Assembly: GCF_000020965.1 (NCBI RefSeq)
Contig: NC_011297.1
Span: 1,006,387-1,070,386, forward strand
Source: Dictyoglomus thermophilum H-6-12
GTDB lineage: Bacteria; Dictyoglomota; Dictyoglomia; Dictyoglomales; Dictyoglomaceae
Reading direction: 5' to 3'
DNA length: 64,000 nucleotides
Shown: piece after piece, positions 1-64,000 of the stretch
Layout of the letters: each line of letters begins with the position of its first letter
How positions within the stretch are numbered: the stretch's first letter is position 1
Position numbers and translations under genes: made by a program
The notes under the pieces: generated by a model
What the model saw: the letters and a program-made list of their open reading frames with translations, nothing else
Told to the model about the DNA's origin: nothing
Databases searched by the model: none

Positions 1-1227
1 GGATCTGAAATAAAAAATGGTATCTCTCTTGACTTTAAAAAAGCAGAAACTTTAATTAAAGAATTACTGGAAAGTACAGGTTTTAAAGTAGACTTATACG
101 CAAAAGTTGAAAGTCTATCAGTGGGTGAAGCTCAAAGAGTAGAGATCTTGAAACTTTTATATAGAAAAGCTGAGGTTTTAATCTTAGACGAACCTACAGC
201 AGTTCTTGCTCCTCAGGAAGTAGAGGAGCTATTCAAAATCTTAAGAAATTTATCTTCACAGGGTAAGACTATAATTTTCATATCTCATAAGCTAAATGAA
301 GTTTTAGAAATATCCGATAGAGTTAGTGTAATGCGGAGAGGTAGATTGGTAGATACTCTTGAGACAAAAAGGACTAATAAATATCAACTTGCTCAACTCA
401 TGGTTGGAAGAGAGGTCTTCTTAAAAGTAGAGAAAAGTAAAATCAAAAAAGGTGATGAGATATTTAGAGTAGAGAATCTATGGGTAAAAGGAAGAAAAGG
501 TCTTGATGTGGTAAAGGGTATTTCTTTTAATGTTAGAGCAGGAGAGATTGTAGGTATTGCAGGAGTAGAAGGAAATGGACAAACCGAACTTGTAGAGAGC
601 ATAGTGGGATTGATTCCTATACAAAAAGGAAAAATCTATGTAAGAGGAAAAGATATAACCTCGAAAACCATAAGACAAAGGCGTCTGCATATAGGTCATA
701 TCCCCGAAGATAGACATAAAAGAGGACTTGTACTTGATTTTTCGGTTGCAGAAAATTCTATTCTTGGCTTACATTTTTATAAAGAATTTTCAAAGGGTGT
801 TTTTCTAAATTATGAAAAGATAAATTCTCATGCTGAGAAAATTGTGAAGGAATTTGATGTAAAAACTCCAAGCATAAAGACTCCTATTAGAAATCTTTCT
901 GGTGGAAATCAACAAAAAGTAGTGGTAGGAAGAGAGATTAGTTTTTCTCCTGATTTTTTAATAGCTTCCCAGCCTACCAGAGGATTAGACATTGGAGCTA
1001 CAGAATTCATACATCAATTATTAGTTAATTTAAGAAACCAAGGTAAGGCAATATTGTTAGTTTCAGCAGACTTGGATGAGATATTAAATTTAAGCGACAG
1101 AATTTTAGTTATGTATAATGGAGAGATAGTAGGATCTTTTGTTGAGGGTGAAGTAGATGAAAAAGAATTAGGTTATTATATGACTGGAGTTAAAAGACAG
1201 AAAGAGTTAAAGGAGGCTCTAACTTGA
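1..1227 (+). CDS. Sugar/nucleoside-type ABC transporter ATP-binding protein (5' truncated)
   Basis: The reading frame is open from base 1, so the N-terminus, including the first Walker A, lies outside the window. The remaining part of the first nucleotide-binding domain has the signature SVGEAQRVE and Walker B VLILDEPTAVL. A second domain follows with Walker A GVEGNGQTE and signature LSGGNQQKV. Its Walker B is degenerate (FLIASQPTRGLD), as is usual for the double-domain RbsA/MglA/YufO family. It would energise import of a nucleoside or simple sugar through the two permeases that follow. The last codons overlap the next gene, whose Shine-Dalgarno AAAGGAGG lies inside this frame. The substrate is inferred only from family resemblance to BmpA-linked systems; the binding protein is presumably upstream of the window. 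Confidence 0.9.
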   Translation, partial: GSEIKNGISLDFKKAETLIKELLESTGFKVDLYAKVESLSVGEAQRVEILKLLYRKAEVLILDEPTAVLAPQEVEELFKILRNLSSQGKTIIFISHKLNEVLEISDRVSVMRRGRLVDTLETKRTNKYQLAQLMVGREVFLKVEKSKIKKGDEIFRVENLWVKGRKGLDVVKGISFNVRAGEIVGIAGVEGNGQTELVESIVGLIPIQKGKIYVRGKDITSKTIRQRRLHIGHIPEDRHKRGLVLDFSVAENSILGLHFYKEFSKGVFLNYEKINSHAEKIVKEFDVKTPSIKTPIRNLSGGNQQKVVVGREISFSPDFLIASQPTRGLDIGATEFIHQLLVNLRNQGKAILLVSADLDEILNLSDRILVMYNGEIVGSFVEGEVDEKELGYYMTGVKRQKELKEALT

Positions 1228-2327
1228 AAAATAGAGATTTTCTTGAAAATTTAATTCTAAATATAATAAGTCCTGCAATCTCCATTTTAATTGCTCTCTT
1301 TTTTGGGGGTATTGTAATATTTTTATTAGGACACAATCCTATAGAAACTTATAAGGAAGTAATAAGTTTTGCTTTAGGTAACCCTAATGGTTGGGGATAT
1401 GTTCTTTTCAACACTACATCTTTCATTCTTGCTGGACTCGCTGTAGCAGTAGCTTTTAAGGCTGGACTCTTTAATATAGGAGCAGAAGGACAAATTCTTG
1501 TGGGAGGTTTTGTTTCTGCTATTGCAGGTTTATATATTGCTCCTTTATTTCCTCCCTTTTTACACTTATTTATTACTCTTCTTTTTGCAGCCTTAGGTGG
1601 AGCATTATGGGCTCTTATTCCTGGGCTTCTAAAAGCAAAATTAGGAGCTCATGAAGTAATAAATACCATAATGATGAACTGGATAGGATATGCCCTTACT
1701 AATTATCTTGTTGTGAATACATTTAGGGAAAAAGGTGTAATATACCCTCTTCCTCAAACAGCTAAATTACCTTCTTCAGCTACCTTACCAAAACTCTTCA
1801 GTATATTCCAGAAAATAGGAATAAATATTCCAGAGAGTAATCCTTTAAATAGTTCGTTGATAATTGCTGTTCTTGCCATAATATTCACCTATTATCTGCT
1901 TTGGAAGACAAAACTTGGATATGAGATAAGAGCTTTAGGTCTAAATCCCCACGCCTCAGAGAATGCAGGAATAAATCCTCAAAAAATAATTTTATTATCT
2001 ATGCTGATAAGTGGTGCCTTAGCGGGATTAGCGAGTATTAATGATGTTTTAGGCTATAGGTATAGGTTTCTTGATAACTTTACCCATGGAATGGGTTTTA
2101 CTGGTATAGCTGTAGCCTTGCTTGGTAAAAACCATCCTATAGGTATTATATTTTCTGCTCTTCTTTTTGGAGCGTTAGATAGAATGGCTATAGGTATGGA
2201 TGTCTTTACTCATATTCCTCGTGAAATAATATCTGTTCTTCAAGCTATAATAATATTGACCATTGTAGTTACAAACGAAGTAGTTATTCGTTTCTTAAAG
2301 AGAAGGAGGAAAATTTTATATGTTTGA
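1224..2327 (+). CDS. ABC transporter permease (BmpA/nucleoside type)
   Basis: A 367-residue, highly hydrophobic protein with about eight to ten predicted membrane segments. It contains the family signatures NIGAEGQI (about residue 85) and GFTGIAVALLGKNHP (about 290), typical of the BPD_transp_2 permeases that partner double-domain ATPases. It starts with TTG at 1224, overlapping the ATPase stop codon (TTGA), and AAAGGAGG lies 8 bases upstream. It forms one half of the transmembrane channel with the next gene product. The overlaps on both sides point to translational coupling in one operon. Confidence 0.9.
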   Translation: MKNRDFLENLILNIISPAISILIALFFGGIVIFLLGHNPIETYKEVISFALGNPNGWGYVLFNTTSFILAGLAVAVAFKAGLFNIGAEGQILVGGFVSAIAGLYIAPLFPPFLHLFITLLFAALGGALWALIPGLLKAKLGAHEVINTIMMNWIGYALTNYLVVNTFREKGVIYPLPQTAKLPSSATLPKLFSIFQKIGINIPESNPLNSSLIIAVLAIIFTYYLLWKTKLGYEIRALGLNPHASENAGINPQKIILLSMLISGALAGLASINDVLGYRYRFLDNFTHGMGFTGIAVALLGKNHPIGIIFSALLFGALDRMAIGMDVFTHIPREIISVLQAIIILTIVVTNEVVIRFLKRRRKILYV

Positions 2328-3246
2328 GTCTATATTTGCTTGGGAAACTATAGTATCTGCTATTAGAATGGCTACTCCTCTTACTTATGCTTCCTTAGGT
2401 GGGGTATTCTCAGAAAGAAGTGGAGTAGTAAACATTGCTTTAGAAGGGATAATGCTCTTTGGCGCTTTTTTTGCTGCTGTAGGAACTTACTTTTTCAAAA
2501 GTCCATTAATAGGTATAATTTTTGCTATTCTTGCTGGTATGACTGTTTCTTTGATTCATGCAATAGTATCTATAAGATTCAAAGTAAATCAGATAATAAG
2601 TGGTACAGCTTTAAATATGTTGGCATCTGGTGGTACTACTTTTCTTTCTAGGCTAATATTTAAGGCTGCAGGATCGTCTCCTCATATTGAGGGATTTAGT
2701 CCTATTAGTATCCCTATTTTGTCGTCTATCCCAGGCGTTGGTATTCTTTTTAAAGATTTGTCACCACTTATAATTTTAATGATAGTTATAGTCTTTTTTT
2801 CTAATTACGTAATATACAAGACGGTTTTTGGATTAAGATTAAGGGCTGTAGGAGAGAATCCTCAGGCTGCAGATACTTTAGGAGTAAATGTTTATAAGTA
2901 TAGGTATGTAGGAGTTTTAATAAGTGGTATTTTAGGCGGATTGGGTGGGGCTTTTCTTTCTTTGGAGCACGCAAGAGTATTTGTAGAAAACATGACAGGT
3001 GGTAGAGGTTTTATAGCTCTTGCTGCTATGATTTTTGGTAATTGGAACCCTATAGGGGCATTTGGAGCATGTCTATTATTTGGTATAGCAGAGGCGGTAA
3101 GGATAAGACTTGAAGGAGTAGGAATACCTACTCAATTTATTCAGATGATACCTTATATCTTAACCATGCTTGTTCTTGTAGGTGCTGTTGGAAAGTCTAC
3201 TCCTCCTGCTTGTGATGGGATCCCTTATGAAAAGGAGGAAATATAG
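2320..3246 (+). CDS. ABC transporter permease, second subunit (BmpA/nucleoside type)
   Basis: A 308-residue polytopic protein with the paired-permease signature SGVVNIALEGIMLFGAF near residue 33 and the loop GRGFIALAAMIFGNWNP near residue 227. It is shorter than the first permease, as usual for the second partner (YufQ-like). Its ATG lies 8 bp inside the preceding gene, behind an AGAAGGAGG site. The stop at 3244-3246 lies beyond the likely start of the following acyltransferase, so the transporter and lipid genes look co-transcribed. Confidence 0.9.
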   Translation: MFESIFAWETIVSAIRMATPLTYASLGGVFSERSGVVNIALEGIMLFGAFFAAVGTYFFKSPLIGIIFAILAGMTVSLIHAIVSIRFKVNQIISGTALNMLASGGTTFLSRLIFKAAGSSPHIEGFSPISIPILSSIPGVGILFKDLSPLIILMIVIVFFSNYVIYKTVFGLRLRAVGENPQAADTLGVNVYKYRYVGVLISGILGGLGGAFLSLEHARVFVENMTGGRGFIALAAMIFGNWNPIGAFGACLLFGIAEAVRIRLEGVGIPTQFIQMIPYILTMLVLVGAVGKSTPPACDGIPYEKEEI

Positions 3247-3889
3247 TACGAGTTTCCAGCCTCTAATATATAAAGGTATCGCAAATATTATAAGGATATT
3301 CCTCAAAAAACTTTATAAATTGGAAGTAAAGGGTATTGAGAATATACCTTTATATGGACCTGTAATAATTGCTCCAAATCATAGAAGTAGTCTTGATGTT
3401 TTAGCTATTGCTGTAAGTTTACCTAGACCTATAAAGGCTCTTGGCAAAATAGAGAGATTTCAATATCCTTTATTGGGAAGATTTGCTCGTTTTCTGGGTG
3501 GGATTCCTGTAAATAGAGAACATGCTGATCTTTCTGCAGTAAAAGGTGGTATTGAGGCCTTAAAAAGAGGAGAAGTTTTGCTGGTTTTTCCCGAGGGGAC
3601 GAGATTAAGAATGGAGAAAAAAGAAGTTAAGCCTAAAAGAGGTATTGGATATTTTGCAGCTAAGATGAAAGTTCCAGTTATCCCTACAGCTATAATAGGT
3701 GCTGATCGTATATGGCCTCCTGAGAAAAAGGTACCATCTTTAAGAGGAAAAATAAAAGTAATATTTTTACAGCCTGTTTATTATGAAGGAGAGCCTGATA
3801 GAGCTAAAGAAGAAGAGTTTACAAATAATATAATGAAACAGATAGAAGCTGTCTTAAGGAGAGAATCTTTAAATTATGAAGAAAATTAA
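3227..3889 (+). CDS. plsC: 1-acyl-sn-glycerol-3-phosphate acyltransferase, first copy
   Basis: A PlsC/LPLAT-family acyltransferase that converts lysophosphatidate to phosphatidate at the membrane. The catalytic HX4D motif is NHRSSLD, the substrate-binding motif is FPEGTR, and a conserved GGIPVNRE block lies between them. An ATG at 3227 gives a 220-residue protein; a GTG at 3182 is also in frame but adds an unlikely leader. AAAGGAGG at 3231-3238 falls inside the first codons rather than before them, and no ATG, GTG or TTG follows at a normal distance, so the exact start is uncertain. It sits with a second plsC, ispH, der, plsY and gpsA, a phospholipid-synthesis neighbourhood. Confidence 0.85.
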   Translation: MKRRKYSTSFQPLIYKGIANIIRIFLKKLYKLEVKGIENIPLYGPVIIAPNHRSSLDVLAIAVSLPRPIKALGKIERFQYPLLGRFARFLGGIPVNREHADLSAVKGGIEALKRGEVLLVFPEGTRLRMEKKEVKPKRGIGYFAAKMKVPVIPTAIIGADRIWPPEKKVPSLRGKIKVIFLQPVYYEGEPDRAKEEEFTNNIMKQIEAVLRRESLNYEEN

Positions 3890-4511
3890 AAAAGCAATTT
3901 CTCATTTTTTCTATAAAACCTTAATAATTATTGTCCGTTTTTTATTAAAAATTACATGGGGATATAAGGTAGAGGGAAAAGAAAATATTCCCTCTCGTTC
4001 TTTTATTCTTGTGGCAAATCATGTGAGTATACTTGATCCTATTGTAATAGGGGCCGCTTTTGATAAAAGGTTGTTCTATCTTGCTAAAAAGGAGTTATTT
4101 AAATCCAAAATATTTAATCCTTTTTTAAGATGGCTTGGTGCAATAGATGTAGATAGAAAGGATTTTAAATACGAAACATGGAAAAAGATAAATAAATTAA
4201 TAAAAGAAAACGAAATAATAGTAATCTTTCCGGAGGGAACAAGAAATGATCATCCTGAGATGGGACTTCTGGAATTAAAAGATGGTGCTGCTTCTCTTGC
4301 CCTAACTCACGGCCTACCTATTCTACCCGTAGGTATTAAAGGTACCGAAAAAATATGGAGAAGGAAAAAATTCTTCCCTCAGGTTAAGGGACGAATTAAA
4401 ATCAGAATAGGGAAAATTATAGAGATACCTAAGGTTAGAAGGCCAAGTAAGGAAGATATAAAAGAAGTAAATGAGAAAATAAAGGCAAACTTAATGGAGC
4501 TTTTAAAATGA
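3876..4511 (+). CDS. plsC: 1-acyl-sn-glycerol-3-phosphate acyltransferase, second copy
   Basis: A 211-residue PlsC paralogue. It shows the catalytic motif NHVSILD near residue 48, then FDKRLFYLAKKELFK, GAIDVDRK and FPEGTRN. The ATG overlaps the end of the first plsC by 14 bp and the stop overlaps the ispH start (AAAATGAT), so all three are probably translationally coupled. The two copies are clearly diverged, not a recent duplication. One may prefer a different acyl donor or glycerolipid acceptor, but the sequence does not decide this. The usual neighbour cmk is absent here. Confidence 0.88.
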   Translation: MKKIKKAISHFFYKTLIIIVRFLLKITWGYKVEGKENIPSRSFILVANHVSILDPIVIGAAFDKRLFYLAKKELFKSKIFNPFLRWLGAIDVDRKDFKYETWKKINKLIKENEIIVIFPEGTRNDHPEMGLLELKDGAASLALTHGLPILPVGIKGTEKIWRRKKFFPQVKGRIKIRIGKIIEIPKVRRPSKEDIKEVNEKIKANLMELLK

Positions 4512-5359
4512 TTTTGTATATTGCTACACCTTATGGATTTTGTTCTGGGGTTAAAAAGTCTATATCCCTTGCCGAAAAAGTCCTTTCTAATGAGGGCGAA
4601 GTATATACTTTAGGAGCTTTAGTTCATAATCCTAAAGTTATAGAAGAGTTATCCAAAAAAGGTATAAAAATTCTTGAGAAAAACGGATTTGTTGAAGGAA
4701 AGGCTCTAATCGTTAGAGCTCATGGTTTGCCTCAGAGGGATATAGAATTCTATAGAACTTTAGGGAACAGAGTATATGATGCTACTTGTCCTCTGGTAAA
4801 GAAAGTCCAAATTCTCGCAGAATATCTAAACAAGAATAAATACAAAGTAGTGATCATAGGAGAAAAAAATCATCCAGAAGTAATAGGAATATTAAGCTAC
4901 ACGGATGATCAAGGTATAGTAGTAGAAAATGAAGATGACATAAAAAAGATTGAAAATTATCCTAAGATTGGTATAGTTTTTCAAACTACTCAAAGTTTAG
5001 ATAATGCTCTTCAAAAAGTAAATCTAATAATGGAAAAGGGTAAAGAGATTAGAATATTTAACACCATATGTCCTGAAACTATTGAGAGACAAGAAAAAGC
5101 TAAAAAGTTGTCGGAAATGGTAGATCTTGCTCTTGTTTTAGGTGGAAAAAATAGTGCAAATACGAGGAGGCTGTATATCACTTTGAGTAAGAAAATACCA
5201 ACTTATCACATTGAGAATATAGAAGAAATAGACAAAAGTTGGTTTAAAGAAGACAATAAAGTTGGTATAATTACAGGTACATCAACACCTAATGACTTTG
5301 TAGAGGAGGTAGTAGAGCTATTAAAGAGTCTGTATCCCTTAGAGATTCATTTGGTATAA
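4508..5359 (+). CDS. ispH: 4-hydroxy-3-methylbut-2-enyl diphosphate reductase
   Basis: Last enzyme of the MEP isoprenoid pathway, reducing HMBPP to IPP and DMAPP with a [4Fe-4S] cluster. The three cluster cysteines are visible as GFCSGV (Cys12), DATCPLV (Cys94) and NTICPE (Cys188). The family motifs ALVHNP, RAHG and TGTSTP are also present. The length, 283 residues, is normal. It overlaps plsC by 4 bp, and its final 40 bases overlap the likely start of der. With dxr and uppS on the opposite strand near 44-46 kb, the window encodes three isoprenoid-pathway steps. Confidence 0.95.
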   Translation: MILYIATPYGFCSGVKKSISLAEKVLSNEGEVYTLGALVHNPKVIEELSKKGIKILEKNGFVEGKALIVRAHGLPQRDIEFYRTLGNRVYDATCPLVKKVQILAEYLNKNKYKVVIIGEKNHPEVIGILSYTDDQGIVVENEDDIKKIENYPKIGIVFQTTQSLDNALQKVNLIMEKGKEIRIFNTICPETIERQEKAKKLSEMVDLALVLGGKNSANTRRLYITLSKKIPTYHIENIEEIDKSWFKEDNKVGIITGTSTPNDFVEEVVELLKSLYPLEIHLV

Positions 5360-6666
5360 AAAAGGGCATTCCAGTAGTAAGCATAGTCGGAAGACCAAAT
5401 GTAGGAAAATCTGTACTTTTTAACAGAATTGCAGGAGAAGAGAAAGCAATTGTTGCTGATGAGCCAGGAGTAACAAGAGATCCTCTTGTTCACTTATGTG
5501 AGCACGAAGGCAAATATTTTTATTTGATAGATTCTGCTGGATGGGGCCTTAATGACGATTTAAGTCATCTTGTTCAGGAGAAAATTCAAGAGGTTATAAA
5601 TATAAGTGATATTATACTTTTTGTCTTAGATGGAAGATCAGAATTGACAGCTTTAGATTATGAATTTGCAGATATATTAAGAAAGTCCGGAAAGAAAGTT
5701 ATATTAGTAGTAAACAAAATGGAAGGAAGGATCGATAAAGAAGAATATCTTGCTCCTTTTACTACCTTAGGATTAGGCGAGCCTTTTCCCATATCCGCCC
5801 TTCATAAGCAAAATTTATATGAACTTTTAGATCTGATAATATCACTATTGCCTCCAACAGAAGAATCCCATACTGAAGACGAATTTATAAGATTTGCCTT
5901 TGTGGGAAGACCTAATAGTGGTAAGTCATCTCTTCTCAACGCTTTGATTGGAAAAGATCGAAGCATAGTAAGTGAGATTCCTGGTACTACTAGAGATGCT
6001 GTTGATCTGGTTTGGGAATTCAATGGTAAAAAATATATCATCGTCGACACACCAGGATTAAGAAGGCCAGCAAGGGTAGAAGAGGGGTTAGAAGAGCTTT
6101 CTGTACGGAAGACTCTACAAACCATAAGAAAAATTGATGTAGCTGTCATGGTTATTGACTTATCAGTGGGAGTAAGAGAGCAAGAAAAAAGAATACTACA
6201 TTATATTGAAGATAAAGGAAAATCCTGTTTAATTGTTTTTAATAAAACTGATCTATTCCCATCTTTAAAAGAACGAAGAGAGTTTGAAAAGATTGTTCCT
6301 CAAATTTTGCAACCATTTGATTATTTTCCCTTCATCTTTACATCTGCTATTAGGAATTATAATGTAAAAAAGATATTGCCATGGGTTGATAAGCTTTTTG
6401 AGTTAAGAAATATGAGGATACCTACTTCTCAGGTAAATAGAGCTATAGAAGAAGCACTTTCTAAAACAAATTTCTCAAAAAAAGGAAAAATTTTAAAAGT
6501 TTATTATGCCACTCAGGTAGATGTGGCTCCACCTACCTTTGTGTTTTTTGTAAATGAACCTGAAATAATGAATAAAAATGTAGTTAAATATTTTGAAAAG
6601 TTCCTTAGAAGTTACTTTGGATGGATAGGAACTCCGATAAAAATTGAGGTAAGAAAGAGGGAGTAG
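5320..6666 (+). CDS. der: Ribosome-associated double GTPase Der (EngA), likely AUU start
   Basis: Der has two tandem GTPase domains and a C-terminal KH-like domain and is required for 50S assembly. The first P-loop, GRPNVGKS (5389-5412), and the switch sequence DEPGVTRDP lie upstream of the first in-frame ATG at 5524, so a start at that ATG would destroy domain 1. Between the in-frame stops at 5290-5295 and the P-loop there is no ATG, GTG or TTG codon. The best start is ATT at 5320, ten bases after GGAGG at 5305-5309, giving 448 residues, the normal family length. ATA at 5356 is the alternative. The second GTPase domain has GRPNSGKSS and EIPGTTRDA. The start overlaps the end of ispH. Confidence 0.93.
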   Translation: MKESVSLRDSFGIKKGIPVVSIVGRPNVGKSVLFNRIAGEEKAIVADEPGVTRDPLVHLCEHEGKYFYLIDSAGWGLNDDLSHLVQEKIQEVINISDIILFVLDGRSELTALDYEFADILRKSGKKVILVVNKMEGRIDKEEYLAPFTTLGLGEPFPISALHKQNLYELLDLIISLLPPTEESHTEDEFIRFAFVGRPNSGKSSLLNALIGKDRSIVSEIPGTTRDAVDLVWEFNGKKYIIVDTPGLRRPARVEEGLEELSVRKTLQTIRKIDVAVMVIDLSVGVREQEKRILHYIEDKGKSCLIVFNKTDLFPSLKERREFEKIVPQILQPFDYFPFIFTSAIRNYNVKKILPWVDKLFELRNMRIPTSQVNRAIEEALSKTNFSKKGKILKVYYATQVDVAPPTFVFFVNEPEIMNKNVVKYFEKFLRSYFGWIGTPIKIEVRKRE

Positions 6667-6668
6667 GT

Positions 6669-7274
6669 ATGTTTACAAAAGTAATCCTCGTAATAGTTTC
6701 TTACCTACTTGGTTCTATTCCCAGTGCTCTAATTGTCGGAAAGCTATGGAAAGGAGTAGATGTTCGAAAGCATGGTAGTGGAAATCTAGGAGCTACAAAT
6801 GTACTAAGAGTACTTGGATGGGGACCAGCAATTTTAGTTGCCATAATGGATGTAGGTAAAGGAATCCTTGCAGTATATTTAGCTCAGACCTTCTTACGCA
6901 ATGACTATCTTTTTATACTGTTATGTATCATTGCAGCTGTAATTGGCCACTCGTTTCCCATATTTGCAGGATTTAAAGGAGGAAGGAGTGTTGGGGTTTC
7001 CTTTGGAATATTGTTCTACCTTTTTCCAAAATCATCGATAATAATTTTTGTAATTGCTATAATTATAGCAGCAATTACCCAATACAAATCTGTTGCTTCT
7101 ATTACTTGTGCTATTATTTATCCCTTTTTACTCTATAGTATCGAGAAACCTCCTGTAGAATACCTTACGGGAGTAATCTTGGTTTGTATTTTTATTATAT
7201 ACCGGCATATTCCTAATGTGAAAAGACTTATAAAGGGGGAGGAACACAAAATAAGTTGGAAGATAAAAAAATGA
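6669..7274 (+). CDS. plsY: Acyl-phosphate:glycerol-3-phosphate acyltransferase
   Basis: A polytopic 201-residue membrane enzyme that makes lysophosphatidate from acyl phosphate and glycerol 3-phosphate. The PlsY signatures are [12 protein letters not shown] (about residue 37), [16 protein letters not shown] (about 97) and the short C-terminal [10 protein letters not shown]. It is followed by gpsA, which makes its glycerol-3-phosphate substrate, and preceded by two plsC genes that act next in the pathway. It starts two bases after the der stop. Confidence 0.95.
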
Positions 7275-8296
7275 AAATTACCGTTTTTGGAAGTGGAAGT
7301 TGGGGAACAGCTCTTGCAAATGTTTTATGTGAAAAGGGCTACAAGATAATATTATGGGGTAGAAATGAGGATAAAGTAAAGAAAATATTAGAACTAAGAG
7401 AGAATATATATTATTTACCTGGTTATAAGCTTGATCCATTACTAGAGATTACGTCGGACATCGAATACGCTACAAAAGATGTTGATATTGCGATATTTAG
7501 TATTCCTATACAAGGATTAAGGGATTTTTTAAAAACAAATAAAGAATACTTAGATAAGATAAAATTTTTTGTTAACACAGGCAAAGGCATAGAAATCTCC
7601 ACTCTAAAAAGACCTTCTGAGATAATAAAAGAAGAGCTTAATGTAGACTTTGAAAGAGTTGCAACTCTCTCAGGTCCAAGTTTTGCTAAAGAAGTTATGG
7701 AAAAAAAGCCATTAGCTATTGTTATTGCATCGATGAATTTAAATACAGCAAAGTACCTACAAGACATCTTAAGCTTATCTTTTATGAGAATATACAGAAG
7801 CGATGACATAATAGGAGTGGAAATAGGTGGAGCCCTTAAAAATGTAATAGCTATTGCAGCAGGCATATCTGATGGTCTTGGATTTGGGTATAACGCAAAA
7901 GCAAGTCTTATTACTCGTGGTCTTGTGGAAATAAATAGAATAGCAATTTTATATGGAGCTCATCCTTTCACTATACTAGGACTTTCCGGATTAGGAGATT
8001 TAGTATTAACCTCCACAAGTGTTCTTAGCAGAAACTGGACCATAGGTAAACTAATAGGAGAAGGGTTAAGTTTGGAAGAAGCTTTAAATAGGCTTAATGG
8101 AATGGTAGCAGAAGGAGTTTATACTGCAAAGTCTGCCTATTATATTTCTCAAGAAAACAAAGTGTACATGCCTATTACTCAAGAGGTCTACAAAGTACTT
8201 TACGAAAACAAGTCACCCAAGGAGGCTCTTTACTCACTACTATCTAAAGAGCTAAAGCATGAAATAGACGAAGATTTTCAATTCAACTTGTTATAA
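7271..8296 (+). CDS. gpsA: NAD(P)-dependent glycerol-3-phosphate dehydrogenase
   Basis: Reduces dihydroxyacetone phosphate to sn-glycerol 3-phosphate for phospholipid synthesis. The N-terminal Rossmann motif is [13 protein letters not shown]. The substrate-domain motifs are [23 protein letters not shown] and [12 protein letters not shown] prefer ATG at 7271, which overlaps the plsY stop (ATGA) and matches the usual family N-terminus. TTG at 7256 is in frame and lies 13 bases after GGGGGAGG, so a five-residue extension is possible. Confidence 0.95.
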
Positions 8297-8316
8297 AATT
8301 TTTGAATTGATATAAT
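8288..8316 (+). promoter_or_regulatory. Putative sigma-70 promoter of recA
   Basis: TTGTTA at 8288-8293 and TATAAT at 8311-8316 are separated by 17 bp. The promoter overlaps the gpsA stop codon and lies 35 bp upstream of recA. No inverted repeat resembling a known LexA operator was recognised around it. Confidence 0.7.
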
Positions 8317-8351
8317 TAAACAAGAAAAAATAGAGGTGAGGTAGTTAATAT

Positions 8352-9407
8352 ATGGAAAAAGAAAAAGCTTTAGAGTCAGCGATATTTCAAATCGAAAAAC
8401 AATTCGGAAAAGGCGCTATAATGAGATTGGGGAGTCAGGAAAGATTCCAGGTACCTGTTATCCCCACAGGTATACTTACTTTAGATTATGCTCTTGGAGT
8501 TGGTGGAGTCCCTAGAGGAAGAATAATAGAACTTTTTGGCCCTGAGGGATCAGGAAAAACTACTGTAGCGCTACAAATTATAGCCTCTGCACAAAAAATG
8601 GGAGGCGTTGCAGCCTTTATTGATGCAGAACATGCTTTTGATCCTAATTATGCAAGGAAAATTGGGGTTAATTTAGAAAATCTTTTAATATCGCAGCCAG
8701 ATACAGGCGAACAAGCTCTTGAAATTGCAGAAATACTTGTGAGAAGTGGAGGAGTAGATGTAATAGTTATAGACTCTGTAGCTGCTTTGGTTCCGAGGGC
8801 TGAACTTGAAGGAGAGATGGGTGATGCCTTTATTGGTCTTCAAGCTAGATTAATGTCCCAAGCTTTAAGAAAACTTACAGGAGTAATAAGCAAGTCTAAA
8901 ACTGTGGCTATTTTCATTAACCAATTGAGAGAGAAAGTAGGAGTTTTTTTTGGAAACCCAGAAACTACTCCAGGTGGTAGAGCATTAAAATTTTATGCGT
9001 CGGTAAGAATAGATGTTAGAAAAGCAGAATCAATGAAAGAGGGAAGCGAGGTAACAGGAACAAAAGTCAAGGTTAAAGTGGTAAAAAACAAGGTTGCACC
9101 ACCATTTAAAGAAGGAGAATTCGAGCTTATTTATGGGGAAGGAATATCTAGAGAAGGATGTATATTAGATGCAGGAGTTGAAGCAAAAGTTATAGAAAGA
9201 AGTGGTACTTGGTATATTTATAAAGATATCAGATTAGGGCAGGGCAGGGAAAACGCAAAGTTATATTTAAAGGAGCATCCCGAAATCGCCGATGAAATAG
9301 AAAGAGAAATAAGAAAAATATGGGGTTTTGAAGAGATAACTGTAGAAAATAATAATGTAAAAGAAGAACCAAAAGAAGAAAAAACAGGAAAAAAAGCCAC
9401 AAAATAA
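8352..9407 (+). CDS. recA: Recombinase RecA
   Basis: The DNA strand-exchange protein for homologous recombination and repair. Walker A is GPEGSGKTT at residues 63-71; the MAW-type region [12 protein letters not shown] and Walker [11 protein letters not shown] follow. Loop 2 reads [18 protein letters not shown]. The C-terminus is lysine- and glutamate-rich ([14 protein letters not shown]), as expected. The length is 351 residues. ATG at 8352 follows GAGGTGAGG with 9-base spacing. It has its own promoter and is followed by a tRNA gene with another promoter. Confidence 0.98.
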
Positions 9408-9434
9408 TCAATATAAAAAGTCATGTAAGAAATC

Positions 9435-9463
9435 TTGACAGCTAAAGCAAAGCTTTATATAAT
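9435..9463 (+). promoter_or_regulatory. Consensus sigma-70 promoter of tRNA-Leu
   Basis: A perfect TTGACA at 9435-9440 and a perfect TATAAT at 9458-9463 with exactly 17 bp between them. The predicted transcript starts near 9470, a few bases before the mature tRNA 5' end. Confidence 0.9.
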
Positions 9464-9476
9464 CTTTAAAGAAAAT

Positions 9477-9564
9477 GCCGAGGTGGTGGAATTTGGCAGA
9501 CACGTAGCATTGAGGGTGCTATGGGCATAAGCCCGTCCGGGTTCAAATCCCGGCCTCGGCACCA
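9477..9564 (+). tRNA. tRNA-Leu (anticodon GAG)
   Basis: The acceptor stem GCCGAGG/CCTCGGC, discriminator A and encoded CCA close the cloverleaf. The anticodon stem TAGCA/TGCTA encloses the loop TTGAGGG, giving anticodon GAG. A long variable arm GGGC-ATAA-GCCC marks a class II tRNA. The T arm is CCGGG/CCCGG with loop TTCAAAT. It decodes CUC and CUU leucine codons and is the natural partner for the CUC specifier proposed for the T-box at 31.7 kb. Confidence 0.97.
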
Positions 9565-9570
9565 ATTCTT

Positions 9571-9609
9571 AAAATAAAACTCTTCCCAAAACGGGAAGGG
9601 TTTTATTTT
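9571..9609 (+). terminator. Intrinsic terminator after tRNA-Leu
   Basis: A 17-bp stem runs from 9571-9587 to 9593-9609 with one G-T pair and the loop AAAAC. It has a CTTCCC/GGGAAG core and a run of T and A on the 3' side. The stem is AT-rich at its base and could also act on the other strand. It sits immediately before the oppD Shine-Dalgarno, so oppD-oppF expression may depend on readthrough. Confidence 0.88.
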
Positions 9610-9626
9610 AAAAGGAGGCAACACTT

Positions 9627-10616
9627 GTGAACGAGCTACTGCTTGAGGTTAAAAATTTAAAAACATATTTTTTTACCGATGAAGGTATAGTAAAGGCTGT
9701 TGACGATGTTAGTTTTAGTCTTAGTAAGGGAGAAAGTTTAGGTATAGTTGGAGAGTCTGGAAGCGGAAAGAGTGTAACAGCTCTTTCTATAATGAGGTTA
9801 GTTCAAAATCCGCCAGGAAAAATCATGGGGGGCGAAATTTGGTATAGGGGAGAGAACCTGCTTGAGAAGAAAGAGACTGAAATGAGAGAGATTCGAGGTA
9901 ATAAAATATCTATGATTTTTCAAGATCCTATGACCTCATTAAACCCTGTATTTACTATTGGTGATCAAATAATGGAAGCTATAATTTTGCATCAAAAGTT
10001 AGATAAAACATCAGCAAGGAAAAAGGCTATTGAAATGTTAGAATTGGTTAGGATACCCGAAGCAAGTAAGAGAATAGATGAGTATCCCCACCAGTTCAGT
10101 GGAGGAATGAGACAAAGAGTTATGATTGCAATGGCCCTTTCCTGTAATCCTGAAGTCTTAATTGCTGATGAGCCTACCACAGCTCTTGATGTAACTATTC
10201 AAGCTCAAATCTTAGATCTTATAAAACAACTCCAAAAAGAGTTAGGTATGTCTTTGATACTTATAACCCATGATATGGGAGTAGTGGCAGAAACATGTCA
10301 TAATGTTCTTGTAATGTACGCTGGAAAGGTTGTAGAATATGCTGATGTAAAGACCATATTCAAGAGACCTTCTCATCCGTATACCATAGGGCTTTTAGAA
10401 TCAGTTCCTAGGCTTGATGTAAGAAAAGATAGATTAAAAGCAATAGAAGGTCAACCTCCTGACTTGGTCTCTCTTCCTAATTACTGCTATTATGCTGAAA
10501 GATGTCCATATAAAACTCCTGAATGTTTTGAGCAAATTCCTGACCTTGTAGAGATAGAACCAGGACATTACTCTCGTTGTATACATGCTAAAAATCTTAG
10601 GAGGTCCTATGAATAA
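9627..10616 (+). CDS. oppD: Oligopeptide/dipeptide ABC transporter ATPase, OppD type
   Basis: A 329-residue ATPase with Walker A GESGSGKS, signature FSGGMRQRV and Walker [12 protein letters not shown]. Its C-terminal extension carries the OppC/DppD motif with a cysteine cluster ([16 protein letters not shown]), which in this family can bind an iron-sulfur cluster. It starts with GTG at 9627 behind AGGAGG at 9613-9618. Only ATPases are present: no permease or peptide-binding protein is nearby, so the partner subunits must be encoded elsewhere. The substrate, peptide or possibly oligosaccharide, cannot be told from the ATPase. Confidence 0.92.
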
Positions 10617-11598
10617 CTTTTCTGAAGAGATCATAATAGAAGTAAAAAATCTTAAAAAATATTTTCCAATAAAGAGAGGAATAATACTATCAAAGCATGT
10701 TGGTGATGTAAAGGCCGTTGATGATGTAAGTTTTTATATAAGAAAAGGAGAAACTTTAGGTCTTGTTGGGGAATCAGGGTGTGGTAAAAGTACTGTAGCA
10801 AGGACTATTATAAGACTTCTTGAACCAACTGATGGGCAAATAATTTTTGATGGGAGTGATATTACAAAACTTTCTAATAAAGATTTAAGAAAAATCAGAA
10901 AGGATATGCAGATAATATTTCAGGATCCTTATTCTTCTCTAAATCCAAGAATGACTGTAAGTGAAATTATAGGAGAACCATTAGAAGTTCATGGTATTGT
11001 AAGAAACTCTAAAGAGAAAGAGAAAAGAGTTCAGGAACTTTTAGAACTTGTGGGTCTTGCCCCTTATCATGCCACAAGATATCCTCACGAATTTTCGGGT
11101 GGTCAGAGGCAAAGAATAGGAATAGCAAGAGTTCTTGCCTTGAACCCCAAATTTATAGTCGCTGATGAACCAACTTCTGCATTGGATGTTTCAATAAGAT
11201 CTCAGATAATTAATTTGATGCAAGATCTTCAAAAAGAATTTAAGTTAACTTATCTTTTCATATCTCATGATTTAGCAGTTATAAGACATATATGTGACAG
11301 AATTGCTGTGATGTATTTGGGGAAAATTGTAGAAATAGCCAATAATGATGATCTGTATAATTCTCCCCTTCATCCATATACTCAGGCTTTGCTCTCTGCT
11401 ATACCTATTCCAGATCCTGAAGTGGCAGAAAAAAGGAAAAAGATTGTGCTTACTGGAGACGTTCCAAGCCCCGTAAATCCTCCTTCAGGATGTAGATTTC
11501 ATCCCAGATGTCCCAGTGTGATGGATATTTGCTCAAAAGAAGAGCCAATTTTAAAAGAAATTAATCCGGGCCACTTTGTGGCTTGTCATTTATATTAA
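10609..11598 (+). CDS. oppF: Oligopeptide/dipeptide ABC transporter ATPase, OppF type
   Basis: Second ATPase of the importer, 329 residues, with Walker [10 protein letters not shown], signature FSGGQRQRI and Walker [13 protein letters not shown]. The C-terminal extension ends with GCRFHPRCP and a further cysteine, typical of OppF/DppF. ATG at 10609 follows TAGGAGGT, and its start overlaps the oppD end by 8 bp, indicating coupling and a heterodimeric ATPase. A longer reading from 10585 is possible but has no ribosome-binding site. Confidence 0.92.
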
Positions 11599-11602
11599 GA
11601 GT

Positions 11603-11905
11603 ATGGAGAGAAGAGACTTTAAAGAACAACTTAAGAAGACAGCACATCTTGCAAGATTACATCTTACTCCGGAGGAGGAAGAACTTTTTGCAAAACAACT
11701 ACAAAATATTCTTGATTATTTTAAGAAACTTCAAGAGCTTGACACTTCAAATGTAGAACCTATGGCTCATGTATTACCTCTTTATAACATTTGGAGAGAA
11801 GATGAAGTAAGAGAAAGCATATCTCAGGAAGAAGCCTTAAAAAATGCTCCTGAAATTGAGGACTTAGGATTTAAAATACCAAGGATAATGAAGAGGGAAG
11901 AATGA
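11603..11905 (+). CDS. gatC: Aspartyl/glutamyl-tRNA(Asn/Gln) amidotransferase subunit C
   Basis: The small stabilising subunit of the GatCAB amidotransferase, about 100 residues. It has the family pattern AHLARLHLTPEEEELFAKQL near the N-terminus and the conserved MAHVLPL segment. ATG at 11603 lies four bases after the oppF stop, and the stop overlaps gatA by 4 bp (ATGA). Confidence 0.93.
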   Translation: MERRDFKEQLKKTAHLARLHLTPEEEELFAKQLQNILDYFKKLQELDTSNVEPMAHVLPLYNIWREDEVRESISQEEALKNAPEIEDLGFKIPRIMKREE

Positions 11906-13353
11906 GAACTTTAAGAGAGATTAAAAAAATTTATGAAAATAAAGAGGCTAATGTTAAAGAAGTTGTCGAAAGTTATCTTGAGAAAATAAAAGAGTGGGAA
12001 CCTTATATTAACGCTTTCTTACATATACCTTACGAAGATATAGAAAAGCAGGTTAAAGAACTTGAAAGTAAATCTCCAAATCTTCCTTTGTATGGTATTC
12101 CTATTGCTATTAAAGATAATATTCTTACAAAGAATATAAAGACTACTTGTGCCTCAAAAATTCTTGAAAACTTTATACCACCTTATGATGCCACAGTAGT
12201 AAAAAGACTAAAAGAAAATGGTGCCATTATAATTGGAAAAACAAATTTAGATGAATTTGCCATGGGATCTTCTTGCGAAAATTCTGCTTTTGGTCCTACC
12301 AAAAATCCTTGGGATATAGAAAGAGTACCCGGTGGATCAAGTGGAGGATCTGCAGCATGCGTCTCTGCTGGTGAGGTTCCGGTATCCTTAGGTTCAGATA
12401 CAGGAGGGTCTATAAGGCTTCCTGCATCTTTTACAGGAGTGATAGGACTAAAACCAACTTACGGGTTAGTCTCTCGGTTTGGACTTGTTGCTTTTGCTTC
12501 GTCATTAGATCAAATAGGGCCTTTTGGAAGAACTGTGGAAGATATAGCAATAACACTTCAAATCATTGCAGGACATGATCCTATGGACTCAACATCATCT
12601 CCCTACGAAATTCCTAATTATTTAGAGGGCTTGGGAAAAAGTGTTAAAAATTGGAGAGTGGGAATTCCAAAAGAGCTTTGGTATAAAGGAGTCTCAGAGG
12701 AAGTACTTAAGACCCTTGAGAATTCTTTTGATGTATTCAAAGAAATGGGCGTAACTATTGAAGAAATATCTTTACCTTCTCTTGAGTATGCCCTTCCAGT
12801 TTATTATATAATCTCTACCTCAGAGGCAAGTTCAAACCTTGCTCGGTATGATGGGGTAAAATACGGTTATAGAGACTTTACTGCAGAAGATATCATTTCT
12901 ATGTACAAACAGACTAGAGGAAAGGGCTTTGGAAGTGAGGTAAAAAGAAGAATAATTCTTGGAACCTATGCCTTAAGTGCAGGATATTACGATGCATACT
13001 ATTTAAAAGCCACAAAGGTAAGAAGACTAATAAGGATGGAGTTTGAGGAGGCCTTTAAAAAAGTAGATATTATAGCATCACCTACAAGTCCTGTTTTGCC
13101 TTTTAAGCTTGGAGAAAGGATATCTGACCCACTACAAATGTATTTAACAGATATAATGACTATTCCAGTAAATCTTGCAGGAATTCCAGCCATATCTATG
13201 CCTGCTGGGTTCTACAATAATCTTCCTGTTGGAATTCAATTCATGAGTTCCTTCTTTACAGAGGATAAATTGCTCCAATTTGCCTATGCTTATCAACAAT
13301 TTGTAGATTTTTCAAAGAAATATCCTACCCTTCCTAATAAGGAGAGAGTATAA
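11902..13353 (+). CDS. gatA: Aspartyl/glutamyl-tRNA amidotransferase subunit A
   Basis: The amidase-signature subunit that releases ammonia from glutamine. The catalytic Ser-cisSer-Lys triad region is visible as IPIAIKDN (Lys), [10 protein letters not shown] and [11 protein letters not shown]. The length, 483 residues, is normal. It works with GatC and GatB to convert Glu-tRNA(Gln) and/or Asp-tRNA(Asn). The three genes form a compact operon. Confidence 0.97.
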
Positions 13354-13355
13354 AG

Positions 13356-14801
13356 ATGTATAAGCCTGTTATTGGTCTTGAAGTTCATGCCCAATTATCT
13401 ACAAAGACAAAACTATTTTGCTCTTGTAGTACTGAGCATGAAAATTTGCCTCCTAACACTAATGTTTGCCCTATTTGTATGGGCTTTCCAGGAGTTTTAC
13501 CTGTGGTAAATAAAAAGGCAGTGGAATATGCTATTAAGGCTGGTCTTGCCTTAAATTGTGAAATATCTAATTATTCCAAATTTGATAGAAAGAATTATTT
13601 CTATCCTGATCTTCCTAAGGGATATCAGATTTCTCAATATGATCTACCATTGTGTAGAAATGGATATATAGATCTTTATGTAGATGGAGAAATAAAAAGA
13701 GTAAGAATAAAAAGGATTCATCTTGAAGAAGATGCAGGAAAACTTCTCCATATAGGCTCTGGAGATAGACTCTCTGAATCTGACTACAGTCTTGTGGATT
13801 TCAATAGAGCAGGAATACCTCTCATTGAGATAGTTACAGAGCCTGATATAAATTCTCCTAAAGAGGCAAGACTTTTTTTACAAGAGTTAAGACTTATATT
13901 GAGATATTTGGGTATTAGTAGTGGTGATATGGAAAAGGGTTCCCTAAGGTGCGATGCTAATATATCCATCCAGACCGAGGAAGGTAAATTTGGAACAAGA
14001 ACAGAAATTAAGAATGTTAATTCTTTCTTTTCTCTCGAAAAAGCTCTTGAATATGAGATAGAGAGGCAGATTGAAATCTTAAAAAGAGGCGAAGAAGTTA
14101 TCCAAGAAACAAGACATTGGGATGAAAAGAAGCAAAAAACTGTAAGTTTAAGAAGTAAGGAAGAGGCAGAAGATTATAGGTATTTTCCAGAGCCAGATCT
14201 TCCCCCCTTAATGGTAACTGAAGAAATGAAAAATAAATTAAAAAGCGAGATACCCGAACTTCCAGCAAAAAGAAGAGAACGATATTTAGCTTTAGAGCTT
14301 TCTCCTGTAGATGTGGAGATTCTTGTATCTGACAAAGATTTATCAGATTTTTTTGATAAAGCATTAAGAATTTATGGAAACGCCAAAAATCTTCATAGCT
14401 GGTTGTCGGTAGAGATACTAAGTTATTTAAATGAAAATAAGCTTGAATTTAAAGATTTAGATATCGATCCTGAAAAATTTGTAAAATTAATAGAAATGGT
14501 AGATAAAAATGAAATCACAAGGCCTGTAGCTAAAGAAGTTTTAAGAAAATATCTTACCCAAAAAGAGGATCCTTTGGTTATAATAGAAAAAGAAGGCCTT
14601 AGAGTTGTAGCCGATACTTCCTATTTGCAAGATATAATTAAAAATGTTATATCAAACAATAGTAAGGCAGTGGAAGATTGGAAAAAGGGTAAAAAACAAG
14701 TTATAAATTTTTTGGTTGGTCAGGTGATGAAAGAAACAAGGGGTAGAGCAAGTCTTGATGTGGTCAAAAACCTTCTTGAAGAAGAGTTGAATAAATTATG
14801 A
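13356..14801 (+). CDS. gatB: Aspartyl/glutamyl-tRNA amidotransferase subunit B
   Basis: A 481-residue kinase-like subunit that activates and amidates the misacylated tRNA. The hallmarks are [16 protein letters not shown], the cysteine pair CSC...CPICMG (a zinc site), [13 protein letters not shown] and [10 protein letters not shown]. The C-terminal YqeY-like tail domain is complete. The stop overlaps the start of pilB by 4 bp, so the pilus operon may be partly co-transcribed with gatCAB. Confidence 0.97.
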
Positions 14802-16483
14802 AGGAAAAAAAGCCCTTAGGTGAATATTTATTAGAGCAAGGGCTGATTACTAAAGAACAGCTAGAAAAAGCTCTTGAAGAGCAAAAAAAGACAGGAGCAA
14901 AACTTGGACAAATTCTTATAGAAAGAGGATATGTAAAACCAGAAGATATAGGAAAGGTTTTAGAAAAACAGAGCGAAATTCCATATATTTCACTGGCTGA
15001 AGTTCAGATAGATGAAAGGGTTGCAAAGAGTTTTCCAGAGAATCTATTAAGAAGATATAAATTTATTCCCATTAAAAGAGAGTCTGGCGTCTTACATATA
15101 GCAGTTGTACCCCCTATAGATCCTGTGGTAATAAATGAAATAAGAAGAATTGTTAAATCTCCTATAAGAATTTTTATCATTACAGATAAGGAGTTTAACC
15201 AAGCAATATCTAAACTTTTTCCCTTAGAAAAAGCAACCCTTACAGTAGTACAAGACTTTCAAAAAACTGCTCCAGAACCTACTGTAGAGATACCCCCAGC
15301 CTTAGGGGTAGAGGAAGCCCCAATTGTAAAACTTGTATCATCCATAATAAATGAAGCCATAAACAGAAATGCCAGTGATATTCACTTAGACCCTCAAGAA
15401 AAGGAAATGAAGGTAAGATACAGGATACATGGAATACTCTATGATATAATGACCATTCCTAAAGAGGTTCAAGATGCGGTAGTTACAAGAATAAAAGTAA
15501 TCTCTGGAATGGATATAGCAGAAAAAAGAAGACCTCAAGATGGTAGAGCTACCTATAGATATGAAAATAGAGTTTTTGACCTGCGTGTAGCTTCTATTGG
15601 GGCTACTTATGGTGAAATGGTAGTAATAAGGCTTTTAGATAAAACCAAGGTACTTATCGAACTTGATAGATTAGGAATGTCAGATTACGATTTGAAAGTT
15701 TTTGAAAATCTTATAAAGAGACCTTTTGGTATGATCCTTGTGACAGGTCCTACAGGAAGTGGAAAAACTACTACTTTGTATTCTGCTCTTAATGTATTAA
15801 ACAAACCTGAAGTGAATATAATCACCCTTGAAGATCCTGTAGAATATGCTCTCCCGGGCATAAATCAAATTCAGATACAACCCCGAATAGGTATAGATTT
15901 TGCAGCAGGACTTAGAAATATTCTAAGACTTGATCCCAATATAATCATGGTAGGCGAAATACGAGATACCGAAACCCTAAATACCTCCATAGAAGCAGCC
16001 TTAACAGGGCATTTGCTCTTGAGTACTTTCCATGCTAATGACTCTGCAAGTGCTATTGCAAGGCTTGTTCAAATGGGAGTTGAGCCTTTTCTTATAGCCT
16101 CCTCTCTAATTGGCATCGTAGCACAGAGATTAGTAAGAACTATATGCCTTTCCTGTAAAGAAGAATATACCCCATCTCCTGAGGAGATTGAAGAACTTGG
16201 TCTAACAAAAGAGGAAGGTAAAAATATAACTCTTGCTCGAGGAAAGGGTTGTCTCTTCTGTAATTATACTGGATATACAGGAAGAACAGGAGTTTTTGAA
16301 ATTCTCAGAGTTACCAAAAATATAAGAAGTTTGATAAATTCTGGTGCATCCATAGACGAGATAAGAAATACTGCCCTTAAAGAAGGAATGAAAACCCTAT
16401 TTATGAATGCTAGAGAAAAAGTTCTAAACAAAATCACTACTATTGATGAGATAAGAAGAGTAATAGCCTGGGAGGAGAGTTGA
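14798..16483 (+). CDS. pilB: Type IV pilus assembly ATPase PilB (GspE family)
   Basis: The cytoplasmic hexameric ATPase that powers pilus polymerisation. An N-terminal MshEN/GspE-N domain (residues about 5-140) precedes the motor. Walker A is GPTGSGKTT at 317-325; Walker B is IIMVGEIRD at 382-390. The zinc-binding tetracysteine is Cys450, Cys453, Cys485 and Cys488. The length is 561 residues. It is followed immediately by pilC. No PilT retraction ATPase is encoded in the window, so the filament may be non-retractile or use a PilT from elsewhere. Confidence 0.95.
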
Positions 16484-16484
16484 T

Positions 16485-17687
16485 TTGCCCTCCTTCAGGT
16501 ATGTAGCTAAGGACCTACAAGGAAAAATATATAAAGGAATTTTAGAAGCCTCTTCCGAAAGGGAAGTAAGAAAGCTTTTAAAAGCTAAAAAACTATATGT
16601 AGTTTCTGTAAAGAAAGAATCAGATTTGTGGAAAACTCTCACTTATAAGAAAAAGGTTACCCTTCCAGAGTTGGTGTTATTTACTTCTCAATTCGCAACC
16701 TTACTTAGATCTGGAATAATTTTAACTGAATGTTTGTCAACTCTTGCTACCCAAACTGACAATGCCTACTTTAGAGATGTACTCTTTGATGTAAGAAAGA
16801 ATGTGGATGCAGGATTGAGTCTTTCAGAAGCTCTAAGTAGATACCAAAATGTATTTCCTAAAATATTTATAAGTCTTGTTAGGGCTGGAGAAGTCACAGG
16901 AAGTCTTGACGTAATGTTGGATAAGCTTTCTAAGTATTTTGATCTTCAGCATGAGTTAAGAGAAAAGATAAAATCGGCTACTACATACCCTCTTATTGTT
17001 ACAATTGCAGCGATAATTGTAGTAATTTTTATGTTGACCTTTGTAATTCCTACTTTTCAAAGGGTTTATGCAAGAACTAATGTTCCCCTTCCTCTACCCA
17101 CAAGGATTACCATTTCTCTTGGCAATTTCGTTAAAAACAATATTTTGATAATACTAATCCTTATTTCCCTTTTTATTGTGGGAGTAAGGCAAAGTTTGAA
17201 GAATAAAAAGGTCAAGAGATGGTGGGATGAATATAAATTAAAAATTCCTAAAATAGGAAAGTTATGGAGGCAAATACTTCTTGCAAGATTTGCAAGTACC
17301 TTTTATGTTCTCATCACAGGAGGTATATTGATAACCCAATCCTTAGAAATATTAGAAGATGTGATAGGAAACCTATATTTCTCTGAACATTTAAGAAAGA
17401 TGTTATCAGGGGTTTTAGAAGGGCGAAATCTGTCTGATATGATGGATGAAGAGGTTTTTACTCCTCTTTTGAAGCAAATGATTGTGGTAGGGGAGAGAAG
17501 CGGTAGACTTGATACCATGCTTGAAGAATACACAAGATTTGCAGAGAGAGAAATAGATATAGGTACAAAGAGAATTACCTCTATGATAGAACCTGCCTTG
17601 ACCATTTTTTTAGGAGTAGTCGTATTCTTTATTGTTATATCCATGTATCTGCCTATGTTTAATATGGTGAGACTATTTAGAAGATAA
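16485..17687 (+). CDS. pilC: Type IV pilus inner-membrane platform protein PilC (GspF family)
   Basis: A 400-residue protein with two GspF domains (about residues 68-190 and 270-392), each with motifs such as LVRAGEVTGSLDVMLDKL and VVGERSGRLDTMLEE. Three membrane segments lie near 168-190, 220-237 and 370-392. The N-terminal segment FRYVAKDLQGKIYKGILEA is typical of the family. TTG at 16485 follows GGGAGGAG. It recruits PilB and organises pilin assembly. Confidence 0.94.
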   Translation: MPSFRYVAKDLQGKIYKGILEASSEREVRKLLKAKKLYVVSVKKESDLWKTLTYKKKVTLPELVLFTSQFATLLRSGIILTECLSTLATQTDNAYFRDVLFDVRKNVDAGLSLSEALSRYQNVFPKIFISLVRAGEVTGSLDVMLDKLSKYFDLQHELREKIKSATTYPLIVTIAAIIVVIFMLTFVIPTFQRVYARTNVPLPLPTRITISLGNFVKNNILIILILISLFIVGVRQSLKNKKVKRWWDEYKLKIPKIGKLWRQILLARFASTFYVLITGGILITQSLEILEDVIGNLYFSEHLRKMLSGVLEGRNLSDMMDEEVFTPLLKQMIVVGERSGRLDTMLEEYTRFAEREIDIGTKRITSMIEPALTIFLGVVVFFIVISMYLPMFNMVRLFRR

Positions 17688-17697
17688 TAATGTATTG

Positions 17698-17725
17698 TTG
17701 AAAACTTAATTAAAAATGCTATAAT
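17698..17725 (+). promoter_or_regulatory. Putative promoter of the major-type pilin gene
   Basis: TTGAAA at 17698-17703 and a perfect TATAAT at 17720-17725 are separated by 16 bp. They lie just after the pilC stop and about 50 bp before the pilin start, which suggests the pilin is expressed independently of pilBC. Confidence 0.7.
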
Positions 17726-17776
17726 ACAAAAAGAATAATTTTAAAAATATTTTAAATATGAAAGGAGGTGAATATT

Positions 17777-18166
17777 TTGAAGAATAGTAGAGGTTTTTCA
17801 CTCTTAGAGCTCTTAGTAGTAATCGCAATTTTAGGAATCCTAGTAGCCATTGCTTTACCAAGATATTTTGATGCAGTGGCAGATGCAAAAAGATCAGCTC
17901 AAAAATCTAACATAGCAATTATAAGAACAAGCCTTGAATATTACAGAAATAAAAACAACACATATCCAACTTTAACAAACTTTTCTTCATTCTTGTCAGA
18001 TCCAACTTATTTTGCTGAACCCGTTGTATGTCCATATAATAATAAGGCATATACTGCCGTTGATGTCTCACAAACTTCAACCTATTGGGCTACATCTGGT
18101 AATGAAAATTATTTAGGATATACAAGCACAGCAAACGCATACACCTTAACCTATACTGCTCCATAA
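17777..18166 (+). CDS. Type IV major-type pilin (PilA/GspG-like)
   Basis: A class III signal peptide is visible: a short basic leader MKNSRG followed by FSLLELLVVIAILGILVAIA, with the invariant Glu at mature position 5. The mature protein is about 124 residues and contains YYRNKNNTYPT, the pattern of GspG/PilA globular domains. TTG at 17777 is the best start, 6 bases after the AAAGGAGGTG at 17761-17770; GTG at 17768 lies inside the ribosome-binding site. Its own promoter, strong ribosome-binding site and following terminator suggest it is the most abundant subunit. Confidence 0.92.
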   Translation: MKNSRGFSLLELLVVIAILGILVAIALPRYFDAVADAKRSAQKSNIAIIRTSLEYYRNKNNTYPTLTNFSSFLSDPTYFAEPVVCPYNNKAYTAVDVSQTSTYWATSGNENYLGYTSTANAYTLTYTAP

Positions 18167-18185
18167 AATTTTTATAAATATTATC

Positions 18186-18216
18186 CCCCGGGGTATTCTC
18201 CCCGGGGTTTATTTTT
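18186..18216 (+). terminator. Intrinsic terminator after the major-type pilin
   Basis: An 8-bp GC stem, CCCCGGGG at 18186-18193 and again at 18200-18207, with loop TATTCT, is followed by TTTATTTTT. It would limit readthrough from the pilin into the minor-pilin genes, as expected where a major subunit must exceed minor subunits. Confidence 0.9.
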
Positions 18217-18218
18217 AA

Positions 18219-18686
18219 ATGAAAAGTTTTTTAGTTATTTATGCCAAGCTTAAAAAGTATAAGAGAGCTGTAATTTATTTTTTACTCCTCTCTATATTCT
18301 TTCTTTCACTATACATGCTTCTTCACATCTTCTACTGGTTAAGGGTTTATACCTTTATTTTGTCTCATGAGGTCATCATAAATTCAAGATATGCCTCAGA
18401 ACTATCTATAGTTAAAGGAGAGAGGATTATTTATTCTTTTGAATATTCTCCTAAGTTAAATACTATACTCTTTTATCAGATTTATGGAGAAAAAACTAAA
18501 AAGGTATACGTTCCACCTCAACTTCTACCTTCTGGAATAAAAGGTATTAGTCCTACAAATACTTACACTTTTTATTTTGAAAATGGCAATATATACCCTG
18601 AAGGAGAAATCATCTTTTCTACATACTTCTATAAAAAAGGGGTAAAATTTTATAAAAATGGTAAGGTCGTTTTTATAGATGAATGA
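18219..18686 (+). CDS. Membrane-anchored protein of unknown function in the pilus operon
   Basis: A 155-residue protein not recognised. A basic N-terminus (about residues 1-18) precedes one strong membrane segment at about 19-43. The remaining about 110 residues are extracytoplasmic in character, rich in Tyr, Phe and beta-forming residues, ending FYKNGKVVFIDE. There is no prepilin signal. Its ATG falls 3 bp after the terminator's T-tract, with no clear Shine-Dalgarno, so expression is probably low. Its position between the pilin and minor-pilin genes suggests an accessory pilus role, but nothing in the sequence shows the function. Confidence 0.7.
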   Translation: MKSFLVIYAKLKKYKRAVIYFLLLSIFFLSLYMLLHIFYWLRVYTFILSHEVIINSRYASELSIVKGERIIYSFEYSPKLNTILFYQIYGEKTKKVYVPPQLLPSGIKGISPTNTYTFYFENGNIYPEGEIIFSTYFYKKGVKFYKNGKVVFIDE

Positions 18687-18727
18687 TTCCTATTGTAGAA
18701 TACTTAATTTTTTATTAAAATAAAAAT

Positions 18728-19177
18728 ATGAAAAGGGGATTTAATCTCTTGGAGGTTATTGCAATAGTCTTTATCCTCGCTATTCTGTTAGGAATAGCTT
18801 TAATATCTTTGAGATCTGGTCCTGATAAAAAGCTTATTTTAGAAAATGTAGTAAATCAGTTTAAAGAGGATATTAGATTTGTTAGACAAAGAGCAATCAT
18901 AAACAAGACTATCTGGACTCTCTCTTTAATGCCATCACCCACCTATACCACTTACACTTCATATATATTTTTAGATGATAAGAACAAAATAGTTTTAAGA
19001 AAATTGTCGGATATTAATCAGGTTATCTCTACTGCTACACTTTTTTCTTTTGATAGCGATGGAAACTTTATGGGAGATGATTCTGAAACTTCTGCTACCT
19101 TAACCTTAAGTATTGATGTGTACACTGCTACTATAAAAATCAATTCCTTAGGATATGTTGAAGTTATAGGGCTATGA
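18728..19177 (+). CDS. Minor prepilin, GspH/FimT-like
   Basis: A 149-residue prepilin: leader MKRG, then FNLLEVIAIVFILAILLGIA with Glu at mature position 5. The segment VVNQFKEDIRFVRQRAIINKT resembles the alpha-helix and start of the GspH/FimT fold. ATG at 18728 has no obvious ribosome-binding site. Its stop overlaps the next prepilin by 4 bp (ATGA). Confidence 0.85.
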   Translation: MKRGFNLLEVIAIVFILAILLGIALISLRSGPDKKLILENVVNQFKEDIRFVRQRAIINKTIWTLSLMPSPTYTTYTSYIFLDDKNKIVLRKLSDINQVISTATLFSFDSDGNFMGDDSETSATLTLSIDVYTATIKINSLGYVEVIGL

Positions 19178-19566
19178 GCAAGGGCTTGACATTTTTAGAA
19201 GTCCTTATTGCTATATTATTATTAGGTATTATAATGTCCTCCATAGGTGTTGGAGTTTCCTATATCGTAAAAAGTGATGAGTATGAGAATATGTTGAAAA
19301 ATTGCCTACTTCTTACAGAAGAAAAATTAGAAGAATATAGAAAGGTTGTTACAGCAAATTGGAATGCAACTTTTACCTATTCAGGGAATTTTTCTAATAT
19401 TGGATACACCGATTACTTTTATAGTATGACAGTATTAAATGTAGGTACTACTTATTCTTTAAGGCAGATATTTCTACAAGTATGGAAGGAAGAGAATAAT
19501 AATAACAAGTCAGACGACTTTGAACCTTCGACCATAATCATTACTTATATCTCTAAAAGGAGTTAG
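19174..19566 (+). CDS. Minor prepilin, GspI/PilV-like
   Basis: A 130-residue prepilin: leader MSKG, then LTFLEVLIAILLLGIIMSSI with Glu5. The short globular part contains CLLLTEEKLEEYRK, reminiscent of GspI. It is translationally coupled to the preceding prepilin and followed after 1 base by the lamin-tail pilin gene. Confidence 0.85.
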   Translation: MSKGLTFLEVLIAILLLGIIMSSIGVGVSYIVKSDEYENMLKNCLLLTEEKLEEYRKVVTANWNATFTYSGNFSNIGYTDYFYSMTVLNVGTTYSLRQIFLQVWKEENNNNKSDDFEPSTIIITYISKRS

Positions 19567-19567
19567 C

Positions 19568-21166
19568 ATGAAAAAGGGGCTAACTTTTATTGAAATTTTA
19601 ATAACTGTACTTATATTAGGACTTATAGCTATTTTATTAGCAAACATTTTAAGTAATTTTAATATTCTTTTCTCTCAAAAGACTGAAGAGAGAGAATCTA
19701 TAAGTAATCTACAAACTATTGTAGATAAACTCACAAGGGATATACGACAGGGGAACCAAGTATTAGATATAAGTCCTCCTACTCAAACCCTTGGATATTT
19801 GGTTTTATCCTTTCCCTCAGGTGATCAATCTACATACTCTTACTCCTATTACAATGGGAAATATTATTTTACTGTTGATGGAGAAATACTTGCAGGTCCG
19901 ATAAGAGAGATAAGATTTATGGGACTTGATGATAACTTAACTTATACTACTGTAACTTCTGCTATAAGAACTCTATCCATAAGTATTACCATGGATGATG
20001 GTAGATATATAAGTACTACAGTAGCTTTAAGATCTCAAACAATACCTCAGATTATAGGAATTTTTATTCGTGAGATAATGTATTACCCTGCCCCACGGGA
20101 TAGACAAGGAAATAGTATAAGCGAGAATTTGATGGAGTTTGTGGTGATTAGTAATGCTACCTATTCCTCAATAAACCTTAATGGCTGGAAGATTAACGGT
20201 CACATAATTTCAAACACGCTAAGTGGTACCTATACGGTACCTGCTCAAGGTCTTGCCATCATAGGAGCTAAAGGATCAAATTTGTCTTCTCATTATTTTA
20301 TTCCTAAAAACTGTATCATTCTTGAAGTAAGCGATCAATATTTAGGACAGAATAATAATCCATTGGGGAACAATGGCGACACAGTGGTGCTACAAGATAT
20401 CAATAACACAGTAGTAGATAAAGTAACCTATGATAAAAGTTGGGGAGGACAACCTTCGGGAAATACATACTATTCCTTATCAAGAAAGAGTATACAAAAT
20501 CCCTCTCAGGATCCATCAAATTGGGAAAGTAGTAAATTTAAGAACTACTCTCTTTCGACCCCAAGAATAGATGTATATTGTCTTTTGCCTCCTATTGTAA
20601 TAAATGAAATAATGTATTATCCAGCTCCTTATGATAAAAATGGACGTGGTAGAAATGAAAGAGATATAGAGTTTATAGAAATATACAATACCTCAAACCA
20701 GACTGTAAATATACAGAATTGGCAGATCAACGGTAATACTCTAGTGACTCTTGCTTCAGGAAGTTGGAATCTTTCTCCAGGAAGTTATGCAGTAATAGGA
20801 GGAAATAGATCGGCACTGGATAGGTATTATAATTTGGCACAAAATACTACTTATATAAGAACTAATTCAAGAGGACTTGCCTCAGGCGGAGGAGAATTAT
20901 CTGATACTGCAGGTACTGTAACCTTAGCAGATCCTAATGGTTCAACTGTTGACCAAGTTAATTATTCATATACTTGGGGAGGATATCCGTCAAGTTCTGG
21001 AAACTATAGATATCATTATTCTCTTGAGAGAAAATACTGGGACATGTTTCCTAACGATCCTTCAAACTGGGGTAGTAGTAGTAATTTGAACTATTCTGTG
21101 CGTGTCTTGCTTTTGACCTATAATGTATACTGTACTCCTGGAGGGAAGAATTCTAATTCGCCATGA
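19568..21166 (+). CDS. Minor prepilin carrying two lamin-tail-like (LTD) domains
   Basis: A 532-residue protein, much larger than an ordinary pilin. Residues 1-30 are a prepilin signal (MKKG then LTFIEILITVLILG, Glu5), and residues about 31-160 form a GspJ/PilW-like domain. Two homologous modules follow at about 166-320 and 343-502. They begin IREIMYYPAPRD and INEIMYYPAPYD. Each then has the order F(V/I)xI-N, LNGWKING or IQNWQING, GDTVVLQD or AGTVTLAD, VDKVTY or VDQVNY, WGG and SLxRK. This is the pattern of lamin-tail/LTD beta-sandwich domains found in bacterial surface proteins. It is plausibly a tip adhesin of the filament. The LTD call rests on remembered motifs, not a profile search. Confidence 0.85.
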   Translation: MKKGLTFIEILITVLILGLIAILLANILSNFNILFSQKTEERESISNLQTIVDKLTRDIRQGNQVLDISPPTQTLGYLVLSFPSGDQSTYSYSYYNGKYYFTVDGEILAGPIREIRFMGLDDNLTYTTVTSAIRTLSISITMDDGRYISTTVALRSQTIPQIIGIFIREIMYYPAPRDRQGNSISENLMEFVVISNATYSSINLNGWKINGHIISNTLSGTYTVPAQGLAIIGAKGSNLSSHYFIPKNCIILEVSDQYLGQNNNPLGNNGDTVVLQDINNTVVDKVTYDKSWGGQPSGNTYYSLSRKSIQNPSQDPSNWESSKFKNYSLSTPRIDVYCLLPPIVINEIMYYPAPYDKNGRGRNERDIEFIEIYNTSNQTVNIQNWQINGNTLVTLASGSWNLSPGSYAVIGGNRSALDRYYNLAQNTTYIRTNSRGLASGGGELSDTAGTVTLADPNGSTVDQVNYSYTWGGYPSSSGNYRYHYSLERKYWDMFPNDPSNWGSSSNLNYSVRVLLLTYNVYCTPGGKNSNSP

Positions 21167-21597
21167 AAAAGGGGCAAATTCTTATCACAGTTTTATTAGT
21201 AACTGCCATAATAAGCCTTATATTCTCAGGTCTTATTATCTTTTGGGAGGGCAATATATCAAAAACTCAAGCCCAAATAGCAGAAAAACAGGCTCTTTAT
21301 TTGGCAGAAGGTATGGCTGAAATTGCAATCTACAGCCTGATTTGGTTCACCAATATACCCACCTATACTTCTTTTGGTCCTACTACTTTCTCTTACACTG
21401 ACTTTTATGGTGTTGCAAAATCTGACCTTACTTATAGTGCCACAGAAAGCTATTTTGTAATCAATGCTCTCTCTAATATCACCGTTGTATATACTGGACA
21501 AACTTATACTTATTCAAGAGGTTTAAAAATTGAGGGATTAAGAAGCAGAACTTCTGCCCCATATTCCATAACTATATTAAGTTGGACGGAGTGGTGA
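21163..21597 (+). CDS. PilX/GspK-like minor prepilin
   Basis: A 144-residue protein: leader MKKG followed by QILITVLLVTAIISLIFSGL, lacking Glu5 as in GspK/PilX. The segment KQALYLAEGMAEIAIYSL matches the helix of PilX N-terminal domains (QALYLAEAG-like). The ATG overlaps the LTD-pilin stop by 4 bp. In related systems GspH, I, J and K analogues form the tip complex; the four consecutive minor pilins here fit that set. Confidence 0.82.
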   Translation: MKKGQILITVLLVTAIISLIFSGLIIFWEGNISKTQAQIAEKQALYLAEGMAEIAIYSLIWFTNIPTYTSFGPTTFSYTDFYGVAKSDLTYSATESYFVINALSNITVVYTGQTYTYSRGLKIEGLRSRTSAPYSITILSWTEW

Positions 21598-21601
21598 AAT
21601 C

Positions 21602-22993
21602 ATGATTAGCATTCAATGGCTTAATGGTAGATTAAAAATGGCGAGAGTTTTAAAAAAAGGGAAGAGTATAGAATTAAGAGATTACCAGGAAATGGAGATA
21701 CCACAAGGAGACTTTTGGAATAGAGGATTAGAAGAGAAAAACTTAGTTCAGGAAAAAATCGAAAAATTCCTAAAGGAGAATAAAATAAAGGATAAAGAAG
21801 TAATATTACTTTTTGAAAGTAAAGATATCTCTATAAGAACTTCCGAGTATCCCAGCATGTCTTTAAAAGATCTTGAAATGGCAATACTTGATGATCTCGA
21901 AGAATTTCAAGCCTTTGATGAAAGCTACAACTCTTTTACCTTCTCCGTAATTACTCAGGATAAAAATAAGGTAAGATCTGTCGTAGCTACAATCCCTAAA
22001 ATAATAATTGATACTTGGGAAAATATATTTAAAAACTTGGGGCTTACTCTTATATCCCTTGAGCCCTCTTTTATTTCAGGTATAAGATACATCTTAGTAT
22101 CTCTTAAGAACAGATATCCCGATGGAATTATATTTATAGGTAATGAAACTACAGATTTAGTTTTCATAAGAGATAGAAAAATTAACTCTGTAATAAACTT
22201 GAGCGTGGGAATTAACGACTTTTATAATTTAAATGATCTATCCTCTGATACTACCTTTTTAAGTTGGCAAGAAGAAGTAGTTACTTATTTAAACAGTGCT
22301 TTCTATGAAAGTAAAGATAAAAATATAGTGATATTTGGAGAAGATGAGAGGTATTTTAAAGTTGTAGAAAATTTTGTAAAAAACATATCTCCAGAATATA
22401 AAGTAGAGATAACAGAAGATCTTAATATTTCTCTTTTAGGAACAGCTCTATATGGAGAAACAAACATTCCTAAACTAAGTTTTGTAAAAGAAAAAGTTAT
22501 TATAGAGAGAGAATTAATAATAAGGTCTGCTATTTCTTTTTTACTTGCCTTATCTTTAATGTTTCCTTTGAATCTCTATCTTGATATTAAAATCAAGGAT
22601 TTAGACAGGAGAATTAACTACTTACAAGGAGAAATTACAAAATATAATGACCAGATCAACAATCTGAGAAAAGAGGTCGATACTCAAAATGCAATAGTAA
22701 AAATATTGGAAGGATGGCTCCAAGAAAGATCTACAGTATCATTACCTTTTCTCTTTCTTTCTGATTTAAAATATATGGTTCCTCAAAACGTCTGGCTTAC
22801 ATCTGTGGATATTGGGGTCGATAAAAAACTAACAATAGAAGGCTATAGCCTTGATACTGAAGGTGTGGCGGATTTCCTCCTTGCTCTATCTCAATATGAG
22901 AGAATAAAAAATGTTAAGTTAGAGAGTGCTATCTTAGAGGTTTTGCAAAATCGTCAAATACAAAGATTTGAGATAGTGGGGTATATCAAATGA
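21602..22993 (+). CDS. PilM-PilN fusion (GspL-like pilus assembly protein)
   Basis: A 463-residue protein. Residues about 1-290 resemble the actin-like PilM/GspL cytoplasmic domain (segments ISLEPSFISG and GIIFIGNETTDLVFI). Residues about 307-327 form one membrane segment, followed by a coiled coil (about 330-372) and a PilN-type domain with MVPQNVWLTSVDI and FLLALSQYERIKNV. In most type IV pilus systems PilM and PilN are separate; the single-chain form is the type II secretion GspL layout. It links the motor to the alignment complex with the PilO and PilP-like products that follow. Confidence 0.85.
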   Translation: MISIQWLNGRLKMARVLKKGKSIELRDYQEMEIPQGDFWNRGLEEKNLVQEKIEKFLKENKIKDKEVILLFESKDISIRTSEYPSMSLKDLEMAILDDLEEFQAFDESYNSFTFSVITQDKNKVRSVVATIPKIIIDTWENIFKNLGLTLISLEPSFISGIRYILVSLKNRYPDGIIFIGNETTDLVFIRDRKINSVINLSVGINDFYNLNDLSSDTTFLSWQEEVVTYLNSAFYESKDKNIVIFGEDERYFKVVENFVKNISPEYKVEITEDLNISLLGTALYGETNIPKLSFVKEKVIIERELIIRSAISFLLALSLMFPLNLYLDIKIKDLDRRINYLQGEITKYNDQINNLRKEVDTQNAIVKILEGWLQERSTVSLPFLFLSDLKYMVPQNVWLTSVDIGVDKKLTIEGYSLDTEGVADFLLALSQYERIKNVKLESAILEVLQNRQIQRFEIVGYIK

Positions 22994-23535
22994 AAAACAA
23001 GATACATTTATACATCTTCATAATAGTTTTAGTCCTCGGCTTAGTTCTATTTATAATGCCAAAGTACTCTGAAGTGAGTAAAAAGGAGAAATTATATGAA
23101 ACAAAGAAATTAGAATTAGAGAATGCCATAGAAAGCATTAATGCACTCAGAGATACTTTAAATAAGATTAAAGAAAAAAGAAATGTAATCTTTTCAGAAA
23201 GAAATCTTCTTTTCTTAGAAGAGGAAGAAGTGCCAATATTTTTCAAAGATCTAAGTATAGTGATGAAAAGAAACAAAATAACAAGCTTCGAGATCAAACC
23301 ATTAGAATATGAAGAAATAAAGGATCTTCCAGAAGGCTTTCCTTTAAAATTAAAAAAATTACCTATTAATCTAAAGGTTGTGGGAAATTATAACCAATTT
23401 ATAGACTTTTTTAGAGACCTTTATGATCAAAGTTATCCTTTAAGCTTTAATCAAGTTCAACTTGTAAGTGACAATAATATATTGACCCTTAATGTAGTTT
23501 TTGATGTGTATGTACTTGAGAGAGGAGGGGAGTAG
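22990..23535 (+). CDS. PilO-like pilus alignment protein
   Basis: A 181-residue bitopic protein: membrane segment at about residues 7-24, coiled coil about 30-75, then a ferredoxin-like domain with FFKDLSIVMKRNKI and LKVVGNYNQFIDFFRDLYD, typical of PilO/GspM. It overlaps the PilM-PilN gene by 4 bp, the usual order N then O. Confidence 0.85.
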   Translation: MKNKIHLYIFIIVLVLGLVLFIMPKYSEVSKKEKLYETKKLELENAIESINALRDTLNKIKEKRNVIFSERNLLFLEEEEVPIFFKDLSIVMKRNKITSFEIKPLEYEEIKDLPEGFPLKLKKLPINLKVVGNYNQFIDFFRDLYDQSYPLSFNQVQLVSDNNILTLNVVFDVYVLERGGE

Positions 23536-23536
23536 T

Positions 23537-24076
23537 ATGAGAAAAATAGATTATGTTCTAAGTGGTTTTTTGATTGCATCCTTAGGTTTAAACACTTATT
23601 TTGTGATTAATATGGATAAATTGATAAGGGACGATTTTGAAGAAATAATATCAGCAAAGAAGGTATCTTTTGTTCAGCAAAACTTAGAAAAAATAGATCA
23701 AATTAAGATAGCTGAAAACTTAAATGATTTAAAGAAAAAATATAAATTGTCTTTGGGGAGAACAGATCCATTTAAACCACTAATTGAAGAGCGTAGACAA
23801 GAATCTGGCAGTATAAATTCTATTTTACCTGATAAGAATGTTGTAAAAGTTATCCCTGAAAGTGAGAGACCAAATTTTGTTGTTAGAGGCATATTAAAGG
23901 GAAAATACAATGAGGTGGTAATTTTAGAAAAACCTGAAAAAGAAGAGAGCTTCGTAGTAGAGAAGGGCAAAGAAGTAGATGGTTATCGAATAATAAAGGT
24001 AGACATAGATAACAACACTATTACTTTACGTAAAAATAATAGAGACTTTATCTTAAAATTAGTAGGAGATAGGTAG
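23537..24076 (+). CDS. PilP/GspC-like periplasmic pilus protein
   Basis: A 179-residue protein with one membrane segment at about residues 7-24. It has a central GRTDPFKPL motif like the DPF motif before the homology region of PilP/GspC, then a beta-rich C-terminal domain (RGILKGKYNEVVILEKPEKEE, GYRIIKV, ITLRKNN). ATG at 23537 follows GAGAGGAGGGG. In family members this domain contacts the secretin, but no secretin gene is in the window. The last 18 bases overlap the convergent minus-strand prepilin gene. Confidence 0.75.
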   Translation: MRKIDYVLSGFLIASLGLNTYFVINMDKLIRDDFEEIISAKKVSFVQQNLEKIDQIKIAENLNDLKKKYKLSLGRTDPFKPLIEERRQESGSINSILPDKNVVKVIPESERPNFVVRGILKGKYNEVVILEKPEKEESFVVEKGKEVDGYRIIKVDIDNNTITLRKNNRDFILKLVGDR

Positions 24077-24841
24077 CTCTTCTAAAAATATTGTTCCGTT
24101 AAATGTTATATCTCTTGTCCTAACAATATTTTGGTATCTTTTCTGAATTTTTAAATAAACTTGAACCTGTTGGATATTAGTATTTCTTGCAGGAACAGTA
24201 TCAGTATAAGTATTTAAGGTATATGTATTGTTCGTTGGGTTAAAAGTACTATAGTCAATAACATAGTAGGTCAAAGTAAAGCCATTTGGTACTATGTAAT
24301 CAGCAATTATTCTGGGGCCTTCTCCTGAAGTAAAGGTTATATTTGTAGGGTAGTTGACTATCTTGCCTATTTTCAAAGTTTTTGATGTACCAGTAAAGGC
24401 AACAGCAATAGTGTAAGTAGTATATTGAGGAGTCCAATTTATTAATTTTCTATAATACAAGAGCATTCTTGCATTAGGAAGGGCATTATCCATAGGTATT
24501 CTTGGCCTTGTTAAATAGACATTTAAATAATAACCTCCAGAAGGTGCGGGAGTTATAGTTAGGAGTTTGTCATATCCTACTCTTTCGTTTATATTTAGGT
24601 TGAAACTTGAGTTGTCAGTAAGTCTGACATTCACATTTGGAGGATATACAAAAATACTTTTTAGTAGTGAATCAAGAATGTTAGTTCTCGCTGAATTAAA
24701 GGAATCATATATTTCTTTATCAAGCCTCTGGGATATAAGATCTCTTTGTACTGACATCCATATAGCAAAGGTTACTGCGATTATTATAAAGAGTATAAAG
24801 AGAGAAATTATTAGTTCAACTAAGGTCATGCCTTTTTTCAT
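24059..24841 (-). CDS. Minor prepilin, GspJ/PilW-like
   Basis: A 260-residue prepilin: leader MKKG, then MTLVELIISLFILFIIIAVT with Glu5. It is the last gene of the minus-strand cluster and ends inside the plus-strand PilP-like gene. Its start overlaps the upstream prepilin by 4 bp. The globular part is beta-rich, with alternating Thr/Tyr segments and no recognisable extra domain. Confidence 0.85.
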   Translation of the reverse strand: MKKGMTLVELIISLFILFIIIAVTFAIWMSVQRDLISQRLDKEIYDSFNSARTNILDSLLKSIFVYPPNVNVRLTDNSSFNLNINERVGYDKLLTITPAPSGGYYLNVYLTRPRIPMDNALPNARMLLYYRKLINWTPQYTTYTIAVAFTGTSKTLKIGKIVNYPTNITFTSGEGPRIIADYIVPNGFTLTYYVIDYSTFNPTNNTYTLNTYTDTVPARNTNIQQVQVYLKIQKRYQNIVRTRDITFNGTIFLEELPISY

Positions 24842-25401
24842 GGTCTTGTAACTACCCCCGCAAGCTCTGCTAAAGGATTTTCGTATCTTTTAGGTGGCGC
24901 ACCGGGCCCAGGTTTGTGGAGATTAGTATTAATTTTGCCATTATTTTTGGCATAATAAACCCTTACTGTTATCCTTTTTAGAATAGCCACTGACGAATCT
25001 GGATTTTTATAATCTTTAACCAAAAATTGTACTACATATTTAGGAACACCATTTATCTTAGGAATATTATAAAAATCTGTATACAGTCGATCATTGTCAG
25101 GTGGATCCGCAGGAATTGCAGGTCTTATAGTTGGTATTGCTGGAATTGCTCTTGTTTCATTCACTTCATTTTCTATTAGTGCATCAAAATTTGCCTCGCT
25201 ACTTCCTGCCCAAATTTTTACTGTCTCAATAATATTTTTTGCTATATCCTGGGCTTCTGCCCTATCTCTTGCTCTCTTATTTAGAGCATAACTCCAAATG
25301 GTTGCTCCTGTTAATCCAAGTACTAATATCATTAGAATTATGGTAAATATTGTTACACCTATTAAAGATTGACCTTTTTCAGTATTTATCTTCAACCCCA
25401 T
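24838..25401 (-). CDS. Prepilin-like membrane protein
   Basis: A 187-residue protein with leader MGLKINTEKG followed by QSLIGVTIFTIILMILVLGLTGA, without Glu5. ARDRAEAQDIAKNIIETVKIW forms the extended helix. A repetitive Pro/Ala/Ile segment (AIPAIPTIRPAIPADPP) lies near residue 90. The start is ATG 25401, or the adjacent GTG 25404, behind AGGGGGTG. It is probably a GspI/PilV-type minor subunit. Confidence 0.75.
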   Translation of the reverse strand: MGLKINTEKGQSLIGVTIFTIILMILVLGLTGATIWSYALNKRARDRAEAQDIAKNIIETVKIWAGSSEANFDALIENEVNETRAIPAIPTIRPAIPADPPDNDRLYTDFYNIPKINGVPKYVVQFLVKDYKNPDSSVAILKRITVRVYYAKNNGKINTNLHKPGPGAPPKRYENPLAELAGVVTRP

Positions 25402-25417
25402 CACCCCCTAATTTTTT

Positions 25418-25675
25418 TTACTCAATAAACTCCACAAAGGGAGGATAAGGACCTTTTTCAGAACTTCCTTTACTTTCTACATTGATAGTATTGGTTGTAT
25501 TAATGTTACTTTCGACTTCCAAATTCACATCTCTCTCTATCTTCTCTTTTACTTCTCCTGAAGAAACATAATCACCACTGGTAGATTTAATCGAAAATGC
25601 CTTGAAAATTAATATAACTATAAAGATAGCTATGCTTATAATTAACAAAACCCTATCGATATTTTTTATTTCCAT
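25418..25675 (-). CDS. Small single-pass membrane protein of unknown function
   Basis: An 85-residue protein with ATG at 25675 behind GGAGGGAAC. One membrane segment at about residues 9-25 is followed by a low-complexity hydrophilic tail rich in Ser, Glu, Asn and Thr, ending PYPPFVEFIE. No prepilin motif and no known family was recognised. Its start overlaps the stop of the large upstream surface-protein gene, so it belongs to the prepilin operon. Confidence 0.7.
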   Translation of the reverse strand: MEIKNIDRVLLIISIAIFIVILIFKAFSIKSTSGDYVSSGEVKEKIERDVNLEVESNINTTNTINVESKGSSEKGPYPPFVEFIE

Positions 25676-27375
25676 TGTTCCCTCCAAGAGTCAATAGATA
25701 CCCACCTCTGGGTTTGAGGGTTACCCTCCTGTATTGTCCTTCCTGTAGTGGGGAAGTAAGGTGGAGCATACCCCGATCTCATTCTATAATCATACCAGAA
25801 ATCTCTCCCATAACCGCTTTGAGGAACCGGATTACCATTTCTATCGGTGGTAAATGTACCAAAAGCACCATAATTTTTGGATATAATACCACCTAAAAGG
25901 TGCACATCTCCCGCAGGAGACCTAGTGTTATAGTTAGCTACTTGTACCACCCCATTGGGGGCCATAAGTACTGCATGGATATTAGGATCTTGTAGTGGAG
26001 TTCCATTACTATTTCTAGGGTCAAGAATTATATTGCCAGTTTCTGCAAGGAGTCCAAGTACATTCACAGCATCGGGATTGTTTCTTGGATCTTCCTCATA
26101 GGTTATGTGATGTGTTATAGTTATATTATTCTTAGCAACCACTGTAATTCTTTGATCTTTTTGTACTATGCCTTTTATACTTGTGACACTTCCATTTACA
26201 TAGATTACTCCATTGGGAATTTTATTTATTTCTATAGTTTTATTGCCTATTTTTACATAAGTTTTATTATTTTGAGTATCAATAGTGAATACATAAGTAT
26301 TTGATCCTTGGGTTATAGTATAAACTGCTCTTCCTAAGGAATCTTTTCCAAGTTCTATGCTTGCATTACCTTGTACATATATTCCTCCACCATTGGCTAT
26401 TGTTATGGTATATATTCCATTATCAGGTGCCTGATTACTAACGGGTAGACCAAGGTACTGCCTTATAATAGAGTATGTGGGTGAATAGGTTGGAAAATTA
26501 TCATTAGGGAAGTAGGATAGTGCAGCGTAAAGCTGAGTATAAGCTACGGTAGGAAGATTAATTGCAGGAGCACCTCTGACAAATCCTCTTGCAAAATAGG
26601 GAATATCTCTTGGAGGATTACTATCCGCATCAAGCCTTCTTTGATTTCCTCCATTGTAAAATAGAGCTGTTCTTGAATAGGAAGATACTTCATCAAAAAA
26701 TTGTGGTGTGTATGCAAAAGCAAATTCTCCATTGGTATGGACAGGACCATAGAATCTTGTCCTATCTGTAAACCAAACTCTTGTTGTACCATCTCCCATT
26801 ACATGTCTATCAGTAAATAATGCAAATCTTGCAAAATTTTCCTTTCTCAATACTCCCTCAATTTTACCTGTTACCGTTACCTCAAGGCTAATAGGTGGAT
26901 TAAAGTTTATTTTTCGACCCAAACAGGTTATTGTATATACATAAGTATAGCTAATTTCGTCAGTTGTTCCACCTCTTACCACTGCACTATAGCTTGCCAA
27001 ACTAAAAGAGTAATCTAATATAGAGTAAACAGTAGTAGGGTCTACTTGAGATGTATTGGTATAAATGTAATTGATCGTATTAACAAGGTTTGAGTTATTT
27101 TTTGATAGAACATATGAGAGAAAATCACTATCTATATCTGTTAGTTTTCGCCTTGTCAATTGGTCTTTTAGGTAATATCTGGCTGTAGTAAGAACAGTTT
27201 TAATACCGACTTGAGTAGCATAAAGCACTTGATCTCTTGCCTGATTTCTACGGGTAAAAAAGGATTGTTCAATAGGGAAGTTTACAACAAGGGCAATCAA
27301 AGCAGTAATAAAGATAGCAAAGGTAATCGCCGTGATTAAACTTATGTCTCCTTTCTCCCCCTTTTTACCTCTCAT
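25666..27375 (-). CDS. Large PilX-like surface protein (DUF4900-like)
   Basis: A 569-residue protein. The N-terminus MRGKKGEKG-DISLITAITFAIFI is prepilin-like without Glu5, followed by FFTRRNQARDQVLYATQVG, a PilX-like helix. The body is beta-rich and contains FARFALFTDRHVMGDGTTR and TRFYGPVHTNGEF at about residues 181-218, which I recall from DUF4900-type proteins. Later GGGIYVQGNASIELG and PNGVIYVNGSVTSIKGI suggest stacked beta turns. It has its own likely promoter after a terminator. It could be a large minor subunit or tip protein. Confidence 0.78.
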   Translation of the reverse strand: MRGKKGEKGDISLITAITFAIFITALIALVVNFPIEQSFFTRRNQARDQVLYATQVGIKTVLTTARYYLKDQLTRRKLTDIDSDFLSYVLSKNNSNLVNTINYIYTNTSQVDPTTVYSILDYSFSLASYSAVVRGGTTDEISYTYVYTITCLGRKINFNPPISLEVTVTGKIEGVLRKENFARFALFTDRHVMGDGTTRVWFTDRTRFYGPVHTNGEFAFAYTPQFFDEVSSYSRTALFYNGGNQRRLDADSNPPRDIPYFARGFVRGAPAINLPTVAYTQLYAALSYFPNDNFPTYSPTYSIIRQYLGLPVSNQAPDNGIYTITIANGGGIYVQGNASIELGKDSLGRAVYTITQGSNTYVFTIDTQNNKTYVKIGNKTIEINKIPNGVIYVNGSVTSIKGIVQKDQRITVVAKNNITITHHITYEEDPRNNPDAVNVLGLLAETGNIILDPRNSNGTPLQDPNIHAVLMAPNGVVQVANYNTRSPAGDVHLLGGIISKNYGAFGTFTTDRNGNPVPQSGYGRDFWYDYRMRSGYAPPYFPTTGRTIQEGNPQTQRWVSIDSWREQWK

Positions 27376-27418
27376 TTGTTAACACTCCTTATTAATATTT
27401 AAGATCTTTCTAAAATAT

Positions 27419-27447
27419 ATTATACACATAAAAAACAAAAAATAAAC
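27419..27447 (-). promoter_or_regulatory. Putative promoter before the DUF4900-like gene
   Basis: Reading the minus strand, TATAAT lies at 27424-27419 with a weak AT-rich -35 region around 27447-27442. It lies about 45 bp upstream of the ATG at 27375. AAGGAGTG serves as ribosome-binding site. Confidence 0.5.
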
Positions 27448-27472
27448 CTATCTTCTTTGAATTCAAAAGAAG
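27431..27472 (-). terminator. Putative terminator inside the minus-strand prepilin cluster
   Basis: On the minus strand CTTCTTT (27472-27466) pairs with AAAGAAG (27458-27452) around a 7-base loop. A long T-rich tract follows. It would end transcripts from the 31434-27520 half of the cluster and divides the cluster into two units. Confidence 0.6.
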
Positions 27473-27519
27473 TTTGAGAATTTCTAATGGCTAATTTAAA
27501 AATAATTCAAACTATAATC

Positions 27520-28104
27520 TTAATACATCATCGCAATCTTACCTGTAGTAGTTATCTTTATAGAATAAGAGAGATTTATAGTTAAATTTTTACCTGTTAT
27601 TACTAAACCATTATTACTTGTAATATTAGTGTCCGAAGATAATCTTCTGCCATTTAAAGAATTAACAATCTTCGCCTGTCCTCTAATCTCATCCGTATTT
27701 CCACCTGCTTTAAATACAATCACCAAATAGTTTTTGCCATTTATGTTTAGAGTAGGTGATACCAATTGCATTTTTATGTTTCTTGGAAACTTTACATTTT
27801 TAAAGTATCGAGAGGTTGTATCTCCTGGAACAAAATGTAAATTATAAGTTTGAGGATTTTGTAGCATTCCATATTGCATAAATTCAACATAATATTCATC
27901 TTCACCAATGTACGCAATAAGGTCTTGTTGTTGAGTAATAGCTTTTTCTCTTACAATCCTTAAATCTTGAGCAAGTTGCCAAATTGTATTTTCCAAAGCT
28001 TTTCTTTCATAAAAATTTCGCAGAGTCGGAATACCAATTATTGCAATAATAGCTAAAACAGCAAGGACAATATATAATTCTATTAAGCTAAACCCTTTTC
28101 TCAT
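27520..28104 (-). CDS. Minor prepilin, GspH/FimT-like
   Basis: A 194-residue prepilin: leader MRKG, then FSLIELYIVLAVLAIIAIIG with Glu5. The helix region TIWQLAQDLRIVREKAITQQQDL matches the FimT/GspH pattern. The start overlaps the stop of the large upstream gene by 4 bp. A 144-bp gap with terminator and promoter separates it from the next gene. Confidence 0.85.
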   Translation of the reverse strand: MRKGFSLIELYIVLAVLAIIAIIGIPTLRNFYERKALENTIWQLAQDLRIVREKAITQQQDLIAYIGEDEYYVEFMQYGMLQNPQTYNLHFVPGDTTSRYFKNVKFPRNIKMQLVSPTLNINGKNYLVIVFKAGGNTDEIRGQAKIVNSLNGRRLSSDTNITSNNGLVITGKNLTINLSYSIKITTTGKIAMMY

Positions 28105-30020
28105 AGCTTTACACTAACTACAGGATTTAAAGATCCTATATAATTTTCAGAAACAGTTTTAGTTATAATCTCTGACCATTTATTTCTTAATACTTTTCCT
28201 GCAGAAGATGTAACTTCAAAAGAAACACTAACATACTTCTTTGGCTCTCCCATTAATGGAGGTGGAGCAATGGTATTATTAGCAAGTCTGTTGTCATAAA
28301 TTATATTCTGCTTTCCATTAAAAGTAACTCCCTGGGTACTTCCATAACCCCCACCAATGACAGCTCCAAATATAGTAGATTCACCATTAAAAGTGACGTT
28401 ACTATAAGGAGCATACATTAGTCCATGATACTCTACACTTCCATTTACTACTATTCCACCATTAGATCCTTGTCCAAGAGAAACAAGGGCAGAAATATTT
28501 TTATCATCCAAGTATTTTATTCCCTGAGCTCCATTAAATTGTATCTTCTTAGTGGAAATTATAGTACCCGAACCTTTTATCTTGACTATTCCATTAAAAG
28601 TTACATCTCCATTTACCCATATAACGCCTGGAGATGAAAATTCAAGAGTACAATCACCATTAAAAGTAAGATTACCATTAATATACAAGGCTACTGGGGG
28701 ATTGGTTGAAGTAGGATTTATTTTCACGTTTCCAACAGCATTTAAAGTTAATGCTCCATTTATATAATAAGGTACATTTGTCCCATTGTAAGTTCTTCCG
28801 TTTACTACAAGACTATAATTATTGTAAGTGGTTAAAGATCCATTATGAATAACTCCTGATGAACTTGCTATCTGTTTTATCTGATCCTCTAAAGGAAGGG
28901 GAATCTCTGGTAATGATTCTTTTTGATTGTAAATTATCTGTCCTCCTATATATGGTTTACCAGTTATAGTAATAGGATTTGCTTCTTGAGGTAGAGAGGT
29001 TATCAAGTTGCCGTATATATTTGGTGCTCCATGCAGGGTTACTCTTCCATCTACATATAAATCTCCATTACTATACTGAGTAGTATAAGTACCATTGGGA
29101 GATATATTCCCTGAATATATGTCAAGAGCTCCATTTATAGTTATGCCATTTCCAGACCAAACTGCATGAGTAAAAGCAGGTGGTATTATGGTATTGGTAT
29201 AATCTTTAATAATTTGTGCTAATATACTTCCAATTTTAGCGGAGGAATAAATTGACCTAATCTTATTAGGGTTGTTTAAATAATATCCGGTAATTCTTAT
29301 ATGAAATTCTCCATTACTCCCACTGTCATCAGTGTATTGAACATTAGTTCTTAAGACAACCCAACGATTGGTTGTTCTAAGATTACTATCTAAGGTAGAT
29401 AAACGATATGTATTATTTGAATAGAATTCTTGTACCAAAGTATTTTCATTTATTTCGGATAGATTTGGAATTAAATAATACATTCCGCTATTATTTAATC
29501 CAACTACTTTGTATAATTTCTTTTCGGATAGATCGTACAAGTAACTTCCATAATTATCTAAAATATCCCAAAGAGACCCAGAACTTTTAATAGCCTGAGA
29601 ATAATTGCTATAATCTGCTCCTACAGCACTATACGGGTTTAATGTAGTGTTTAGATCAACTACTTCTCCACCATTGATTTTAGAAAGAAGTAAACTCAAA
29701 GTATAATAAGCTGATGCTTTTTTGATCATATTTTCGTCAGTTAGTTTTTGGGATATTATATTTAACCCCCTGTAAATATCTGAGTTTATGTCAAGTACAG
29801 ATGAAAGTAGTAGTTTAGAAAAATCGTTTATAGTAAGTAGAGTATTATCAAGCATCAAATCACATGCGACAAGTAAATTATCCGACATTTTTTCCTCACT
29901 AAAAAGAACATCCTTAGTCAAAGCAGTATTAAGAAGAGTTATCGAGATTCCAAGAAGTATGAAACCAAGAAAAATCACCAATACAATAGTCGAATATCCT
30001 TTCTCCTTAATTTTAATCAT
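28101..30020 (-). CDS. Large PilX-like surface protein with repeated NG beta-turn motifs
   Basis: A 639-residue protein. The N-terminus MIKIKEKG-YSTIVLVIFLGFILLGISI is prepilin-like without Glu5. From about residue 290 the sequence becomes a regular beta-strand array with recurring turns: INGALDIYSG, YVDGRVTLHGAPNIYG, YINGNLTFNG, WVNGDVTFNG, VVNGSVEYHG. FNG follows a T or Q at about residues 453, 475, 495, 544 and 567. This periodicity suggests a beta-solenoid, similar to surface or polymer-forming folds. It is flanked by prepilins and coupled to the next gene. No enzymatic motif is visible. It is probably a stalk or tip component; the function is inferred from context only. Confidence 0.78.
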   Translation of the reverse strand: MIKIKEKGYSTIVLVIFLGFILLGISITLLNTALTKDVLFSEEKMSDNLLVACDLMLDNTLLTINDFSKLLLSSVLDINSDIYRGLNIISQKLTDENMIKKASAYYTLSLLLSKINGGEVVDLNTTLNPYSAVGADYSNYSQAIKSSGSLWDILDNYGSYLYDLSEKKLYKVVGLNNSGMYYLIPNLSEINENTLVQEFYSNNTYRLSTLDSNLRTTNRWVVLRTNVQYTDDSGSNGEFHIRITGYYLNNPNKIRSIYSSAKIGSILAQIIKDYTNTIIPPAFTHAVWSGNGITINGALDIYSGNISPNGTYTTQYSNGDLYVDGRVTLHGAPNIYGNLITSLPQEANPITITGKPYIGGQIIYNQKESLPEIPLPLEDQIKQIASSSGVIHNGSLTTYNNYSLVVNGRTYNGTNVPYYINGALTLNAVGNVKINPTSTNPPVALYINGNLTFNGDCTLEFSSPGVIWVNGDVTFNGIVKIKGSGTIISTKKIQFNGAQGIKYLDDKNISALVSLGQGSNGGIVVNGSVEYHGLMYAPYSNVTFNGESTIFGAVIGGGYGSTQGVTFNGKQNIIYDNRLANNTIAPPPLMGEPKKYVSVSFEVTSSAGKVLRNKWSEIITKTVSENYIGSLNPVVSVKL

Positions 30021-30050
30021 AGCTAAACTCCCCCCAGTCAGAAAAATTAT

Positions 30051-30623
30051 TTATTGCCTTAGAGAAATTAGAAAAGTCCTATATATACTCATGGTATTTC
30101 CATAAGGAAGAATAGATTCTGCAAAAATTTCCACCTCTACAACTCTTGGATCCCAAAAGGGTCTTCTTATAATTACGTTTCTAAAAACTTTCTCTGTTAA
30201 TGGTTGGCTATTTATTATTTGTTGAAAAGTAGCTCCATTATCGTTAGATAAATTTAGAGAATAAAGAATAGCTCTCATTCCCTTTGAGTTGGCAGTACCA
30301 GGTAGATAAACAATTTTTCTAATATGATTATTTTCATCTACCGTATTAAATTCAATGAGCTTGTTCTGACTAAAGTCAGAAGTACTATCATTTGAGCTTG
30401 AGTAGGAAGGAAAAGTTATAGTATAAGCTTGTCTTAAATCATTAGAAAGTTGTTGAATGAAAATACTCATATCATCGAGAATTTCATTATATATTTGTTG
30501 GGAACGGGATATTTGAAAAGAATAGAGAAGGGCACCAAATATTAAAGAGAAAATGATCATAAATATAACAATAACTATTAAAGTCTCTACAAGGGTAAAA
30601 CCTTTATCTTTTTTAATTTTCAT
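30051..30623 (-). CDS. Minor prepilin, GspJ/PilW-like
   Basis: A 190-residue prepilin: leader MKIKKDKG, then FTLVETLIVIVIFMIIFSLIFG with Glu5. The segment DMSIFIQQLSNDLRQAYTITFP is characteristic of GspJ/PilW. The start lies one base after the stop of the preceding prepilin, consistent with co-translation. Confidence 0.87.
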   Translation of the reverse strand: MKIKKDKGFTLVETLIVIVIFMIIFSLIFGALLYSFQISRSQQIYNEILDDMSIFIQQLSNDLRQAYTITFPSYSSSNDSTSDFSQNKLIEFNTVDENNHIRKIVYLPGTANSKGMRAILYSLNLSNDNGATFQQIINSQPLTEKVFRNVIIRRPFWDPRVVEVEIFAESILPYGNTMSIYRTFLISLRQ

Positions 30624-30624
30624 C

Positions 30625-31434
30625 TTAATCTCCCCAAGTCATTATTTGATTTGCTACCTCATAAGAGTATTCTTTACCACCATAAACCCAAAAGACTCTT
30701 ACAAGAACATCATAAAATTGGACATGTTCTGGATCACTAGTATATCTTTTTCTTGCTATAATTCTTGTAAGAATCCTAAAACCTTCGTAGTTCATAGTAC
30801 TTTTCATTAAACTGGCATCGTTAGTATAGTGAGGATCATAGTCAGGAGAATTTGGATTAGTTTTTTTAACATCATTTGTATAAATTTTAGGTATATAAGT
30901 TCCTTTTGCCTTGAAAAGATTTTTTGATATATTTTTAGAATATTTAACCAAAGGAATTAAATTAGTAGTTTTATCTTTTCCATTATCGAGGTTGGCATCA
31001 GAAGCTCCAAAGGGAACAAATCCTTGTAGGACAGAATAGAAAGATTGAGGCTTATCATTATAAGTTTGATAAGGAAGAGAAGGATTAACATTTATGACTA
31101 ATGGATCGCCGTTTATATCTACAAGCCCAGGATAATAATGATAGGAATCATTACCTAATGTATAACTAGTACCATATGTGGATCCATATTTGGCATCTAT
31201 AATAGATCCTTTTCCAGGATTATTTTGATAATTAACATTTCTTGATCTTATATATTCAACAGTAAAAAAGGCTATATTTTTTGCCATCTCTGAAAGCTCT
31301 GTTTTTTTTATTTTTTCTCCAGAAGAGATAAAAACAGGAAGAGAAAAACTCATAATAATAAGCAAAATAGTCATGCTTACCAGAAGTTCTACCAAAGAAA
31401 ACCCTTTCAATTTTTTAATTAAAGTCACACCCAT
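30625..31434 (-). CDS. Minor prepilin, first gene of the minus-strand cluster
   Basis: A 269-residue prepilin: leader MGVTLIKKLKG, then FSLVELLVSMTILLIIMSFS with Glu5. The helix continues KTELSEMAKNIAFFTVEYIRSR. The globular part is larger than usual for GspI/PilV and rich in Tyr, Asn and Pro. The start is ATG 31434, with GTG 31437 adjacent. Its promoter lies in the gap shared with the divergent ilv operon. Confidence 0.85.
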   Translation of the reverse strand: MGVTLIKKLKGFSLVELLVSMTILLIIMSFSLPVFISSGEKIKKTELSEMAKNIAFFTVEYIRSRNVNYQNNPGKGSIIDAKYGSTYGTSYTLGNDSYHYYPGLVDINGDPLVINVNPSLPYQTYNDKPQSFYSVLQGFVPFGASDANLDNGKDKTTNLIPLVKYSKNISKNLFKAKGTYIPKIYTNDVKKTNPNSPDYDPHYTNDASLMKSTMNYEGFRILTRIIARKRYTSDPEHVQFYDVLVRVFWVYGGKEYSYEVANQIMTWGD

Positions 31435-31490
31435 CACCCTAATGTTGTATCTATTTTCCTTTGGTACTGATTACTTTTTACTTTTTATAA

Positions 31491-31521
31491 ATTATACCAA
31501 AAATTTATAATTTTTATTCAA
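31491..31521 (-). promoter_or_regulatory. Putative promoter of the minus-strand prepilin cluster
   Basis: On the minus strand a perfect TATAAT (31496-31491) is preceded by TTGAAT at 19-bp spacing, longer than ideal. It lies 57 bp upstream of the first prepilin start. The surrounding 31438-31636 gap is very AT-rich and contains no gene. Confidence 0.5.
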
Positions 31522-31636
31522 TTGTTTAAATAAATAAAGAAAGTTGATTTATTATGCTTTTAACTTTACATAATATATATTATCGGAAGTAAATTTGAAA
31601 GTCTGAAAAATCTATTTTAAATTCATCCAAAACCCC

Positions 31637-31665
31637 TTTACAAAAAAAACATACTGTGGTATTAT
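31637..31665 (+). promoter_or_regulatory. Putative promoter of the ilv-leu-cimA operon
   Basis: TTTACA at 31637-31642 and TATTAT at 31660-31665 are separated by 17 bp. The predicted start near 31672 places the whole T-box leader in the transcript. Confidence 0.75.
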
Positions 31666-31671
31666 TACTGA

Positions 31672-31937
31672 CTAAAATGAATCCTATAAATCAACGGCGA
31701 TGAAGAGGAGTAGTACGTAATTTCCCATATTTACAGAGAGCCAGCCAAGAGGTGAGAGCTGGCAATATGGGGTTACGGAACTCGCCTCAGAGCTGAGATC
31801 CTGAATTAGGAAGTAGGGATCTCCGTATACCTGCGTTAAAGGTTAGAGTTGCCTTAAATCTATTTGGACTTAAGGCAAGGAAGGTGGTACCGTGGGAAGC
31901 TTCTCACCCTTTATGGTTGAGAAGCTTTTATTTTAAG
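31672..31937 (+). promoter_or_regulatory. T-box riboswitch leader, probable leucine (CUC) specifier
   Basis: A roughly 265-nt leader holds the conserved T-box bulge AAGGTGGTACCGTGG at 31881-31895. Stem I can be drawn: CGTAA/TTACG and CCCATATT/AATATGGG flank the CCAGC/GCTGG apical region, which also carries the conserved AGAGAGCC and AGTA elements. On the 3' side, between TTACG and CCTC, the specifier loop reads GAACTCG, giving CTC for leucine, which fits the downstream genes. Uncharged tRNA-Leu would stabilise the antiterminator and allow transcription. The CTC assignment uses context as well as position; AAC or ACT are overlapping alternatives. Confidence 0.93.
31897..31937 (+). terminator. 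T-box-controlled leader terminator
   Basis: AAGCTTCTCA (31897-31906) pairs with TGAGAAGCTT (31918-31927) and is followed by TTATTTT. Its 5' arm begins directly after the T-box sequence, so the antiterminator can compete with it. Confidence 0.9.
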
Positions 31938-31953
31938 AAGGGAGGTTTAAAAA

Positions 31954-33627
31954 ATGTTGATGACTGTTGCGGAAGCAATCATAAAGTACATGCAAGAAGA
32001 AGAAGGAATAGAGGTCATATTTGGATATCCAGGAGGAGCCGTTATAGGATTTTATGATGCTCTTTACAATTCTTCTCTAAAACATGTCTTAGTAAGACAT
32101 GAGCAAGGAGCAGCCCATGCTGCAGATGGTTATGCAAGATCTACAGGAAAAGTTGGAGTCTGTGTTGCTACATCTGGTCCTGGCGCTACAAACCTTACTA
32201 CTGGCATAGCCACAGCCTACATGGACTCGGTGCCAATTGTAGCCATAACAGGGCAAGTTAAAACTTCAGCCATAGGAAAGGATTCTTTTCAAGAAGTAGA
32301 TACGAGAGGAATAACCATGCCTATTACAAAACACAATTATCTCATTACTGACCCTCATGAGGCTCTAAGAATTGTAAAAGAAGCCTTTTACATTGCTAAA
32401 ACAGGCAGAAAAGGCCCTGTTCTTATAGACATACCATCTGACATTTTTCTATCCAAAATAGAATATTCTGTTCCATCCAAAGTTGAACTCTTAGGCTATA
32501 AACCTAATTATGAACCCCATCCTCTACAAATAAAGAGAGCTGCCCAACTTATTAAAGAATCCGAAAAACCAATCATCCTTGCTGGAGGAGGAGTTATAGC
32601 TTCGGAAGCTTCTCAAGAACTAATAAAATTTGCAGAAAGGATAAATGCTCCTGTGGTTACAACTCTAATGGGGAAAGGAGCAATTCCAGAAACTCATGAG
32701 TTATCTTGTGGTTTTATAGGAATGCATGGAGCAGCTTATGCAAACTATGCCATAAACGACAGTGATCTTATTATTGCAATAGGAGTGAGATTTTCTGATA
32801 GATCTACAGGAAAAGTAGAAACTTTTGCTCCCAATGCAAAAATAATACATATAGACATTGATCCTGCCGAGATAGGTAAAAATGTTCAGCCCTATGTTCC
32901 TATTGTAGCTGATGCAAAGAGAGCTCTAGAAAAACTAATAGAAGTAGTAGAACCTAAGACAAATCCTATTTGGTGGGAGAAAATAAAGGATTGGAAAAAC
33001 AAGTATCCATTAAGATACAGGATGAGCAACGAAGTAATTAAACCTCAGTATGTTATAGAAAGAATCTATGAACTTACAAAAGGAGAAGCAATTGTTGTAA
33101 CCGAAGTAGGTCAAAATCAAATGTGGGCTGCTCAATATTATAAGGTAAAAAGACCGAGACAGTTCATTACCTCTGGAGGTCTTGGTACCATGGGATTTGG
33201 TTTTCCAGCAGCTATCGGAGCCCAAATTGGAAATAAAGATAAAGTTGTTATTGACATAGCTGGAGATGGAAGTATCCAAATGAATATTCAAGAGCTCGCA
33301 ACAGCAGCTTCAGAAAAATTACCAGTGAAGATATTTATTCTCAATAATAGCTGTCTTGGTATGGTAAGACAATGGCAAGAACTGTTCTACGAAAGAAGAT
33401 ATTCTTGTACTCTACTTGATGTTGCTCCAGATTTTGAGAAACTTGCAGAAGCCTACGGCGCATATGGAAGAAGAGTTGAAAAAATAGAAGAATTAGACGA
33501 AGCTATTGAATGGGCTTTAAACATTAATGATTCTCCTGTAATAGTAGATATTAAAGTCAATAGAGAAGAAAATGTATTTCCTATGATTCCAGCAGGTGGA
33601 TCTATAGATAAAATGCTTATTGATTAA
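31954..33627 (+). CDS. ilvB: Acetolactate synthase large (catalytic) subunit
   Basis: A ThDP enzyme that forms acetolactate or acetohydroxybutyrate, the first common step to Val, Leu and Ile. Visible motifs are GYPGGAVIGFYDAL, the catalytic Glu region VRHEQGAAHAADGYAR, and the ThDP/Mg motif GDGSIQMNIQELATAA. The length is 557 residues. It starts behind GGGAGG, 17 bases after the T-box terminator. It is the first gene of an eight-gene operon. Confidence 0.97.
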   Translation: MLMTVAEAIIKYMQEEEGIEVIFGYPGGAVIGFYDALYNSSLKHVLVRHEQGAAHAADGYARSTGKVGVCVATSGPGATNLTTGIATAYMDSVPIVAITGQVKTSAIGKDSFQEVDTRGITMPITKHNYLITDPHEALRIVKEAFYIAKTGRKGPVLIDIPSDIFLSKIEYSVPSKVELLGYKPNYEPHPLQIKRAAQLIKESEKPIILAGGGVIASEASQELIKFAERINAPVVTTLMGKGAIPETHELSCGFIGMHGAAYANYAINDSDLIIAIGVRFSDRSTGKVETFAPNAKIIHIDIDPAEIGKNVQPYVPIVADAKRALEKLIEVVEPKTNPIWWEKIKDWKNKYPLRYRMSNEVIKPQYVIERIYELTKGEAIVVTEVGQNQMWAAQYYKVKRPRQFITSGGLGTMGFGFPAAIGAQIGNKDKVVIDIAGDGSIQMNIQELATAASEKLPVKIFILNNSCLGMVRQWQELFYERRYSCTLLDVAPDFEKLAEAYGAYGRRVEKIEELDEAIEWALNINDSPVIVDIKVNREENVFPMIPAGGSIDKMLID

Positions 33628-33641
33628 GAGGAGGCGATACC

Positions 33642-34124
33642 ATGCAACATACTCTCTCTTTGATTGTGGAAAACAAGCCAGGAGTACTTGCAAGAATAGC
33701 TGGTCTATTCAGTAGGAGAGGATACAACATTGAAAGTCTTGCTGTTAATACTACCGAAGTTCCAAATCTCTCAAGAATAACCCTTGTAGTTAAGGGGGAT
33801 GAGAAAGTATTAGAGCAAATCACCAAACAAGCCTATAAGTTAATTGAAGTTATAAAGGTTAATGATTTTACCGGAGTGCCTGTAGTCGAAAGAGAATTAG
33901 CTCTAATTAGAGTTAAATCAGATGCTACAAATAGGAGGGCTATTATTGATCTTGTAGAAATCTTTAGAGCTAATATTGTAGATGTTAGTGATAAAGATTT
34001 AATAATTGAAGTTACAGGAGATAGTGAAAAAATTGATGCTTTTAAAAAGAATTTGGAACCTTATGGGATTAAAGAAATGGTGAGAACCGGAAAGATTGTT
34101 ATGGAAAGAGGTCTAAAACTTTAA
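33642..34124 (+). CDS. ilvN: Acetolactate synthase small (regulatory) subunit
   Basis: A 160-residue regulatory subunit. The N-terminal ACT domain has LIVENKPGVLARIAGLFSRR and GYNIESLAV, the valine-binding fold; the C-terminal domain activates IlvB. GAGGAGG lies before the ATG. It is typically the site of valine feedback control. Confidence 0.95.
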   Translation: MQHTLSLIVENKPGVLARIAGLFSRRGYNIESLAVNTTEVPNLSRITLVVKGDEKVLEQITKQAYKLIEVIKVNDFTGVPVVERELALIRVKSDATNRRAIIDLVEIFRANIVDVSDKDLIIEVTGDSEKIDAFKKNLEPYGIKEMVRTGKIVMERGLKL

Positions 34125-34142
34125 TTAAGGAGGGTAAAAAAA

Positions 34143-35141
34143 ATGGCTAAGATTTACCATGATTTAGAGGTCAGTCTTGAGGTTTTAAGTGATAAGGTCA
34201 TCACAATTATAGGTTATGGAAGCCAGGGAAGAGCTCATGCCTTAAACCTAAAAGATAGCGGAATGAAGGTTATAGTTGCTGTAAGACCTAATGGAGAATC
34301 CTGGAAAAGAGCTCTTGAAGAAGGCATGACTGTAGAAAAGATAGAAGATGCTGTACAAAAATCTGATATCATAATGTTCTTGATACCTGATACTGAACAA
34401 CCAGCAATTTATAAAGAAAAAGTCCTCCCCTATTTAAGACCTAATCAAGCTTTAGGTTTCGCTCATGGTTTTAATATTCACTTCTCCCAAATTGTTCCTC
34501 CACCTTTTGTAGATGTATTCATGGTAGCCCCTAAAGGTCCCGGTCCATTAGTAAGAGATCTATATGTTGAAGGAAAGGGAGTCCCTGCCCTTTTTGCTGT
34601 ATATCAAGATTATACTCAGAAATGTAGAGATATAGCTTTAGCATATGCAAAAGGAATCGGTGCAACCCGTGCCGGAGTTCTAGAAACTACATTTAAAGAA
34701 GAGACAGAAACAGACCTCTTTGGAGAACAAGTAGTACTTTGTGGGGGAGTAACAGCCCTTATTAAGGCTGGTTTTGAAACCCTTGTAGAGGCAGGTTATC
34801 AACCAGAGGTTGCTTATTACGAATGTCTCCATGAGATGAAACTCATTGTGGATCTTATAAATCAAGGCGGAATAAGTTTTATGAGAAAAGCCATATCTGA
34901 TACAGCAAAATATGGAGATGTCACAAGAGGACCAAGAATTGTGAATGAAGAAACTAAAAAAGAGATGAAAAAGATATTGAACGAAATTCAAAATGGTCAA
35001 TTTGCTAAAGAATGGATCTTAGAAAATCAAGTAGGGAGACCAGTATTTAACGCACTATTGAAGAAAGATGAGGATCACTTAATAGAAAAGGTTGGAAAAG
35101 TGATAAGAGAGATGATGCCTTGGTTGAAACCTAAAAAATAG
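34143..35141 (+). CDS. ilvC: Ketol-acid reductoisomerase
   Basis: Class I (short form, 332 residues) NADPH-type enzyme that isomerises and reduces acetolactate. The nucleotide motif is [17 protein letters not shown]. The metal-binding C-terminal domain shows [12 protein letters not shown] and ETYYECLHE-like [10 protein letters not shown]. It uses the product of IlvBN. The next enzyme in the pathway, IlvD, is not in this operon or window. Confidence 0.97.
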
Positions 35142-35154
35142 GGTGGTGAATTAA

Positions 35155-36666
35155 ATGACTAAGTTGTATATTTTTGACACAACCCTAAGAGATGGAGAAC
35201 AAACTCCTGGAGTGAATTTAAATAAAGAAGAGAAATTGGAAATTGCAAAGCAACTTGCAAAGCTTAATGTAGATATTATCGAGGCAGGATTTCCAATTGC
35301 TTCTCCAGGAGAATTTGAAGCCGTTAAAACTATTGCCGAGAATGTAAAAGGACCTGTTATTGCAGCTTTAGCAAGAGCTATTCCTATGGATATAGACAGA
35401 GCTTGGGAAGCTATTAAATATTCAGAATCTCCAAGAATACATACTTTTATAGCTACTTCAGACATTCATATTGAGAAAAAATTAAAGAAAACTCGAGACG
35501 AAGTTTTAGAACAGGCTGTCTCTGCTGTAAAATATGCAAAAAGATACTGCAGTGATGTGGAATTTTCCGCAGAAGATGCAGTAAGAAGTGACTTCAACTT
35601 CCTTGTAAAGATTTTTGAAGCAGTTATTGACGCTGGAGCAACAGTTATAAATATACCTGACACAGTCGGTTATGCCCTACCCTGGGAATTTGGAGACTTA
35701 ATAAGGAGATTAAAAGAGAATATAAAGAATATTGATAAAGCTATAGTGAGTGTTCATTGTCATAACGATTTAGGCTTAGCTACTGCCAATTCTCTTTCAG
35801 CAATTGTAAATGGAGCCGAGCAAGTTGAATGTACTATAAACGGACTTGGAGAAAGAGCCGGAAATGCAGCTATGGAAGAAATTGTAATGGCAATAAAGGT
35901 AAGAAGACTTCCTTTTGAGGTTGGTATCAAGACAGAAGAAATCTATAAGACAAGTAAACTCGTAAGCAATCTTACTGGCATAGTGATACAACCTAATAAA
36001 GCAATTGTAGGTGAGAATGCATTTGCCCATGAATCAGGCATACATCAACATGGAGTAATTCAAGATCCAAGCACCTATGAGATAATTGACCCTAAAATGA
36101 TTGGAATTCCTGAAAGCAAGATTGTACTTGGTAAACATTCTGGTAAACATGCTTTTGAAAAAAGGCTACAAGAGCTTGGATATTCTCTTCCTCCTGAACA
36201 ATTAGAAGAGGCTTTTAAAAAATTTAAAGAGCTTGCAGATAAAAAGAAGGAAATCACTGACAAAGATATAGAGGCTTTAGTATCTAATCAGATAAAGTTA
36301 GTGCCTGAATACTACAGATTAGTCCACCTGCAAGTAGTAAGCGGTATCGGTATTGTTCCTACCGCTACCATAATAATCTCTGAAGATGGGGAAGAAATAA
36401 AAACGGTAGAAATTGGTAATGGGCCAGTAGATGCTGTTTATAAAGCTATAGCCAAAGCTATAAAAATACCTCATTCTCTGGAAGATTTCTCTTTAAAATC
36501 TGTGACAGGTGGAACTGACGCACTTGGTGAAGCTATGGTAAAGTTATCTGACAAAGATGGAAATATATATGTAGGAAGAGCCACTAGTACTGATATTGTT
36601 GAAGCTAGTGCTTTAGCCTACTTAAGAGCCCTGAACCAATTAGTAATGTTGAAGGGAAAGGGTTAA
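35155..36666 (+). CDS. leuA: 2-isopropylmalate synthase
   Basis: A 503-residue first enzyme of leucine synthesis, condensing acetyl-CoA with 2-oxoisovalerate. The HMGL-like barrel begins with [15 protein letters not shown], has metal ligands in [11 protein letters not shown], and then GIHQHGV. The C-terminal LeuA allosteric domain (residues about 390-500) is present, so leucine feedback is expected. It is distinct from the CimA paralogue at the operon's end. Confidence 0.95.
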
Positions 36667-36682
36667 AGGAGGTATGAATTCT

Positions 36683-37957
36683 ATGGGAATGACCATCACA
36701 GAAAAGATATTAGCAGACCATTCTGGCAAAAAAGAAGTTTTTCCTGGAGAATTAATATTTGTTAAGCTCGATTTTATACTCGCCAACGATATAACTGGAC
36801 CTCTTGCTATAAAAGAATTTGAGAAGATTGGAGTAGAAAAAGTCTTTGACAACGAAAGGATTGCATTGATACCAGACCATTCTACCCCTAATAAAGACAT
36901 AAAATCTGCTATGCAAAGTAAAATGCTTAGAGAATTTGCAAAAAGACAAGGAATAGAATACTATTATGAGGTAGGTAGAGTTGGAATAGAACATGCATTA
37001 CTACCCGAAGAGGGGCTTGTTCTTCCTGGTGATGCAATAATTGGAGCAGACTCTCATACCTGTACCTATGGAGCTCTTGGAGCTTTCTCTACTGGGGTTG
37101 GAAGTACAGATCTTGCTTATGCTATGGCTACAGGAGAAATATGGTTAAAAGTACCTGAAAGTATTAAGTTTGTATACTATGGAAAACTACCTCAATGGGT
37201 TACTGGAAAAGACTTGATTCTTTACACCATAGGCAACATAGGTGTAGATGGTGCAAGATACAAGGCTATGGAATTTACTGGCGAAGTTATAAGAAATCTT
37301 CCTATGTCTGATAGACTTACTATATGCAATATGGCAATAGAAGCTGGAGCAAAGAATGGTATAATTGAGCCTGACGAAATAACTTTAGACTACGTAAGAA
37401 ACAGAGCCAAAAGAGATTTTAAAATATATAAGAGCGATGAAGATGCTCAATATAAAGAGGTCTATGAGTGGGATGTCTCAGATTTAGAACCAATTGTTGC
37501 TTTCCCTCATCTGCCAAGTAATATAAAGAAAATCTCTGAAATAAGTAAGGACATCTATATAGATCAAGTCTACATAGGTTCCTGTACTAATGGAAGAATT
37601 GAAGATTTAAGAATTGCAGCAAAAATTTTAAAGGGACACAAAGTACATAAAGATGTGAGGTTAATAATAACCCCTGCAACACCTAACATATACATGCAGG
37701 CCTTAAAAGAAGGTTTAATAGAAATTTTCCTTGAAGCTGGTGCCTCTATTACTCCTCCAAGCTGTGGTCCATGCTTAGGAGGTCATTTAGGGGTTCTTGC
37801 GGAAGGTGAAAAGGCTGTAGCTACAACCAATAGAAATTTTGTGGGGAGAATGGGACATCCTAAGAGTGAGGTTTATTTATCAAATCCAGCCGTTGCAGCT
37901 GCTTCAGCTATTTTAGGAAGAATAGCTGCCCCTTGGGAAGTGGAGGTGAAAGAATAA
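36683..37957 (+). CDS. leuC: 3-isopropylmalate dehydratase large subunit
   Basis: An aconitase-family [4Fe-4S] enzyme, about 424 residues, of the short (archaeal-type/HacA-like) class. Cluster cysteines appear in YIGSCTNGR and [18 protein letters not shown] at 36665-36673 is immediately adjacent to ATG 36674, so ATG 36683 (MGMTITEK) with normal spacing is the more likely start. Its stop shares a base with the leuD start. Confidence 0.94.
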
Positions 37958-38460
37958 TGATATATAGAGGAAAAGCCTTAAAATATGGTGATAATATAGA
38001 TACTGATGTTATTATTCCTGCAAGATATTTAAATACAACAGATCCAAAAGAGCTTGCAGAACATTGTATGGAAGATTTGGATTTAAATTTTAAAGAAAAA
38101 GTAAAAGAAAAAGATATCCTTGTAGTAGGAGAAAATTTTGGTTGTGGTTCCTCAAGAGAGCACGCCCCTATAGCAATTAAGGCTTCAGGAGTAAAGTGTA
38201 TAATTGCAAAATCTTTTGCAAGAATCTTTTACAGAAACGCTATAAATATAGGATTACCTATACTTGAGGTTCCAGAAGCAGTAGATAAAATTAACGAGGG
38301 TGATGAGCTAGAAGTTGATTTCGACCGCGGAATTGTTAAGAACTTGACTACAGGTGAAAGTTTTAATACCTTCCCCTTCCCTCCCCTTATTCAGGAGATA
38401 ATTAAAAAAGGTGGATTGATTAACTTTGCAAAAGAGAGGGTAAAAGGAGGTAGCCTATGA
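37957..38460 (+). CDS. leuD: 3-isopropylmalate dehydratase small subunit
   Basis: A 167-residue small subunit with the swivel motif [17 protein letters not shown] and the N-terminal [15 protein letters not shown]. It is the short type that pairs with short LeuC. ATG 37957 overlaps the leuC stop (TAATG), and GTGGAGGTG is upstream. Confidence 0.95.
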
Positions 38461-39548
38461 AACTAAAAATTGCTGTACTTCCTGGGGATGGAATAGGCCC
38501 TGAAGTAGTAAGGCAAGCAATAAAGGTTATCAATGTAATCTCTAAGAAATTTGGTCATGAAGTAGAAATAAAAGAAGGAATTGTGGGAGGAATTGCCATA
38601 GATAATTTTGGAGATCCATTACCTGAAGAAACATGGAAAATATGCGAAGAAAGTGATGCCATACTGTTAGGGGCTGTGGGAGGACCAAAGTGGGACAATC
38701 TTCCTGGAGACAAAAGACCTGAGAAAGCTCTACTAAGACTGAGATCAGGTTTTAATCTTTTTGCCAATATAAGACCTATTCCCATTTTTGATGAACTAAT
38801 TTTTTCTTCCCCAATTAAAGAAGATTACTTAAAGGGTGTTGATTTTGTAATTGTTAGAGAGCTTACTGGGGGTCTTTATTTTGGAAAACCAAAAGAAACA
38901 AGAATAGAAAATGGAGAAGAAGTAGCAATTGATACTATGATATACCGAGCCTCTGAGATTAGAAGAATAGCTCATGTAGCTTTTAGAATGGCTCAAAAAA
39001 GAAAGAAAAAAGTAACATCTGTAGATAAAGCAAACATTCTTGAATGTTCAAGATTATGGAGAAAAATAGTAGAAGAAGTGTCAAAAGAATATATAGATGT
39101 AACTCTTGAACATATGTATGTGGATAACTGTGCAATGCAAATAGTAAGAAATCCAAAACAGTTTGATGTAATACTCACCGAGAATACTTTTGGTGATATA
39201 CTAAGCGATGAAGCAGCAATAATAACAGGCTCTATTGGAATGTTACCTTCCGCAAGTCTTGGTGAAACTAAAAAAGGATTATATGAGCCTATACATGGTT
39301 CAGCACCTGATATAGCGGGTCAAAACATAGCAAATCCTATTGCTACTATTTTGTCAGTTGCTTTGATGTTTAGATATTCTTTTGATCTTGAGAATGAAGC
39401 TAAGCTTATCGAAAATTCTGTGAGAAAAATATTGAGCCTTGGTTATTTCACAAAAGATTTATTCAATAATAATCCATACGCTAAGAAGTTAGTAAGCACA
39501 GAGGAAATGGGAGACCTAATATGCAGTGCAATTGAAGGAGGTGCCTGA
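38457..39548 (+). CDS. leuB: 3-isopropylmalate dehydrogenase
   Basis: A 363-residue NAD-dependent decarboxylating dehydrogenase. Motifs are [11 protein letters not shown], the substrate loop [17 protein letters not shown], and the catalytic Tyr in [12 protein letters not shown]. The C-terminal nucleotide motif is [18 protein letters not shown]. It overlaps leuD by 4 bp. In a citramalate pathway it could also act on 3-methylmalate. Confidence 0.96.
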
Positions 39549-39554
39549 TTATTA

Positions 39555-41129
39555 ATGAAAAAAGTTTTTTTGTATGATACCACCTTAAGAGATGGTGCCC
39601 AGAGTGAAAGAATCTCATTCTCTCTTGAAGATAAAATAAGAATAGCACAAAAACTGGATGAGTTTGGAATAGACTACATTGAGGGAGGATGGCCAGGGTC
39701 TAATCCTAAGGATTTAAACTTCTTCAAAAGAATCAAAGAAATTCCCTTAAAACACGCAAAAATAGCAGCCTTTGGAAGTACAAGAAGAGCACAAGTAGCA
39801 CCTGAAGATGACTCTAACTTGAAAGCTTTACTTGAAAGTGAAACCCCAGTAGTTACTATTTTCGGTAAAAGTTGGAATTTACATGTTACAGAGGTATTAA
39901 GAACCACATTGGAAAACAACCTAAAGATGATCTATGATTCTATAAAATATCTAAAAAGTTTCGGTAAAGAAGTAATATACGATGCAGAACACTTCTTCGA
40001 TGGTTTCAAATCAGATCCAGAATATGCTCTTTCAACCTTAGAAGCTGCATCAGAAGGTGGTGCTGATTGGATCGTACTCGCAGATACAAATGGGGGTACT
40101 CTTCCTTGGGAAGTAGAAGAGATTATGGAAAAAGTAATGGAAAGGATTAAAAAACCAATAGGAATACATGCTCATAATGATTCAGGTCTTGCTGTAGCAA
40201 ATTCCATAGTATCAGTAAGAAAAGGAGCAACACAAGTTCAAGGCACCATAAATGGATATGGGGAAAGATGTGGAAATGCAAATTTATGTACCATAATCCC
40301 TATTCTTCAGTTAAAAATGAATATCGAGGTCATATCTGAAGAAAAACTATCTCAACTTACAGATCTTGCAAATTGGGTTTCTGAGATTGCTAACTTACCT
40401 CCTGATCCATCTTCTCCATTTGTAGGAAGAAGTGCCTTTGCTCATAAAGGTGGTGTTCATGTTAATGCTGTTCTCAAAAATCCAAGATCTTATGAACATA
40501 TAGATCCTACTAAAGTGGGTAACAAAAGAAGAATACTTGTCTCAGAACTTTCTGGTACCAGTACTATAGTCTCAAAGGTGAAAGAATTCAATATAGATCT
40601 TGATAGGGATTCACCTTTAGCTAAACTAATATTGGATAAGATTGCCCATTTAGAAAACGAGGGTTATTACTTTGAGGGTGCTGAGGCTTCTTTTGAACTC
40701 CTAGTAAGGCATCTTTTGGGCCAAGAGACAAAGCTATTTGATTTAATAAGTTTAAGAGTACTTATTGAGAAAATAGGAGACTCTGGCGAAACAATTACAG
40801 AAGCAACATTAAAGCTCAAAGTAAAGGATCAAATTGTCCATGTAGCTGCAGAAGGTGATGGGCCTGTGCATGCTTTAGACCAAGCTTTAAGAAAAGCTCT
40901 TGTCGAATTCTACCCCGAACTAAAGAATATTCATCTTTCCGACTTTAAAGTAAGGGTTATAAATGGAAATGCGGGTACAGCTGCAAAAGTCAGAGTATTA
41001 ATTGATTCAACCAATGATAAAGGTGATACTTGGAGTACTGTAGGAGTCTCTACAAATATTATAGAGGCAAGCTGGCAGTCTTTAGTGCAGAGTATCGAAT
41101 ATGGAATAATGAAAATGCGGGAGAATTAA
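39555..41129 (+). CDS. cimA: (R)-citramalate synthase
   Basis: A 524-residue LeuA paralogue that condenses pyruvate and acetyl-CoA, giving isoleucine precursors without threonine. It begins FLYDTTLRDGAQSERISFS, with the CimA pattern GGWPGSNPKD and metal motif GIHAHNDSGLAVANS. The C-terminal regulatory domain is present. CimA identity rests on remembered subfamily signatures (AQSE instead of EQTP); the presence of a separate LeuA supports it. Its stop overlaps the convergent galK stop, within a perfect hairpin. Confidence 0.9.
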   Translation: MKKVFLYDTTLRDGAQSERISFSLEDKIRIAQKLDEFGIDYIEGGWPGSNPKDLNFFKRIKEIPLKHAKIAAFGSTRRAQVAPEDDSNLKALLESETPVVTIFGKSWNLHVTEVLRTTLENNLKMIYDSIKYLKSFGKEVIYDAEHFFDGFKSDPEYALSTLEAASEGGADWIVLADTNGGTLPWEVEEIMEKVMERIKKPIGIHAHNDSGLAVANSIVSVRKGATQVQGTINGYGERCGNANLCTIIPILQLKMNIEVISEEKLSQLTDLANWVSEIANLPPDPSSPFVGRSAFAHKGGVHVNAVLKNPRSYEHIDPTKVGNKRRILVSELSGTSTIVSKVKEFNIDLDRDSPLAKLILDKIAHLENEGYYFEGAEASFELLVRHLLGQETKLFDLISLRVLIEKIGDSGETITEATLKLKVKDQIVHVAAEGDGPVHALDQALRKALVEFYPELKNIHLSDFKVRVINGNAGTAAKVRVLIDSTNDKGDTWSTVGVSTNIIEASWQSLVQSIEYGIMKMREN

Positions 41130-41139
41130 ATCTCCCGCA
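41116..41139. terminator. Hairpin across the convergent cimA/galK stop codons
   Basis: TGCGGGAGA (41116-41124) pairs perfectly with TCTCCCGCA (41131-41139) around a 6-base loop ATTAAA that contains both stop codons. Read on the minus strand it is followed by TTTTCATTATT, so it can terminate galK transcripts. Read on the plus strand it lacks a T-tract and is a weaker terminator. Confidence 0.65.
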
Positions 41140-42268
41140 CCCCATCTGAAGTCTCTAACACTAATACATCAGGTTTGAAACCAAATTTGTTTTCGTAACT
41201 CACAGTAATTTTTTCAATCCAATTATCAATGATCGATTCCGGAACAAGATTTATAGTGGATCCTCCAAATCCTCCACCTGTCATTCTGGAGGCAAAGGCA
41301 CCATATTCTAATGCTTTTTCAACTAAAAAGTCTAATTCTTCGCAAGTTACCTCATACAAGTTTTTTAAGCTAAGGTGAGAGTCTAACATATATTTAGGTA
41401 GATTTTCCCAATTATCATTTTTCAGGTCGTTAACAAAATTCAACACTCTCCTATTTTCGTTATAAACATGAGCAACTCTTTCCTTTAATGGGGATGGTAG
41501 AATTTTTTGAGAGAGTTCATATCCTTCTTCATCAAGATCCCTTAGAGAGTTTATATTTAAATACTTTTGTAATATCCTAAGAGCCTCCTCTCCCTCTCTT
41601 CGTCTAGTAGAATAACCTTCTCCTGCTATTGAGTGTTTCACCTTTGTATCTACCACTACAAGTCTTAGTCCCCTACTCTTTATGTCAAAAGGAATATGTT
41701 CATAGTCTAAAGTTAAAGTATCAATAAGAAGCGCAGTTTTTTCCCTTCCAAAAGTAGCAATAAATTGGTCCATAATTCCACAAGGAGCCCCCACAAAATT
41801 ATTTTCTGCTCTTTGAGAAAGTTTTGCTATCTCTTTTTTGTCAATTTTAAGATCAAAATACTCATTAATTCCATAAGCAACTGATACTTCATAGGCTGCT
41901 GAACTTGAAAGTCCAGCTCCCATAGGGACCTCTCCATATAAATAAGCATCGAAATAGGGTATCTCTCCTCTTAACTTCTTGATTTCACTTATCACTCCCA
42001 TCAAATAATTTATCCATGTTTTTTCTCTATTAAAAATTAAATTTGAATAATCAAATTCATAGTAATCATTAAAATTCTCTGAAAAAACCCTAAACTTATT
42101 TTCTCTATTCTGTCTTAGATAAAAGTAAAAAAACTTGTTTATACTTACAGGTAAAACAAAACCATAATGATAATCAGTATGTTCACCGATTAGATTCACT
42201 CTTCCGGGGGCTCTAAAACCCCTAAATCCCTCTTTATCTTTAAAAATTCTCTCAATATTAGCCATCAT
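41126..42268 (-). CDS. galK: Galactokinase
   Basis: A GHMP-family kinase, 380 residues, phosphorylating galactose at C1. Motifs are GRVNLIGEHTDYHYGF (sugar binding), PMGAGLSSSAAYEV (ATP loop) and SRMTGGGFGGSTI. It overlaps galT by 4 bp. No galE, galactosidase or gal regulator is adjacent, so only the first two Leloir steps are encoded here. Confidence 0.96.
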   Translation of the reverse strand: MMANIERIFKDKEGFRGFRAPGRVNLIGEHTDYHYGFVLPVSINKFFYFYLRQNRENKFRVFSENFNDYYEFDYSNLIFNREKTWINYLMGVISEIKKLRGEIPYFDAYLYGEVPMGAGLSSSAAYEVSVAYGINEYFDLKIDKKEIAKLSQRAENNFVGAPCGIMDQFIATFGREKTALLIDTLTLDYEHIPFDIKSRGLRLVVVDTKVKHSIAGEGYSTRRREGEEALRILQKYLNINSLRDLDEEGYELSQKILPSPLKERVAHVYNENRRVLNFVNDLKNDNWENLPKYMLDSHLSLKNLYEVTCEELDFLVEKALEYGAFASRMTGGGFGGSTINLVPESIIDNWIEKITVSYENKFGFKPDVLVLETSDGVREI

Positions 42269-43233
42269 TTCTCAGAAATCCTCCTTAAGCTCTCTCTCAT
42301 AAGCTCAGCAGACTCCTCTGGGGGCAAAGGGTTTATAAATGTTCCAGCACCTGATTCTACACTTGCAAGATATTTTATTTTATCTTTTGCTCGATGAAGA
42401 GAGTAAAACTCTACATGGAAGTGATAATTAGGATATTCTCCTTTAACTGGCTTTTGATGAAATACCATCATATAAGAGAAATTAAACCCATATATGTTAT
42501 CATAAGCTTTTGTTATCTTTTGAATGATTTCTGCAAGATACATTTTCTCAGCATAAGTCATATCAGGAAGAGATCCTAAATGTCTTTTCGAATAAATATG
42601 AAGCTCAAAAGGATATTTGCCATAAAAAGGCATGAAAGCCACAAAGTATTTATTTTCGTACACGATTCTTTTTTCTTCTCTTAGCTCTTTCTCTAATATA
42701 GAGCAAAATAAACATTTTTTGTGTTCTGAATAAAACTCATCATTGGCCTTTATTTCTTTTTCAATTATAGGTGGTATAAAAGGAAGTGCATAAATCTGTC
42801 CATGAGGATGATGTAAACTTACTCCAACAATCTCTCCCCTATTCTCAAAAATAAAAACATATTGAATAAAATCCAAGCCACCTAAATCCTTATACCTATC
42901 TTCCCAGACCAAGATTAATTTTTCTATCTGCTCAAGAGGCATTCTAGACATGGAGGAATCATGATCCATAGTATACAATACTACTTCACAGACTCCCTTC
43001 CCACCTCTTACTTTATATATTTCATCCTCCCACTCAGAAATATCAGGAGTTTCTTTAGTCAAAGATGGATATCTATTTTCAAAGACTGCTATATCAAAGG
43101 GTTTAGGTACTTCCACTCCTCCATAACAGAGAGGACAGGCATTTCTCGCAGGAAGAACAGGTCTTTCCTGAACCTTACCGGCAACTATTACCCATTCTTT
43201 TAGAAATGGATGCCAACGTAGTTCACTGCTCAT
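42265..43233 (-). CDS. galT: Galactose-1-phosphate uridylyltransferase
   Basis: A HIT-superfamily enzyme, 322 residues, exchanging UMP between UDP-glucose and galactose 1-phosphate. Catalytic HPHGQIYA is intact, and zinc-type cysteine pairs occur as CPLC and CLFC. ATG at 43233 (MSSELRWHP) follows GGAGAGG. The start lies inside the end of a 34-codon upstream ORF, suggesting coupling. Confidence 0.94.
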   Translation of the reverse strand: MSSELRWHPFLKEWVIVAGKVQERPVLPARNACPLCYGGVEVPKPFDIAVFENRYPSLTKETPDISEWEDEIYKVRGGKGVCEVVLYTMDHDSSMSRMPLEQIEKLILVWEDRYKDLGGLDFIQYVFIFENRGEIVGVSLHHPHGQIYALPFIPPIIEKEIKANDEFYSEHKKCLFCSILEKELREEKRIVYENKYFVAFMPFYGKYPFELHIYSKRHLGSLPDMTYAEKMYLAEIIQKITKAYDNIYGFNFSYMMVFHQKPVKGEYPNYHFHVEFYSLHRAKDKIKYLASVESGAGTFINPLPPEESAELMRESLRRISEK

Positions 43234-43327
43234 CTTCAACCTCTCCTTCCAACTCGAAATCATAATAATACATTAAGCGACCATCCTCTTTAATTTCGAT
43301 TCTCTTTATCATTTTCCACTTTCTCAT
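43223..43327 (-). CDS. Small 34-residue protein of unknown function between dxr and galT
   Basis: ATG at 43327 lies two bases after the dxr stop, with GGGGGG-T just upstream inside dxr. The frame runs 34 codons and ends at a TGA overlapping the first codons of galT. The peptide starts MRKWKMIKRIEIKEDGR and continues LMYYYDFELEGE, strongly charged with an aromatic patch. Tight spacing on both sides and a plausible ribosome-binding site support translation. No family recognised; it could alternatively only couple dxr to galT translation. Confidence 0.55.
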   Translation of the reverse strand: MRKWKMIKRIEIKEDGRLMYYYDFELEGEVEDEQ

Positions 43328-43329
43328 AG

Positions 43330-44466
43330 TTAACAACCCCCCAATTTATTTTGCAATGTATTCTCAACCCATTTTTTAATATATTCAAGCTGATCAAGTT
43401 CCTCAATCTTTTTGAATTCCTTCCAAGAACTTAAAACATATCCAATTAAGGGTACAATTTCTTTAAATTTAATAATGCCCTTTATAAAAAAATTTACCAA
43501 AAACTCATCAGATATGGCGAATATTGCAGGATATACCCCACCCTTTTTACCCACTTCATAAGCAAGTTTTAAGGCTGGAAATTTGTCATAATCTACCTCA
43601 TAAAAATCAAGACTCCTATTACTTAAACTTAAAAGATTCCACTTTATGCCAGATCTCTTAGGATAAAACAATGCATATTGGATTGGTATCCTCATATCTG
43701 GATAAGCCATATGAGCTATAATAGATCCATCTAAAAGTTCTACCATACCATGCACAATACTCTGAGGATGAATTAATACTTTAATTGAGTCGTAGTCAAA
43801 GTTAAAAAAGAAATGAGCTTCGATTACCTCTAATCCCTTATTTACTAAATTAGCCGAATCAATAGTAGTTTTATACCCCATATTCCAAGTAGGATGTCGT
43901 AATACTTCCTCTATATTTGTTTTCTCCATTTCATCTTTAGATTTGTTCCAAAACGGTCCACCCGATGCTGTTAAGTATATACTCTCAATTTCTTTCCTTT
44001 TGAAAGAATTTATTAATTGAAACAGAGCGCTATGTTCACTATCTATTGGTATAAGTTTCGATTTTGATTTTTTTAGCCATTTTTTAATTAAGTCCCCACA
44101 TGCTACAATAATCTCCTTAGTAGCAATAGCAACATTTATTCCTCTACTTATCAAGATCTTTAGAGGGTAAATCGCCTCTATACCAGATATAGCCATTACC
44201 GCAAGATCTACCTCTAAATTTGCAATATATTCTAATCCCTCTCTGCCGTGAAAAATCTTTGCATTGTAAGACAAAGAAAATGGAGTATTATCGAACAAAG
44301 AAACATAGGGTACTTTGAATTTCTCTGCAACCTCTTTTAGCTTATTTATATTTCCTTTTGAAGCTACACCGACTAACTCAAATTTATCTTTATGTTTCTC
44401 TATAATCTCAATAGTTTGGGTTCCTATTGATCCAGTTACGCCAAATATTACAATTCTTTTTTTCAT
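43330..44466 (-). CDS. dxr: 1-deoxy-D-xylulose 5-phosphate reductoisomerase
   Basis: The second enzyme of the MEP pathway, 378 residues. The NADPH motif is FGVTGSIGTQTIEII, metal/substrate motifs are PIDSEHSALFQ, TASGGPF and HPTWNMG. It overlaps cdsA by 4 bp. In many bacteria rseP and ispG follow dxr; here a small ORF and gal genes follow instead. Confidence 0.97.
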   Translation of the reverse strand: MKKRIVIFGVTGSIGTQTIEIIEKHKDKFELVGVASKGNINKLKEVAEKFKVPYVSLFDNTPFSLSYNAKIFHGREGLEYIANLEVDLAVMAISGIEAIYPLKILISRGINVAIATKEIIVACGDLIKKWLKKSKSKLIPIDSEHSALFQLINSFKRKEIESIYLTASGGPFWNKSKDEMEKTNIEEVLRHPTWNMGYKTTIDSANLVNKGLEVIEAHFFFNFDYDSIKVLIHPQSIVHGMVELLDGSIIAHMAYPDMRIPIQYALFYPKRSGIKWNLLSLSNRSLDFYEVDYDKFPALKLAYEVGKKGGVYPAIFAISDEFLVNFFIKGIIKFKEIVPLIGYVLSSWKEFKKIEELDQLEYIKKWVENTLQNKLGGC

Positions 44467-45245
44467 AACATTCTTAATAAATATAACATATAGTAAGCTG
44501 TTGGTGCTATAAACATAAGACTATCAAACCTATCTAAAATCCCACCATGTCCTGGCAAAAGAGGGGACGAATCTTTAATACCAATTTCTCTCTTTAGCAT
44601 AGACTCTACAAGATCTCCTAACTGTCCCATTATACCGAGAGTAATACCAAGTATTGTGGGTAGAAAATACCGCTCATAATAAATACCACCGAAGATTAAG
44701 CTAATAATTGCTGATGCCACTATAGCAGCAATAGAACCTTCTATAGTCTTATTAGGGCTTATAGAAGGTGCCAATTTGTGTTTTCCAAAAAATTTTCCAA
44801 TAAAGAAAGCAGCCGAATCACTTACCCAAGTGATTATTATTATGAAGTAGGTAATTTGTTCTCCTAAAGGTAGGTTCCTCAGAATAATTAAGTATCCTAA
44901 TAATAAAGGTATATAGAAAAAGCCCAAAAAAGTTAAAGAAACTTCTATTATTGAATGCTCTTTCTTAATCAACTCATAGATGAGAGTGGAGAGAATTAAT
45001 AATGGAAGAAAAATTCTCATTGCCCATCTACTCTCTAAATATAGAAAAAGAAGATACAAAAATCCAGAAATTATTCCTTCTAATTTTAGTGTCTTATAAC
45101 CTCTTTTCTCTAAGAGATTATAAAATTCATATAGTCCAAAACAAGCTATTACTTCAACTAAAATAAAAAATATTTGATCCCCAAGATGGATGTACCAAAG
45201 TATTAGAGGAATTCCCCAAAGTGCAGTCAAAATTCTTTTAAGCAT
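44463..45245 (-). CDS. cdsA: Phosphatidate cytidylyltransferase
   Basis: A polytopic, 260-residue enzyme forming CDP-diacylglycerol. The C-terminal CDS signature SMLKREIGIKDSSPLLPGHGGILDRFDS is recognisable by its parts KREIGIKDSS and PGHGGILDRFDS. About seven membrane segments are present. It uses the phosphatidate made by the PlsY/PlsC products at 3-7 kb. It overlaps uppS by 8 bp. Confidence 0.95.
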   Translation of the reverse strand: MLKRILTALWGIPLILWYIHLGDQIFFILVEVIACFGLYEFYNLLEKRGYKTLKLEGIISGFLYLLFLYLESRWAMRIFLPLLILSTLIYELIKKEHSIIEVSLTFLGFFYIPLLLGYLIILRNLPLGEQITYFIIIITWVSDSAAFFIGKFFGKHKLAPSISPNKTIEGSIAAIVASAIISLIFGGIYYERYFLPTILGITLGIMGQLGDLVESMLKREIGIKDSSPLLPGHGGILDRFDSLMFIAPTAYYMLYLLRML

Positions 45246-45972
45246 TATTTTCTAATCCACCAAATCTTCTTTTTCTTTGGGCAAAATCTAAACAAGCCTT
45301 TTTTAAGTCTTCCTCATTAAAATCAGGCCAATACTTAGGTGTAAACCATAACTCAGTATACGCTATCTGCCAAAGTAGAAAATTACTTATTCTATATTCT
45401 CCACTTGTTCTTATTAAAAGGTCTGGTTCTGGTAAATCAAAAGTAGATAAAAAGGAAGAAAATAAACTTTCATTTATATCCTCAATTTGCAGTTTGTTAT
45501 CTCTTACTTGCAAAGCAATTCTTTTTACTGCCTGCAAGATATCCCATCTTCCACCATAATTGAGAGCAATAGTCAGAACTTTGTCTTCGCCTGTTTTCGT
45601 CTCTTCAATTACATATTTGATTCTTCTCTGAAGATAGTTCGGAAGTTCTTCAATATTACCTATTACCTTTAACTTGATTTTATTTTCTATGAGTTTATCT
45701 TTAAATTTATCTATGCTTTCATCAAGAAGTTTCATCAAACCTTCAACTTCTTCCCTTGGTCTTTTCCAGTTCTCGGTAGAAAAAGCAAAAAAAGTTAAAT
45801 AGTTAATTCCCCAATTAAAAGCAATTTCTGAAATTTTCTCAACTACCAATGCCCCCTCTCGATGCCCCATCAATCTTGGAAGGTTTCTTTCTTTCGCCCA
45901 TCTTCCATTGCCATCCATTATAAATGCTATATGTTTAGGTAATTTCTCTTTTGGAATTTCAATCTCTTCCAT
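45238..45972 (-). CDS. uppS: Undecaprenyl diphosphate synthase (isoprenyl transferase)
   Basis: A 244-residue cis-prenyltransferase making the lipid carrier for cell-wall synthesis. Motifs are HIAFIMDGNGRWAKER (catalytic Asp), FFAFSTENWKRP and RTSGEYRISNFLLWQ. It overlaps the small upstream ORF by 14 bp and sits in the usual frr-uppS-cdsA-dxr order. Confidence 0.97.
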   Translation of the reverse strand: MEEIEIPKEKLPKHIAFIMDGNGRWAKERNLPRLMGHREGALVVEKISEIAFNWGINYLTFFAFSTENWKRPREEVEGLMKLLDESIDKFKDKLIENKIKLKVIGNIEELPNYLQRRIKYVIEETKTGEDKVLTIALNYGGRWDILQAVKRIALQVRDNKLQIEDINESLFSSFLSTFDLPEPDLLIRTSGEYRISNFLLWQIAYTELWFTPKYWPDFNEEDLKKACLDFAQRKRRFGGLENNA

Positions 45973-46168
45973 CTTTTATTCTTCTTTCCTCATAATTCTC
46001 ATAAGTGAGGATAAAGAACCATTTTATTCCGTCATATTTCTCAGAAATAATTCTTAAATCACCAAAAGCCTCATTTGAATCAGATATATAGTTTAGTTCA
46101 TAATCAACTCTATCTGGTGGTAACTCTTTAAGCACATCTTTAAACCTCATACCAATGTAAGTTCTCAT
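45959..46168 (-). CDS. Small conserved-position protein of unknown function between frr and uppS
   Basis: A 69-residue soluble protein not recognised. It has an N-terminal MRFKDVLKELPPDRVDYEL segment and a beta-rich middle ending KWFFILTYENYEERR. It overlaps frr by 4 bp and uppS by 14 bp, which supports translation. No cysteine, signal or membrane segment is present. Confidence 0.7.
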   Translation of the reverse strand: MRTYIGMRFKDVLKELPPDRVDYELNYISDSNEAFGDLRIISEKYDGIKWFFILTYENYEERRIKDGRD

Positions 46169-46722
46169 ACTTCCATTATTTCTTTCTCTTTCATTTCAAT
46201 TAGTTTTTCTATCTCTTCTATAAACTTATCCGTCATTTTCTGCAATTCTTCTTGAAGTCTATAAAACTCATCTTCGGAGATTTTTCCTTCCTGCTTTTCC
46301 TTCTTAAATATCTCTAAATAATCTCTACGTATATTTCTTATAGCAACCCTACCATTCTCTGCCTCTTTATGTACTACCTTAACAAGCTCTTTTCTTCTTT
46401 CTTCTGTCAAAGGTGGAAAGACTACTCTTATAACTTGACCATCATTCTGAGGTGTCAAACCCAATTCAGATTTAAGAATTGCCTTCTCAATCTCTCCAAT
46501 GATGCTTTTATCCCACGGCTGAATTAAAACCGTTCTACCCTCCGCAATCTTCAAGGTTGCAACCTGATTCAAAGGCATCATATTTCCATAATAAGAGATT
46601 TTTATTTCGTCGAATATGCCAATAGAAGGTTTTCCTGTTCTTATACCTTGAAATTCTTTTTTAACCACTTCTACAGCCTTCTTCATCTTTTCTTCTATTT
46701 CCTTGAAATGTTCTTTACCCAT
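46165..46722 (-). CDS. frr: Ribosome recycling factor
   Basis: A 185-residue factor that splits post-termination ribosomes with EF-G. The start at 46722 follows GGGGGAGAAG and gives exactly the usual length. Motifs are [23 protein letters not shown] and [13 protein letters not shown]. Its start overlaps the end of pyrH by 8 bp. Confidence 0.96.
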
Positions 46723-47470
46723 CTTCTCCCCCCTTATCCGAGATGATTTCCAAATCCCCAATATAAGTTCCCACTTTTTCACCCAAGATAATTTTCTTTA
46801 AATTACCTCTAACAGACATATTAAAGACAATAATAGGTATCTTATTATCCATACATAATGAGACTGCTGTTGCATCAAGAGCTTGAAGTCTCAACTTTAA
46901 AAATTCAATAGGCTCAATAGTCTCAAACTTCTCAGCATCGGGATATTTCAAAGGATCCTTATTATAAACACCATCAACCTTAGTTTCTTTTAGAATAACC
47001 TCTGCTTTTATCTCTGCAGCTCTTAGTGCTGCTGCTGTATCAGTAGAGAAAAATGGATTTCCTGTACCTGCAGCAAATATAACTACCCTACCCTTTTCTA
47101 AATGTCTTATTGCTCTTCTCCTTATAAAAGGTTCCGCTATTTGCCTCATCTCAATTCCAGTCTGTACCCTAGTGACTACTCCTAATTTTTCTAACATATC
47201 CTGAAGAGCAAGAGCATTTATGGTAGTTGCAAGCATTCCCATATAGTCAGCTGTAACTCTATCTATACCTAAGATTTTACTTTCCCTACCTCTGAAAAAG
47301 TTACCGCCACCTACGACTACACCTATTTCTACACCTAAATCATGAACCTCTTTAATGTCCTCGGCAATACTTTTTATACAATCCGGATTTAAACCAAATC
47401 CCTGCTCTCCGCTAAAGGACTCTCCACTAATTTTTAAAAGAATTCGCTTATATTTTGGTTTGAGTTCCAT
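46715..47470 (-). CDS. pyrH: UMP kinase
   Basis: A 251-residue amino-acid-kinase-family enzyme phosphorylating UMP. Motifs are [28 protein letters not shown] and [19 protein letters not shown]. It is slightly longer at the C-terminus than typical. It is in the standard tsf-pyrH-frr order. The partner CMP kinase activity is encoded as a fusion at 55.8 kb. Confidence 0.96.
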
Positions 47471-47472
47471 TA

Positions 47473-48069
47473 TTAATCTTCTCCTACTACAAAGCGAGCA
47501 AATCTCCTTACCACTATATTCTCTCCTAATTTAGATATGGCTTCTGTAATTAGATCCTTAACTTTAATTTCTGGATTTCTAACAAAAGGTTGCTCTAACA
47601 AACAAACCTCTTCGTAAAATTTTTCTAACTTACCCTCAATAATCTTCTCTATTACATGCTCAGGTTTTCCTTCATTCTTTAACTGAGTTCTATAGATCTC
47701 TTTCTCTTTTTCGATAACTTCAGGTGGCACATCCTCTTTACTTACATATTGGGGATTCATACCTGCAATTTGAAGAGCAATATCTTTAGCAAGTTTTCTA
47801 AACTCATCAGTTCTTGCTACAAAATCTGTCTCACAGTTAACCTCTACTAAAACCCCTAGTTTATCTCCAGTATGAATATAAGCCTCTATAATACCTTCTT
47901 TGGCAACACGTCCTGCCTTCTTAGCAGCCTTTATTACTCCCTTTTCTCTCAAAATTGTAACCGCCTTTTCCATATCGCCATTTGCCTCTTCAAGGGCTTT
48001 CTTAGCCTCCATAACACCTGCGCCTGTTCTCTCTCTCAATTCCTTTATCATTTCAATGGTAATTTCCAT
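47473..48069 (-). CDS. tsf: Elongation factor Ts
   Basis: A 198-residue nucleotide-exchange factor for EF-Tu. The N-terminal UBA-like domain has [19 protein letters not shown], and the core contains the conserved CETDFVART. It is the short, single-core form common in thermophiles such as Thermus and Thermotoga. The C-terminus ends [17 protein letters not shown]. Confidence 0.96.
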
Positions 48070-48090
48070 ACTACTTCAACCTCCTAAAGT

Positions 48091-48831
48091 TTATGATATT
48101 TCAGACTGAAGATCTTCATCTTTTAGCTGTAAGTCTGCTTCTTTTTCTCTCAAATCTTTACCCTCTAAAATAGCATCTGCTATTTTGGAGGTGATAAGCT
48201 TAATTGACCTTATAGCATCATCGTTTCCTGGAATAGGATATGTTATTAATTCAGGATCACAATTTGTATCTACAATAGCTATAATTGGAATACCTAGTTT
48301 ATTGGCTTCTTTTACAGCAATTTCTTCTCTCTTAGGATCAACTATATATAATACATCTGGAAGCTTCTCTATACCCCTTAAGCCATCAAATACTTTTACT
48401 AATTTTTCTAGCTCCCTGTTTAGTCTATTTGCCTGTTTTTTAGGAAGCTTTTCAAAATAACCATTATTCTTTAATTCCTCAAGCTTTACCATGTAGTCAA
48501 TTCTAGATTTTATAGTGGTGAAGTTTGTCAACATACCTCCTAACCATCTTTGATTAACATAAAATGCTCCACATCTCTTAGCTTCTTCCTCTATTGTCTG
48601 TTGAGCCTGCTTCTTGGTACCAACAAAAAGAAAAGTTTTCCCTTCCTTTGCTTGTTCTTTTGCAAATTCGTATGCTTCCTCAAGCTTAACCAACGTTTTT
48701 TGTAAATCAATAATGTGGATACCGTTTCTTTCTGAAAAAATGTACTCTTTCATTTTAGGGCACCATCTTTTAGTCTGATGCCCAAAGTGAACTCCAGCTT
48801 CTAGTAATTGTTTCATTAAAATATGTGCCAT
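48091..48831 (-). CDS. rpsB: 30S ribosomal protein S2
   Basis: A 246-residue ribosomal protein with [26 protein letters not shown] and [17 protein letters not shown], and the C-terminal ALREAN-like [21 protein letters not shown]. It heads the minus-strand operon, starting behind GGAGGTG and a leader of about 100 nt. Confidence 0.97.
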
Positions 48832-48938
48832 ATTACACCTCCATTTTTGGTTTTTCCTCCCCTTCCTTCATCTTCCCTTGGGACTTCTTTAAGAAGCACC
48901 ACCAAGAGAATCCAGAAGGGTGAGTTTTAAAACATTCA
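48832..48938 (-). promoter_or_regulatory. Structured 5' leader of rpsB-tsf operon
   Basis: About 107 nt between the predicted start and rpsB. On the minus strand CTTGG pairs with CCAAG around an inner CTTCTT/AAGAAG hairpin, the arrangement one would expect of an S2 autoregulatory leader. No match to a named motif could be checked. Confidence 0.45.
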
Positions 48939-48944
48939 GAAAAA

Positions 48945-48973
48945 AGTATACCACGAAGAATAAGGATTTACAA
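48945..48973 (-). promoter_or_regulatory. Putative promoter of the rpsB operon
   Basis: On the minus strand TTGTAA (48973-48968) and TATACT (48950-48945) are separated by exactly 17 bp, about 114 bp upstream of rpsB. Confidence 0.75.
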
Positions 48974-48978
48974 TACTA

Positions 48979-49007
48979 TTTTAATAATTTTCAATTTGTG
49001 ATATACT
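48979..49007 (+). promoter_or_regulatory. Possible promoter of the small gene at 49043
   Basis: TATACT at 49002-49007 is a good -10. The -35 region at 48979-48984 (TTTTAA) is weak. It lies back-to-back with the rpsB promoter. Confidence 0.4.
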
Positions 49008-49042
49008 CTTTAAAGTTATTTTAAAGGAGATGAGGCTCAAAA

Positions 49043-49339
49043 TTGATAAATTTTCCTATATATGTTGTATATATATGGAAAAAAGATAGTAGCATAGATA
49101 AGTTAGACCTTCCCATAATTGCCATAGGTAATCCGAGAGAAATTATATTACTTTGCCAAAGAATATTAGCTCCTAAGTCTACCATTAATGAATTTTTTCA
49201 AGAATATAAAAGTTATGCTGAAAAAATGGGTTACGATACTCATAACTTGGAACTTTTGTCTTTCTTAAAATTACTTTCCAAGATGAAGATCATAGAGCTT
49301 TACGAAGTTCCCAAAGAAATTTTTAGTGGTGATGGATAG
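49043..49339 (+). CDS. Protein of unknown function, divergent from rpsB
   Basis: A 98-residue soluble protein starting at TTG behind AAAGGAGATGAGG. It has a hydrophobic beta-rich N-terminal half (NFPIYVVYIW, DLPIIAIGNPREIILLC) and a helical C-terminal half (FLKLLSKMKIIELYEVPKEI). No signal peptide or recognised domain is present. It stands alone between the rpsB promoter and the nusA operon. Confidence 0.65.
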   Translation: MINFPIYVVYIWKKDSSIDKLDLPIIAIGNPREIILLCQRILAPKSTINEFFQEYKSYAEKMGYDTHNLELLSFLKLLSKMKIIELYEVPKEIFSGDG

Positions 49340-49371
49340 GCTTTTTGGTGGTATGTATAACAAAATTTTTA

Positions 49372-49400
49372 TTGCTTTTTATTAATATTTAAGGTATACT
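49372..49400 (+). promoter_or_regulatory. Putative promoter of the rimP-nusA-infB operon
   Basis: TTGCTT at 49372-49377 and TATACT at 49395-49400 have 17-bp spacing. The predicted start near 49407 precedes a leader hairpin. Confidence 0.7.
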
Positions 49401-49411
49401 TATTTAGTACA

Positions 49412-49478
49412 TAAAAGTTTGAAGAGAAATAAATAAAAAGTGGGAAAACCCACTTTTTATTTTTAATATAGACTTTTA
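49412..49478 (+). terminator. Terminator-like hairpin in the rimP-nusA leader
   Basis: A 14-bp stem (49431-49444 with 49449-49462), loop AAAA, ends in CTTTTTATTTTT, a good intrinsic terminator. It lies between the promoter and rimP rather than after a gene. An outer helix can also form: TAAAAGTTT (49412-49420) with AGACTTTTA (49470-49478). It may instead terminate the small gene at 49043, or attenuate the operon. Confidence 0.7.
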
Positions 49479-49496
49479 CACTAAGGAGATGAAAAG

Positions 49497-49967
49497 ATGA
49501 AAAATCAAATATATATGGAGTTTTACAAAAAACTAAAAGAAATTGTAGAACCTATTTGTGAAAAGTATTCTTACGAACTTGTAGATTTAGAATACAGAAG
49601 AGAACCTCATGGATGGGTTCTAAGGGTATATATTGATAAAGTTGGCGGAGTTACAGTTGAGGACTGCGCTTATCTCAGTGAAAAAATAAGCAAAGAGTTA
49701 GATATAAAAGATCCAATTCCACATTCTTATATTCTTGAAGTTTCATCTCCAGGATTAGATAGACCTTTAAAGAGAAAAAGAGATTTTGAAAGACATATGG
49801 GAGAGAAAGTTAATATTACTCTTTTAGAGGAAATCGAAGGTAAAAAGAAATTTGAGGGTAAGATATTTAAGGTAGACGAGTCTAGTGTTACATTAAAAAT
49901 TGATGACTCCTTCGTTACTATTCCACTGGAAAAGATAAAGAAAGCTATGCTTATTGTAGAATTCTAA
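49497..49967 (+). CDS. rimP: Ribosome maturation factor RimP
   Basis: A 156-residue 30S assembly factor. Motifs are YELVDLEYRREPHGWVLRVYID, GVTVEDCAYLSEKIS and YILEVSSPGLDRPLK. ATG 49497 follows AAGGAG; it opens the classical rimP-nusA-rnpM-infB operon. Confidence 0.95.
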   Translation: MKNQIYMEFYKKLKEIVEPICEKYSYELVDLEYRREPHGWVLRVYIDKVGGVTVEDCAYLSEKISKELDIKDPIPHSYILEVSSPGLDRPLKRKRDFERHMGEKVNITLLEEIEGKKKFEGKIFKVDESSVTLKIDDSFVTIPLEKIKKAMLIVEF

Positions 49968-49982
49968 GGAGGATGATATTTT

Positions 49983-51077
49983 ATGAAGTTAGGAGAAGAT
50001 TTCTGGGTTGTATTAGAGCAAATAATTACAGAAAAAAAGCTTGATAAGAATGTAGTTCTAGAAGCTTTAAGAAAAGCTCTACTGTCTGCTTTTAAAAAAG
50101 CATATGGTACTAGTAAAGGAGCAAGAGTAGAGATCAACTTCAATAAGCAGGAGATTAGCATATTTGTTGTTAAAAAGGTAGTGGAAAAGGTTAATGACAA
50201 CATTTCAGAGATAAGTCTTGAAGAAGCTAAAAGCCTCAAACCTGATGCAAAACTTGGAGATGAGATAGAGATAGAAATAGAACCTCAAGAATTTGGTAGA
50301 ATCGCTGTTCAGGTAGCAAAGCAAGTTATAATGCAGAGTCTCAAAGAAGCAGAAAGAAGAATTCTTTACGAAAAATATAAAGCAAAAGAAGGAGAACTAG
50401 TCAATGGTACTGTGGTAAGAATTGAAAAAGGAAACGTATACGTACGTTTTCCCGATATTGAGGCAGTTCTACCAGTAAAAGAACAGATACCAGGAGAAGA
50501 ATATTGGATAGGAAGAAGACTCAGAGCATATCTTTTGGAGGTAAGAAAAACTACAAAAGATCCTTTAGTAATTCTTTCTAGAAGTCATCCTGGTTTTCTA
50601 AAAAGGCTCTTTGAATTAGAAGTTCCAGAAATTAGAGAGGGTACTGTAGAGATTGTAAGTATAGCTCGAGAACCTGGAATGAGATCTAAAGTTGCAGTTT
50701 ATTCTCATCTTCCAGAGGTCGATCCTATTGGAGCATGTGTGGGATATAAAGGTGTTAGAATACAAAATATTATTAATGAATTGAACGGAGAAAAAATAGA
50801 TATTGTTCTATGGAGTAAAGATCCTGCAGAATTTGTTGCTCGAAGTCTAAGTCCTGCAAAACCTATCTCTGTGGAAATAAGAGAAGAAGAACACAAAGCA
50901 ATTGTGATAGTACCACCCGATCAGTTCTCTCTTGCAATAGGTAAGGATGGTCAAAATGTAAGATTGGCTGTTAAACTTACTTCTTGGAGAATTGATGTAA
51001 GAACTCCAGAGCAGTACGCTAAAGAAAAAGAAGAGAAAGAAAAAGAGAAGGAAAAGGTGGTAGAGAAGAGTGAGTAA
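49983..51077 (+). CDS. nusA: Transcription termination/antitermination factor NusA
   Basis: A 364-residue protein with the N-terminal RNA-polymerase-binding domain (ALRKALLSAFKKAYG), an S1 domain (about 130-200), and two KH domains with PEVDPIGACVGYKGVRIQ and FSLAIGKDGQNVRLA. It lacks the C-terminal acidic repeats, as in many non-proteobacteria. The tail is Lys/Glu-rich. GGAGG precedes the ATG. Confidence 0.97.
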   Translation: MKLGEDFWVVLEQIITEKKLDKNVVLEALRKALLSAFKKAYGTSKGARVEINFNKQEISIFVVKKVVEKVNDNISEISLEEAKSLKPDAKLGDEIEIEIEPQEFGRIAVQVAKQVIMQSLKEAERRILYEKYKAKEGELVNGTVVRIEKGNVYVRFPDIEAVLPVKEQIPGEEYWIGRRLRAYLLEVRKTTKDPLVILSRSHPGFLKRLFELEVPEIREGTVEIVSIAREPGMRSKVAVYSHLPEVDPIGACVGYKGVRIQNIINELNGEKIDIVLWSKDPAEFVARSLSPAKPISVEIREEEHKAIVIVPPDQFSLAIGKDGQNVRLAVKLTSWRIDVRTPEQYAKEKEEKEKEKEKVVEKSE

Positions 51078-51366
51078 AGGTAAACATATCCCTTTAAGAA
51101 CATGTATAGGATGTGGAGAAAAAAAACCTAAAAGAGAATTATTAAGGATAGTTCGTACAGAAGATAATTCGATTTCATATGATCCAAAAGGAAAAGCCTC
51201 TGGTAGAGGTACTTATATATGTCCTAAGAAGGAATGTCTAGAACTCGCTATTAAAAAGAAGGCTTTTTCTTATGCATTAAAATGCGAAATTTCAAGAGAA
51301 AGTCTTGAAAGACTTAAGGAAGAATTAGAAAAAGAAATTACAAGACGGGGGGAGATGGTAGTATGA
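51070..51366 (+). CDS. rnpM: RnpM/YlxR family RNA-binding protein
   Basis: A 98-residue protein with the signature RTCIGCGEKKPKRELLRIV and GRGTYICPKKECL. The family is a small RNA-binding fold, recently linked to RNase P modulation. GTG at 51070 overlaps the end of nusA by 8 bp; the stop overlaps infB by 4 bp. Confidence 0.92.
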   Translation: MSKGKHIPLRTCIGCGEKKPKRELLRIVRTEDNSISYDPKGKASGRGTYICPKKECLELAIKKKAFSYALKCEISRESLERLKEELEKEITRRGEMVV

Positions 51367-53357
51367 AGAAAAGAATATACGAATTAAGCAAAGAATTAGG
51401 CATCGACAATAAAGATTTATTGAAGATATTATCAGATTTAGGAATTAATGTAAAATCAGCTTTAAATGTTATCGATGAAGAGGTCGAGGAAATTGTCCGA
51501 GAGCTTGTCTTAGGGAAAGCTGAAGGTTCAAAGGAAGAGCCTAAAACTCCCCCCGTAGAAAAAGAAGAGGTGAAAAGCTTAGAGGAAATACGAGAGGAAA
51601 CTGAAAAAGTGGCGGAAAAACCTAAAATGGAGAAGCCAAAAGAAGAAAAGAAAGAGAAGGTTATTACAATACAAGGTAGCATGAGAGTAAAAGATCTAGC
51701 CGAAGCTCTCTCCATATCTCCCACAGAGCTTATAATGGAGCTTCTAAATATGAAAATCTTAGCAAATGTAAACCAGATGCTTGATCCAGATATAATAAAA
51801 GAGATAGCTAAAAAATATGGTTATAAAGTTGAGGAGATCAAACCTCGAGTAAGTCTAAAGAAAAAAACTTTATCACCAGAAGAAGAGGCAAAATTAAAAC
51901 CACGTCCACCGGTAGTGGTGGTAATGGGACATGTAGACCACGGTAAGACAACTCTTCTTGATGCTATAAGACAAACAAAAATTGCAGAGAAAGAGTACGG
52001 TGGAATTACTCAACATATAGGTGCGTCTATGGTCGAACATAATGGAAGAAAAATAGTTTTTCTTGACACTCCAGGCCATGAGGCCTTTACAGCTTTAAGA
52101 GCTCGCGGAGCTCAAGTTACAGATATAGCCGTTCTTGTAGTTGCTGCTGATGATGGGGTCATGCCTCAGACGGTAGAGGCTATTAACCATGCTAAAGCAG
52201 CTGATGTTCCTATAATTGTAGCTATAAATAAAATTGATAAACCTGAGGCAAATCCAGAAAGGGTGAAACAACAACTATCAGAATATGGTCTTATCCCTGA
52301 AGAATGGGGTGGGGATACAATAATGGTTCCTATCTCTGCTAAAAAGAAGCAAGGAATAGATCAGCTTTTAGAAATGATTTTATTGCTTTCTGATATTTTA
52401 GAACTAAAAGCAGATCCAGATAAACCTGCAAAAGGAACCATAATAGAAACAAAGATGGACAAAGGTAGAGGTCCTGTTGCTACCGTTATAATTCAAGAGG
52501 GAACGCTCAGATTAAGAGATGTATTTGTAGCTGGGGATGTTATGGGAAGAGTAAGAACGATGTTTGACGATAAAGGTAGACCATTAAAGGAAGCTTTCCC
52601 TTCATGGCCAGTAGAAGTTTCAGGATTTGATGAACTACCACAAGCTGGTGATATATTAGAAGTTGTTGAGGACGAAGAAACTGCAAAGAGAATTCTTGAG
52701 GAAAGAAAGCAAAAGAAAGAAACTTCAAACATAGAAGTCTGGGGCCTTGGAGAAAAAGTTCTCCCAATAATTGTTAAAGCTGACACTCAGGGTTCCTTAG
52801 AAGCAATATTACAAACTATAGATAAAATGCACACAGAGGATATTACAATAAAAGTTATTCATTCTGGTGTTGGTGGAATAACAGAAAGCGACGTTATGCT
52901 TGCCTCAGCCTCAAAAGGAATGATCATAGGATTTAATGTCAGACCTGACTCAAAAGCTCAACAGGCTATAAGTAAAGAAAAAGTAATAGCTAAAACCTAC
53001 AGAATAATTTATGAAATAATTGAGGATCTCCAAAATTATATTAAAGGCCTCAAAGAACCTCAAATTAAAGAAGTTGTCATTGGAAGAGGAGAGGTTAAAG
53101 CAACCTTCAATGTGCCTAAAGTAGGAACAGTAGCTGGAGTTTTTGTAAGAGAAGGCAAGATTCAAAGAAATGCTAAAGTAAGATTAATAAGGGATGGAAA
53201 AATAATCTACGATGGAAGAATAGCCTCGTTGAAGAGATTTAAAGACGACGTCAACGAAGTACTAACTAATTTCGAATGTGGTGTTGGTCTTGAGAATTTT
53301 GGAGATATCAAACCTGGAGACATTTTAGAAGTCTATGTTTTACAGCAAGTTCAATAA
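51363..53357 (+). CDS. infB: Translation initiation factor IF-2
   Basis: A 664-residue GTPase placing initiator tRNA on the 30S subunit. A short N-terminal IF2_N domain is followed by a charged linker, a second IF2_N, and then the G domain with [20 protein letters not shown] and NKIDKP. Domains II-IV continue to the end ([23 protein letters not shown]). It is compact compared with enterobacterial IF-2. Confidence 0.97.
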
Positions 53358-53360
53358 AAA

Positions 53361-53642
53361 ATGTTGATAGGAGTTTGTAGAGTCATCATATCAATACCCG
53401 AGAGTTTCTCTCTAAAAGAAAAGAGAAAAGTTAAAAGGAGTATTGTGGACAAAGTAAGATCAAAATTTAATGTCTCTATAGCAGAAGTAGACTCTCAGGA
53501 GATATGGAATGAATTAGTCCTTGGAATAAGTATAGTTTCAACAGAATCAAAATATATCTATGAGGTAATGTCAGAAATAATAAAATTAATAGAAGAGCAA
53601 AAAGATACAGAACTAATAGACTACGAAATTGACATTTTATGA
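53361..53642 (+). CDS. DUF503/YlxP family protein
   Basis: A 93-residue protein with the DUF503 pattern: SLKEKRKVKRSIVDKVRSKFNVSIAEV by its parts SLKEKR and NVSIAEVD, and the conserved ELVLGISIV. It sits between infB and rbfA, the usual position of ylxP. In the family this is a small ferredoxin-like fold suggested to act in ribosome maturation. Confidence 0.88.
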   Translation: MLIGVCRVIISIPESFSLKEKRKVKRSIVDKVRSKFNVSIAEVDSQEIWNELVLGISIVSTESKYIYEVMSEIIKLIEEQKDTELIDYEIDIL

Positions 53643-53659
53643 GGCAGGGAGTGATTCCA

Positions 53660-54022
53660 ATGAGACAGAGACAAGAAAGATTGAGTGCCCTAATAAGAGA
53701 GGAAATAAGTGAAATTTTACTTAGGAGAGTAAAAGACCCGAGAATATCTTCCTTTTTAGTAATAACAGAGGTAAAGATGAGTAAAGATTTAAGATATGCA
53801 CATATATATGTGAGCGTATACGGATCTGAAGAGGAAAAGAAACAAACAATGCAAGGGTTGGAGAGTGCAAAAGGCTTTATAAGAAGTGAACTTGGAAAAG
53901 ATTTAAGAATAAGATTTGTCCCCGAAATATTTTTTGAACTCGACGATTCTCTTGAAAAAGGCGATAGGATTTTAAGGAAACTTAAAGAGTTGGGGCTTGA
54001 AGATGAACAAGACTCAGAGTAA
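53660..54022 (+). CDS. rbfA: Ribosome-binding factor A
   Basis: A 120-residue KH-fold 30S maturation factor. The N-terminus MRQRQERLSALIREEISEIL and the motifs VKDPRI and ITEVKMSKDLRYAHIYVSV are typical. ATG 53660 follows GGGAGTGA; ATG 53639, which overlaps ylxP, is the alternative. The end overlaps nrnA. Confidence 0.94.
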   Translation: MRQRQERLSALIREEISEILLRRVKDPRISSFLVITEVKMSKDLRYAHIYVSVYGSEEEKKQTMQGLESAKGFIRSELGKDLRIRFVPEIFFELDDSLEKGDRILRKLKELGLEDEQDSE

Positions 54023-55001
54023 ATTACTAACATCGCTAAAAGCAATAATTGAAAATAATCAGGATTTTATTCTATTTACTCATAGTAATCCTGATGGGGA
54101 TGCTATAGGCTCTATATTAGCCTTTTATTATCTTCTTGAGGAACTAAATAAAAATCCGACAATTTATATGAATACCCCTCTTCCTTATTTTTATGAGTTT
54201 TTGATTAAGAAAGAGCTTAGACTTGTGAAAGATGTAAACAGAAAATATAAAGTAGGAATAGTTTTTGACTCTGGCGATAAAAATAGAATTAGTGAGACCT
54301 TTGATGTAAAAGAAAAAGTAGAAATTCTTGTAAATATAGATCATCATCCCACCAACAATAATTTTGGTGATATAAATATTGTCGATCCCAAAGCGGCCTC
54401 TGTTACTGAGATATTATATGAAATCATAAGAAAGCTAAAATACGAAATTTCACTCAATGTTGCTGAATGTATTCTCACTGGCTTAATAACCGACACTGGG
54501 AGTTTTAGATTTTCAAATACGAGCTACAAATCCCTAAAAATAGCAAGTGAACTTGTAAAAAAAGGAGCTAATATATCTAAAATCTCAAAAGAAATATATG
54601 AAAAAAGGAGAATGTCATCTTTAAAGCTTATGGGAATTTCTTTATCTAGGTTGCAGTTATATAAAAACATAGGTTGGAGTTTTATTGAAGAAGAAGATCT
54701 AAAGAATAACAATGCCTCTCATGAGGACATAGAAGGAATAATAGATCTTTTAAGAACTTTAAGAGAAGCAGATATTGTAGTACTATTTTATCCTTATAAC
54801 AAAGAAAGAGTAAAAGTAAGCCTAAGATCTAAAAAAGATAAAATAGATGTGGGTAAATTAGCTCTTAAGTTTGGTGGCGGAGGACATAAGGAGGCAGCAG
54901 GTTTTCAAATAAATAGAAATGAAATAAATTCATATCAAGATTTTATTAAAAAAATCGATGAATATATAAACTCCGATGAATGGGTTTTTACTTATAAATA
55001 A
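54003..55001 (+). CDS. nrnA: DHH-family oligoribonuclease/pAp phosphatase NrnA
   Basis: A 332-residue bifunctional enzyme of the DHH superfamily that degrades nano-RNA and pAp. Metal-binding motifs are THSNPDGDAIGS, VFDSGDKNR, NIDHHPTNNNFG, and the DHHA1 motif FGGGGHKEAAGF. ATG at 54003 lies within the rbfA end; TTG 53997 is also possible. Confidence 0.92.
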   Translation: MNKTQSKLLTSLKAIIENNQDFILFTHSNPDGDAIGSILAFYYLLEELNKNPTIYMNTPLPYFYEFLIKKELRLVKDVNRKYKVGIVFDSGDKNRISETFDVKEKVEILVNIDHHPTNNNFGDINIVDPKAASVTEILYEIIRKLKYEISLNVAECILTGLITDTGSFRFSNTSYKSLKIASELVKKGANISKISKEIYEKRRMSSLKLMGISLSRLQLYKNIGWSFIEEEDLKNNNASHEDIEGIIDLLRTLREADIVVLFYPYNKERVKVSLRSKKDKIDVGKLALKFGGGGHKEAAGFQINRNEINSYQDFIKKIDEYINSDEWVFTYK

Positions 55002-55857
55002 ACCACCTGGAATAACCTCTTTTGAAGTAGTAAGAAGGGTAAAAAAGCTTTCGAAAGAAAAAAAAGTAGGACACATGGGAACGTTAGATCCCAGAGCTTG
55101 TGGCCTGTTAATAATTGGATTAGGAAAATATGTAAGGTTAGAAGAATATCTTTTGAAACTCCCTAAGACTTATATTGTAGAGGTACTATTTGGCGTTTCA
55201 AGCGATACTTATGACCGAGAATCCTACAGATTTTTTTACGATAAAGAAGAAAAACCAGTGAATACTGAAATATTGGAAGAAACTTTGAAAAAATATTTCA
55301 CAGGCGAAATAGAGCAAACACCTCCCCCCTACTCTGCTGTTCATATCGAAGGAGAAAGAGCTTATAATTTGGCAAGAAAAAACATCTCAGTAAGTCTTCC
55401 AAAAAGGAAAGTTACTATATATGAATCCGAGATTCTTAACTTTGATAAAACAAGAAATACAGCTTTAATTAGATTTAAAGTCTCCTCAGGCACTTATATA
55501 AGAAGCCTTGTACATGATATTGGTGAAAAATTAAATACAAAAACATTAGTTTCATTCTTAGTTCGAACTGATATAGGTCATCTTTCAGTAAATGATAGTA
55601 TTCCCTATAATAAGATAAAAGAAGGAATTACAAAAAAATTATTATCACCCTTAGAGGTATTAGACTTTCCTGTCTATAAAACTTCTGAGGAAGAGGAGAA
55701 AAAAATCTTAAACGGAAATGCTATAGAAGCAAGACTTTCAACAATAGAATCTCCTTACATTTCAATTATAAACTCACAAGGTAGATTTATAGCAGTGGGT
55801 AAAGTTTCAGGTAATATTATAAAACCTGATAAAGTTTTTCCACAAAATGAGGTTTGA
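54976..55857 (+). CDS. truB: tRNA pseudouridine-55 synthase
   Basis: A 293-residue pseudouridine synthase. It begins GFLLINKPPGITSFEVV; the catalytic Asp lies in GHMGTLDPRACGLL; later SAVHIEGERAYNLAR and SSGTYIRSLVHDIGEKL are family signatures. A C-terminal PUA-type region is present. Both ends overlap neighbouring frames (26 bp with nrnA, 11 bp with the ribF fusion). Confidence 0.96.
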   Translation: MNGFLLINKPPGITSFEVVRRVKKLSKEKKVGHMGTLDPRACGLLIIGLGKYVRLEEYLLKLPKTYIVEVLFGVSSDTYDRESYRFFYDKEEKPVNTEILEETLKKYFTGEIEQTPPPYSAVHIEGERAYNLARKNISVSLPKRKVTIYESEILNFDKTRNTALIRFKVSSGTYIRSLVHDIGEKLNTKTLVSFLVRTDIGHLSVNDSIPYNKIKEGITKKLLSPLEVLDFPVYKTSEEEEKKILNGNAIEARLSTIESPYISIINSQGRFIAVGKVSGNIIKPDKVFPQNEV

Positions 55858-57445
55858 AGATATGCTTGGAGATCACATAAAGAAAATTAAGTTAAATAAA
55901 TTAGAAGATAAAAAAGGTTTTGCCATCACTATTGGCGTTTTTGACGGTTTACATTTAGGGCATACTTCTATCATAGATGAACTCGTAAATACAGCCTTAA
56001 TTAACAATCTTAATTCTGGAGTAATAACTTTTGAAAACGCTTTTCCTCAAAATCTTAAAAATATCTCTTCTTTTTTATTAACCTCTGATGAAAAATTAAA
56101 TTTTTTTTCTTTAAAGGGAGTTGATTACTCCTTTATCCTACCCTTTAGTGAAGAGATCAGAAGCTTATCTCCTGAGAAATTTATTGAACTACTTGTTAAT
56201 ACTATTCCAATTTCATGTTTATGCGTAGGAAGTAATTTCTTTTTTGGTAAAAACCGATCAGGAGATGTCAATACTCTTAGAGAACTTGGGGAAAAGTATA
56301 ATTTTAATTTAAAAATAGTGCCTTTAGAAAAAGAGGATTCTAATATTGTCTCAAGTAGTTATATTAGAAATTTACTTCTGGAAGGAAAAATAAATATTGC
56401 AAATAAACTTTTGGGTTATAAATATTTTATTAATGGAATTGTAGAAAGGGGAGATAACCTAGGATCCAAAATAGGTTTTCCTACAGTAAACATAAAGTAT
56501 GAAAAAGAAAAATTAATACCTAAAACAGGAATATATAAAGGAAAAGTTAAAGTAAGAAGAGATATCTATAATGCGGCAATATATATAGGTACAAGACCAA
56601 CTTTCGGAGGAAAAGAAACAAGAGTTGAGGCATATATATTAGATTTTAATGATCACTTGTATGGTGAGAAAGTCGAAATAGTTTTAGAGGATTATGTAAG
56701 ATCTGATCAGAAGTTTGACTCTACAGATAAACTTAGAGCTCAAATTCAAAAAGACTTAGAAGTGATAAGAGATTTAATTAAAGAAGAGTCAAAAGTAAAA
56801 ATTATAACTATAGATGGTACCGCAGGCTCAGGCAAAACCACCATTGCTAAATTTATCGTCCAAAAACTTGATTTTGACTACATTGACAGTGGTGCCTTAT
56901 ATAGAGCTGTGGGATTTATTGCTAAGGAGAAAAATCTCCTAAGAGAAGATGAAATCGTAGAATTCCTATCCAAGAATCCAATAAGATTCACCTTTGATAA
57001 AAATACATTTAGAGTTTTTATTTCTGATAAAGAATTAACTTCTCTTATTAGAACAGAGGAGATAGGAAAATATGCTTCAATGATAGGGAAAATGCTAAAA
57101 GTAAGAGAAATTTTGACCTCATCTCAGAGGGAGTATTTGAAAAATGTAAAAAAAGGTCTTGTGCTTGAGGGAAGAGATAGTGGTACAATTGTATTCCCTA
57201 ACGCAAATTTAAAACTTTTTGTTAATGCAAATATAAACGTAAGAGCAGAAAGAAGAGCAAAAGACTTGGGAAATATCAGTATTGACGAAGTTAAAAAGTA
57301 TATAATTGAAAGAGATAAACAAGATATAAATAGGGATATTGCTCCATTAAGGTTCCCTAACCAAGGATATTTTATTGATAATTCTGATATTGGTATAGAA
57401 GAAGTTTACGATAAAATATTATCTCTTTATTTAAAAGCTTTATGA
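55847..57445 (+). CDS. ribF-cmk: Fused RibF (riboflavin kinase/FAD synthetase) and cytidylate kinase
   Basis: A single 532-residue frame joins two complete enzymes. Residues about 22-310 are RibF: adenylyltransferase motif GVFDGLHLGHTS, SSSYIRNLL, and riboflavin-kinase motifs GSKIGFPTVN and GTRPTFGGKETRVE. Residues about 316-532 are cytidylate kinase: P-loop GTAGSGKTT (324-332), YIDSGALYRAVG, GRDSGTIVFPNA and RDKQDINRDIAPL. The join is a short charged helix (RDLIKEESKVK) with no stop and no internal ribosome-binding site that I can see. RibF makes FMN and FAD; Cmk phosphorylates CMP and dCMP. RibF is in its usual place after truB; a cmk is normally next to plsC/ispH/der, where this genome has none. 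Confidence 0.93.
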   Translation: MRFEDMLGDHIKKIKLNKLEDKKGFAITIGVFDGLHLGHTSIIDELVNTALINNLNSGVITFENAFPQNLKNISSFLLTSDEKLNFFSLKGVDYSFILPFSEEIRSLSPEKFIELLVNTIPISCLCVGSNFFFGKNRSGDVNTLRELGEKYNFNLKIVPLEKEDSNIVSSSYIRNLLLEGKINIANKLLGYKYFINGIVERGDNLGSKIGFPTVNIKYEKEKLIPKTGIYKGKVKVRRDIYNAAIYIGTRPTFGGKETRVEAYILDFNDHLYGEKVEIVLEDYVRSDQKFDSTDKLRAQIQKDLEVIRDLIKEESKVKIITIDGTAGSGKTTIAKFIVQKLDFDYIDSGALYRAVGFIAKEKNLLREDEIVEFLSKNPIRFTFDKNTFRVFISDKELTSLIRTEEIGKYASMIGKMLKVREILTSSQREYLKNVKKGLVLEGRDSGTIVFPNANLKLFVNANINVRAERRAKDLGNISIDEVKKYIIERDKQDINRDIAPLRFPNQGYFIDNSDIGIEEVYDKILSLYLKAL

Positions 57446-58170
57446 GATTGATCTTTTATTTTGATAAAATAAGTTCCACAATGGACATTGCTCACATCCT
57501 TGCGAACAAAGGATATCCCCACGGAACTGTTATAGTAGCGGAAGAGCAGACTCAAGGAAGAGGAAGATTTAAAAGAAAGTGGCATTCTCCTAAAGGAGGA
57601 TTATGGTTTTCCATAATATTTAGGCCTGAAAATTTAAAAACAATCAAAGCAGGTTTTTTAGGAATAATTATAGGATTTTCAGTTTTGAAAACTTTAGAAA
57701 GTTTTCTAAAGGATATCAAACTAAACTTCAAGTGGCCAAATGATATTGAATATGAAGGCAAAAAAGTAGCAGGCATATTATTAGAAAGCGTGTATGAAAA
57801 AGAGTTAGAATATATCATAGCTGGAATTGGAATAAATTTACAAGTAGATCCTGAGGAAATAAAAGATCTAAAAGCATTTTCTCTTAAGAATTACATAACA
57901 ATACCTGACAAGAATATCCTTCTCTTAGAGATACTTAAAGAGTTAGAAAAAAATTTGGATAATTTCCCTAATAATTGGAAAGCAATCTTTGAATTTTATA
58001 AAAATAAGTTTCCCTATATTGGTAAAGAAGCAATTATAAAAAACAAAAATTCAAAAGCTAAGGTGATAGATATAACGGAAGATGGAGGAATAGTTTTATC
58101 CATTAATAAAAAAATAGAAAGATATGAATGGGGAGGAGTTAGCCTTGAATTTGAAGGGATTTCTAATTGA
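57442..58170 (+). CDS. birA: Biotin--[acetyl-CoA-carboxylase] ligase
   Basis: A 242-residue biotin protein ligase. The biotin/ATP motifs QGRGRFKRKWHSPKGG and KWPNDIEYEGKKVAGIL are intact, followed by GIGINLQ. There is no N-terminal winged helix, so it is a monofunctional ligase rather than a repressor. It overlaps the RibF-Cmk gene by 4 bp. Confidence 0.94.
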   Translation: MRLIFYFDKISSTMDIAHILANKGYPHGTVIVAEEQTQGRGRFKRKWHSPKGGLWFSIIFRPENLKTIKAGFLGIIIGFSVLKTLESFLKDIKLNFKWPNDIEYEGKKVAGILLESVYEKELEYIIAGIGINLQVDPEEIKDLKAFSLKNYITIPDKNILLLEILKELEKNLDNFPNNWKAIFEFYKNKFPYIGKEAIIKNKNSKAKVIDITEDGGIVLSINKKIERYEWGGVSLEFEGISN

Positions 58171-58942
58171 TTTAGATGGATCCATATACAGAGGAAATAT
58201 GCCATTACCTTATAGCAAGGAGTTTATTGAATTCCTGAGAGAGCAAGGTATAAAATTTTTATTTCTCACAAATAATTCTACTCAGCTTCCCATTGAGTAT
58301 GTAAGGAAATTAAAAAGTATGAATATAGAATCTGATGAGAATGAAATCTTAACTTCTGGAGTAGCTACCGCTATATATCTATCAAATTTAAAAAAGAACG
58401 GAAAATCCTATGTAATTGGAGAAGAGGCATTAAAGAAAGCTATAAAAGATGTAGATTGGGATATCACTGAAGAAACTGACTATGTAGACGCAGTAGTAGT
58501 AGGGCTTGATAGAAGTTTCAACTTCGAGAAACTTAGAAAAGCAAATTACCTAATAAGAAATGGAGCAAAATTTATTGCTACAAATCCTGACAAGACATTT
58601 CCAATGGAAAATCGTATAGATCCAGGAGCTGGCTCTTTGGTAGCAGCTGTTTCTGCTGCTTCAGAAAAAAAGCCTATTGTAATTGGTAAACCTTCTCTTT
58701 ATATGGGAAAGATTGCTTTATCAAAATTAGGATTAAAAAGTAGCGAAGTTGGAATAATTGGAGATAGACTTGATACCGATATACTTTTGGGGAAAAGACT
58801 TAAAGCCAAAACTTTTCTTGTTCTTACTGGAATTTCAAAAAAAGAAGATATATCAAAAAGTAAGATAAAACCAGATTTTGTTTTTGAAAATCTAAAGGAA
58901 CTAACTATGTTCCTAAAAGAGTGTTTAAAAAATAAATCATAG
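58145..58942 (+). CDS. HAD-IIA family phosphatase (NagD/AraL-like)
   Basis: A 265-residue HAD hydrolase: motif I FLIDLDGSIYRG (catalytic Asp pair DxD), motif II FLTNNSTQ, cap domain in the middle, and motif IV IIGDRLDTDILLGKR. TTG at 58145 lies six bases after GGGGAGGAG and starts just before motif I; ATG 58124 is an in-frame alternative further inside birA. The substrate is unknown; the family dephosphorylates sugar phosphates and nucleotides. The end overlaps the convergent membrane-protein gene by 38 bp. Confidence 0.9.
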   Translation: MNLKGFLIDLDGSIYRGNMPLPYSKEFIEFLREQGIKFLFLTNNSTQLPIEYVRKLKSMNIESDENEILTSGVATAIYLSNLKKNGKSYVIGEEALKKAIKDVDWDITEETDYVDAVVVGLDRSFNFEKLRKANYLIRNGAKFIATNPDKTFPMENRIDPGAGSLVAAVSAASEKKPIVIGKPSLYMGKIALSKLGLKSSEVGIIGDRLDTDILLGKRLKAKTFLVLTGISKKEDISKSKIKPDFVFENLKELTMFLKECLKNKS

Positions 58943-59639
58943 AAAATATAAACACAAAATCATACAATGTTATCAAAAAAGCAGATAGTGCACTTTTATA
59001 GTTTTTATTAATTAATATTTCAGAAACCCTTAACGCAACAAAGATAAACAAAGATGCAGCAAAAGAAAATCGATAATAAACGAAAAATATAATAGATCTT
59101 AACAAGACCTCTGAATATTTGGACTTTACCGAAATACCACTCTTGCTAAAAAAATTCTTAATTCCAAAAGTTTTCACTATATAAAAATAAAATATCGTCC
59201 CTGCGAAACTTACAAAAAAATACCCTATTCCAAGAAGTATATAATAATCACTATTATATACTCTTTCTATAATTTCTAAACCTCTTGGAAGACTTAGATA
59301 GGCTACTTCTCTACTAGAGGGTAATAAAAAAACTAAAATTAAGGATAAAAAATGCTTAACCTGATCCAACAAAAACTCTTTTAAACCATCTTTAGAGGAA
59401 GCTTTTCTAATTTTTGAAATATCTATAAAAGTATGAACTAAAAAGAGAAATATTAGAAAAATCAATGCATCCAAATTTTTAAGATAGGGAATAGATAAAA
59501 CAACAGAAATCAAAAAATAAATCCCAGTATGAATCAGAATTCCATAGGGAGTAGATTTCTTGAACTCAAATATCTTATTAGTTTGAAGTGGGAAATCTGC
59601 AATTAAGTGCGCTAAAAACAACCTTAAGAACCAAAACAA
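58905..59639 (-). CDS. DUF3307-like polytopic membrane protein
   Basis: A 244-residue membrane protein with about six hydrophobic segments. The N-terminal FLAHLIADFPLQTNKI and the HTFIDISKI segment match the DUF3307 pattern (HLxxDFxLQ ... HxxxD). The function is unknown. It overlaps the HD-GYP gene upstream by 16 bp and the HAD gene downstream by 38 bp. Confidence 0.8.
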   Translation of the reverse strand: MFWFLRLFLAHLIADFPLQTNKIFEFKKSTPYGILIHTGIYFLISVVLSIPYLKNLDALIFLIFLFLVHTFIDISKIRKASSKDGLKEFLLDQVKHFLSLILVFLLPSSREVAYLSLPRGLEIIERVYNSDYYILLGIGYFFVSFAGTIFYFYIVKTFGIKNFFSKSGISVKSKYSEVLLRSIIFFVYYRFSFAASLFIFVALRVSEILINKNYKSALSAFLITLYDFVFIFSMIYFLNTLLGT

Positions 59640-60739
59640 TTTAATTTCCCCCTTTTGTATAAATCATTAAGAATACTTACAATAAAAGGATCAAACTCTA
59701 TTCCAGAAAGCTTACTAATTTCTAAAACAGCCAATTCAACCTCTAAACCTTTTCTATAAGGTCTATCAGAAGTTAACGCGTCAAGTACATCTGCAACCGA
59801 GATTATCCTACCCAAAAGAGAGATTCTATCTCCTCTCAAACCCTTTGGATATCCACTCCCATCATATCTTTCGTGATGCTCTTCCACCCCAGGAATTATA
59901 TCCTTTAAAAGCTCAATAGGTTCTAAAATCCTTCTACCAATAGTTGGATGTTTCTTAATAATCTCTCGCTCCTCCTGAGTAAGTTTATCTTTCTTTGTAA
60001 GTATTCTTTCATCAATACCAATCTTCCCTATATCGTGTAATAAGCCGGCTAATTTCACTTTTTCTAAAAAACTTTCAGAATTATTAATCTCTTTAGCAAT
60101 CATTACAGCAACTTCTGAGACCCTCTTTGAATGACCATGAGTATAAGGATCTTTTGCATCAATAGCACTTACCAAAGACTCTATAGTATCAAAAAAAAGA
60201 TTTTTTAAATCTTGATATAGCAGGGCGTTCTTTATAGCTATAGAGGCTTGATTTGCAATTGCTTGCAAAAGTTTCAAATCATTCTTGCTAAATTTACTTT
60301 TGCCTTTTTTATTAATCACTTCTATCACTCCAATTATCTCATCTTGATATACCAGGGGCACACAAAGCAAAGATTTTGTTTTAAAAGAAGTTAAAGAATC
60401 GAACTTGCTGGTAAAAAAGGGATTATTTTCTACATCATTTTCTATAATTGGTATTCCTGTTTCCGCTACTTTTCCTGCTATCCCCTCTCCTACTTTTAGA
60501 GAATACCTCTTTATTTTTTCTCCCTTTTCTCCCAAGGCTATTTCGAAATATAATTCTTCTTTGTTTCTATTCAACAACATAAGAGAGCACGCCTCAACAT
60601 TTAAATTTTCTTTCACTAGGTTCATAATAAGCTCCAATAGCTCATGAATATTAAGTTTTGAATTAATTTTATAACTAATATTTAATAATAGGGATAGCTC
60701 TTTTACTTTGTTCTCAAAATACTTAATACTTTTCGCCAT
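59624..60739 (-). CDS. GAF-domain HD-GYP phosphodiesterase
   Basis: A 371-residue soluble signalling protein. Residues about 27-172 form a GAF sensor (LKVGEGIAGKVAETG, LLCVPLVYQDEIIGVIEVIN). Residues about 185-360 form an HD-GYP domain with HGHSKRV, LLHDIGKIGID (HD at 235-236), HHERYDGSGYPKG and the YR motif DRPYRKG. All metal-ligand motifs look intact, so c-di-GMP hydrolysis is likely. Its start overlaps the end of the cyclase gene, tying cAMP and c-di-GMP signalling together. Confidence 0.92.
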   Translation of the reverse strand: MAKSIKYFENKVKELSLLLNISYKINSKLNIHELLELIMNLVKENLNVEACSLMLLNRNKEELYFEIALGEKGEKIKRYSLKVGEGIAGKVAETGIPIIENDVENNPFFTSKFDSLTSFKTKSLLCVPLVYQDEIIGVIEVINKKGKSKFSKNDLKLLQAIANQASIAIKNALLYQDLKNLFFDTIESLVSAIDAKDPYTHGHSKRVSEVAVMIAKEINNSESFLEKVKLAGLLHDIGKIGIDERILTKKDKLTQEEREIIKKHPTIGRRILEPIELLKDIIPGVEEHHERYDGSGYPKGLRGDRISLLGRIISVADVLDALTSDRPYRKGLEVELAVLEISKLSGIEFDPFIVSILNDLYKRGKLNCFGS

Positions 60740-62558
60740 CTTTTAAAATACCTATCACTCTGTAAATATGAACTGGTTTTTCTTTCCCTTTTATATTTAC
60801 GTAACCCAAGTCTTCTATAATGAATTTATCCTTTACTTTTTCATAAGTATTTTCACAAATAAGAATCTCTCCTCCTTTAGCAATACCCTCAAGACGAGAA
60901 GCCAAATTAACAGTGCTACCTATAGCTGTATACTCTATCTTTTGGGAAGGGCCAACAATTCCTACTAAGGCTTCTCCTGTAGCTATCCCTATACCAACCT
61001 CAAATTTAGGATATCCTTTAAGTTCCCATTCTCTCTGTAATTCCCTCAATTTACTCTGAATTTCTAAAGAAGAATAAACTGCTCTTTCTGCAAAGTCCTC
61101 ATGATATAAGGGAGCACCAAATATGGCCATAACTGCATCTCCCATAAATTTATCCACTGTTCCACCATATTTGAATATTATTTCTATTACTAAAGCAAAA
61201 AACTCATTTAATATCTTTACCATTTCTTCTGGTTCTCTGAGATCAGAATAGTAAGTGAAGTTTCTTATATCTGCAAAAAGTACACTTATATTACTTCTTT
61301 TCGAGTAAATAATATTCTTGTCTTCTAGTTTTATCAATTCTTCAACCACATTAGGGGATACAAACCTTTGAAACAAATTTTTTAATAACTTTTTTTCTCT
61401 TTCCTCAGATGTAATATCGTGAACGAGATTTGAAAAATAAGAAACAAACATTCCAAATACAGGGATATAATAAGGCAAAAGGATGTTATGTTTCGAGAAA
61501 ATAAAATTTGCAAAGGTTAAATATAAAATTGCTATAAATAACATCATAATGAATTTCGCAAAATTGCTGAGATTATTTAAAAAAATTAGCAAAAAAGTAC
61601 TCAAAATCAAAGAGATTAAAAAAACTAGGATATCATTATACAATGGATATATAAAATCTCTACTAATCAATGTGCCAATAGAATTTGCGTGAATTTCTAC
61701 ACCAGGCATCTTACCCAATCTAACCTTGCTACCCATTCTCACATATCCAGAAAAAGGAACAAAATAAGTATCATGTAGTGCTTCAGTTGTTGCACCTATT
61801 AATACAATCTTATCTTTAAATAGCATAGGATCAAAATTGCCATTGAGCACATCTACAAAGGAAAAATAAGGATATAAATAAGGACCCCCTCTATAATTGA
61901 TTAAAATTTTACTCTCTTTTTTAAAAGAATCACCAAGATAAGTTATATACTTTTCAGGACTAATCCCTAAAAATTCGGCAGCTACTAACAATGGGAAAGA
62001 ATACCAATTAACCTCAAAAACATTATCGGTCAAAGCAAAACGTCTAATGAACCCGTCACTATCATACTCATGATTTACAAGCCCAACCTTAGAATTCTTT
62101 GAAAAAATATCTAATGGAAGAAATAATCTTTTTATAGAACCAAATTTAGGATTATCAGTTACAGTATAAAATGCAGCAATAACTATCCTCTTATCCTTTT
62201 TCAATAAATCGGAGAAAACTTTGTCTGCGTCCTCACTAGATTTAACATCAAAATATAAATCAAAAGCAATGACTTTAGGATATTTACCTAACTTATCTAT
62301 CAAAGCCTTGTAAATTCTTCTATCCCAAGGGAAATTACCAAGTTCTTCTATAGAAGAATCATCTATCCCTATTATTACTATAGGATCTCTTACCTTTTCC
62401 TCGCCCCTTAAAGAAAATCTCAAATTAATTGAACTTAACTCTAAGTTGTACAACCAATGGATTTTAAATATAGCAATTACCAAGAGTATACTAAGTACTA
62501 TTATCGATAGCTTTTTGTATAGTTTTTTACTCTTAAAGCTATGTCCAATCTTGAACAC
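60723..62558 (-). CDS. CHASE2-domain class III adenylate cyclase
   Basis: A 611-residue membrane receptor cyclase. After a membrane segment (about residues 17-36) comes an extracytoplasmic CHASE2 domain (about 40-300) with VIIGIDDSSIEELG and PWDRRIYKALID. Three membrane helices lie at about 307-375, then a linker and a cyclase domain (about 420-600). Metal ligands are Asp430 (FADIRNFT) and Asp474 (GDAVMAIFG). Lys470 and Thr544 (YTAIGSTVN) are adenine-selecting, with Asn551 and Arg555 for catalysis; this is the class IIIb pattern. It starts with GTG 62558. A FecR-type protein gene lies just upstream, a recurrent pairing. Confidence 0.93.
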   Translation of the reverse strand: MFKIGHSFKSKKLYKKLSIIVLSILLVIAIFKIHWLYNLELSSINLRFSLRGEEKVRDPIVIIGIDDSSIEELGNFPWDRRIYKALIDKLGKYPKVIAFDLYFDVKSSEDADKVFSDLLKKDKRIVIAAFYTVTDNPKFGSIKRLFLPLDIFSKNSKVGLVNHEYDSDGFIRRFALTDNVFEVNWYSFPLLVAAEFLGISPEKYITYLGDSFKKESKILINYRGGPYLYPYFSFVDVLNGNFDPMLFKDKIVLIGATTEALHDTYFVPFSGYVRMGSKVRLGKMPGVEIHANSIGTLISRDFIYPLYNDILVFLISLILSTFLLIFLNNLSNFAKFIMMLFIAILYLTFANFIFSKHNILLPYYIPVFGMFVSYFSNLVHDITSEEREKKLLKNLFQRFVSPNVVEELIKLEDKNIIYSKRSNISVLFADIRNFTYYSDLREPEEMVKILNEFFALVIEIIFKYGGTVDKFMGDAVMAIFGAPLYHEDFAERAVYSSLEIQSKLRELQREWELKGYPKFEVGIGIATGEALVGIVGPSQKIEYTAIGSTVNLASRLEGIAKGGEILICENTYEKVKDKFIIEDLGYVNIKGKEKPVHIYRVIGILKDGEKY

Positions 62559-62567
62559 TTCTCTTTA

Positions 62568-64000
62568 TTACAAATTTATTTTTGTAGTTAAATAATACAC
62601 ATCCTTAGGATTTCCATATAAATCATAGGTTCTTTCAACAGTTAAAATAGCATCTACATTTTGAGCAATAGGATACACCATATTTAAAACAGAAATAGTA
62701 TTGTTGTTTATAAATTGAAAAGGCAAAGAAATATTATCTTGCTCGTAAGATAAACTTATAGCCAATCTTTCTCCAAGCTTAAGATTAAATTGTCCATACA
62801 AAGCAGGCATCTTAAAGTTATAAGATTCATACCTCATACCTAATGAGATAATATTTAAGATGTTTGTATCAAAACCTAAGATAGCTCCGCTTATTCTATT
62901 ATTCGATTCCTCTATAGATGGTAGTAAATTTAGAATTTTATTTTTCTCATAATAGGCATTAAAGTAACTTGGAACAAAATTATCAGAGTAATTCAATGCT
63001 TGAAGATATAGTACTGAATTAATAATAGGGACAGACATCTGTAATCCTAAAGCAAATCCATTTTCAGAAAGTACCCTGCTATCTTCTAAGGAAATTCCAT
63101 CGTGAATGACTCTTTGAGCAAAAGTCGCAAAAACAACAAGGTTCCTTGTAAAATAATATCCAGCATCTATTCCTACAATTCCTTGCCTCTTAGAAATATC
63201 ACTATCCAAATCAAACATTCCATTCAGCCCAACTTCTAATTTATTTAATGGCCTATAGAACAATCTTAGGGCATAAGTGGTAGTTATATTTTCATCTCTA
63301 TTAAAAGGTGATGGGAGCAAGGTTATAATGCCACCTTTCTTAGGATTCTCTAACCTTAAGACTATGCCATCCATATCATAGGTAGAATATCTATTAGCAA
63401 TCAGCCCATAACCCAAATTGAAATTATCAATATTTCCATATCTGACGCCAAGCCATGGAAGATTTAGTTCCCCATATTTAACCCTTGCTTGAATGTAACT
63501 TACATCCTCGGCATTAGTATAAAGAGAAAGGTCTAAGCCTAACCTTATCGGTCCTAAGGCAAGTTCAGGAGTGAAGGACAATTTTGCTAAGGTCAAGTCA
63601 CCCTTCTTGAAAATTCCATAATCTAAGCTATTGTTAGCAAAAATTGATCCTTTTTGTGAACTCTTAGCGCCTGAGGGAGTAACTCTCTCTTTTTCTCCTT
63701 TATCTTCTTCTCTCTTTTCCTCCTTCTTTTCTTCCTCATCAAACTTTTCTATTTCCGTTATTTTAGAAGGCTCCTCAGGAGACTCACCAGGTTTTACAAT
63801 ACTTTTAAATCCTTCTTTTACTTCTATAGTTTTATCCTTAGCAGTAAATAAAACAACTCCTCTCAAAGTCCAGATTTTTGTGGTACCATCTTCTAAGACT
63901 TCCTGAATCCATTCAGTTCCTCTTACTCCTGCTACAGCAGTAGGAGTTTGAACCTCTACCCTTTCTCCTTGTGATAGCAGTCTGTCAATTGTAGCCCATA
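62568..64000 (-). CDS. FecR-domain outer-membrane beta-barrel-like protein (5' truncated)
   Basis: The frame is open to the window edge, so the N-terminus is missing. The first visible residues (VQTPTAVAGVRGTEW, EDGTTKIWTLRG, KEGFKSIVKPGESP) are the end of a FecR domain. A Glu/Lys-rich linker follows (KFDEEEKKEEKREEDKG). The last about 340 residues alternate polar and hydrophobic positions in strand-like units such as LGLDLSLYT, VGIDAGYYFTRN and LGERLAISLSYEQDN, and end YYLTTKINL. This resembles a beta-barrel of about 14-16 strands. It would tie periplasmic FecR sensing or peptidoglycan anchoring to an outer membrane. TTG at 63866 should not be taken as the start. Confidence 0.8.
   Translation of the reverse strand, partial: WATIDRLLSQGERVEVQTPTAVAGVRGTEWIQEVLEDGTTKIWTLRGVVLFTAKDKTIEVKEGFKSIVKPGESPEEPSKITEIEKFDEEEKKEEKREEDKGEKERVTPSGAKSSQKGSIFANNSLDYGIFKKGDLTLAKLSFTPELALGPIRLGLDLSLYTNAEDVSYIQARVKYGELNLPWLGVRYGNIDNFNLGYGLIANRYSTYDMDGIVLRLENPKKGGIITLLPSPFNRDENITTTYALRLFYRPLNKLEVGLNGMFDLDSDISKRQGIVGIDAGYYFTRNLVVFATFAQRVIHDGISLEDSRVLSENGFALGLQMSVPIINSVLYLQALNYSDNFVPSYFNAYYEKNKILNLLPSIEESNNRISGAILGFDTNILNIISLGMRYESYNFKMPALYGQFNLKLGERLAISLSYEQDNISLPFQFINNNTISVLNMVYPIAQNVDAILTVERTYDLYGNPKDVYYLTTKINL

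Follow-up and report, generated by a model that had tools for sequence, protein, structure and literature searches.

How does a protein that begins as a type IV prepilin come to end in two lamin-tail domains (LTDs), and what would such a protein do on a filament? The question is raised by a gene of Dictyoglomus thermophilum H-6-12 in the 64,000-nucleotide stretch of DNA analyzed here (the window, positions 1006387–1070386 of a single 1,959,987-base contig). A sequence-only reading had proposed a tip adhesin in which a prepilin carries a duplicated LTD module. We propose, with moderate confidence, that the LTD pilin is the J subunit (GspJ/PilW/ComGF type) of an H-I-J-K tip complex and displays a two-LTD, ligand-binding head at the filament tip.

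Results

A Prepilin with a Predicted GspJ-Type Module

The N terminus of the LTD pilin (MKKGLTFIEILITVLILGL; Table 1) has the features of a class III signal, with Gly at −1, Glu at +5, and a hydrophobic helix. Single HMM matches are weak (Pfam N_methyl on the LTD pilin alone, E = 0.035, below cut-off; NCBIfam TIGR02532, E = 0.011; N_methyl on a paralogue, E = 0.002). This N terminus can be aligned in every relative, and G4 and E9 are invariant in 7 relatives. The normal prepilin signal described in the sequence-only reading thus held up.

A whole-protein AF2 model, built from eight Dictyoglomaceae proteins, had a mean pLDDT of 82. When the model was compared with the PDB using Foldseek, GspJ-type pseudopilins ranked first (3nje and 5bw0, probability 1.00; XcpW, EpsJ, and GspJ), the matched region being the first 160 residues. 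With the pilin module alone, the top 18 matches were all GspJ/XcpW/EpsJ chains or their complexes (probability 0.99–1.00). The fold predicted for this part is therefore J-type. Since the TM-scores of the structural alignments to J-type proteins were moderate (0.4–0.6) and identity was only 10–14%, this model-based assignment concerns fold type, not close kinship. Family HMMs gave no GspJ match in the LTD pilin and a ComGF E value of 0.069, far below cut-off, and a PDB search with its sequence returned prepilin helices only (E = 0.006 or worse).

Two Lamin-Tail Modules from One

Searched with PF00932, the whole protein scored 103.5 bits (E = 1e-29) over two stretches, and each copy passed the curated cut-off of 34.3 bits singly in the genome search, which confirms the LTD named from the letters alone. 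The full modules extend over residues ∼163–339, including a C-terminal β-hairpin, and ∼340–532, with the terminus TPGGKNSNSP. Both were predicted by AF2 to be all-β, and in the Foldseek search of the whole model the human lamin-B1 tail (3umn) matched the C-terminal part (probability 0.98, TM-score 0.51 by target), as would be expected of an Ig-like β-sandwich. The structure prediction thus agrees with the earlier reading for the LTD modules and adds the GspJ-type fold for the prepilin part.

When the β-hairpin extension ending in VYC is included, the two modules are 37% identical. Their local alignment scored 305, whereas 500 shuffles gave a mean of 38 (SD 6.7) and a maximum of 72, so the likeness is not due to chance. 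The comparison points to an old internal duplication, as the sequence-only reading had suggested from repeat motifs that are all present in the sequence. The net charges of the modules are 0 and −2, and those of all relatives range from −2 to +3.

The Operon and the Rest of the Machine

Genes in the window follow the order E-F-G-x-H-I-J-K-L-M-C/P, with the LTD pilin at the J position (Table 1); the H-I-J-K order is repeated at two related loci (L007 and L010). The genes from H to the PilO-like one overlap by a few bases or are separated by short gaps. The I gene, whose start falls inside the stop of H, ends 1 base short of the LTD pilin, and the K start overlaps the LTD pilin stop by 4 bases. 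As expected for a cap subunit, K is small and has no Glu5. The position of the membrane protein between G and H is kept in relatives (L007, L008, L010, and L261). The assembly ATPase scored 585 bits as PilB and 567 bits as GspE, both below cut-off, and its c-di-GMP_motif match (76.9 bits) lies above the cut-off of 38. From this MshEN motif and the nine GGDEF domains in the genome, we infer that c-di-GMP control of the operon is plausible.

Table 1. Positions of the LTD pilin, its parts, its operon, and related genes (window coordinates unless a locus is named)
Feature	Position	Strand	Evidence
LTD pilin ORF, 532 aa	19568-21166	+	
Class III (prepilin) signal and hydrophobic N-terminal helix	19568..19648	+	sequence; predicted cleavage after Gly4, MKKG/LTFIE
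GspJ-type pilin module (helix 5-61, β-sheet 64-153), predicted	19580..20053	+	AF2 pLDDT 87.5; Foldseek
LTD copy 1 core (residues 165-289)	20060..20434	+	PF00932, 50.9 bits, above cut-off; AF2 pLDDT mostly 81-94
LTD copy 2 core (residues 342-466)	20591..20965	+	PF00932, 64 bits, above cut-off; AF2
PilB/GspE-type assembly ATPase, MshEN c-di-GMP motif	14798..16483	+	T2SSE E 2.6e-127
GspF/PilC inner-membrane platform protein	16485..17687	+	T2SSF E 2.4e-56; GspF 348 bits, below cut-off 424
GspG-like major (pseudo)pilin	17768..18166	+	N_methyl E 1.6e-9; GspG 52.9 bits, below cut-off
155-aa membrane protein, no known family, between G and H pilins	18219-18686		
H-type minor pilin (GspH/ComGD-like)	18728..19177	+	GspH E 5e-4; ComGD E 1.1e-8, below cut-off
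I-type minor pilin, by position	19174..19566	+	TIGR02532 E 0.0013; ComGE E 0.0027
K-type minor pilin, 144 aa	21163..21597	+	GspK E 1.4e-5, below cut-off
PilM-PilN fusion (GspL-like arrangement)	21602..22993	+	pilM E 2.1e-8; PilN E 4.3e-11 at residues 385-458
PilO/GspM-like protein	22990..23535	+	PilO E 3.1e-4, just below cut-off
PilP/GspC-like protein, putative	23501..24076	+	position and size only, from gene order; no family match
Prepilin-peptidase-like gene	L153 4964-5731		read by eye
PilQ-type secretin, 1259 aa	L153 11096-14872 (genome ∼884-888 kb)		repeated AMIN, STN, Secretin_N, GspD_N0 matches
Orphan LTD-pilin paralogue, 572 aa	L005 8205-9923 (genome 88204-89922)		

The operon in the window contains no gene for a PilT retraction ATPase, a secretin, or a peptidase; all of these are found at other loci. 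It probably lacks a dedicated retraction motor, and, because the secretin and peptidase are missing from it, both must be borrowed. A second, complete pilus set lies outside the window, split between ∼730 kb (PilB-PilT-PilC and two major pilins) and ∼878–888 kb (a PilD-like peptidase, four minor pilins, PilM, N, O, P, and PilQ). One secretin was found in the genome. It passes the PilQ cut-off, not that of GspD, and is part of the pilus operon; its presence makes a diderm host probable. The protein is unusually long.

Distribution and Origin of the LTD Pilin

Orthologues occur across the Dictyoglomaceae, with two LTDs in three genomes (G001, G002, and G005). In a fourth (G004) there is one LTD and the gene ends directly after it, so the tandem is not essential. 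The absence of an orthologue from two genomes is not taken as evidence of loss: the G006 assembly is split between contigs at precisely the interval from the 155-aa gene to K, and the PilC match of G003 is close to a contig end in an assembly that is only 72% complete. Within the D. thermophilum genome, LTD matches are confined to the operon LTD pilin and an orphan paralogue that has no pilus genes nearby. The neighbors of the orphan (OsmC-like and rRNA-methyltransferase-like, named by eye) are the same in two other genomes of the genus. The orphan is possibly an exchangeable tip subunit. In a midpoint-rooted tree of LTD modules, all first copies cluster (96/96) and the orphan second copies are separate; on this tree, the duplication looks older than the split between orphan and operon genes.

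LTDs were found in 153 of 290 sampled genomes. A class III signal was seen in none of the 136 distinct LTD ORFs from outside Dictyoglomota whose N terminus was in view, a sample that is limited and biased toward the best LTD scores, and rare LTD pilins may exist elsewhere. The sequence-only reading had called the architecture unusual, and in this sample of other phyla it is indeed not common. Three candidates (L065, L074, and L089) had been picked up as LTD pilins by regular expression; on reading, their matches were not signals.

When the pilin module was searched against 386 genomes, the J-type relatives were mostly bare proteins of 170–200 aa without an LTD, and several of 550–1800 aa had other cargo or none that was recognized. 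Because the closest relatives of the module elsewhere are complete in 170–200 aa, the best of them matching it over most of its length, we regard the LTDs as an addition to the pilin. In genomes outside the Dictyoglomus family, some prepilins of ∼950–1160 aa (L232, L234, L238, and L242–L245) match the J-type module at their N terminus and carry fn3, SdrD_B plus FG-GAP, or Calx-β domains.

Discussion

A Proposed Head at the Filament Tip

Homology places the LTD pilin in the tip complex, as a predicted GspJ-type pilin whose gene stands in a GspG-x-H-I-J-K series. The J subunit of H-I-J-K complexes is packed against I and K at the tip (PMC9934059; PMC6211770). By the same homology, PilD would cleave the LTD pilin after Gly4, and the filament would be initiated when the N-terminal helix of J packs against the I and K pilins. 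A short linker (residues ∼154–163) would join the pilin module to the LTD sandwiches, which, at ∼370 residues, would be too bulky for the shaft and would be held out at the tip. There, we conjecture, the head may bind a surface, a polymer, or another protein. The argument from bulk has been made for Streptococcus sanguinis PilB and PilC, grafted pilins of solved structure that were modelled at the tip (PMC8179133; PMC9934059), and by this analogy the tip is where J could most easily accommodate 370 extra residues. That the J-LTD architecture is kept across the Dictyoglomaceae supports the tip-head reading. For the tip adhesin of the sequence-only reading, the tip is favored by the GspJ-type pilin and its gene order; a net charge near zero lends no support to DNA as a ligand.

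The operon scores as well with GspE/F/G/K models as with pilus models. The filament might therefore remain within the envelope, and the operon may encode a T2SS-like machine instead of a classical type IV pilus. A periplasmic LTD head at the tip of a pseudopilus would then recruit folded exoproteins, which would exit through the genome's single secretin. We consider this main rival unlikely. It draws on the gene order E-F-G-x-H-I-J-K-L-M, which is that of a T2SS, on the fusion of PilM and PilN, as in GspL, on the lack of PilT in the operon, and on the finding that GspF, GspG, and GspK are the top-scoring NCBIfam models for their genes; furthermore, XcpW/GspJ is essential for secretion (PMC6211770). 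However, none of the T2SS equivalog models (GspE/F/G/K) passes its cut-off, the ATPase is slightly better as PilB, the sole secretin found scores as PilQ, lies in a pilus operon, and is not a dedicated GspD, and a tip normally sized to fit a secretin would be made larger by two LTDs. The operon does not reach the type IVa pilus standard either, since its PilB score falls short of 675.65 bits and PilT, PilQ, and PilD lie at other loci.

The ligand of the head can be approached by comparison. Extracellular nucleases are frequent fusion partners of LTDs (PMC4486849; PMC6085458), the J-type pilin of Com pili (ComGF) binds DNA together with ComGD (PMC12153270), and ComEC is present in the genome; the LTD pair could accordingly be pictured as a DNA-capture head for natural transformation. 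This is highly improbable in our judgment, as the modules of the LTD pilin and its relatives are near neutral in charge and the LTD of ExeM is dispensable for DNA degradation in vivo (PMC6085458). We also doubt strongly that the LTDs have no external ligand and act as a structural cap or as an anchor to the S-layer or outer envelope. In its favor are an earlier proposal that LTDs guide proteins to membranes or to structures associated with them (Mans et al., 2004, cited in PMC6085458) and the small size of the K subunit, which could leave the cap role to J. The variable copy number (one in G004) and the divergence of the orphan paralogue, however, suggest that the target changes, unlike that of a fixed cap. 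The richness of the LTD modules in Tyr, Asn, and Ser was rejected as evidence for a carbohydrate-binding aromatic surface because the other pilins in the window share this composition (the G subunit is 11.3% Tyr); an abundance of aromatic residues is typical of these pilins in general.

No match to the PilY1 tip adhesin was found in the genome, a point for the tip-displayed head that we favor but a weak negative result given that no control genome passed the PilY1 cut-off. A further step can be imagined. Dictyoglomota could have swapped the usual PilY1-type adhesin for LTD heads on J, with the stand-alone LTD J-pilin of the genus Dictyoglomus interchangeable at the same tip and altering what the filament binds. 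We regard this as speculative and rather unlikely; if true, it would give a bacterial lamin-tail domain its first defined binding role.

Relation to Known Pilins and LTD Proteins

Modular pilins have been described in 264 architectures (PMC8179133), and the LTD pilin is one of this kind, combining a pilin module with a recognizable domain that is not specific to pili. It shares with S. sanguinis PilB (vWA) and PilC (lectin) an N-terminal pilin module, a short linker, a C-terminal functional domain, and an expected position at the tip. Unlike them, it carries two lamin-tail domains on a GspJ-type carrier, and its host is a thermophile with a secretin, probably diderm. With GspJ/XcpW/EpsJ, PilW, and ComGF it has in common the predicted fold of residues 1–160 and a gene between I and K, but the J subunits of model systems stop after the pilin domain, whereas the LTD pilin continues for ∼370 residues. 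The large J-type prepilins mentioned above have the same type of carrier and a long C-terminal graft, but other cargo.

The LTD part resembles that of other bacterial LTD proteins (the ExeM nuclease and surface proteins) in HMM match, fold, tandem copies, and a TPGxKNS ending. It differs from them in having no nuclease or phosphoesterase partner, in its prepilin rather than Sec signal, and in its near-neutral modules, as against an average charge of −13. The role of bacterial LTDs has been described as not elucidated (PMC6085458), and in the literature searched a single paper mentions both “lamin tail domain” and “pilin”, drawing no link between the two. The two-LTD head may be novel as the cargo of an otherwise known type of modular pilin, and the LTD may already be among the 264 architectures (Dataset S1 of PMC8179133). 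A J subunit that carries grafted domains takes the concept of modular pilins further than the PilB and PilC of Streptococcus. Because the LTDs are here part of a structure of predictable location, a binding role is directly testable with a soluble fragment.

A second, convergent cluster of pilin-like genes lies on the minus strand of the window (24059–31437). It encodes several N_methyl or prepilin-like proteins of 188–270 aa, together with a 569-aa DUF4900 protein and a 639-aa DUF7305 protein, these two long ones resembling K/PilX-type proteins with a β-rich domain. A similar arrangement is found at L013 of genome G019.
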